Notes: generated from the sequence alone by a model not told the origin. A DNA stretch of 35,535 nucleotides from Candidatus Aciduliprofundum sp. (GCA_015520565.1 WAPW01000055.1:1-35535), one strand, 5' to 3'. Shown: positions 1 through 35,535, counted from the stretch's first letter. Numbers and translations: made by a program.

Positions 1-564
1 GCCATGGGCCATATAATGCTCGGGAGTGTAGTTTGATAAATCTGTCATCTCTGAAAGGATTAGCACTGTGATTTTCAAATCTTTCAAACTTCTAAAGAAC
101 CTTGCAATTTCTTTGTTTTCATCCTCTGCGCTTTTTTCCCCATACTTTAAGATTAAAACCGAATCTATAACCAACCTCTTTATTCCTTTGGCTTTCACAA
201 TTGCATATATCCTTCTAAACACTTCTTGGGCGTATGCACTCTTTATACTATTTGGAGATTTCACACCATTCAAATTTTGAATGCTTAATGGTCCCATATC
301 TACAAATAGGATGTGGCCTGATAATGCGTACCTCTTCAAGCTCAAATTGAATGTGGACATATCCTCAATTATAGTTTTTGGATCTTCAGTTAAAGATACA
401 AAGAGCCCACGCTCACCCTCCTTTGCACCTTGTAGGAGAAATTGTATGCCAAATGTGGTTTTTCCAGAGCCAGGGGGCCCTGCTATGATATAAACTCTCT
501 GGGCAACTAAACCACCTTGAATCAACTCATCAAATCCAGGTATTCCAGTTCTAATTCGCATCAT
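1..564 (-). CDS. KaiC-like RecA-superfamily ATPase (C-terminus cut by window edge)
   Basis: Reverse-strand reading is open for 188 codons from ATG 564 to the left edge, so the C-terminus is missing. The N-terminus has the KaiC/RadA pattern TGIPGFDELIQGG, followed by a Walker A motif GPPGSGKT at residues 29-36 and a Walker B-like LVIDSV near residue 140. Proteins of this family are ATPases of the RecA fold, often cytoplasmic signalling or scaffold proteins in archaea; the specific role is unknown. A second ATG lies at 561. A TATA-like box at 581-591 sits about 25 nt upstream, so the mRNA is probably leaderless. It is transcribed in the same direction as the NifX cluster but has its own promoter. 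Confidence 0.85.
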   Translation of the reverse strand, partial: MMRIRTGIPGFDELIQGGLVAQRVYIIAGPPGSGKTTFGIQFLLQGAKEGERGLFVSLTEDPKTIIEDMSTFNLSLKRYALSGHILFVDMGPLSIQNLNGVKSPNSIKSAYAQEVFRRIYAIVKAKGIKRLVIDSVLILKYGEKSAEDENKEIARFFRSLKDLKITVLILSEMTDLSNYTPEHYMAHG

Positions 565-580
565 AAACTCATCTTTCTTG

Positions 581-591
581 CCTATATAAGG
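581..591 (-). promoter_or_regulatory. TATA box of the KaiC-like gene
   Basis: Minus-strand CTTATATAGG lies about 25 nt upstream of ATG 564/561, the spacing expected for a leaderless archaeal transcript. The same 10-mer occurs at the rps19e promoter (15103-15112). Confidence 0.55.
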
Positions 592-627
592 TTTGTGCAG
601 TGATTATTAAAAATGAAAATGGGAAAA

Positions 628-1098
628 TTATTCTTTCAGCTCTTCAAGCCTCTTTTTTATCTCCTTTAATCTCCTCTCAATGTACTCTTTTTCTTCTTCA
701 AGCATTCTTAGCTCTTCCTCTTTACTCATTGGCTGATATGGCTGTGGTGGCGGAAATGCCCTTGGTGGCTCTGGATGAATCTTTCCAGATTTAACTGCCT
801 CAATAGCATCTCTAATCGTACCTTGGAAAGAATTTATAATTTGCACACCCGCTTGCTCTAGCACCATTGAAGCATTTGGCCCGGCAATTCCTGCAGTTAT
901 GAGCATTTGAACTCCTAAATTTGCAATTTGCTCTGCTGCTTGCACACCTGCACCTCTTGCATACATCGCTGATGCATTGGGCACAAATTCCAATTTATCT
1001 GTGGCAGTGTCGTATACTGCATAGTATGCACATCTTCCAAAAATAGGAGAGATGGGAGAGTTTTCATCGGGCACATCGGCTGTTATAGCTACACGCAT
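628..1098 (-). CDS. NifX/NifB-type dinitrogenase Fe-Mo cofactor domain protein with coiled-coil tail
   Basis: 156 residues. The first ~105 residues match the NifX/NafY-like fold (COG1433): a beta start MRVAITADV, the SPIFGRCAYYAVYD segment and GAGVQAAEQIANLGVQMLITAGIAGPNA. In nitrogenase systems this domain binds metal clusters; in non-fixers it is usually an orphan Fe-S or metal-handling protein. After residue 115 follow a Pro-rich hinge (PQPYQP) and a charged heptad-like helix ending LKEIKKRLEELKE. ATG 1098 is chosen because GGTGA sits 5 nt upstream; the GTG at 1107 would overlap that site. It begins 1 nt after the upstream DUF5320-like gene and is the last gene of its operon. Confidence 0.85.
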   Translation of the reverse strand: MRVAITADVPDENSPISPIFGRCAYYAVYDTATDKLEFVPNASAMYARGAGVQAAEQIANLGVQMLITAGIAGPNASMVLEQAGVQIINSFQGTIRDAIEAVKSGKIHPEPPRAFPPPQPYQPMSKEEELRMLEEEKEYIERRLKEIKKRLEELKE

Positions 1099-1099
1099 T

Positions 1100-1435
1100 T
1101 CATTCACCTTTTATTTCCTTTATTCTTCTCTCAATATCTTTCAATCTATCCTCTAGGAACCTTGCTTCATTTTCCAGCATGGTTTTCTCGTCCATTGGGT
1201 ATCCATAGGGCTGATAGGGTTGAGGTGCATAGGGTGGATATTGGTAATAGCTGGGATACATCCCATAAGGATAGCTCCATCTCCAGCCCCTAGGTAAGCC
1301 AGTCCAAGGGCAATAACCTAGGGTAGCACCGTATCCTCTACCCATGCCAAATCCACGACCAAATCCTCTTCCCCATCTTCTTCCTCTTCCACGACCCCAA
1401 CCGAAGCCGGGACCATAGGGATAATATCCATACAT
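1100..1435 (-). CDS. Gly/Tyr/Arg-rich DUF5320-like protein with coiled-coil tail
   Basis: 111 residues. Residues 1-45 are a low-complexity Gly/Tyr/Arg/Trp region (GWGRGRGRRWGRGFGRG), the middle is Pro/Tyr-rich, and the last ~35 residues form a charged helix ending LKDIERRIKEIKGE. Such proteins are called DUF5320 and commonly sit beside NifX-like genes. No catalytic motif is visible. A near-perfect Shine-Dalgarno GGAGGTGATG precedes ATG 1435 and overlaps the stop codon of the gene upstream, so translation is probably coupled. Its tail resembles that of the NifX-like protein encoded next, which suggests the two pair. Confidence 0.75.
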   Translation of the reverse strand: MYGYYPYGPGFGWGRGRGRRWGRGFGRGFGMGRGYGATLGYCPWTGLPRGWRWSYPYGMYPSYYQYPPYAPQPYQPYGYPMDEKTMLENEARFLEDRLKDIERRIKEIKGE

Positions 1436-1441
1436 TTCACA

Positions 1442-1654
1442 TCACCTCCATACATGCATTCTTCTCCAATTAAACCTTCCTCTTAGGAACTCCCTAAGCA
1501 AGATTAGGGCAACTAGGGCTATTACATATCCTGCAGCCACTAGGAATAGAGATATGAGCAAGTATATGATTCCAGCGATTATTGCTATGTCTATCAAACT
1601 GTATATGCTTAGTGCTGATCCCCTATAGCTTCTGCCATATCCGTAGCGGGGCAT
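1442..1654 (-). CDS. Small membrane protein, two hydrophobic segments
   Basis: 70 residues. Residues 1-12 are Arg/Tyr/Gly-rich (MPRYGYGRSYRG), like the neighbouring DUF5320-like proteins. Two hydrophobic stretches follow (about 20-38 and 39-55) with an Arg-rich C-terminus. It could anchor the soluble DUF5320/NifX proteins at the membrane; that is inference from operon position only. ATG 1654 directly abuts the TAA stop of the upstream gene (1655-1657), with GGGAGATGG as ribosome site. I do not recognise a named family. Confidence 0.7.
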   Translation of the reverse strand: MPRYGYGRSYRGSALSIYSLIDIAIIAGIIYLLISLFLVAAGYVIALVALILLREFLRGRFNWRRMHVWR

Positions 1655-1855
1655 TTACCATCTCCCTCTTCTCTTCCATCTCCTTCCATAGCCCCTTCTT
1701 GGGCCGTATCCATATTGCCTCTCGTATCTCGCTCCAAAGAGTCGCTCAAAGAACCCTGTAAATGTGTTTCTTCCATAATATCTAGCGTAATCTCTGTAAG
1801 CTGTGTATCTCCTAGCTCTTCTACCATCCGGTCCTGTACAATCTCCATAGGGCAT
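1655..1855 (-). CDS. DUF5320-like small basic protein, first gene of the NifX operon
   Basis: 66 residues starting MPYGDCTGPDG, the MPxGDGTGPxG type of start seen in DUF5320 proteins, then an Arg/Tyr/Gly-rich tail. The open frame extends further up to 1942, but the family-like start and the promoter element at 1868-1895 place the start at ATG 1855. It heads a tight four-gene unit: this gene, the small membrane protein, the second DUF5320-like protein and the NifX-like protein. The single Cys near the N-terminus might be a ligand, but nothing else supports a metal site. Confidence 0.7.
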   Translation of the reverse strand: MPYGDCTGPDGRRARRYTAYRDYARYYGRNTFTGFFERLFGARYERQYGYGPRRGYGRRWKRRGRW

Positions 1856-1867
1856 GGTAATCACTAA

Positions 1868-1895
1868 ATTACACAAATGCGATTTAATATTTAAA
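1868..1895 (-). promoter_or_regulatory. Promoter/operator of the DUF5320-NifX operon (copy 2 of a 28-nt repeat)
   Basis: Contains the TATA-like TTTAAATATTAAATC followed by CATTTGTGTAAT, ending 12 nt before ATG 1855. It is identical to 3062-3089 at 26 of 28 positions. Confidence 0.6.
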
Positions 1896-1913
1896 TTTTT
1901 TGCACAAGAGCGA

Positions 1914-3059
1914 TTATTTAAATTTAATTGATATCCCTGCATCTTCTAGTATCTTCTTGCTATCTTCACCTATATTTTTTGTATGAACTTCATCTATACC
2001 TTGCTCTATCAAAAAAAGTGCAGCTTTAACTCCTCTCTTCTTCTCAAGATTTGCACCTGGATTTTTTATTGTTTTCATTAATATTCTGTTGTCATTTTCA
2101 ACCTGATATATATCAAAATAAGGAGCAGAGCCGAAGGTGGGACTGGGAGAATGATCTTTATTTACTGGCATTGCTATAATTTTTCTACTCTTTGTGGGCG
2201 GCTCAACATGAACAAATGCATGGTCAACCTGTTTTATCGTCATTATCCTCTTTTCCACTTCGGAAGCAATCTCATGTGCCTGTTTTACATTTAAATTTTC
2301 AGGTACAGAAATCTCAACTTCGACCATAATGAACGGTCCAGAGCGCCTTGTGTAAATTTTCTTTACCTCCCTAACCCTTGGAGTTGAGAGAATAATTTTT
2401 CTTATTTTTTCTATATCTTCTTTAGGCAATCCTGCATCCATGAGTGATAGTACAGAATCACGGATGCTCTGATACCCTGCATGGATAACCAGAATTGCTA
2501 TTAGAAATCCCACAATGCCACCAATCCAAGGATAACCCATACTGGAGCCGAAAAATCCTATGAACACAGCGATAGATGAAAATATATCCATTTTTGTCTC
2601 TCTTGCATTTGCCATAAGAGCTTGAGAGTTGGAAATCTTTGCAGCTTTTAGCTGGTATATGTATAAGATATATGAAATGAGAACAAAAATTGCTGTGAGG
2701 GTTAAACCTACTATTGAATGCTCTACTGTGTGTTTACTTGAAAGGGTAAATATACTTTTTCTGATTATTTCATAGGCAAGTAAGAAAATGAAAATGCTAG
2801 CGATAAATGCAGCCATATTTTCAGCTTTATAGTACCCATATGGAAATTTCTCGTTTCTTGGTCTATGGGCTATTTTCAAACCAATCCATGCAGCGGATAT
2901 TGGAATTAAATCCGCAAAACTGTGGTAAGAATCTGCAAGTATGGATATAGAATTGGTGTAATATGCAACTGAAAATTTCAAAATGGCTAATATTAAGGTT
3001 ACAATGGCTACATTTCTGGCCACATGTGCTCCATACTCAAGTATATTATTTTCAACCAT
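1914..3059 (-). CDS. Cation diffusion facilitator transporter fused to a NifX-like domain
   Basis: 381 residues. Residues 1-205 hold the CDF membrane domain, with a metal-site segment DSYHSFAD in TM2 and ETKMD (ExxxD) in the TM5 segment instead of the usual HxxxD. Residues ~210-285 are the cytoplasmic CDF dimerisation domain (PRVREVKKIYTRRSG... HAFVHVEPP). The last ~90 residues resemble the NifX/COG1433 fold: IAMPVN, SPTFGSAPYFDIYQ, KKRGVKAALFLIEQGIDEVHT. CDF proteins export divalent metals by proton antiport; the metal cannot be told from sequence. The gene shares its promoter/operator with the NifX operon that follows it, so it is likely co-regulated. Start ATG 3059 is leaderless by TATA spacing. 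Confidence 0.88.
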   Translation of the reverse strand: MVENNILEYGAHVARNVAIVTLILAILKFSVAYYTNSISILADSYHSFADLIPISAAWIGLKIAHRPRNEKFPYGYYKAENMAAFIASIFIFLLAYEIIRKSIFTLSSKHTVEHSIVGLTLTAIFVLISYILYIYQLKAAKISNSQALMANARETKMDIFSSIAVFIGFFGSSMGYPWIGGIVGFLIAILVIHAGYQSIRDSVLSLMDAGLPKEDIEKIRKIILSTPRVREVKKIYTRRSGPFIMVEVEISVPENLNVKQAHEIASEVEKRIMTIKQVDHAFVHVEPPTKSRKIIAMPVNKDHSPSPTFGSAPYFDIYQVENDNRILMKTIKNPGANLEKKRGVKAALFLIEQGIDEVHTKNIGEDSKKILEDAGISIKFK

Positions 3060-3061
3060 TT

Positions 3062-3089
3062 ATTACTCAAATGAGATTTAATATTTAAA
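3062..3089 (-). promoter_or_regulatory. Promoter/operator of the CDF-NifX gene (copy 1 of a 28-nt repeat)
   Basis: TATA-like TTTAAATATTAAATC is followed by the inverted repeat CTCA-TT-TGAG and GTAAT, ending 2 nt before ATG 3059. It is the near-identical twin of 1868-1895. Confidence 0.6.
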
Positions 3090-3095
3090 GTTTTC

Positions 3096-3803
3096 TCACA
3101 TATGATCCTTATTTTCCAATGCATAAATTATTCTCTTCATAACGCCCATCATGCTATGGTACTCCCATTTTGTGAGCATTGCCCTGCCAATTATTCGGCG
3201 AAACATAACCTCCGTGTTTTTCCTCTTATGCTCTGGAAAGTTTATAAGTCCTAAAAGCTCAGAAAATCTATCGTTTAGGAGATTAACTTCAAACTCTTCT
3301 GCCAATGGCATACCTTCTTCCTCTCTCTTTGCCATGAAAATTTCATAGAGAATTATGGCTGCAGCATGAGTTATATTCATAATCGGATATTCCTCACTTG
3401 TGGGAATAGTAATTAAAGAATCGCATTTTTCAATCTCCTCATTGTAAAGGCCATAGTTCTCTCGGCCAAACACTATTCCTATATCTCCCGAAAAATCCCA
3501 AACCTTCTGGGCAAATTCCCTGGGTGTTAGTGCAATCCTCTTGAATTTTTTGGGTGATTTCGTGCTCACTCCGCTTGTGGCAACTAGGTAATCAATGGAA
3601 TTTCTAACCTCTTCAAAATTTTTCAATATTTTTGCATTCTCAATTATATATCTCGCATGCTTTGAAAAGCGATAGGCATCCTCATCAATCTCTGGAGGAT
3701 TCACAAGAATTAAATTTTTGAATCCAAAATTGGCCATGGTGCGGGCTAAGAACCCTATATTTCCTGTGAATTGTGGCTCAACGAATACTATATGAATTTG
3801 CAT
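3096..3803 (-). CDS. trmJ: SPOUT-type tRNA (cytidine/uridine-2'-O-)-methyltransferase, TrmJ-like
   Basis: 235 residues. SpoU/TrmH-family motifs are clear: motif 1 at the start (VEPQFTGNIGFLARTMANFGF), motif 2 GIVFGRENYGLYNEEI and motif 3 PIMNITHAAAIILYE. The family makes a 2'-O-methyl at tRNA position 32 using SAM through a knotted dimer fold. Start ATG 3803 gives MQIHIVFVEP, matching family N-termini; the frame also allows an 8-residue upstream extension. A TATA-like AGTATATTTG lies about 25-30 nt upstream, so the mRNA is probably leaderless. Divergent from tyrS with a short shared promoter region. Confidence 0.88.
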   Translation of the reverse strand: MQIHIVFVEPQFTGNIGFLARTMANFGFKNLILVNPPEIDEDAYRFSKHARYIIENAKILKNFEEVRNSIDYLVATSGVSTKSPKKFKRIALTPREFAQKVWDFSGDIGIVFGRENYGLYNEEIEKCDSLITIPTSEEYPIMNITHAAAIILYEIFMAKREEEGMPLAEEFEVNLLNDRFSELLGLINFPEHKRKNTEVMFRRIIGRAMLTKWEYHSMMGVMKRIIYALENKDHM

Positions 3804-3845
3804 AAGTTCCACATGGGGCAAGAGCAAATATACTTTTCACAAATT

Positions 3846-3856
3846 CTTTATATCTT
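3846..3856 (+). promoter_or_regulatory. TATA box of tyrS-dys
   Basis: TTTATATCTTT is centred about 24 nt before ATG 3874, consistent with a leaderless transcript starting at that codon. Confidence 0.5.
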
Positions 3857-3873
3857 TAATTCATCGCCCTTTT

Positions 3874-4890
3874 ATGCTCTCTTGGGAAATCATGCGCAAT
3901 GTGGAGGAAGTTATAACTCTTGAGGAATTTGAAAATGCTCTAAAGGGGACACCAAAGGGGTATGTAGGTCTTGAGCCCTCTGGGAGAGTGCATCTTGGCA
4001 CGGGCCTAATTATAGGAAACAAGGTCAAGGATTTGCTAAACAATGGAGTGGATATGATTGTGTTTTTGGCGGACTGGCATGCCATGATTAACGATAAATT
4101 TGGTGGAGATATTGAGAAGATTAGATTGGCAGGAGAGTATATGAAGGGGGTTTTCTCAGCTCTGGGTATCAAGCCAAGGTACATATGGGCAGATGAGTTA
4201 GTTAGCAAAAAAGAGTACTGGGAGAAGGTTATTAGGGTGGCAAAGAAGACCACATTGAAGAGGGTTAAGAGAGCAATGACAATCATGGGCCGCAAGGAGG
4301 ATGAAGCAGAGCTGGATTCTTCCAAAATTATCTATCCCTTTATGCAGGTGTCTGATATTTTTGATATGGATCTTGATATTGCTCTTGGAGGCATGGACCA
4401 GAGGCACGCGCATATGTTAGCTAGGGACTTAGCTGATAAACTTGGCTACAAGAAGCCAGTGGCAATTCACACTGTTCTTCTTGCAAGCTTGAAAGGTGCG
4501 GGTAGAATGGATCCTGCTGAGGCTAAGATGAGCAAGAGCAAGGAGGGAAGTGCCATATTCGTGGAGGATAGCGAAGGGGATATAAGGAGGAAGATGAAGA
4601 AAGCATTTTGCCCGCCAGAAGCTGAGGGTAATCCAGTTTTGCAGATTGCCAAGCATGTGCTCTTTGCCTATTATGTTGATAAGCTTGTAATACCCCGCCC
4701 TGAAAAGTGGGGTGGAGATTTGATTATAAACTCCTATGAAGAGCTTGAAAATATATATGCAAAGGGAGAGCTTCATCCCATGGATTTAAAGAATGCAGTT
4801 GCTGATGAGTTAATAAGAATTTTAAAGCCCATTCGCGAATATGTTGAGAAGAATGATGATATTCCAAGAGCTTTGGGGTGGATAAAATGA
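3874..4890 (+). CDS. tyrS: Tyrosyl-tRNA synthetase (archaeal type)
   Basis: 338 residues, the usual archaeal length. Class I signatures are HLGTG at about residue 40 (HIGH motif) and KMSKS at 218-222. The tRNA/Tyr-site segment IALGGMDQRHAHMLARDLA is typical of archaeal TyrRS rather than TrpRS. It charges tRNA-Tyr with tyrosine in the cytoplasm. ATG 3874 fits the TATA spacing; ATG 3892 is a possible alternative. The stop overlaps the start of dys by an ATGA, so the two are cotranscribed and probably translationally coupled. Confidence 0.95.
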   Translation: MLSWEIMRNVEEVITLEEFENALKGTPKGYVGLEPSGRVHLGTGLIIGNKVKDLLNNGVDMIVFLADWHAMINDKFGGDIEKIRLAGEYMKGVFSALGIKPRYIWADELVSKKEYWEKVIRVAKKTTLKRVKRAMTIMGRKEDEAELDSSKIIYPFMQVSDIFDMDLDIALGGMDQRHAHMLARDLADKLGYKKPVAIHTVLLASLKGAGRMDPAEAKMSKSKEGSAIFVEDSEGDIRRKMKKAFCPPEAEGNPVLQIAKHVLFAYYVDKLVIPRPEKWGGDLIINSYEELENIYAKGELHPMDLKNAVADELIRILKPIREYVEKNDDIPRALGWIK

Positions 4891-5825
4891 ATATTGAGGA
4901 GCACATTCCTGTGGAGGATATACAAATTCGTGAGGGTATGACTGCCGGAGAATTGATGGACGAGCTTTACAGCTCAGGTGGATTTGTAGCAAAGCATCTT
5001 GCAGTGGCGGAGAAGATTCTATTAAGAATGTTCAAAGAAGAAAATACAACTTTTCTATCTTTTCCAGCTTGCATAATTGCCACTGGCACGAGGGGAGTTA
5101 TAAAAGAATTGGTTAAAAGAAAGCTGGTGGATGTTATTATTACAACTTGTGGCACTCTTGACCACGACATTGCAAGAAGTTTCAAAAATTATTACCATGG
5201 CTCTTTTCTTATGGATGATGCCGCTTTGCATAGGGAAGGAGTGAATCGCCTTGGAAATGTTCTGGTTCCAAATGAATCGTACGGAGTGGTAATGGAGAAT
5301 TTTATGATGCCCATACTTGAGGAGATTTACAAGGAGAAGAAAGAATGGGGAGGAAGAGAAATAATTGATGAGTTTGCGAAGAGAATGAACAATGAGGACT
5401 CAATTCTATATTGGGCTTACAAGAATAAAATTCCAATTTATGTGCCTGGCATAACTGATGGCTCCTTTGGCTCTCAATTATGGTCATTTAGAGAGATGCA
5501 TCCAGATTTTCGTGTGGATATATTAAAGGACGAGCACGAGCTTGCCGATATAATATTTGATGCGAAGAAGACGGGAGCATTAATGATTGGTGGAGGAATA
5601 AGCAAGCACCACACGATTTGGTGGAATCAGTTTCGCGATGGCTTAGATTATGCTGTCTATATCACCACAGCAGTTGAATGGGACGGCTCACTCAGCGGTG
5701 CGAGAGTGAGAGAAGCGGTTTCTTGGGGCAAAGTACGGGAGGATGCAAAATATGTTACTGTTGAAGGAGATGCAACAGTGCTGCTTCCCCTCTTGATTGC
5801 CAGTGTTGTGGAAAAATTGAGCTGA
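4887..5825 (+). CDS. dys: Deoxyhypusine synthase
   Basis: 312 residues. It transfers the aminobutyl group of spermidine to a lysine of aIF5A, the first step of hypusine formation. Family motifs: FPACIIATGTRGVI, TTCGTLDHDIARSF, and the active-site lysine near residue 240 in GGGISKHHTIWWNQFRDGLDYAVYIT. The later WDGSLSGARVREAVSWGK is also conserved. ATG 4887 overlaps the tyrS stop (ATGA) and is preceded by GGGGTG; an in-frame GTG at 4878 would have no ribosome site. The gene makes a translation-factor pair with tyrS. Confidence 0.95.
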   Translation: MNIEEHIPVEDIQIREGMTAGELMDELYSSGGFVAKHLAVAEKILLRMFKEENTTFLSFPACIIATGTRGVIKELVKRKLVDVIITTCGTLDHDIARSFKNYYHGSFLMDDAALHREGVNRLGNVLVPNESYGVVMENFMMPILEEIYKEKKEWGGREIIDEFAKRMNNEDSILYWAYKNKIPIYVPGITDGSFGSQLWSFREMHPDFRVDILKDEHELADIIFDAKKTGALMIGGGISKHHTIWWNQFRDGLDYAVYITTAVEWDGSLSGARVREAVSWGKVREDAKYVTVEGDATVLLPLLIASVVEKLS

Positions 5826-5858
5826 AAAATTAATATAAATCGCTGCTTTTCCCCTGCT

Positions 5859-6788
5859 ATGAAAGTAGTACTTGCAGTTGGAGGCAATGCTCTTTTAAGG
5901 CCCGGAGATAAAGGTACTGCTGAAGAGCAAATGCTTCGTGCTAGGCAAACTGCCGAGAATATTTATCCTCTATTTCAAAAATTCAAGGTTGTTGTTACTC
6001 ATGGCAATGGCCCCCAAGTTGGTGCCATTTTATTGCAGAATGAGACAGCTAAGGATATAGTTCCACCAATGCCCCTTGATATATGCGGTGCCATGAGCCA
6101 AGGTGAGATAGGGTATATGCTTGAGCAGAGTTTTCAGAATGTTTTGGAGGAAAAGGGTATAGAGAAGGAGATTGTAACTGTGCTTACAAGAGTTATCGTG
6201 GATGAGAAAGACCCTGCTTTTGAGAATCCCACAAAGCCCATTGGCCCATTCTACACCGAGGAAGAGGCAAAGAGATTGGCCAAGGAGAAGGGCTGGCATG
6301 TTATTGAAGATTCTGGCCGAGGATGGAGACGAGTTGTACCATCCCCCATGCCCTTGGAAATAGTGGAGAAGGATGTAATAGCTGAGCTCTTAGAGAAGGG
6401 ATTTGTTGCCATAGCTGTGGGTGGTGGAGGAATACCAGTGATAAGGAGAGGTAAGAAGCTTGTGGGCGTAGAAGGTGTCATAGATAAAGACCTTGCCTCT
6501 GCAGTCCTTGCAAGGGATATAAGAGCGGATAGATTGATAATCCTAACAAGCGTGGAGAAAGTGTACCTGAATTTTGGAAAGCCAGAGCAGAAAGGAATAG
6601 ATAATATGAGCGTGCAGGAAGCGAAGAAGTATATGGAAGAAGGGCATTTCAAGAAGGGAAGTATGTATCCAAAGATTCTCGCATCCACAATTTACCTTGA
6701 GAATGGTGGAAAGGAAGTGCTCATAACCTCTCCAGAGAGAATTCAGGACGCTCTTGATGGCAACACAGGTACTTGGATTTACCCATAA
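5859..6788 (+). CDS. arcC: Carbamate kinase
   Basis: 309 residues, full length for the family. It interconverts carbamoyl phosphate plus ADP with ATP plus carbamate and ammonia. Amino-acid-kinase fold motifs: VVLAVGGNALLRPGDKG at the start, VVTHGNGPQVGAILLQNE, AVGGGGIPVIRR, GVIDKDLASAVLA and FKKGSMYPKILA near the end. TATA-like TTAATATAAATC (5829-5840) lies about 25 nt before ATG 5859, giving a leaderless mRNA separate from dys. No arginine deiminase or ornithine carbamoyltransferase gene is nearby, so the pathway direction is open. Confidence 0.95.
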   Translation: MKVVLAVGGNALLRPGDKGTAEEQMLRARQTAENIYPLFQKFKVVVTHGNGPQVGAILLQNETAKDIVPPMPLDICGAMSQGEIGYMLEQSFQNVLEEKGIEKEIVTVLTRVIVDEKDPAFENPTKPIGPFYTEEEAKRLAKEKGWHVIEDSGRGWRRVVPSPMPLEIVEKDVIAELLEKGFVAIAVGGGGIPVIRRGKKLVGVEGVIDKDLASAVLARDIRADRLIILTSVEKVYLNFGKPEQKGIDNMSVQEAKKYMEEGHFKKGSMYPKILASTIYLENGGKEVLITSPERIQDALDGNTGTWIYP

Positions 6789-6819
6789 AATTTTTTATCC
6801 GTATACATATTCTGCATTC

Positions 6820-7593
6820 GTGAGAATTAATGATTTGGATTTGAAGAAATGGAAAAATTATGATGAGATTATAACGGACTCTCTTTGGCTCTTTCCATCA
6901 AGGGATAATACGGGAATGCATACTCCCGAGTACCATGGCAATTTCATCCCTCAAATTCCCCGCCAAGCTATGCTAAGATTCACAAAGCGTGGAGAATGGG
7001 TTCTGGATACCTTTGCAGGCCTAGGAACAACATTAATTGAGGCAAAGCGTCTTGGAAGAAATGCAGTTGGAATTGAGATTGATGAGAATATTGCAAAAAG
7101 GGCTAGAGAGCTTGTTGATTTGGAAGAGAATCCCTATAATGTGCATACAGAAATAATTGTTGGTGATTCCACAATGGAGGAAGTGTATGAGTATCTCCAA
7201 AATTTTCAGATGGTAATAATGCATCCTCCTTATTGGGATATAATCAAATTCTCTAAAAATAAGGATGATTTGTCAAACTCTCAAACTCTCAATGAATTTT
7301 TGGAAAGATTTGAGCGTGTTGTTTCCCTTGCATCTCAGCATCTTGATGAAGGCAGATACCTTGTCCTCGTAATAGGGGATAAGTACACCAAGGGTGAGTG
7401 GATACCCCTTGGATTTTATTGCATGAATTCGGTAATGAAGAATGGGTTCAAGCTCAAAAGCATAGTTGTGAAGAACATAGAGGAGAACAGGGGAAAGAGG
7501 GGGCAGTATGCGCTGTGGCGCTATCGTGCCTTGAAGGATGGATATTACATTTTCAAGCATGAGTATGTCATGTTCTTCGTTAAAAATTCATAA
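6820..7593 (+). CDS. SAM-dependent DNA (or RNA) methylase of the N4/N6-amino type
   Basis: 257 residues from GTG 6820. The SAM-binding motif VLDTFAGLGTTLIEAKRLGRNAVGIEID is at about 60-87 and the catalytic HPPYWDIIKFS at about 134-144, the position of (D/N/S)PPY in amino-methylases. The region before the SAM motif (HGNFIPQIPRQAMLRFTKRGEWV) is motif X-like. The frame is open back to 6754 inside arcC; GTG 6820 is preferred because TTTTTTATCC lies about 25 nt upstream. No restriction gene is adjacent and no clear target-recognition domain is seen, so a solitary DNA methylase or an RNA methylase are both possible. Confidence 0.7.
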   Translation: MRINDLDLKKWKNYDEIITDSLWLFPSRDNTGMHTPEYHGNFIPQIPRQAMLRFTKRGEWVLDTFAGLGTTLIEAKRLGRNAVGIEIDENIAKRARELVDLEENPYNVHTEIIVGDSTMEEVYEYLQNFQMVIMHPPYWDIIKFSKNKDDLSNSQTLNEFLERFERVVSLASQHLDEGRYLVLVIGDKYTKGEWIPLGFYCMNSVMKNGFKLKSIVVKNIEENRGKRGQYALWRYRALKDGYYIFKHEYVMFFVKNS

Positions 7594-7626
7594 AATTGAA
7601 ATATTAAAGTTTCTTTACTTTTGGAA

Positions 7627-8553
7627 ATGTTTGTTTGGGCATACATCATACTGGTGGCGTTGGTAAGTTTCGTTATTGGGGCCAATAACTCAGCGAATAG
7701 TGTTGGGACTCTCTATGGCTCAAATATAGCTACATATTATAAAGCTGCAGTTATATCTGGCCTTTTTGTGATGCTTGGGGTTATTTTAGAGGGCTGGAAA
7801 ATGAGTGGGGCCATCGGTGGAGGTATAGTTATAGGGAGCCTTACTGTATTTATGTCCTTCGTTATTCTTCTAACCACTTTGATTCTTTTATTCATTTTTA
7901 CCTATATTTCTATGCCCTTATCTGCCTCGCAGATTATGGTTGGAGCAGTTATAGGAGTTGCCATTTTCTCAGGCATTTTGATAAATTCATCCTTCTTATC
8001 TTTGGTTGTAATTTCTTGGCTTCTTACATTTCTTGCAGGTATGTTTTTCGCCTACCTAATTTATCATCTTTTGTTTAAAATCCTAAAGGGTCTGCGTTTA
8101 TTCTCTTTAAGTAAATTCTATACCGTATCACTCTATATAGGAGCTGCTTTTATAGCTTATACTCTTGGAGCAAATACCATAGGGCTTATAGCTTCTTTGA
8201 TTCCAAATTACTATGTGTATATAATTGCAGGCATAGCCGCTTTTCTAGGCACCATTTTGCTAGGCAAGAGGACTGTTAGAACTGTGGGGAAGAATATAAC
8301 ATATTTGGACCCGCCTAGAGCATTTGCAGCTCTGCTAGGAGGAGCTTTAATAGTGGAGCTTTTCACCCAATTACATCTTCCTGTATCCATGACTCAGGCG
8401 GTTATAGGTGGAATTATAGGTACTGGATTTGTAAAAGGATACAGGGAAATAAATAAGAACACTATAAAAAATCTCATACTCTCTTGGGCACTTGCACCTT
8501 TGGTGGCATTAGGTGTATCTTACTTGATTATGGGTGCATTTTTGCAGTTATAA
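7627..8553 (+). CDS. pit: Inorganic phosphate transporter, PiT family
   Basis: 308 residues, about 9-10 hydrophobic segments. Both PiT signature halves are present: GANNSANSVGTLYGS near residue 20 and TLGANTIGLIAS in the second half, plus the late PVSMTQAVIGGIIGTGF. The family imports phosphate (or sulfate in some archaea) with a cation. TTG 7621 is in frame, but ATG 7627 fits the TATA-like GAAATATTAAAG (7597-7608). The 3' end overlaps, tail to tail, 26 bp of the DUF47 gene, which is the usual PiT partner and normally lies in the same operon. Confidence 0.9.
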   Translation: MFVWAYIILVALVSFVIGANNSANSVGTLYGSNIATYYKAAVISGLFVMLGVILEGWKMSGAIGGGIVIGSLTVFMSFVILLTTLILLFIFTYISMPLSASQIMVGAVIGVAIFSGILINSSFLSLVVISWLLTFLAGMFFAYLIYHLLFKILKGLRLFSLSKFYTVSLYIGAAFIAYTLGANTIGLIASLIPNYYVYIIAGIAAFLGTILLGKRTVRTVGKNITYLDPPRAFAALLGGALIVELFTQLHLPVSMTQAVIGGIIGTGFVKGYREINKNTIKNLILSWALAPLVALGVSYLIMGAFLQL

Positions 8554-9184
8554 GGATTATAACATCAGAGGCATCTTCGGCCTTATCGCTTATTGCATCA
8601 ATCCAAAGAATCATCTTTTCAAGCTGAAGGATGGAGAGCACATCTATACTATTCTCCTCGCCATATAATTTCCGCAAGAGCTCTAATTTAAGCTCATCAG
8701 CTTGGCTCTCGTAGTTTTCAACTTCATGGGCCTTCTCTACTGCTTTATGGGCATCATCAAGAAGTGCTATGGCCGATTCACACATAGTTTTCACGCTTTG
8801 CTGTGTTACTTTTAAATAATCCATAATTTTGCTGTTTTTTAGGAATTCTATGGCTTCTTTGGATGGTTTTCTTAAACCAATTATCCTACTAACTTGCTGA
8901 ATTTTATCAATTACCTTATCTATTTGCTCGGAGAGATTTATGAATGTCATTCTATCTGCAGGGAATAATAAGCCCTCAGAGAAAAGGTACTCATTTTTTC
9001 TTCTTAAAGCATCTCCCACTCTCTCTTTTTCATATATTTCCCTCTCTAATTTTTCCATTTCTTCCCAGTCATCATTTAGAAGAGCTTGCACTTCCTTTAT
9101 AAAAAGCTCCATGCATTCAAGGGCCACAGAAGCGTGTTTCCTATAATTTTCGATTGCCTCCTTCTCCTTTTTAGATTTAAACAT
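8528..9184 (-). CDS. DUF47 / PhoU-like protein, partner of the phosphate transporter
   Basis: 218 residues, nearly all alpha-helical, as in DUF47 (TIGR00153-type, PhoU-related). Segments such as ADRMTFINLSEQIDKVIDKIQQVSRII and the final IDAISDKAEDASDVIILI match the family. These proteins are thought to control PiT transporters. ATG 9184 lies only 5 nt after the discriminator base of tRNA-Thr, so no separate promoter fits and the mRNA must come from the tRNA transcript. The open frame continues upstream through the tRNA, which is not coding. Confidence 0.88.
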   Translation of the reverse strand: MFKSKKEKEAIENYRKHASVALECMELFIKEVQALLNDDWEEMEKLEREIYEKERVGDALRRKNEYLFSEGLLFPADRMTFINLSEQIDKVIDKIQQVSRIIGLRKPSKEAIEFLKNSKIMDYLKVTQQSVKTMCESAIALLDDAHKAVEKAHEVENYESQADELKLELLRKLYGEENSIDVLSILQLEKMILWIDAISDKAEDASDVIILITAKMHP

Positions 9185-9189
9185 TTTAG

Positions 9190-9262
9190 AGCCACCGCCG
9201 GGAATCGAACCCGGGACCTCCACCTTACCAAGGTGGCGCTCCACCGGCTGAGCTACGGTGGC
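9190..9262 (-). tRNA. tRNA-Thr (anticodon GGU)
   Basis: Minus strand folds as a cloverleaf: acceptor GCCACCG/CGGTGGC, D-arm GCTC...GAGC, anticodon stem CCACC/GGTGG with loop TTGGTAA (anticodon GGT), T-arm CCGGG-TTCGATT-CCCGG and discriminator T. U73 is usual for archaeal tRNA-Thr. CCA is not encoded and there is no intron. A TATA-like element at 9290-9303 would start transcription some 9 nt before the 5' end. Confidence 0.95.
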
Positions 9263-9289
9263 TTACAAAATGCCCATGAAATTCCACTA

Positions 9290-9303
9290 CAAAAATATTT
9301 CTA
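9290..9303 (-). promoter_or_regulatory. Putative promoter of tRNA-Thr and DUF47
   Basis: Minus-strand TAGAAATATTTTTG is about 30 nt upstream of the tRNA 5' end, and no other TATA-like box lies between it and the DUF47 gene. Confidence 0.4.
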
Positions 9304-9321
9304 AATAAAAAGGAAGAAAAA

Positions 9322-9519
9322 TTATGCTAGGGCTTTTATTTCAGGTATTTCAGTGCCAAGAAGATCATCATTTATCTCATAAAGCATACTGAGTATTCCG
9401 GCAAGCGCCTCCGCCTCCTTGCCCTTAAGATCCCAAAGAGCCGCTTCAAGATCTTCCACCGTGTGCTCCTTCAACCATTTTTCCACATTCTTTGGCATTT
9501 TTGGAAATTCATTTCTCAT
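9322..9519 (-). CDS. Small hypothetical protein
   Basis: 65 residues, acidic and probably helical (VEKWLKEHTVEDLEAALWDLKGKEAEALAG...). I do not recognise the family. ATG 9519 is preceded by GGAGGG 6-7 nt upstream; in-frame starts at 9537 and 9552 lack one. A TATA-like AAATTTTAAATAG (9568-9580) and an inverted repeat at 9542-9567 precede it. It stands alone between the tRNA promoter and the GNAT gene. Confidence 0.65.
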   Translation of the reverse strand: MRNEFPKMPKNVEKWLKEHTVEDLEAALWDLKGKEAEALAGILSMLYEINDDLLGTEIPEIKALA

Positions 9520-9541
9520 CTTTAACCCTCCAGTCATATTT

Positions 9542-9567
9542 TTGTCAGACAATTATATGACTAACAA
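9542..9567. promoter_or_regulatory. Inverted-repeat operator candidate
   Basis: A perfect 11-bp palindrome TTGTCAGACAA (9542-9552) opens an imperfect 26-bp inverted repeat ending CTAACAA (9561-9567). It lies just downstream of the TATA-like box, over the expected start of transcription of the 65-residue gene. Confidence 0.35.
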
Positions 9568-9644
9568 CTATTTAAAATTTTCGTGAAAAATTACTATTTA
9601 ACAGGATGAAAATGAGGAATTAAAAATATGACAAAAAGCATACA

Positions 9645-10364
9645 TTATGGAATGATATCCACACCAACATTTATCCATGCATCCTCTCTTTTTACTTTAA
9701 ATCCATATTTCTCGTATAGATGAATGGCAATATTGTTATCGCTTCTCACCCATAGGACAACATTCTTCGTGTGCTTGTATGCCATGCTTAGGAAGTGTCC
9801 AACAACCCTGCTTGCCAAGCCCATATTACGATACTCTTTTTTTGTTATAACTGCTCCTAACATCCAAACTTCTGGGAGGTATGCTAGGGCAGAAGCCGAG
9901 CTTATTGCAAAGCCATCTTTTATTATGGCGTATGTTTTTGCCTTCTCCACCAGATATTCTGGATTTTGAAATAAATGCGAAAGTATTTTAGCATCTTTTA
10001 CTTCTTTAACTTCATCATCAAGGAAATAGAATTTTGGGGTTGCAGTCATAACATAAATCTTGTAAATTTTGTTCTCTCCTCTCCAAATATCTTTGTTATC
10101 CCAAGGAAGATGAATTATTGCTTTTTCCTCATCAAAATATTGGAGTAGATTTTTCATTGATTCTTTTGAGCCGTGGAGTATAACACTTGGTATTTCAGCT
10201 CCACGATAAATAAGCATATAACCCCTTATTCCATTATCCCAGTCTACATAGAAATCCGTATCTTTTCTCTCTTTTCTCAAATCCCAGAGGGTGAATGGAT
10301 GGAGAGTTGGCTCTTTCATACAATAATTTTCAAGTTCTTCAAGGTGCTCATTTATTACTATCAT
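9645..10364 (-). CDS. GNAT-family N-acetyltransferase
   Basis: 239 residues. The C-terminal ~110 residues carry the GNAT fold: VWMLGAVITKKEYRNMGLASRVVGHFLSMA (acetyl-CoA-binding motif A with YRNMGLAS) and the typical end VRSDNNIAIHLYEKYGFK. The N-terminal half may be a degenerate second GNAT repeat. Substrate is unknown. ATG 10364 is favoured over ATG 10376 because the TATA-like AAAATTTTTAG (10390-10400) is about 25-30 nt upstream. Divergent from the KaiC-like pair. Confidence 0.8.
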   Translation of the reverse strand: MIVINEHLEELENYCMKEPTLHPFTLWDLRKERKDTDFYVDWDNGIRGYMLIYRGAEIPSVILHGSKESMKNLLQYFDEEKAIIHLPWDNKDIWRGENKIYKIYVMTATPKFYFLDDEVKEVKDAKILSHLFQNPEYLVEKAKTYAIIKDGFAISSASALAYLPEVWMLGAVITKKEYRNMGLASRVVGHFLSMAYKHTKNVVLWVRSDNNIAIHLYEKYGFKVKREDAWINVGVDIIP

Positions 10365-10424
10365 TCTCAAGTGCATATCTTTTATCTCTAAAAATTTTTG
10401 TTTTCAATGATGATAATCAGAAGA

Positions 10425-10437
10425 AAAAATTTAAATT
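10425..10437 (+). promoter_or_regulatory. TATA box of the KaiC/pseudo-KaiC operon
   Basis: AAAATTTAAATTC is centred about 28 nt before ATG 10460, so the transcript is probably leaderless. Confidence 0.45.
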
Positions 10438-10459
10438 CGCAAATCAAGAATGTCCAACT

Positions 10460-11152
10460 ATGACAGTTCCTGTAGCACCTACTGGCATAAAAAAATTGGA
10501 TGAAGCGCTTGGTGGAGGTTTTCCTAGAAATGGAATGTCGTTGGTAGTTGGCCCCTCGGGAATAGGAAAGACCATACTATCGTTGCAATGGCTAGCGGAG
10601 GGAGTTAGGAATGGTGAGACATGTGTTTACATCTCAACTACCTTACCTTCTGAGGCTGTAATTGCCTACTATGGAGATATGAGATTTCTAAAGGATGCAG
10701 TTGACAAAATCCACTGGTATGATATGTACATAAGCCCCAAGGATTTGATACCCTTTACAAAGGAGAAGATTTTGAAGATATTTCACAATATTATGCCTGA
10801 TTTCTTTGACGAGCAGTTGAATTTGAAAAAGTCCATTGATAGGTTGGTGCTAGATAGCTTGACTACCATTGAGAAAACAGTGGGCGATATATCAATGTTC
10901 AGGTACCTTGGAGCAACTTGGATAAGATTCTTCCATGACAATAAGATTTCCACTTTGTTAATTGAAGAGATGGACGAGGATGGAAAGAAGATGGGTGAGA
11001 TGAGAAATTTCAGCGAGGCAACTATACTCATGGATTTTATGGAACATCAGAATATGCATATGAGGGCATTGAAAATAGTGAAGAGGTATGGTTTTAATCA
11101 TCCAACATACTGGATACCCTTCCACATTAGGGAAGAGGGAATAATACTATGA
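10460..11152 (+). CDS. KaiC-like ATPase, single domain
   Basis: 230 residues. Starts with TGIKKLDEALGGGFP, the KaiC/RadA N-terminal pattern, then Walker A GPSGIGKT at about 31-38 and Walker B-like RLVLDSLTTIE near 130. Archaeal single-domain KaiC proteins are ATPases often tied to signalling or motility; no such neighbour is seen here. The frame runs upstream to 10295 inside the GNAT gene, but TATA spacing and the family start favour ATG 10460. Its last 4 nt (ATGA) overlap the start of the next gene, so the two proteins are made together. Confidence 0.85.
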   Translation: MTVPVAPTGIKKLDEALGGGFPRNGMSLVVGPSGIGKTILSLQWLAEGVRNGETCVYISTTLPSEAVIAYYGDMRFLKDAVDKIHWYDMYISPKDLIPFTKEKILKIFHNIMPDFFDEQLNLKKSIDRLVLDSLTTIEKTVGDISMFRYLGATWIRFFHDNKISTLLIEEMDEDGKKMGEMRNFSEATILMDFMEHQNMHMRALKIVKRYGFNHPTYWIPFHIREEGIIL

Positions 11153-11730
11153 ACGCCAAGTTAAAAGAGATTATAGATGGGATGGTAGACGAATCTAAAA
11201 TAGTTATGGTAATAACAAAAGCAGAGCTTAGAACATTGCTAGGGTATGCTATAGTAGCTCATCTTTTAAAAGATGAAGGAACAAAGGGCCTCTATGTGGC
11301 TTTGAATATACCCCATAGTGCTGTGGAAAAGAAGATAAAGAAGATGGGAGCAGACCCCTTAAAGTTGTTCTTTATAGATTGCATTACCGCCTCCATAAAA
11401 ACTCCAGAGGAAAGGGATAATGTGATATATCTCAATGAGCCATCTGGCATGCTTCTTGAAGGTGCAATAAAGCATGGACTAAAAGTTCTAGATGGAGAAA
11501 GAAATTTTGTTTACATAGAATCAATAAGCACTTTCTTAGCGTATAATAGTTATCAATCATTCATAAAATTTCTAAGGATGATAACCAATGAAATTCGGCT
11601 CTATGGACTTGTTGGAATAATATTTATGCTTGACAAAGAACTTGAAGATGTGGAATTTAACCAAGCCACAACTTTTGTGGATGATATTGTTGACTTAAGG
11701 AATTTGACTAGGGAGGACCTTGAGATGTGA
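11149..11730 (+). CDS. KaiC-like protein lacking the Walker A motif
   Basis: 193 residues. The overall pattern is that of a RecA/KaiC core: IVMVITKAELRTLLGYAIVAHLLKDEGTKGLYVALNIPHSAVEKKIKKMGAD, a Walker B-like strand NFVYIESISTFLAYNS, and a later GLVGIIFMLDKELE. At the P-loop position TKAELRT replaces GxxxxGKT, so ATP hydrolysis is unlikely. It overlaps the intact KaiC-like gene by ATGA. I infer it is a non-catalytic partner of that ATPase. Its 3' end overlaps the MazG gene by 23 bp. Confidence 0.7.
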   Translation: MNAKLKEIIDGMVDESKIVMVITKAELRTLLGYAIVAHLLKDEGTKGLYVALNIPHSAVEKKIKKMGADPLKLFFIDCITASIKTPEERDNVIYLNEPSGMLLEGAIKHGLKVLDGERNFVYIESISTFLAYNSYQSFIKFLRMITNEIRLYGLVGIIFMLDKELEDVEFNQATTFVDDIVDLRNLTREDLEM

Positions 11731-11962
11731 GGTATTTCATTCTAAATGCTTCTTCAACATCTATGCCTAGAACATTGGCCACTGAGAGGAGCCAAGCAAA
11801 TACATCTGCAACTTCCTCCTCTATGCCTTCATTTTCCCTCACTGCCTTGAAAAGCTCACCAACTTCCTCGCCAAGCCATACAAGATCCGCATATATACCT
11901 CTTTTCCTATCTTTCTCTCCATAAGCATTTTCTATTATTTTTTGCGCTTCTTTGATTTCCAT
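11708..11962 (-). CDS. MazG-type nucleotide pyrophosphohydrolase
   Basis: 84 residues, the single-domain size. The metal-binding helices show EEVGELFKA (E32, E33, E36) and EEEVADVFAWL (E49, E50, D53), the ExxE...ExxD set of all-alpha NTP pyrophosphatases. It cleaves (d)NTPs to NMP plus pyrophosphate, likely housecleaning. Overlaps tail to tail with the pseudo-KaiC gene and is followed 14 nt away by the HemK-like gene on the same strand, though that gene lies upstream in transcription. Confidence 0.88.
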   Translation of the reverse strand: MEIKEAQKIIENAYGEKDRKRGIYADLVWLGEEVGELFKAVRENEGIEEEVADVFAWLLSVANVLGIDVEEAFRMKYLTSQGPP

Positions 11963-11976
11963 AGGTGAAAAGCCTA

Positions 11977-12507
11977 TTATTCTTTAATCTTTTTTGCCCT
12001 GTAAAGATAAATCTCATGGAAGGAGAGTTTCATCTGGGCTATTTTCTCAAATTTGTAGGGCATATTGAATATTTTATTTAATCTATTAAAGGAGGATAAA
12101 ACTATGTATATTTCACCTTCTTTTTTAAGATATTTCCAAGCATCTTCCAAGAATTTTAAAATTATTTCATCCCCGTATTTTCCTCCACCAGCCCACTGCA
12201 AATCTTTCAAATCTTTAGCATCTCCTGGCAGATATGGGGGGTTGAATATAATGGTATCGTATTTTCCATTAACATTCTCAAATAGATTTGAAACTCTTGT
12301 TTCAATTTTTAAATTCTTATTCTTTGCCTCCTCTTTCAATCTCTCAACTGCATCTTTATCTATATCAACAGCTAGAACAGAGCTACCTGATTTTGCACAT
12401 TCAATTGCAATGGCTCCATTTCCTGTGCCCATATCTAACACTTTTTCCCCGCATTTTATATTATCTAGCACGAGCAAAGTATCCTCGGAGATAGGATATA
12501 CATTCAT
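11977..12507 (-). CDS. HemK/Mtq2-like protein N5-glutamine methyltransferase
   Basis: 176 residues. SAM motif VLDMGTGNGAIAIECA at about 23-38, acidic VLAVDID at 44-50, and the amino-methylase motif NPPYLP at 89-94. Short archaeal HemK relatives (Mtq2-type) methylate the GGQ glutamine of release factor aRF1; that is the likely target here. Some family members act on RNA, so the substrate is inferred. A TATA-like box near 12527-12540 fits a leaderless ATG 12507. It probably continues into mazG. Confidence 0.82.
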   Translation of the reverse strand: MNVYPISEDTLLVLDNIKCGEKVLDMGTGNGAIAIECAKSGSSVLAVDIDKDAVERLKEEAKNKNLKIETRVSNLFENVNGKYDTIIFNPPYLPGDAKDLKDLQWAGGGKYGDEIILKFLEDAWKYLKKEGEIYIVLSSFNRLNKIFNMPYKFEKIAQMKLSFHEIYLYRAKKIKE

Positions 12508-12514
12508 TGAAAAT

Positions 12515-12540
12515 GTTTATATTTGCATAATACATTACAA
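12515..12540. promoter_or_regulatory. Divergent promoter region of the HemK-like and UPF0173 genes
   Basis: GTTTATATTTGC (12515-12526) serves the plus strand with a ~45-nt leader carrying GGGGGTG. TGTATTATG on the minus strand (12528-12538) is at leaderless distance from ATG 12507. Confidence 0.4.
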
Positions 12541-12568
12541 TTTCTATGGAGATAGGGGGTGCGTAAAA

Positions 12569-13204
12569 ATGGAAATAAGATGGCATGGGCACTCGTGTTT
12601 TGAGATAGGGGAAGGCATAAAGCTTGTAATTGACCCGCATGATGGGCATTCTTTGGGAATTGAGCCACCGGATGCGAGGGCAGATGTTGTTCTTGTAACT
12701 CACCATCATTTTGACCATGATGCAGTAAATGTCATTAAGGGAAATTTTAAAGTTATAGATAAACCTGGAGAATACCAAGTAGAAGATGTACACATTAAAG
12801 GGATACCTGCATATCACGATGAGCAGCATGGGAAGAAAAGGGGGCAAATTACAATGTATAAAATTGAAACTGAAGGAATAAAATTATTGCATGTGGGAGA
12901 CCTTGGCCATGTTCTCAATGAAGAACAGATAAATGAGATTGGGGATATAGATATTTTCTTTACTCCCGTTGGTGGTGTATACACAGTGGATGCTAAAAAG
13001 GCATATGAGAATGTTAAGCTCTTAAAGCCCAAGGTTGTTATCCCAATGCACTACAAAGTTTCGGGTATGACTCTTGGCATTCAGCCGGTGGATCCCTTCA
13101 TATCTTATTTTCCAGCGGATAAGGTTGAATATGTTGGAAACTCAATAAACTTCACAAAGGAGGATTTGCCAGAGGAAACACAGATTTGGGTATTTATCCG
13201 ATAA
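12569..13204 (+). CDS. UPF0173 metal-dependent hydrolase (metallo-beta-lactamase fold)
   Basis: 211 residues. Begins MEIRWHGHSCFEI and has the metal motif THHHFDHD at about 44-51, then AYHDEQHGKKRG, HVGDLGH and PMHY, all typical of the UPF0173 (YtkL-type) group of the metallo-beta-lactamase superfamily. The substrate is not known. ATG 12569 has GGGGGTG 7-8 nt upstream; the open frame reaches back to 12065 but that part is antisense to the HemK-like gene. TATA-like GTTTATATTTGC (12515-12526). The 3' end overlaps eif6 by 11 bp. Confidence 0.9.
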   Translation: MEIRWHGHSCFEIGEGIKLVIDPHDGHSLGIEPPDARADVVLVTHHHFDHDAVNVIKGNFKVIDKPGEYQVEDVHIKGIPAYHDEQHGKKRGQITMYKIETEGIKLLHVGDLGHVLNEEQINEIGDIDIFFTPVGGVYTVDAKKAYENVKLLKPKVVIPMHYKVSGMTLGIQPVDPFISYFPADKVEYVGNSINFTKEDLPEETQIWVFIR

Positions 13205-13850
13205 TATCCAAGGCATTCTCTATTCTATCAACTTCCACATTACTTGTCTTATATCCCACTATTGCTCCATGATCATTTGCAACTATGCTGGCACCAACAT
13301 ACAAGCTTCCATAGTTTGCTGTGGATATATATACGGGCACACCAAATAAGTTCTTCAAAAATTCTATTTCTTCTTCTTTAACATTTGGATGCACGAGCAT
13401 TCCCTTGTTTGTAACTACAGCTGCTGAGCCAACGGTTTTTATTCCTCCTATTTCCCCTTTTACAACCTCCACATCAAGAGCATCCTCAATGTATTTTATC
13501 GTTTCTTTGTCAAAGTCCACATGCACCAAGGCAGCTTTATCATTGGCCAAAATATCATTTCCTATGGCGTTTATTTTATCCTCCACAAAGAATACATTTA
13601 TCTTATCAAAGAGAAAGCTCACATCTTCATTTGATGCAAAATTAGTTACTACAGCTCCCTTTGAGTTCATAACCATTAAACTTCCAATTAAGGGAGAGCC
13701 GTCAAGAGTTGTTTTAAATGTTTCCACATTAAGAGTTTTTTTGAAAATATCCTCATTTATCTCAATATTTGGAAGAACTGCAAGATTGTTGTTGCAAGAA
13801 GCGTAAACTCCTACGAATGGGCTGCCGTTTATGGATGTTTTCTTGATCAT
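13194..13850 (-). CDS. eif6: Translation initiation factor aIF6
   Basis: 218 residues, full length. The pentein-fold repeats show as NGSPFVGVYASCNNN, LDGSPLIGSLMVMNSKGAVVTNFA, GGIKTVGSAAVVTNKGMLVHP and NYGSLYVGASIVANDHGAIVGY. aIF6 binds the 50S subunit and blocks premature joining. ATG 13850 overlaps the rpl31e stop by ATGA. It is the last gene of the conserved archaeal rps19e-pdcd5-rpl39e-rpl31e-eif6 order. Confidence 0.96.
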   Translation of the reverse strand: MIKKTSINGSPFVGVYASCNNNLAVLPNIEINEDIFKKTLNVETFKTTLDGSPLIGSLMVMNSKGAVVTNFASNEDVSFLFDKINVFFVEDKINAIGNDILANDKAALVHVDFDKETIKYIEDALDVEVVKGEIGGIKTVGSAAVVTNKGMLVHPNVKEEEIEFLKNLFGVPVYISTANYGSLYVGASIVANDHGAIVGYKTSNVEVDRIENALDIIG

Positions 13851-14110
13851 TCGGGCATCAGTACTTCTACAGTATCCTCTTCTTCAAACTTTATTGCCTT
13901 CACCGTTATCTTGCTTGGGGGCTTTTGGATCCCCCTCTTCCATATTGCCTCATTTACCTGATTATCAATCCAAACATTCTCCATGGGCACCTTCATATGC
14001 CTTGAAATGTATAATCTTAGAAGTTTTATTGCGTAATTTGCCCTCCTTGTGCGAGGCACCATTTTCGCTTTTCTCAATGGAACATTAAATATCATTTCCT
14101 TCTCTGCCAT
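13847..14110 (-). CDS. rpl31e: Ribosomal protein L31e
   Basis: 87 residues. Typical L31e pattern: IFNVPLRKAKMVPRTRRANYAIKLLRLYISRHMK, then VWIDNQVNEAIWKRGIQKPPSKITVKA. Component of the large subunit near the tunnel exit. A good ribosome site AGGTGATG precedes ATG 14110, right after the rpl39e stop; its own stop overlaps eif6 (ATGA). Confidence 0.96.
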   Translation of the reverse strand: MAEKEMIFNVPLRKAKMVPRTRRANYAIKLLRLYISRHMKVPMENVWIDNQVNEAIWKRGIQKPPSKITVKAIKFEEEDTVEVLMPE

Positions 14111-14121
14111 TTACATCACCT

Positions 14122-14277
14122 TTAAACCTTCAACTTATTACGGCGCCAATTCCTCCTATGGGGATGTTGGGTGAATTTTCTATCGGTGCGCATCATAACC
14201 CAAGCGGGAACTCTTCTATTTGAGTTCATCCTCCTTATTAATCGCATTTTTCTTGCAACATGCTTATTTCTTGCCAT
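14122..14277 (-). CDS. rpl39e: Ribosomal protein L39e
   Basis: 51 residues; a very short gene that length cut-offs would miss. Minus-strand translation reads [20 protein letters not shown], then [20 protein letters not shown] and [11 protein letters not shown], matching L39e throughout. L39e lines the exit tunnel. ATG 14277 follows the PDCD5 stop by 2 nt with GAGGAGAT as ribosome site; stop TAA is at 14122-14124. Its position between pdcd5 and rpl31e is the standard archaeal order. Confidence 0.95.
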
Positions 14278-14279
14278 TT

Positions 14280-14615
14280 TTATCTCCTCTCTATCCTTAT
14301 CTCTCTTCTTTGAGATGTCAATCTGCTTAATATACTTTTTAACTCCTCATCAGTTATCATTCTTCCAATTCTTCCACTTTGAGCGAGGAGTATGAGCTGA
14401 TTTTCCACTGCACTCGCCAGCTCAGGCCTAACGAGTTTTAATCTTGCAAGGCGCTCTCTTGCCTCTGGCTCTAATATCTGCCTAAGTATGGCTTGCCTTG
14501 CAGCTTCTTCCTCTAACCTCTTCTGCTCTTCGTTATTCTCTTGAGCTAGAGCTTGCTGCTGCATCAATTCCAGCATTTTCTTTCGCTTTATTTCCTCTAG
14601 CTCTTTATCGTCCAT
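14280..14615 (-). CDS. PDCD5-family DNA-binding protein
   Basis: 111 residues. Starts with an acidic/basic helix ([20 protein letters not shown]), a Gln/Glu-rich helix, then the conserved core [34 protein letters not shown] and [19 protein letters not shown]. This is the archaeal homologue of PDCD5/TFAR19; its function in archaea is not settled. The ribosome site GAGGAGGT is unusually close to ATG 14615. Cotranscribed with rps19e upstream and rpl39e downstream. Confidence 0.93.
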
Positions 14616-14621
14616 ACCTCC

Positions 14622-15074
14622 TCACTTCGCGTACTTCTCCAATTCAGGATTCTCTTTAACTAATTCCTTCATTATTTCGTGAGCAACATTATCCATAAAT
14701 GACCTACCCTTTGGGGTTATTACCCTTCCCTTTTTATCCTTCTTAACATATCCCAACGATTCTAATTGCTGGAGTGCTTTGCGCACTATCGCGCGGCTCC
14801 CTTTCCTAGCTTTGTACCTCTTTGAGCCCCTATCCTCCTTGCCACCATACTCTGCCGCTAGCCTGGAAGTGCCTATTGGGCCCATTATGTATATTTTGCG
14901 AAGTACAGAGGCGAGGCGTATATACCACCAGTCCTCTTGCTCTGGTCCCTTCTCCTTGTGCACTCCTGTGGTAACCCATCTACTCCACTCTGGGGGCTCA
15001 ATTTTCTCCTTCTTCAACTTTTCAGCCACGCTCGCAATTAGCTTCTCTGGTGGAACATCATACACAGTGACCAT
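14622..15074 (-). CDS. rps19e: Ribosomal protein S19e
   Basis: 150 residues, the family size. Conserved segments: MVTVYDVPPEKLIASVAEKLK, WWYIRLASVLRKIYIMGPIGTSRLAAEYGG and GSRAIVRKALQQLESLGYV. Small-subunit protein. ATG 15074 gives the canonical N-terminus; an in-frame TTG at 15086 would add four residues. It heads the operon running to eif6, driven by the TATA box at 15103-15112. Confidence 0.96.
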   Translation of the reverse strand: MVTVYDVPPEKLIASVAEKLKKEKIEPPEWSRWVTTGVHKEKGPEQEDWWYIRLASVLRKIYIMGPIGTSRLAAEYGGKEDRGSKRYKARKGSRAIVRKALQQLESLGYVKKDKKGRVITPKGRSFMDNVAHEIMKELVKENPELEKYAK

Positions 15075-15102
15075 ATCAATCGCCAAACCGCCCTATACAT
15101 TA

Positions 15103-15112
15103 CCTATATAAG
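15103..15112 (-). promoter_or_regulatory. TATA box of the rps19e-eif6 operon
   Basis: Minus-strand CTTATATAGG sits about 30 nt before ATG 15074, in the 50-nt gap after the GINS gene. Confidence 0.55.
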
Positions 15113-15124
15113 AGTATTTCGTTC

Positions 15125-15712
15125 TCAGAGCTTTATCTCCTCAACATAGTCGCTCTTTAAAAGAATTTCGTAAATTTTCTTGGGCATATGTAAAACATCC
15201 TCTTTTCTAAGAATTAAATCTCTATCTGGCAGTGCGATTTTCAAACTTGGGGCTTTTACCCTTGCCAAAACATACTCCTCAACCCTTTCCTCCTTTTCCT
15301 CTTCTTTCTCAACTTTCTCCCCAATTTTGCTCTCAACTTTTTGAATTTCTTCCCTTCCATATATCATATTTTTGTGGCGCTCAATGGCATCTTTTACCTC
15401 TCTATAAAGCAATTCCTCCTCCTTCGTCAAATTTTTTACATCTCTCTCATCCTTCCAAATTGTGAAAAGAAGAATTTTTCTAACACGGAGGGCTATTATC
15501 TCATCCAATGATTTTTCAATCTTCTTAATTTCATCCATAATCTTGCCCGCTTTCTCTATGTCCATCTTCTCCACATAGATTCTTGCCTCGGTTCTAAGAG
15601 AATCAATCCTTTTTGTAATATCTTCATAAAAATCTTTTTTTAATTTTTGCAACTCTTTTTTTCTCTCCTTCTCCTTCCGTTTAATCTCTTCAAGCTCGTT
15701 GAGCAATCCCAC
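15125..15712 (-). CDS. Archaeal GINS subunit (Gins51-like)
   Basis: 195 residues. The N-terminal ~120 residues are a charged helical A-domain (ITKRIDSLRTEARIYVEKMD, VRKILLFTIWKDERDVKNLTKEEELLY). A Glu/Lys linker follows, then a C-terminal B-domain RVKAPSLKIALPDRDLILRKEDVLHMPKKIYEILLKSDYVEEI. A-then-B order points to Gins51 (Sld5/Psf1 type). GINS joins MCM and the Cdc45/RecJ-like protein in the replicative helicase. Start GTG 15712 with TATA-like GATTTATACAAG about 25 nt upstream suggests a leaderless mRNA. Confidence 0.8.
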   Translation of the reverse strand: MGLLNELEEIKRKEKERKKELQKLKKDFYEDITKRIDSLRTEARIYVEKMDIEKAGKIMDEIKKIEKSLDEIIALRVRKILLFTIWKDERDVKNLTKEEELLYREVKDAIERHKNMIYGREEIQKVESKIGEKVEKEEEKEERVEEYVLARVKAPSLKIALPDRDLILRKEDVLHMPKKIYEILLKSDYVEEIKL

Positions 15713-15751
15713 ATTTCACAATGCTTCAACTTGTATAAATCTTTTTTGCAG

Positions 15752-16789
15752 TTACTTAAGAATTGAAGATAGAAGGGGATAATATTCGTGATCACGCATG
15801 GCAATACCCTCTTGGAGAGAAAGAAATAAAATATTTGGTTCTTTAGTAAGCACTCCGGTAGCTTCCCCAAAATTCTCAAAGAAGGAGACAATATCCCTGC
15901 TCTCTTTAAGAGATTTAAAAGGCGCCAAGGCAACGCCTTCTAGGGGATTATAAGCTGCAAAAATTATGTTTGAGAGGTCATATCCAAATTCTTCAAGCTT
16001 TATATTGTGTATTTTGTCCATAGCTTCGGGGTTAGAGGTCCAGTGAGCAAACACTAAAACATCGTAGCCCATTAGAGGAAGATTTGGAATTATTTTATTA
16101 CAAATGTATCTCTCTTCAATTAATCTCTCCTTAATCCTTGACACACTCTGGGGAGTCATATTTAGAGTTCTTGCAATATGTGCTATTCTTGCTGTGGGCT
16201 CTTTCACAATTTCAAGCATAACTTTTTTATCGTTCTTTCCTAATTTTTTTGCTTCTTTAAATTTTTTTTCTCTTTTTTCTATTTCAATATCAAAATCCTT
16301 GCAAATTAGATTTGAATAGTCAAAAAATAAGGGAATTTCAGTTATCTCAAAGGGAAGAATCACCATTTGTGTATTTTCCCTCCTCAAAATTTCCCTCACT
16401 TTTATCAATCTTTCCGCATAAATCAAGCCCTTGGATATTTCCGTATAATTTTTTGAAACCGCAAGTACAAACCCCCTATAGGACTCTGCAAACGAATAGA
16501 ATATGCCAGAAGAATAAGGAAGGTAATCTCTCATAGAGCGAATTTTTTGTAGGACATCCATTTTTCTCTTGGTTAAACTTCCATACCCCACGACCAACAA
16601 TTCTAAACCTAGAAGTTTAAAATTAGGTATTACTATCTCTTTGAATATTCCTTGAGCTCTGAGCTTCATTATACTCTTGTAAACTGACCAATAATTCAAA
16701 TCTAATAGCTCAGCTAAGTTTTTCGGAGATAATTCTGGATTCTTGCACAATCCGCATAGCACCTTTTTGTCCAGATTGTTCAATTTCAT
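15752..16789 (-). CDS. Transcription regulator made of two Lrp-like halves
   Basis: 345 residues. Each half starts with a winged helix-turn-helix: residues ~1-55 (KLNNLDKKVLCGLCKNPELS, NLAELLDLNYWSVYKSIMKL) and again from ~185 (LGKNDKKVMLEIVKEPTARI, HIARTLNMTPQSVSRIKERL). Each HTH is followed by an I(V/I)PNxxLxGxxxLV strand, so the protein is an internal duplication. A ligand/dimer region follows each. ATG 16789 has GGAGGG 5 nt upstream; ATG 16801 would start inside that site. It diverges from the RND gene, with a 17-bp palindrome between, so it may control both. Confidence 0.75.
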   Translation of the reverse strand: MKLNNLDKKVLCGLCKNPELSPKNLAELLDLNYWSVYKSIMKLRAQGIFKEIVIPNFKLLGLELLVVGYGSLTKRKMDVLQKIRSMRDYLPYSSGIFYSFAESYRGFVLAVSKNYTEISKGLIYAERLIKVREILRRENTQMVILPFEITEIPLFFDYSNLICKDFDIEIEKREKKFKEAKKLGKNDKKVMLEIVKEPTARIAHIARTLNMTPQSVSRIKERLIEERYICNKIIPNLPLMGYDVLVFAHWTSNPEAMDKIHNIKLEEFGYDLSNIIFAAYNPLEGVALAPFKSLKESRDIVSFFENFGEATGVLTKEPNILFLSLQEGIAMRDHEYYPLLSSILK

Positions 16790-16838
16790 TTTTCCCTCCA
16801 TGGAAAATTTACTATTTAAATATTTCCAAGAAATTTAA

Positions 16839-16855
16839 AATTATTCTGAATAATT
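16839..16855. promoter_or_regulatory. 17-bp perfect palindrome, candidate operator
   Basis: AATTATTCTGAATAATT has 8-bp arms around a central T and lies between the divergent double-HTH regulator and RND genes, outside both TATA-like boxes. Confidence 0.45.
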
Positions 16856-16891
16856 GCATTATTTTTGATAAAAAGTGCAAAAAAACTCCAA

Positions 16892-16905
16892 AAATTTAAA
16901 TATGT
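16892..16905 (+). promoter_or_regulatory. TATA box of the RND gene
   Basis: AAAATTTAAATATG is 32-45 nt before ATG 16937, leaving a leader of about 14 nt that holds AGGTGG. Confidence 0.45.
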
Positions 16906-16936
16906 TGTTCAAATACTCTTTATCTAGGTGGTTGCC

Positions 16937-19900
16937 ATGGAGTTGAGGGCTCTTGGAAATGCTGTTAGTAAGAGGCCTGTAACAACGCTCATTATCGTCC
17001 TAGTAATAACATCAGTATTTGGCATTTATACTGCTCAGATGCAAATGAATGCTGATCTCAAAAGCTTCCTTCCCAACGATGAGATGGTTAATGCTGAGAT
17101 GAAGGTAAATGAGAATTTTGGAGATACGGATGTGGTGCAGATAATATTTGTATCCAATAACACTGTTTCAAAATCATCGCTCATGGATATGCTTACGGTG
17201 GAAGGGAATATTGTAAATAATAGTCATATACTTCAAAATTTAAGAACTCCTGATAATCCAAGCGAAAGCATACTCTCCCCGGCAGATATAATAGTTATGG
17301 GTAATATAACTTTAAGTTTTGAAAATGAGCTTACTAAACTATTAAGGAATATGACAAATGAGATGAAAGGGCTCAATTTTACAGTGGCTGTGGTTCCAAT
17401 TAAGATGATGAGCTCGGTTATCTACGATTATAAAGATATATATCAAAATGCCACTGACATTAGGGATGACGCTAAAGATATAGTTCTCCTTCTATTTAAT
17501 AAACCATCATCATCAAATGGTACCGCCTTAGAGGAAATTGAGCCATTGCTTCAAAATATAACTTATGTTCTTACAAATTCTAACGATTTTAGCATAAAAT
17601 CAAAGGTTCTCACAATACTTACCCCCCCAATGGAAGAGTCCCAAGGAAATTCAAGCATGAGCAATCCTCTTTTCAAATACTTTGTCAATGATATTCTATC
17701 CTCTATGAATTTGGAAAATAAGAGTATATCTGTGCATTATTTCTCCCTCACCAATAACTTTACGGAAAGCTCCTTGGATTATTCTCTATCCTCAATAAAT
17801 TCTGCCATAACCGGAAACTCTCAGCTTATAAATGCATTGAATATGGTAAAGGGTAGTATATTGAGGGGAGATAATTCTACAGCACTTTATATTTTAAACA
17901 GGACAATTGAAGGTGTATCTTCAAAGCTTAGTCAGATGTCCATGGCTTTGCCTTATTATCAATCATTTAACAGCTCCCTCTCTAAATTCTTATACGATTT
18001 CAAAACAGGTAATTTGGCTCCTCAAGACATTGTAAGTTTGCAAGAGAACTTATCAAACATGCTCGCCATATCCTCTGGAAACTTTAAGAATATGCTTCAA
18101 ATATTTGATGACACTTTTGAGGAATGGCTCCATTCAAATCACATATTCTATGATGTTATATACGAGGCAAACTCAACCCTTCCAGCAGTTCAGGGATTCT
18201 TGCAAAATTATAAAGGAATGGTAATGCTTAACAATACCCTTCTTGGTATAAAGATGGAGATAAATTATGATTCGGTGGAAAATACTACAATGCATATAGA
18301 GTACCTCACAGGATATTTGAACAATGCAAATGAAGAGTTAAACAACAAGAAGGCATTTATTGAGAGCGCTATGAATGCACTAAATACTCCGTACTTCCAT
18401 TGGTATTCTACTATGTTAATGGATTTAGATTATATTCTCCATCATTCAAATGTGGGAGAATATGCCATGAACATATTTACCTTCGTGCTTCGCATGATGA
18501 ATAATGGAGGTAATATAGGAAACGGCAGTGGGAGCTTTACCATATTTTACTCTCTAAAGCATGCCTTTGATTCTAATGTTGCTCCTAAATACAAAGAAGA
18601 GATACAGAATATGTACCTTACAATAATGGGTCTAATGAAAATGAGTACCGAGTTTAATGGAGGGATGCCTTCAATGCCCTCCCAGCCTAGCTTTGAACTA
18701 CCTAACTTTAATCCATCGGTATCGGAGAAGAAGCAAGTTTTGGAAAATATGAGTTATGGGGATATAATCAACACTATGTCAGATATTAAAAATTACAATC
18801 CTACCGATTTTACGAATACAATAAATTCAACCATACCTGTTATTAAAAATGCTAGTGCAAATCTCAGTGCTTTTAATGCCGAGATTGAAAATTTAGTTAG
18901 GGGAATGAGCTTTGTTTATGCTACCACAGGAGATTCAAATGTAAGCGATATGATGAGCATGTATACCAAGATAAATGAGAATATAACAGTTGCTAGGGAT
19001 GCTTTGGATATGATGGCAAATCGGCTTCCTCAGATGAGTGGATTTACCTATATGATGAAACAGTTCTCTGGAGAGCTCAATGTTATGTTTTCTAAGGATT
19101 TTAATGGTAGAAGTGCAAAGGCAGCTATGATGTTTGTAATGCTCAATAATACCAATTTGCCGGGAGAGACAGATAACCAGCATAATTTGAGAATGGAATC
19201 CCTTGAAGAAGAGGTTGGAAATATTGCCAAGGAATCTCATGTTAAGAGCAAGATAATGGTTATGGGAAGTTATTTAGTCACAGAGGCAAGTACGAAGACA
19301 TCCAACGAGGCATTTAATGTTCTCATACCCATAGCTATAATTCTAATTATAGTAATTCTCTTGGTTACTGTTAGAAGTGCATTGGACATGGCTTTAGGAG
19401 TTGTAGGATTGGGTATGGCTATAGCGTGGGCTTATGGCTTTGGAGTTATGATGGGATACACATTTAACCAGATAAGTACCACAGTTGCAGTGCTTCTAAT
19501 TGGCTTGGGCATAGATTATTCAATTCATACCACCCTTCGTTATAGAGAGGAGCTTAGGAAGGGTAAAACAGTTAGAAAGGCAATGAACGATATGATAACT
19601 CATCTTGGTATGGCACTTATACTATCTACGCTAACCACAATAATCGCATTCTTGTCAAATGTATCTTCGCCTGTGCCTCCAGTGGCTGATTTTGGAATAA
19701 TGAATGCAGTTGGAATATTTGGAGCGTTTATAATATTTACAACTGGTATACCTGCAATAAAGATACTTATTGATGAGCACAGGGAGAAGAAAGGCAAGTT
19801 GAAGATAAAGAAGGAGAAAGGCAGAGAAGGTTCTGGCGTAGTTGCATTAAACAAGTTTATTGCAAGCAGTGGTACAATAGCAGAGCGTCATAGGGTTGCA

Positions 19901-21022
19901 GCCATAGTTGCAGTTGTAATTATAAGTGGAGTATCTTTATATGGGGGCATAAATGTAAGCACTAGCTTTGATTTAAAGGATTTCTTACCCCAGCATCTTG
20001 AAATAACCAATACCATCAATTTCATGATGGACAATTTCAACACATCTGGAATGAGTTATAACTATGTTCTCATAGAGGGAAATGTTACATCACCCCAAGC
20101 TTTAAAGGCAGTTAAAGAAACTATGGATAATATTAATGGCGATGAGTATGTTGATTACTCACAGGTATCAAGTATAACAACTTTAATCTCTGAGTGGAAA
20201 GAGAAGAACAGCACATTTGCTAAGATGGTAAAGGATAATGATACAAATGGTGATGGTTTGCCTGATAAGAATATTCAAGGCATATATAACTGGCTCTATG
20301 AGCATGCCCATGGTAATTCTGTATTGCACAAGAGCAATGGCACTTACGATTCTATGATAATCATAATCCCAAGCTCTGCAAGCAATGAGCATGAAAACAG
20401 AATATTGAGCAAGGAAATTAATGAGGATATTGTACCTCTAAAGAATGCAGGATTAAAGGTCATACCAACGGGTACAAATCTTCTCACATTCCACATATTG
20501 GATATGCTTGAAGGTAGTCAGTGGCGCTCTCTCTGGATTACAATAGTATCCTCCTTGGTTGTGCTCACAGTAGCATTCTGGTATGAAAAGAGAAGCTTGA
20601 TACTTGGACTCATCACATCAATTCCAGTGGTATTGGCTTTGCTTTGGCTCTTGGGAAGTATGTATGCCCTCGGAATAAGCTTCAATGCCATTACTGTTAC
20701 AATTACATCCCTTACCATAGGACTGGGTATTACATACGCGATACACATAACTCACAGGTTCTTGGAAGATTTAGAAACTGAGAAGACAATTGGAGATGCT
20801 GTAAGAAAAACTGCTAGACATACGGGTACATCTATATTTGGAGCAGCAGTGACTACGATGGCAGGATTTGGTACCCTTATGGTCTCTTCAATGCCACCTA
20901 TTCAACAATTCGGCGAGATAGCAACCCTATCAATAATCTATAGCTTTGTGCTCTCAGTGTTCATACTACCAGCATTCCTCTATATGTGGGCAACTTGGAG
21001 AGAGAAAAGAGGTAAGCATTAA
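16937..21022 (+). CDS. Giant RND/MMPL-family membrane protein with very large first outer domain
   Basis: 1361 residues. TM1 at about 13-31, then a ~760-residue outer domain rich in Asn/Ser/Thr and N-x-S/T sites. A 5-6 TM RND/sterol-sensing bundle follows at about 795-945 (VLLIGLGIDYSIHTTLRYREEL). The second half repeats this: TM near 985-1003, an outer loop of ~190 residues, then a TM bundle from ~1195 (ITSLTIGLGITYAIHITHRFLEDL). The second loop holds a calcium-loop-like DNDTNGDGLPDKN. This is the HAE3/MMPL type of exporter; cargo is unknown. ATG 16937 is preceded by AGGTGG; GTG 16928 overlaps that site. Confidence 0.85.
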   Translation: MELRALGNAVSKRPVTTLIIVLVITSVFGIYTAQMQMNADLKSFLPNDEMVNAEMKVNENFGDTDVVQIIFVSNNTVSKSSLMDMLTVEGNIVNNSHILQNLRTPDNPSESILSPADIIVMGNITLSFENELTKLLRNMTNEMKGLNFTVAVVPIKMMSSVIYDYKDIYQNATDIRDDAKDIVLLLFNKPSSSNGTALEEIEPLLQNITYVLTNSNDFSIKSKVLTILTPPMEESQGNSSMSNPLFKYFVNDILSSMNLENKSISVHYFSLTNNFTESSLDYSLSSINSAITGNSQLINALNMVKGSILRGDNSTALYILNRTIEGVSSKLSQMSMALPYYQSFNSSLSKFLYDFKTGNLAPQDIVSLQENLSNMLAISSGNFKNMLQIFDDTFEEWLHSNHIFYDVIYEANSTLPAVQGFLQNYKGMVMLNNTLLGIKMEINYDSVENTTMHIEYLTGYLNNANEELNNKKAFIESAMNALNTPYFHWYSTMLMDLDYILHHSNVGEYAMNIFTFVLRMMNNGGNIGNGSGSFTIFYSLKHAFDSNVAPKYKEEIQNMYLTIMGLMKMSTEFNGGMPSMPSQPSFELPNFNPSVSEKKQVLENMSYGDIINTMSDIKNYNPTDFTNTINSTIPVIKNASANLSAFNAEIENLVRGMSFVYATTGDSNVSDMMSMYTKINENITVARDALDMMANRLPQMSGFTYMMKQFSGELNVMFSKDFNGRSAKAAMMFVMLNNTNLPGETDNQHNLRMESLEEEVGNIAKESHVKSKIMVMGSYLVTEASTKTSNEAFNVLIPIAIILIIVILLVTVRSALDMALGVVGLGMAIAWAYGFGVMMGYTFNQISTTVAVLLIGLGIDYSIHTTLRYREELRKGKTVRKAMNDMITHLGMALILSTLTTIIAFLSNVSSPVPPVADFGIMNAVGIFGAFIIFTTGIPAIKILIDEHREKKGKLKIKKEKGREGSGVVALNKFIASSGTIAERHRVAAIVAVVIISGVSLYGGINVSTSFDLKDFLPQHLEITNTINFMMDNFNTSGMSYNYVLIEGNVTSPQALKAVKETMDNINGDEYVDYSQVSSITTLISEWKEKNSTFAKMVKDNDTNGDGLPDKNIQGIYNWLYEHAHGNSVLHKSNGTYDSMIIIIPSSASNEHENRILSKEINEDIVPLKNAGLKVIPTGTNLLTFHILDMLEGSQWRSLWITIVSSLVVLTVAFWYEKRSLILGLITSIPVVLALLWLLGSMYALGISFNAITVTITSLTIGLGITYAIHITHRFLEDLETEKTIGDAVRKTARHTGTSIFGAAVTTMAGFGTLMVSSMPPIQQFGEIATLSIIYSFVLSVFILPAFLYMWATWREKRGKH

Positions 21023-21043
21023 ACCTTTTTTCCTTTTTTTAAA
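21023..21043 (+). terminator. Oligo-T terminator after the RND gene
   Basis: Two T-tracts (six T at 21026-21031, seven at 21034-21040) directly follow the stop codon, the usual archaeal intrinsic terminator form. Confidence 0.6.
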
Positions 21044-21046
21044 GAA

Positions 21047-21058
21047 AAATATAAATAG
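21047..21058 (+). promoter_or_regulatory. TATA box of albA
   Basis: AAATATAAATAG lies about 50 nt before ATG 21103, leaving a leader of ~25 nt with the strong site GGAGGCGAT. Confidence 0.5.
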
Positions 21059-21102
21059 AAAAATCCTATTCCTCACATACCCCGAATTAAGGAGGCGATA
21101 AA

Positions 21103-21375
21103 ATGGCAGAAGAAAACGTTGTATTCGTAGGAAAGAAGCCAACAATGAACTATGTACTTGCTGTTGTGACACAGTTTAACAGTGGCGTGAACACGGTTGT
21201 TTTGAAGGCAAGAGGAAAGGCCATAAGTAAGGCCGTTGATGTTGCAGAAATTGTACGCAACCGCTTTGTACCAAGCTTGCAGTATGGAGAAATAAAGATA
21301 GGCACCGAGAGCTTGCAGAGTGAGAAAGGAGAAACAAATGTCTCTTCCATTGAAATAGAGATGAAGAGGGAGTAA
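21103..21375 (+). CDS. albA: Alba chromatin protein
   Basis: 90 residues. Diagnostic start [20 protein letters not shown], with K11/K12 at the DNA-contacting, acetylatable lysine position, then [24 protein letters not shown] and a basic C-terminal strand. Alba coats DNA and RNA as a dimer. The gene is monocistronic, with its own TATA box and a strong GGAGGCGAT ribosome site. It converges on the large surface-protein gene across an 18-nt gap containing T-tracts. Confidence 0.96.
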
Positions 21376-21393
21376 TCCTTCCCCCTCCTATTT

Positions 21394-24300
21394 TTATTGT
21401 TTATTCTTTCTTCTTCTTAAAACTGCTATTATTGCAAGCAATGGAACTATAAGGATTGCAAAATCGTGGAACTCTGGGATTTTATCAAAATATATGTCGT
21501 AATTTCCATTTCTATCATCTGTCCAAACCACATAAACATTGTTATTATCTATGTATGCAGCCACTGTTCCGTATACTGCAACTCCTGAGCCTTGATCACT
21601 TACAGTTTCCACAGAATTCCAATCATTTCCTGCATCAGTAGATTCTCTCATACATACGTAGCCTGTGGTAGCGTCTAAGTAAAATACATAGACATCAGAA
21701 CCATTGGCCACTACCCATGGGAGAGTTTCATTATTATATGATGTACCTCCATCTATAATATCTCCAGTTCCATTTACCCATATTACATCACTCCATGTAT
21801 TTCCGTTGTCTGTTGAAACTATAAGTCCTACATCCCAGTTAGAGTATCTTAGATTATTACTGGAAGCTATTATATACAAAGCACTAAACGCCACATATAT
21901 ATAATTCTCAGATGTATAAATGGATGGAAAGGTATACACATAGTATCCATAATAATAAAATAATAAGTAATTCAATTGTCCATATATTATTATCCCAGAC
22001 CATTTTGTGGAATTTATGCCCGTGTTATTGGCTATTACTATCCCTCTATTATAATCTTCATAGAATGTAATAAATACCTTAGGAGTACTGCCTGTAGAAA
22101 TGGCAACCTTTGGAAACTCTTCTATATAAGATGAGTTAGCAAAATTATAGTAATTATAGAGATACTCATTGTTGATTATTTTTATCAAGCCAACATTAAC
22201 ATCAGAGCTACCATTCAAATAGTCGTATGCTACATAAACATAAGTATTTCCTGAAGAGTCTGTGTATGTTTCTGCAGATATGTCAACAGTGTTTTTCCAA
22301 CTCAAAGTTGTCAAAAATTCTGTTAAATTATTAGTATGGGTATCGTAAATAAAATAGGCAAATTTTGAACCCGAAGTAAAGTTATCAAAGAATATGTAAA
22401 GGTTATCTTGTGAATCTTTTGTTATGACTGGATAGGAGTCATTCTTGGTGTAAGGTATATAGTATAAGTTCCAAGTTTGACCCCCATCGGTAGAATTGGC
22501 AACCCGAATATATCCAGTTGAGCTATTGTAGGCCACCCATAAAGTGCCATCAGAGGTTTTTACTATGGAAGGATATGCTTCATCTGTTTGTTGAGTTGAG
22601 GTTGTAACTAGAATATCATTACCGAACAACGCGGCTTTTAACGATTTTGCATTTAATTTCCCTATATATTTCAAGTTAGGATGACTTATAGAAACGGTTT
22701 TAGCGATATCATAATTCTCTAAACTTATTGATAGATTTTTTTGCATCGTTTGTTTATCTTCTTTAATTTTTTGCTCCAGAGGCACATCTGCGACATCTTT
22801 ATCGTTGCGCCAGTCAAATATGAATATGTATTCCTTGCTATTCTTCGTTTCCACTCCTGTGTTGAATTCCATAGAATGGTATCCAAGCTTTGGCGAGAGG
22901 TGTTTTACGAATATCCATTTGCTGTTGGAGTAATTGTAAAGAGAAGCATTATAAACCTTCCCTTCCTTTCCAAACATCTCTATCTTGTAATCTGCTCCTA
23001 TTGGGTATTTTGGCAAAGAATAGCCGGTATGGGTATTATTGTCTGAATTTATGTAAATCTCAATTGTATCCATCCCCTCTACAACCTTGTGGGGCACTGG
23101 ACCAATATAGCGATGCACTTGGCGCCCAGCGTAGGGCTTTGGGAACCATGAGGGTATGGTAGTATTGAGCCACATATCTGGCCCGTAGGGATAATCAGGT
23201 ATGCCATCTTTATCCACATCTGGCAATTTTGTTCCATTTACAACCACATAGCTCTCGTTATCAGGTATGCCATCGTTGTTGAAATCATGAGGGTAAGGAT
23301 CATACTTGTCAGGTACGGTGTCTCCATCGCTATCTGGTAGATGAAATACTTCAATTTTTGGCACATCTGTCCCACCAAGCATCTTGCCCCGAACTTTTAA
23401 GAACATGTAAAGGTACTGAGCATTATAAGCTCCATATTGCAATAGATCTATGTTTGGATAGCCATTTACTATTTTTCCATCTGGAGCTATGACATCATTA
23501 GAAGAATCGTTTTGCAAATAATTATCCCAATCAGCAAAGGCACCATCAATAATGGGATGCTTTGGAATTTTAGAAATATAAGAAGCGCTAAGGATTTCGT
23601 TATTCACATAGTAAGGCATATTTACCTCCATAGAATCAATTTTGAGCATAAATGTCTTAGTTGCCAAAGATGAATTCGTTATTTTTACAGCTACGAAGAG
23701 TGTGGAGTTTGAATTAAAGTTAAGATTCAAATTTGAGAATTCTACCTTACCATTGCTGATTTTTGCAGTTGTTATATATTTATCTTGCGAATCAAAATAC
23801 TCATTTCCATTATCCTCGTATAATTCAATTGCATTTATGGATGAAGGGCCTGCATTGCCCATGGGCTCAAAAATCATTTTATGAATCCTAATATTTTTCC
23901 CAATTAAACTCATTTTTAGTATTGCACTTTTTTGATTTAGAGGTATTAAATTCTTTAATGAGCTTTCTTCTAGGATGAAATTATGTTTTCCATAATCTAT
24001 GCAAGGCACAATTGCTTGGATGCCCTTGTAGTTAGAGGATATAACAAAGCTTCTAAATCCATTTACCTGCAAATTTACAAATCCTTCAATTTGTCCATTT
24101 TTATCTATTGCTTTAATCCCTCCCACATATGTGAAATTGTTAAAATCAAGCTGGTTCGTGCCATTGAACTTGTATAATTCTTTTCCTTGCAAGGTTTTGT
24201 TCCATCCGTATAGCTCTACCATATAGTCGGCTCCAATTCCTTGCACTATGTACCCTGTGTGCGAATTGTTATCTGTATCCAAAAATAGATATATTCCGCT

Positions 24301-25137
24301 GGCATTTGTGAATAGATTCTTGTTTGCATTCAAGTAGAAGTATATGCCTTCCGTAGAGATATGGAATTTTGCAAAATTCACATTAATGCTCTTATCTTTG
24401 CTTTTCAATCCATAATATGGTATGTTTTGAACCCATTCTTGAAAATTACCATCAACTGCATAAACATAATGCTTCTCAAAGAATATCATCCCCATAAGCG
24501 GTGCTGCAATTATGAGAAAAACTATGAATACGGAGATCAGGACTTTCCAGCTCTTTGATGTTTTCCCTCTCCTTCCTCCTCCAGTGCCATTTACAATGCC
24601 CGTTCCATTAACAATACCATTTTTAAATCCATTCTTGAAACCATTTATATTTCCAAATCCATTTGAGAGCCCTACTTTCTTTGGTGGTATTACTGGCTGC
24701 GCTGCAAATTTCTTCTTCAATTTTACAGGGGGCTCTTCTCCTCTTTTAAGATAGAGCATATACGCCTTTTCGTAGGATTTCCTTGCATCCTTAAAGCTCC
24801 CCATCTTCTCAAGAATGTCCCCACGGATCTCCCACACAACAGGGGAATTTGGATATAATTTGGATAACCTTGTGTACTCTTCATACGCAGATTTCAAATC
24901 TTCCTCAGATGTAACTCTCCCCCATCTTTTTAGGAAATCATGGCCAACTCCATTTTTTGAATTTACCCCTTTTAAGAATTTTTGAAGCTTTTTTGCATCC
25001 TCAAGAGTGAGGGATGATATTGAGCTTATCTGTGAAGGTTCAGCATTAATAATATCATCTACGCTCTTGAAATTCGCCATTAAAGCATCAATATCCTCAC
25101 GATTTAATCCATACTCTTCCAATATATTCCTTAGCAC
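21394..25137 (-). CDS. Membrane-spanning surface protein: HhH/TPR-like inside, BNR/sialidase-like outside
   Basis: 1247 residues. About 1-55: helix-hairpin-helix-like (ILEEYGLNREDIDALMANF, ISSISSLTLEDAKKLQKFL). About 75-130: TPR-like (AYEEYTRLSKLYPNSPVVWE, RGDILEKMGSFKDARKSYEK). About 159-186: an NG-repeat linker (NGFKNGFKNGIVNGTG). About 195-219: a TM helix. Outside are two related domains beginning DGNFQEWVQN (~228) and DGAFADWDNY (~530), a D-x-D-x-DG calcium-loop stretch (DSDGDTVPDKYDPYPHDFNN, ~610), and BNR-like blades from ~845 (STDGGQTW, STDNGNTWSD, STDAGNDWNS). The C-terminus is a hydrophobic helix plus RRRKNKQ, like an archaeal surface anchor. GTG 25137 is at leaderless distance from TATA TTTATATAGG. 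Confidence 0.8.
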   Translation of the reverse strand: MLRNILEEYGLNREDIDALMANFKSVDDIINAEPSQISSISSLTLEDAKKLQKFLKGVNSKNGVGHDFLKRWGRVTSEEDLKSAYEEYTRLSKLYPNSPVVWEIRGDILEKMGSFKDARKSYEKAYMLYLKRGEEPPVKLKKKFAAQPVIPPKKVGLSNGFGNINGFKNGFKNGIVNGTGIVNGTGGGRRGKTSKSWKVLISVFIVFLIIAAPLMGMIFFEKHYVYAVDGNFQEWVQNIPYYGLKSKDKSINVNFAKFHISTEGIYFYLNANKNLFTNASGIYLFLDTDNNSHTGYIVQGIGADYMVELYGWNKTLQGKELYKFNGTNQLDFNNFTYVGGIKAIDKNGQIEGFVNLQVNGFRSFVISSNYKGIQAIVPCIDYGKHNFILEESSLKNLIPLNQKSAILKMSLIGKNIRIHKMIFEPMGNAGPSSINAIELYEDNGNEYFDSQDKYITTAKISNGKVEFSNLNLNFNSNSTLFVAVKITNSSLATKTFMLKIDSMEVNMPYYVNNEILSASYISKIPKHPIIDGAFADWDNYLQNDSSNDVIAPDGKIVNGYPNIDLLQYGAYNAQYLYMFLKVRGKMLGGTDVPKIEVFHLPDSDGDTVPDKYDPYPHDFNNDGIPDNESYVVVNGTKLPDVDKDGIPDYPYGPDMWLNTTIPSWFPKPYAGRQVHRYIGPVPHKVVEGMDTIEIYINSDNNTHTGYSLPKYPIGADYKIEMFGKEGKVYNASLYNYSNSKWIFVKHLSPKLGYHSMEFNTGVETKNSKEYIFIFDWRNDKDVADVPLEQKIKEDKQTMQKNLSISLENYDIAKTVSISHPNLKYIGKLNAKSLKAALFGNDILVTTSTQQTDEAYPSIVKTSDGTLWVAYNSSTGYIRVANSTDGGQTWNLYYIPYTKNDSYPVITKDSQDNLYIFFDNFTSGSKFAYFIYDTHTNNLTEFLTTLSWKNTVDISAETYTDSSGNTYVYVAYDYLNGSSDVNVGLIKIINNEYLYNYYNFANSSYIEEFPKVAISTGSTPKVFITFYEDYNRGIVIANNTGINSTKWSGIIIYGQLNYLLFYYYGYYVYTFPSIYTSENYIYVAFSALYIIASSNNLRYSNWDVGLIVSTDNGNTWSDVIWVNGTGDIIDGGTSYNNETLPWVVANGSDVYVFYLDATTGYVCMRESTDAGNDWNSVETVSDQGSGVAVYGTVAAYIDNNNVYVVWTDDRNGNYDIYFDKIPEFHDFAILIVPLLAIIAVLRRRKNKQ

Positions 25138-25156
25138 GAGAGAAGCTATAAGGTAC

Positions 25157-25167
25157 CTATATAAATC
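25157..25167 (-). promoter_or_regulatory. TATA box of the 1247-residue surface protein
   Basis: Minus-strand TTTATATAGG is about 25 nt from the GTG start at 25137. Confidence 0.5.
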
Positions 25168-25247
25168 ATTTCCTCAGAAAATTGAGAAAAATATTCAGAA
25201 TAGAAAAACAATGAAAAGATTTACATTTAAAAGAGCATACAGAAATT

Positions 25248-25826
25248 ATGAAACTCTTATGTCCAAATTGTAATCAGGAAGTTGAGCAGAAGGTTCTTGC
25301 GGTAAAATACAGGAAGAATGGGGTAGAATATACTTTAAAATGCACAAATTGTGGATACACTTATAAGAAATTCTTTGAGGACGAGAAGATGATGGATGTT
25401 AAGGTGATTTGGAGCTGGAGAGATAAATCGGAGGTTAAGAGAATAAGCAAGTTGGAAGAGGATATAATCTCTGTGGGTGATGAAATCAAAGTTGATGGTA
25501 TAAATTCTCAGATAACTGCTATTGAGAGTGAGGGTAAGAGGGTAAAGAGTGCGAAGGTTAAGGATATTGATACCCTTTGGGCAAAGAGATTTGATAAAGT
25601 TGTGGTTAAAATATCCGTGAATAGGGGCTCAAAAACAGTATCCTATGAGATAATAGCGCATCCGGATGAGGAATTCTATGTGGGGGACATAATAGATGTG
25701 GAGAAGATGCATGCAGTAATACACAAAATAAAAACTAAAGAGAGATTTGTTATGCGAGGAGGCGCTTTGGCGAGAGATATTGTTAGGATATATGCAAAGG
25801 AGATTAGAGAGGTGAGGGAATACTAG
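25248..25826 (+). CDS. HVO_0476-family zinc-ribbon protein
   Basis: 192 residues. An N-terminal zinc ribbon uses C5, C8, C32 and C35 (CPNC...CTNC). The rest is a beta-rich archaeal domain (KVIWSWRDKSEVKRISKLEE, DTLWAKRFDKVVVKISVNRG, VRIYAKEIREVREY) as in the HVO_0476 group. No catalytic motif; a nucleic-acid or ribosome role is conceivable but unproven. ATG 25248 is leaderless, with TATA-like TTTACATTTAAAAG (25218-25231) upstream. Confidence 0.8.
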   Translation: MKLLCPNCNQEVEQKVLAVKYRKNGVEYTLKCTNCGYTYKKFFEDEKMMDVKVIWSWRDKSEVKRISKLEEDIISVGDEIKVDGINSQITAIESEGKRVKSAKVKDIDTLWAKRFDKVVVKISVNRGSKTVSYEIIAHPDEEFYVGDIIDVEKMHAVIHKIKTKERFVMRGGALARDIVRIYAKEIREVREY

Positions 25827-25870
25827 CACAAAATTTAAATAATTTATAAAATATACATTATAGGGGTTCC

Positions 25871-26272
25871 ATGATATGGCATAACGAAGGGCCAAAAAAG
25901 GATTATATGCTGGAGATTTTGAATGTTGGAAGAATTGTTGCACTCGTTATGGGTGTATTGAGTATAATTATTGCAGCATGGAGCGCTTGGCCAGTTATAT
26001 ATGGCTATATCATAAATGTTATCGGAGTTGTTTATTGGATAATTGCAGCACTTATAAATTTAATGGCTTATTATAAAATTGAAATATTCATAAATATGCT
26101 AAACGCTGAGGATTATGGTACTTTGCATGAAGTTCTCTTGGCTTGGGTGGTGCTTACTCTTATCTTTGGAGTAATAGTTGGAATATTCTTGTTGCTGGTA
26201 TTTATTGAGCTCTCCAAGTCATCTTGGAGGCATGGGAGCTCGCAATATCCTCCACCACCTCCGCCGCAGTAG
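25871..26272 (+). CDS. Small integral membrane protein with proline-rich tail
   Basis: 133 residues. Three to four hydrophobic helices (about 17-37, 42-66, 88-115), a short loop with NAEDYGTLHEV, and a C-terminal tail YPPPPPPQ. I do not recognise the family. The tail is cytoplasmic or external depending on topology and could be a binding site. TATA-like AAATTTATAAAATATAC (25840-25857) precedes ATG 25871. Followed by T-tracts. Confidence 0.7.
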   Translation: MIWHNEGPKKDYMLEILNVGRIVALVMGVLSIIIAAWSAWPVIYGYIINVIGVVYWIIAALINLMAYYKIEIFINMLNAEDYGTLHEVLLAWVVLTLIFGVIVGIFLLLVFIELSKSSWRHGSSQYPPPPPPQ

Positions 26273-26294
26273 AAAGGTTTTTATTAAATTACCC

Positions 26295-26306
26295 TTTTTT
26301 TGTTTT
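26295..26306 (+). terminator. Oligo-T tract after the Pro-tail membrane protein
   Basis: Seven T, then G and four T, just before ATG 26307. It could end the upstream transcript while the TATA-like TTTTTATTAAATT at 26278-26290 starts the next. Confidence 0.4.
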
Positions 26307-26513
26307 ATGCTTAGAGAAGCTTTTGAAAATGTTGCACCTTACATATCCAATTTGAGAGAATTGAAAAAATTTGTTGAAGAGAATGAAAATAAGAGCCAAG
26401 ATGAAATTCTAAGCGCTTTAGAGGAGAAAGTGGATAGCTCTTATGGTACTTTGAGAACAGATTTTAGAATCCTGCTTAACGAATTTGGGAAAATCATTAA
26501 TAAGAGGATGTAG
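26307..26513 (+). CDS. Small helical hypothetical protein
   Basis: 68 residues (MLREAFENVAPYISNLRELK, then a charged helix and SSYGTLRTDFRILLNEFGKI). The SYGTLRTDFRILLNEFG end resembles a winged-helix recognition helix, but this is weak. The frame is open back to 26178 inside the previous gene; TATA spacing supports ATG 26307. It is followed, 4 nt after its stop, by the 323-residue gene, with GAGGATG as shared ribosome site, so the two are an operon. Confidence 0.65.
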   Translation: MLREAFENVAPYISNLRELKKFVEENENKSQDEILSALEEKVDSSYGTLRTDFRILLNEFGKIINKRM

Positions 26514-26517
26514 ATTT

Positions 26518-27489
26518 ATGATGGTGGATTTAAGAGATATGCTAAAGAAAATATTCGCTTTAAAAGGTTTAGAGGTTTTGGATAGAGAGCCCTATGATTA
26601 TATTTGGGTTCGTCATGATGAGGGGCTTGAGCTTATATATCTTGAGGAAAATGAAAATGTTGATGGTGATTATATCCTTTCTTTTGCTAGAAACACTGAG
26701 CAAGTTCATGCAGCTAAAACGATAATATGCATTAAGGAATGTACCCAAGATGCTCGGAATATGGCAGAGAAATTGGGCATAGAGTTATTGGATAGGTCTG
26801 AATTTGCCCGTGTGCTTGGAGAGCTCATAATTGAGATTTATGAGAGCAATAAGCTTGATGAGCTAAATATTTTGGAAGAGGAGGATGTGGAAGTTGAAGA
26901 GCTTGAAGAATTGGAGAACGAGGATGAGGATGTTATACCTATTTTTTTAGAGGAGGTTGGTGAGGGAGAAGAGAGGATAATCAAGCCGGTTATATCTCCC
27001 CAAGAGGCGGATAAGATTGCACGGGAGTATGTTCATGGTTTTACTCAAGAGCTCGTTCTCCTACCCTACTATGTATTTGATTATTCCTTGGAAATTTTGA
27101 TTGAAGGTACTATACAAACAAAATTGGCTAAAGGTATACTAGCTCTCAACGCTTTGAATGGCAAGGGGGAGTTTTGGAAGAAGGGTTATGAAACTGTGAC
27201 AAGGTTGGACATGGAGCATAGGAAAATTGAGCCCAAGATAGATTTTGAAGAGGCAAGCACAATTGCTGAGAAGAGCTTGGAGGAAGAGTATTCTAAAGAG
27301 GAAGAAGTGAAAATTGAGGGTGAGAATGTAACAATAATTGAGAAGAGGAAGACAAGACCTAAAAAGGGAAGCATAAAAACTAATTTCTTAGGATTGTATT
27401 ATCTGCCCGTTTGGATTATGAGCGGCAAGGGTGGAATGGTTATGATTAATGCAGTAACTGGTGCAACAATGAAGGGAAAGATTTATTGA
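26518..27489 (+). CDS. Protein of unknown function; Mrr-like N-terminal half and duplicated C-terminal domain
   Basis: 323 residues. The N-terminal ~115 residues end with AEKLGIELLDRSEFARVLGE, which looks like the end of an Mrr-type restriction-endonuclease fold, but the D...ExK active site is not visible. An acidic linker follows (EEEDVEVEELEELENEDEDV). The C-terminal half repeats a pattern twice: LLPYYVFDYS...GILALNALNGKGEF and YLPVWIMSG...GGMVMINAVTGATMKG, recalling PepSY-like domains. No function can be assigned. Start ATG 26518 (or 26521) follows GAGGATG. Confidence 0.65.
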   Translation: MMVDLRDMLKKIFALKGLEVLDREPYDYIWVRHDEGLELIYLEENENVDGDYILSFARNTEQVHAAKTIICIKECTQDARNMAEKLGIELLDRSEFARVLGELIIEIYESNKLDELNILEEEDVEVEELEELENEDEDVIPIFLEEVGEGEERIIKPVISPQEADKIAREYVHGFTQELVLLPYYVFDYSLEILIEGTIQTKLAKGILALNALNGKGEFWKKGYETVTRLDMEHRKIEPKIDFEEASTIAEKSLEEEYSKEEEVKIEGENVTIIEKRKTRPKKGSIKTNFLGLYYLPVWIMSGKGGMVMINAVTGATMKGKIY

Positions 27490-27493
27490 ATCT

Positions 27494-28624
27494 CTATATT
27501 TTTATAATTGCTACAAATACTCCAATTATTATAATGGCAATTATGACAATCATTAGCCATTGAGGAAATTGCGTGCCGTTTACGGGAATGGATATTTTTC
27601 CTGTTTGATTGGAATAAAATATGTTCACATTTTCGCTGTATGTTAGATGGTTATAATGTCCTTCAATAAATGTGTAATATGAAGTTAGATGTGAGCTGTT
27701 TCCGTCATCTTGCCATTCTGTTAGCCTATCAGCATATCTTATTAAAAATCCTAATCCATAGTTCTGTTTTCCTACTTCCACCGTGGTATCAATTTCCACA
27801 TTTATTAAACCATTCTTTGTGGGAACCACTGTACCTACCCAAGCATGAGGGCTCCAAGTTCCATGAGTATAAACTAATCCATAGTCAACCCAAGCGGGTA
27901 TTCCTATGCTTCTAGCCATAGACACAAAAACAAAGGATAATTCATCACAATCACCGCTTCCTCTATTCCAAGTTTCAACTGCAGTGCTAGGTGCTCCGCT
28001 CCTTTCTGATACATAATGAAAGTTATCTACAATTACATTGTATATTGTTCTCAATTTTTGTATAACATTTGTATCATTCTTTGTAAGTTTCTCAGTTGTG
28101 CTTTTAAAAGCATAGGGATTTATTACAACTTCTTTAACATAGGTATGCTCTTTATCGTTATATATGGTGAGAGATTCGTTGTGGTTGTACTGTTGTTTAA
28201 GGGATTTAGGGATTGCATTAACATCTAAGCTATTGTTTATATGCCAAACTTTAGCCACAACTTTTCCTTCATAAACCAATGTAATTTTAGAGTTATCTTT
28301 AAGGGGATAGCTCCAAACGGTTCTGTTGTACTCGCTAATTATTTTCTTCTTGGCATTAGATAGGTCTTTAATATCTACCTTTTGAAACTGATTGTTTTGG
28401 GGAATTGTAATATTTAAAGTGTAGGTTCCATCTGCATTGATATTTATAACCCTTTCAAATTTAAAGTTCATCTCTTTTGGAATGGTATAATATTCAAGGG
28501 AAGGCGGTGCTTTGAGCCACCCGTTAATTGTGGGCATCATTATGTACAGAAGTATTAAAAATATTATTATCGCAATTACCTTGCCTATAATCTTTCCCCT
28601 CTTCCTTCTTTTGTCCTTAGCCAT
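27494..28624 (-). CDS. Membrane-anchored transglutaminase-like protein
   Basis: 376 residues. N-terminal TM helix at about 13-31 and a C-terminal TM at about 356-374, so the enzyme domain lies outside or between. The transglutaminase/papain-like triad is present: Cys in GSGDCDELS (~227), His in SPHAWVG (~260) and Asp in EIDTT (~276). Such archaeal proteins act as proteases or cross-linkers; substrate unknown. ATG 28624 has GGAGGT upstream and lies 40 nt inside the preceding PrsW-like gene, so the pair is coupled. Confidence 0.85.
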   Translation of the reverse strand: MAKDKRRKRGKIIGKVIAIIIFLILLYIMMPTINGWLKAPPSLEYYTIPKEMNFKFERVININADGTYTLNITIPQNNQFQKVDIKDLSNAKKKIISEYNRTVWSYPLKDNSKITLVYEGKVVAKVWHINNSLDVNAIPKSLKQQYNHNESLTIYNDKEHTYVKEVVINPYAFKSTTEKLTKNDTNVIQKLRTIYNVIVDNFHYVSERSGAPSTAVETWNRGSGDCDELSFVFVSMARSIGIPAWVDYGLVYTHGTWSPHAWVGTVVPTKNGLINVEIDTTVEVGKQNYGLGFLIRYADRLTEWQDDGNSSHLTSYYTFIEGHYNHLTYSENVNIFYSNQTGKISIPVNGTQFPQWLMIVIIAIIIIGVFVAIIKI

Positions 28625-29307
28625 TTTTCCTTAACCTCCTTAGGAATGACATTAAGAAGTACTCCTTTATAAACTTTAAAGTATAGATAAGGCACACCTA
28701 TAATTATGCCAATGAAATAATAAATAGGATGCAAGTTCCATATAAGGGGAAGAAGGGTAAAATTGAACAGAATTTGCCATCCAAAGGCATTTAGCAGATA
28801 TTTTTTTCTTTCTTTTTTATATATTCCATATCCAAGGATTGCTCCAGTACCTGCATGGATTGATGACAATGCGAAAGAAAGCAGGAACATGGAAATTATA
28901 GCTATTACGAATTCACCTTCATTTAAGTTTGCGTATCTAAAATACTGATAAATTATAGAAACTGCCCAAATGGCACTTATTCCTAAACCAAGAGCAAAGC
29001 CAAAGTATGGAAGCTCGTAATTTTCTCTATTTTTTGGAAAGTTAAGATAAACGAATTTAAAGCTCTCGGTGAATAGTGCGAAAAAAATCACAAAGATTAC
29101 AGATAGGTCAAGATAAGGAGCCACTGAGTATTTAGAAATAAGGAAAAAAATGGCTATTATTACTCCTAGGATCCATCCAATAAAGTAGTTCCAGAACATT
29201 TTTTTCTCGTGGAATAGTCCTTCTAACTTACCCCATGAAAGATAGAGTATGGCAAATGACGGGGTAAAGCCCTCAATTGCGGCAATGTAAAATGCTAAAT
29301 CTGCCAT
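28585..29307 (-). CDS. PrsW/CPBP-like polytopic membrane protein
   Basis: 240 residues, about seven or eight TM helices. ESFKF gives the E81xxK84 motif, H151 in SSIHAGTGAILGYG and H193 in NLHPIYY; this order of Glu/Lys and two His in helices recalls PrsW-type intramembrane proteases, though the usual EE pair is TE here. It overlaps the transglutaminase-like gene by 40 nt and follows taw2 by 24 nt, so the three form an operon. Protease activity is inferred, not shown. Confidence 0.65.
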   Translation of the reverse strand: MADLAFYIAAIEGFTPSFAILYLSWGKLEGLFHEKKMFWNYFIGWILGVIIAIFFLISKYSVAPYLDLSVIFVIFFALFTESFKFVYLNFPKNRENYELPYFGFALGLGISAIWAVSIIYQYFRYANLNEGEFVIAIISMFLLSFALSSIHAGTGAILGYGIYKKERKKYLLNAFGWQILFNFTLLPLIWNLHPIYYFIGIIIGVPYLYFKVYKGVLLNVIPKEVKEKWLRTKEGRGERL

Positions 29308-29331
29308 GGGAGATTATATCTTTTTCATTAC

Positions 29332-30324
29332 TTAATTTTTTGGAGTGGCTCTTGCATCTATTACCACATGCCATATGTGAGGGGCATATGATTTAACAAT
29401 TTTTTTAAATAGTATTTCTACATTGAACCCATTTCTCGCTCCGTATAATTCTAAATCTTTTTCCATTTTCCAATCTTTCTCTTCCGTAGTTACCGTGTTG
29501 TGATAATTTATTATTCCTTCCTTCTTTTTTAATACTTTGAATCCCAAATCTAGGAATTGCTCTGTGTTTATATATCCCATGAGCACTCTATCTGCCATTC
29601 TCAGGGGAGCAATATTTCTGTTATCCCCTAAAAGAGGAATTATATTTTCAAGTTCATTCAATTCTATATTTTCTAAAAGGTATCTGTATGCAATGGGATT
29701 CTTTTCGCATGCGTATATCTTTTTTGCTTTTCCATACTTTGCTAAGGGTAAAGTAAAATATCCAATTCCTGCAAAGAGGTCTACAATAATTTCTCCCCTT
29801 GCATCTATTTTCCCCATTCTTATCCTTTCATCAACATTTCCGGAAGAGAACATAATCCTCGCTAAATCAAGCTTATATTTTATTCCATTTTCAATGTGGA
29901 TTGTTTCCGTATCCTTTCCATATATTTTTGTAATCTTGGGCTCTCTTAATTCTCCATAAGTTCCATGGTATATTATTACACTTTTTGCTCTTAGAACTTC
30001 TGCAAATGCTTTGCCCACTTCATATCCATATTTTTTCCAATCTCTGAATTCTGGGAGAATCACAACATCTCCAATTTTTTCCCAGCGTTTTGGAATGTTT
30101 AATTCTTTGTTGACCATATTAACTATTTTCTCGTAAGGAGATATTTTTCTCTCTCTTTTCGGTAATTCAATCCATATAGCTCCATCAATTTTCTCTCTTA
30201 TAGGAAAATAAATAAAGCTTCCATCTTGGATTATTTCCCATTCATCGCTCAAAATTCTCTTTTTTACAAGTAATTTTCTCATTTTTTCCGCTTTTTCCTT
30301 CTTTACTTTGATGGCATAAGGCAC
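29332..30324 (-). CDS. taw2: tRNA wybutosine-synthesis / m1G37-type methylase (Taw2/Trm5 family)
   Basis: 330 residues. Residues 1-45 match the Trm5 D1 domain (VPYAIKVKKEKAEKMRKLLV, IQDGSFIYFPI). The Rossmann core has NGIKYKLDLARIMFSSGNVDERIRM, VDLFAGIGYFTLPLAKYG and ACEKNP. The active-site strand reads LMGYINTEQFLD with INYHNTVT, the Taw2 form, not the NLP of Trm5. It acts on tRNA-Phe position 37. Start GTG 30324 is chosen because it aligns with the M of known Trm5 D1 (MPLCLKI-like) and has a TATA-like ATTTTATTTGG about 25 nt upstream. ATG 30372 lies inside the 23S stem. Confidence 0.8.
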   Translation of the reverse strand: MPYAIKVKKEKAEKMRKLLVKKRILSDEWEIIQDGSFIYFPIREKIDGAIWIELPKRERKISPYEKIVNMVNKELNIPKRWEKIGDVVILPEFRDWKKYGYEVGKAFAEVLRAKSVIIYHGTYGELREPKITKIYGKDTETIHIENGIKYKLDLARIMFSSGNVDERIRMGKIDARGEIIVDLFAGIGYFTLPLAKYGKAKKIYACEKNPIAYRYLLENIELNELENIIPLLGDNRNIAPLRMADRVLMGYINTEQFLDLGFKVLKKKEGIINYHNTVTTEEKDWKMEKDLELYGARNGFNVEILFKKIVKSYAPHIWHVVIDARATPKN

Positions 30325-30344
30325 AAATGAAGAATGAAATGCCA

Positions 30345-30356
30345 AATAAAATGTTT
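30345..30356 (-). promoter_or_regulatory. Putative TATA box of taw2
   Basis: Minus-strand ATTTTATTTGG lies between the 23S processing stem and GTG 30324, at leaderless spacing. It is a weak TATA match. Confidence 0.35.
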
Positions 30357-30362
30357 TTGAAT

Positions 30363-30398
30363 GGCCAATCATACGCACTCCTGTAGCATGGACTGGAA

Positions 30399-30404
<6 letters not shown>
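30363..30404 (-). other. 3' half of the pre-23S bulge-helix-bulge processing stem
   Basis: Minus-strand 30381-30363 is perfectly complementary over 19 bp to 33369-33351. Minus-strand 30404-30390 pairs over 15 bp (one G-U) with 33342-33328. Between them ATGC can pair with GCAT of the other half, leaving 3-nt bulges TAC and AAT. Confidence 0.85.
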
Positions 30405-33327
<2,923 letters not shown>

Positions 33328-33335
<8 letters not shown>

Positions 33336-33369
33336 CCAGTCCATTATGCCGGAGTGCGTATGATTGGCC
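33328..33369 (-). other. 5' half of the pre-23S bulge-helix-bulge processing stem
   Basis: Minus strand reads GGCCAATCATACGCACTCC (33369-33351), G, GCAT, bulge AAT, then GGACTGGAAGGTAGC (33342-33328), pairing with 30363-30404. Confidence 0.85.
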
Positions 33370-33398
33370 TCATCGATCGTGAGATCTAAGCCCTTCCC

Positions 33399-33415
33399 CG
33401 ATAACCGTGTTATCG
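33399..33415 (-). other. Hairpin in the pre-23S leader
   Basis: CGATAAC-CGT-GTTATCG is a perfect 7-bp stem with a 3-nt loop, 30 nt upstream of the processing stem. Its role is unknown; it may guide folding or processing of the leader. Confidence 0.5.
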
Positions 33416-33518
33416 AGTGCATTCATTAAAAGCGCAAGGAGATGTATAGTGAACTTGTATTTAAGGCTAACGCCTACTAATTTTTCAACTTATAATTTGA
33501 TAAAATAATAGGTAAGTA

Positions 33519-33531
33519 AGGTATATATAGT
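33519..33531. promoter_or_regulatory. Symmetric TATA element between the 23S gene and the CARDB protein gene
   Basis: GGTATATATAGTT contains the self-complementary TATATATA, so it can serve both strands. On the minus strand it would give a ~165-nt leader to 23S; on the plus strand a ~25-30-nt leader to ATG 33582. A second minus-strand candidate CTTAAATACAAG lies near 33455-33466. The rest of 33370-33581 shows only the leader hairpin. Confidence 0.45.
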
Positions 33532-33581
33532 TTGGTATCTATAACTTACTAATGGCTTCAGGGCTGAAGGGAGGTGCATAG

Positions 33582-35535
33582 ATGAGAAAAACGAAAATCT
33601 TTATGAGTATTTTGGTTATGGTGTTAATTTTAATGGGTGGAATGGGATATCTGGTTTCAAGTAGTGGAGCTTCAAATTCTCACTCTACCCGCACTAATTT
33701 AAGTTCCTGTGGTGCTATATTACCTCAAAGCTCCTCTATTCAGAGCACTGGAAATACAATATACATTAATGGAACTTTTGTTATAAATAGGACTACTATG
33801 GACCCATCCACGGGAGAAAGGGGGAGGTATGGTTTTGATGCAAATGTTGTTGTAACATCAACTGGAAAGTTGATTGTTGAGAATGCCACACTCTATTTTC
33901 TATCTGATGTTGATCATAGGTACTCTTTAACTGTGGAAGGTGGCTTGTATTTCTATAATGTAACTTTTACAATATCTCATGGGCTTATAAAGCCATACTA
34001 TCCATTCAATTTTATTATAAAGGGTCCGAGTTATTCAAAGGTTGAAATTATAAATAGCAAATTGCTCTATCCCGGTTGGTTTAATGTTACAAATAAATAT
34101 GGAAATGTAATAATTAGAAACACAATATTTGGTAAGATGGTGAAAAAACCCTCTGATTATCCTGCCCCTCCAAGTTATGGACCTACACCTTATTTTTACA
34201 ATTCAAAAGTATATATTATGGCTACAAAGTTTACGGATATATTCACCAATAAGAGTGGCGGTAATGGACTAATAGGATGGGCTAACGATACATCTAGCTA
34301 TACAGTATCTCAGAATTCAGGTGCAACCATAGACCATTTTGATAAGAACGCCTATTCCAAGTATTCTGATTTTTGGAGTTATGCTATCCTTAAAAACATT
34401 GAGGTAGACGTGAAGTATACAAATTCTTCTGGGTATAATCCATCATCATCCAAGATTATAATGACATATGGTTCTAAGCAACTTTTAAACATGTCTTTTC
34501 CCGGGGTGAAAAATAACAATGGACTATTGAAAGGAAGTGTGTTCTTCTATCCTTATAACCTTACTCCAAACCAATTCTACCAGAAGCTTTCAAATGGAGC
34601 TATAAAAGTTTATGTTACTAACACTACAAACGGAACAGTTAGCATTTTGGGAGTGTATATAAAAATAGAAGTGGAAAACAATTTGTTAAAATATGGTATT
34701 AATAAATTCTCTTTTAATGTAGTTGAGTCCAAGCTCTATATGAGAGATGTTTATGTGGATGTGGATTATCTCCCTAGGAGTGATTTGGGAACATTACATC
34801 ATGTGATTTATGTGGACAGGGATTCAAAGATATATGCGTTGAATTTAACGATTAACGATACAGGTAAGAGTCCAAGGTATGATAGTTCTTTCTTGATTAA
34901 AGACACGAGCTCTCAAGTTTATATTTTAAGGTATGCACATGTGAGTGTGCATTTTCGCAGTGTGCCTATAAATGGCTTAAAAGTTAAGGCAAAGCCAACT
35001 CCAGTGGATTCAAATAGTAATTCTGAAATTACTTCTCAAATTATTGAGGCAATATATAACTATGTACAATACACTCGCCTTATTCCGGGTATGAAATTAG
35101 GCAATGTTCAGGTATCCAATGGTTATGTGTATGATACAACTGTTAACGGGAATGTAACCTTACCTTTGCTTTCTGACATAATAAATGCTAGTGAAATGCC
35201 AAATAGCAAGTATGTAGGTATCTATGGTATTTCTGTGGAGAATAGTACTAAGGTATTTTCAACGCTTCAAATAGGACTCAGTTACTATCCCTGGCTATTG
35301 CCTGCCAACAACACTTTGAATGTTAATGTTGTTCTTTCCAAATACAAGGATGTGGACTTAAAGATTAATTACATAAATTTAGGTGAGCAGCCATATGTAC
35401 CGGGTAGGAACATAAGTGTAGAGACGGAGGTTGAGAACATAGGGAATGATGTAGCTGAGGGAGTAGAGTTATATGTGTATGTAAATGGGCAGTTATACAA
35501 AGTATACGATATAGGGAACATAGGAGGAAATAGCA
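33582..35535 (+). CDS. Secreted surface protein with CARDB-like domain (cut by right edge)
   Basis: Open for 651 codons from ATG 33582 to the window end. N-terminal signal-type helix at about 5-26 (ILVMVLILMGGMGYL), no lipobox Cys. The body is Asn/Ser/Thr/Tyr-rich with many N-x-S/T sites and beta-strand-like repeats (TGKLIVENATLYFLSDVDHR, EGGLYFYNVTFTI), as in archaeal surface parallel-beta proteins. From about 585 a CARDB-like domain begins (DLKINYINLG, ISVETEVENIGNDVAEGVEL), a fold used as an extracellular adhesion spacer. A strong GGGAGGTG sits 6 nt upstream of the start. Function unknown. Confidence 0.8.
   Translation, partial: MRKTKIFMSILVMVLILMGGMGYLVSSSGASNSHSTRTNLSSCGAILPQSSSIQSTGNTIYINGTFVINRTTMDPSTGERGRYGFDANVVVTSTGKLIVENATLYFLSDVDHRYSLTVEGGLYFYNVTFTISHGLIKPYYPFNFIIKGPSYSKVEIINSKLLYPGWFNVTNKYGNVIIRNTIFGKMVKKPSDYPAPPSYGPTPYFYNSKVYIMATKFTDIFTNKSGGNGLIGWANDTSSYTVSQNSGATIDHFDKNAYSKYSDFWSYAILKNIEVDVKYTNSSGYNPSSSKIIMTYGSKQLLNMSFPGVKNNNGLLKGSVFFYPYNLTPNQFYQKLSNGAIKVYVTNTTNGTVSILGVYIKIEVENNLLKYGINKFSFNVVESKLYMRDVYVDVDYLPRSDLGTLHHVIYVDRDSKIYALNLTINDTGKSPRYDSSFLIKDTSSQVYILRYAHVSVHFRSVPINGLKVKAKPTPVDSNSNSEITSQIIEAIYNYVQYTRLIPGMKLGNVQVSNGYVYDTTVNGNVTLPLLSDIINASEMPNSKYVGIYGISVENSTKVFSTLQIGLSYYPWLLPANNTLNVNVVLSKYKDVDLKINYINLGEQPYVPGRNISVETEVENIGNDVAEGVELYVYVNGQLYKVYDIGNIGGNS

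Follow-up and report, generated by a model that had tools for sequence, protein, structure and literature searches.

The locus examined here raises the question of what a single archaeal chain does with a helix-hairpin-helix (HhH) domain and a TPR-like unit in the cytoplasm and a beta-propeller on the cell surface. The gene lies in a window, by which is meant the whole stretch of 35,535 nucleotides analysed, from Candidatus Aciduliprofundum sp. (GCA_015520565.1 WAPW01000055.1), and its features are collected in Table 1. A preliminary description had listed HhH-like and TPR-like modules, an Asn-Gly (NG) repeat linker, a transmembrane (TM) segment, two related beta domains, a calcium-loop segment, BNR-like blades and a C-terminal anchor, called this order unusual, and suggested a transmembrane connector or sensor. 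The open reading frame, structural models, profiles and topology agree that cytosolic HhH and TPR parts are joined to a surface propeller in one chain. The order is present as described, but it is a recurrent theme across the class and not a one-off fusion; a separate beta region and a calcium-loop split of the second beta domain are additions to the list. Domain order, homology, topology signals, the sorting signal with its sortase, tip exchange and family spread were all computed. The explanation to which we give about an even chance is that of a protein for recognition or adhesion whose tip can be exchanged and whose inner end is held by a protein-binding adaptor.

Table 1. Features of the 1247-residue protein gene, in window coordinates.
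Feature	Position	Strand	Basis or remark
Whole gene, 1247 aa	21394..25137	-	GTG start at 25137; syntenic orthologues
TATA-like box TTTATATAG	25157..25165	-	about 24 nt 5' of GTG; read from sequence
Degenerate (HhH)2 domain, residues 1-60	24958..25137	-	AF2 model, profile comparisons
DFLKRW motif and TPR unit, residues 64-145	24703..24948	-	profile matches, AF2, conservation
Asn-Gly-rich linker, then basic stretch, residues 156-196	24550..24672	-	composition, shuffles
Transmembrane helix, single, N-in, residues 200-218	24484..24540	-	flank charge
IDG..W domain copy 1, residues 228-380	23998..24456	-	profile, signature
Separate beta region, residues 387-521	23575..23979	-	one of two fast-changing outer segments
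IDG..W domain copy 2, insert-split, residues 530-786	22780..23550	-	profile
DxDxDG calcium-loop-type insert, residues 601-650	23188..23337	-	motif
BNR-type beta-propeller, residues 835-1215	21493..22635	-	fold search, three Asp-boxes; exchanged between lineages
PEF-CTERM sorting signal, residues 1220-1244	21406..21480	-	TIGR03024, 32 bits, cut-off 23

The source genome is archaeal and spans 1.51 Mb (completeness 99.6%, contamination 4%), and the gene is its single member of the IDG..W domain family. Synteny is kept in 12 other genomes of the same family (f1), and genomes of genus g2 retain the syntenic orthologue together with several paralogues. An assembly artefact is ruled out, as the same gene with the same neighbours occurs in the one-contig genomes G002 and G003 and in ten more; G003, from the same genus as the window, is a single contig of 1,486,778 bases. 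Wherever an f1 locus has sufficient flank, a convergent MMPL-alba pair lies on one side and a divergent CPxCG zinc-finger gene on the other, an arrangement from which the gene is probably transcribed alone. Beyond the CPxCG gene, the window and the longer f1 loci carry a transglutaminase-like gene and then a Trm5-type gene. The TATA-like box TTTATATAG suggests a leaderless mRNA that would have the GTG at its start. A scan of codons 141-214 returned no start codon, and a shorter product with a cleaved signal, which the preliminary description had named as an outcome that would count against it, is ruled out by the absence of a start across residues 140-215 and the conservation of the cytosolic part.

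Several other features of the window deserve mention. The chromatin gene alba (21103-21375, + strand) ends 18 bp from the stop codon of the gene; the convergent pair is present wherever an f1 locus reaches alba, and the two overlap in several of these loci. Near alba throughout f1 lies an MMPL/Patched-like transporter of 1364 residues with big extracytoplasmic parts (16928-21022, + strand). An archaeal 23S rRNA gene occupies 30394-33338 on the minus strand, so the open reading frames called within it (30878-33422) are spurious. Cut by the contig edge, a large protein whose 5' part occupies 33582-35534 (+ strand) matches CARDB weakly and is possibly another surface protein.

The N-terminal domain models as HhH when structure prediction and profile searching, the checks proposed with the preliminary description, are applied, so the other outcome named there as refuting, an N-terminus that is not HhH, did not arise. 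AF2 modelling with 12 orthologues gives helices at residues 2-9, 13-22, 26-31, 34-40 and 45-59, with pLDDT mostly 81-94 and about 92 for the helices overall; these five form two helix-hairpin-helix units and a connector, the pattern of the (HhH)2 fold. Profile-profile comparison with canonical HhH domains, a set of six relatives elsewhere in the class and two family f5 proteins, gives a probability of 96.8% and an E-value of 2.4e-10; against the less diverse HhH set of close paralogues the probability was 36%. Pfam HHH_5 is marginal, with E 0.13 (13.2 bits) for the whole protein, which falls below the gathering cut-off of 27 bits, and E 0.001 (19.8 bits) for residues 1-66. Among the PDB chains that the orthologue profile matched were UvrC at E 0.001 and XPF at E 0.03, alongside some unrelated entries. 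When the N-terminal model was searched by fold, TPR structures dominated the hits, and HhH was absent from the top 50.

The same domain does not bear out the label "DNA-type". Both GhG hairpins are lost, PGVG aligning with YGLN and EGIG with SSLT in the window protein, and the net charge of residues 1-60 lies between 0 and -8 in each of the 11 orthologues, so that neither the GhG hairpins nor the basic surface of a DNA-binding HhH is found there. Several paralogues are more canonical and basic, with a net charge of +4 to +6 in five of seven HhH domains. Given this hairpin degradation and the neutral or acidic character of the domain throughout the orthologue set, protein binding is likelier than DNA binding for the inner HhH module. 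RadA and UvrC, the latter also among the PDB matches above, tolerate GhS or GhT hairpins, so the lost GhG motif still leaves some room for DNA binding, which is doubtful in this orthologue group.

These observations bear directly on whether the protein could be a tether from nucleoid to envelope, in which the inner HhH, joined in many relatives by zinc ribbons, would bind the chromosome and link it to the cell coat. The HhH domains found in paralogues and relatives have the canonical form, are often basic, match HHH_5 at E 1e-7 to 1e-15, and resemble the DNA-binding domains of RadA/Rad51, Hel308 and XPF. The cytosolic part of the window protein as a whole has a net charge of +5, and its linker +6. 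Set against this are the lost hairpin glycines and neutral to acidic HhH of the window orthologues, and an HhH score under the Pfam cut-off in 13 of 18 sampled relatives. The chromatin gene alba is the convergent neighbour in every f1 locus extending that far, yet it is not co-transcribed, and outside f1 none was seen beside the family. Tethering to DNA is weakened for the 1247-residue protein and may still apply to relatives with a canonical, basic HhH; as an account of this locus we consider it decidedly unlikely.

A different reading takes the HhH and TPR parts as a passive or decaying remnant, with function residing in the surface part alone. The HhH is indeed the cytosolic segment that varies most (23-45% identity beyond the closest pair), with its hairpins degraded, but all orthologues retain it almost without gaps, and the TPR adjoining it ranks with the most conserved regions. 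A passive or decaying remnant is highly improbable.

That adjoining unit appears TPR-like in structure, with one clear repeat and flanking helices, while its score in the 1247-residue protein stays under the Pfam cut-off (TPR_2, 19.8 bits against 27). Its helices reach residue 145 in the AF2 model (pLDDT about 83-91) before a disordered end, designed TPR proteins are matched at E 3e-5, and TPR exceeds the Pfam cut-off in several family members outside f1. No cytosolic part is better conserved than the DFLKRW-TPR segment (96% identity within the genus, 54-72% beyond), and DFLKRW, DFLERW, DFLSRW or DFIxKW followed by TPR recurs in relatives from other families; both observations speak for protein rather than DNA binding on the inside. 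An NCBIfam PrimPol match to residues 50-122 is taken as a chance match of TPR type.

The linker that follows has six NG dipeptides in 41 residues, against a maximum of five among 2000 shuffles, which upholds the earlier reading of an NG-repeat linker. Asn-Gly is the dipeptide with the greatest tendency to deamidate. Long NG repeats are nonetheless retained before the TM helix in relatives such as L120 and L180 and in the window protein, which comes from a relative of Aciduliprofundum, a heat-loving lineage. A long linker of this kind would suit a tether better than a stiff rod for signals. This matters for the sensor originally suggested, in which ligand binding by the propeller would alter the state of the cytosolic HhH and TPR. 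Inside and outside parts are coupled in one conserved chain and the TPR is strongly conserved, as a sensor would have it; a single helix and a long Asn-Gly linker, however, make a poor conduit for conformational change, the chain has no kinase, cyclase or transcription-factor domain, and no operon partner gene is obvious. A sensor is very unlikely on this balance.

The TM segment is a single helix, and since the 15 residues on its N-terminal side are more positive than the 15 on its C-terminal side in all 29 family members compared, its orientation is N-in. Glycosylation sequons number 27 in the ectodomain and zero in residues 1-155. The C-terminal anchor of the preliminary description proves to be a PEF-CTERM signal above cut-off, with the PEF motif, TM stretch and basic tail all present. 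Archaeosortase C is encoded in the same genome (G000:C62; TIGR03762, 335.7 bits, cut-off 100), and from the pairing of signal and sortase the C-terminus is probably cut and lipid-linked by this enzyme.

The outer stalk is built of two copies of one domain, recognised by the signature (I/V)DGxFx(D/E)W...D.D...TGY...G.GADYM.E..GW from residue 228. The profile finds copy 1 at E 1.7e-54 and copy 2 at E 1e-6 and 2e-15 around the insert, and BLAST aligns the two at E 5e-10, so the proposed duplication of D-G-x-F-x-(E/D)-W domains at 228 and 530 is sound, as is the calcium-loop segment, whose motifs lie in the insert. The DG..W starts stand about 280-325 residues apart, class-wide relatives included. 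Searched against Pfam and PDB sequences, the alignment of this domain, the commonest outer domain of the family, returned no match. Membership of CBM9 was rejected, CBM9_1 (PF06452) giving no match in the protein's own genome at E up to 10. The ectodomain model is of modest confidence, with a mean pLDDT of 61.5.

The C-terminal blades form a BNR-type propeller, as the preliminary description had anticipated. The model of about 380 C-terminal residues matches PLL/PHL lectins (Foldseek E about 1e-8, target-normalised TM about 0.7) and also sialidases; the fold is accompanied by its Asp-boxes, and Pfam BNR_2 scores 31.0 bits, marginally below its cut-off of 31.4. Reading residues 800-1220 by eye, no RIP motif of the kind expected of GH33 sialidases was seen, making sialidase activity of this propeller unlikely; its putative function is that of a lectin.

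Conservation along the chain is uneven. Between the window protein and its G003 orthologue, identity runs at 80-97% over the first 400 residues, drops to 55-60% at 401-520, returns to 82-97% at 521-800, falls to 25-65% at 801-1200 and is 78-100% over the final 47 residues. The core is 84% identical and the propeller 38%. The G003 propeller is 53-56% identical to those of other genera, above its 38% to the window, and a topology that unites the three propellers of the window's genus is rejected by the AU test (p-AU 0.006, with eight propellers on long branches). In g2 orthologues, at the same gene position, the C-terminal half from about residue 790 is unrelated, while the propeller of a g2 paralogue, L052, aligns with window residues 690-1246 at 39%. 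Taken together, the mismatch of propeller and core identity, the AU rejection and the g2 swap indicate that the propeller tip is a unit exchanged between lineages while the stalk beneath it stays fixed.

Of the 250 genomes of the class searched with the IDG..W domain alone, 96 gave a match, and the f3, f4 and f6 genomes, which belong to the same order, were absent from these. Twenty loci were sampled irrespective of HhH from the stronger matches of a profile seeded partly with HhH-bearing members, and the N-terminus was readable in 18. All 18 proteins have N-in topology, and 14 have an NG linker (at least four NG before the TM helix). HhH scores above the Pfam cut-off in five, zinc ribbons occur in nine and TPR in five; at least one of these cytosolic modules is present in 13, and the remaining 5 have the linker alone. 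Querying the 250 genomes with the HhH/zinc-ribbon N-terminus of a paralogue, a sample HhH-biased by design, recovered numerous large proteins that share the downstream parts. A fuller order of HhH, zinc ribbon(s), DFLxRW/TPR, NG linker, TM and IDG..W is seen in L047, L169, L185 and L188, and the window protein follows this plan without the zinc ribbons. Tandem cytosolic HhH units precede the NG linker, TM helix and IDG..W domain in the g2 paralogues L031, L032, L069, L070 and L072. Zinc-ribbon/HhH/TPR relatives with no detected TM helix (L096, L097, L100, L103 and L125-L127) are possible soluble partners of the membrane forms. The component parts are of known kinds, and there is a real chance that they make up a class-wide family deserving its own name; in the open-licence literature searched, no description of an HhH/TPR and surface-propeller combination was found.

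This spread invites a broader form of the connector idea, namely that, throughout the class, HhH, zinc-ribbon and TPR modules held on Asn-Gly tethers inside the cell bind the chromosome, or the machinery that serves it, and fix it to defined surface proteins. Such a family would amount to an archaeal linkage of nucleoid and envelope, a prospect we regard as very doubtful. The spread also bears on whether the protein is a structural, S-layer-like coat subunit whose cytosolic end merely anchors it and whose tip varies as a target of immunity or viruses. We know of no S-layer protein with a conserved cytosolic adaptor of 195 residues, and this speaks against a coat subunit. In its favour, the protein is large, sequon-rich and PEF-CTERM-bearing, and is encoded by a conserved single-copy syntenic gene. 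The missing matches in f3, f4 and f6 would also suit a coat subunit if these families fall within Thermoplasmatales, an order in which an S-layer is missing (PMC12448462). Overall, a coat subunit is unlikely.

The explanation we prefer, a recognition or adhesion protein with an inner adaptor, would work as follows. Residues 1-195 would lie in the cytoplasm, where a flexible Asn-Gly linker carries a degenerate HhH and the DFLxRW/TPR unit; a single helix would span the membrane N-in, leaving about 1000 residues outside. There, a stalk of two conserved IDG..W domains with calcium loops would bear the exchangeable, lectin-like propeller, and the PEF-CTERM end would probably be processed by archaeosortase C to a lipid anchor. 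Recognition or adhesion outside the cell is the likeliest job of the tip. The inner HhH/TPR may bind a protein partner in the cytosol, or a second copy of the same module, and in this way gather the surface protein into clusters, position it or report on its state. In the usual picture, archaeal surface proteins are outside-only; in this family a stalk with an exchangeable tip is connected to a conserved adaptor in the cytosol, offering a testable handle on how archaeal cells could arrange their coat from within and identifying a conserved gene whose recognition tip swaps between lineages.

Several parts of the chain have known counterparts from which they depart. The HhH shares its fold pattern and profile similarity with the (HhH)2 domains (Pfam HHH_5) of UvrC, XPF/ERCC1, RadA/Rad51 and Hel308, but sits on a membrane surface protein, with its hairpin glycines gone and an acidic character in the orthologue group. 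ComEA, the bacterial DNA-uptake receptor, likewise combines HhH with a single membrane anchor; its HhH lies outside the membrane, whereas that of the window protein is predicted inside. With PLL/PHL lectins and GH33 sialidases the tip has the propeller fold and Asp-boxes in common, although sequence identity is low and no RIP motif was seen by eye. Like substrates of the PEF-CTERM/archaeosortase C system (TIGR03024/TIGR03762), the protein has the C-terminal motif and a sortase in its genome, but its N-terminus is a 195-residue cytosolic HhH/TPR part with a signal-anchor helix instead of a cleaved signal peptide. VARTIG of Thermococcales is also a large archaeal surface protein with a conserved front and a recombination-driven variable C-terminal recognition domain (PMC8416519). 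Starting from Ig domains, its authors searched other archaea for analogues, and no module turned out to resemble it closely (PMC8416519). VARTIG has Ig domains and a variable operon, and HhH/TPR is not mentioned (PMC8416519), whereas the window gene is solitary, with fixed synteny, and the part of it that varies is a propeller or a different beta-rich end. Within the open-licence literature searched, VARTIG (PMC8416519) comes nearest, among published systems, to the tip exchange seen here.
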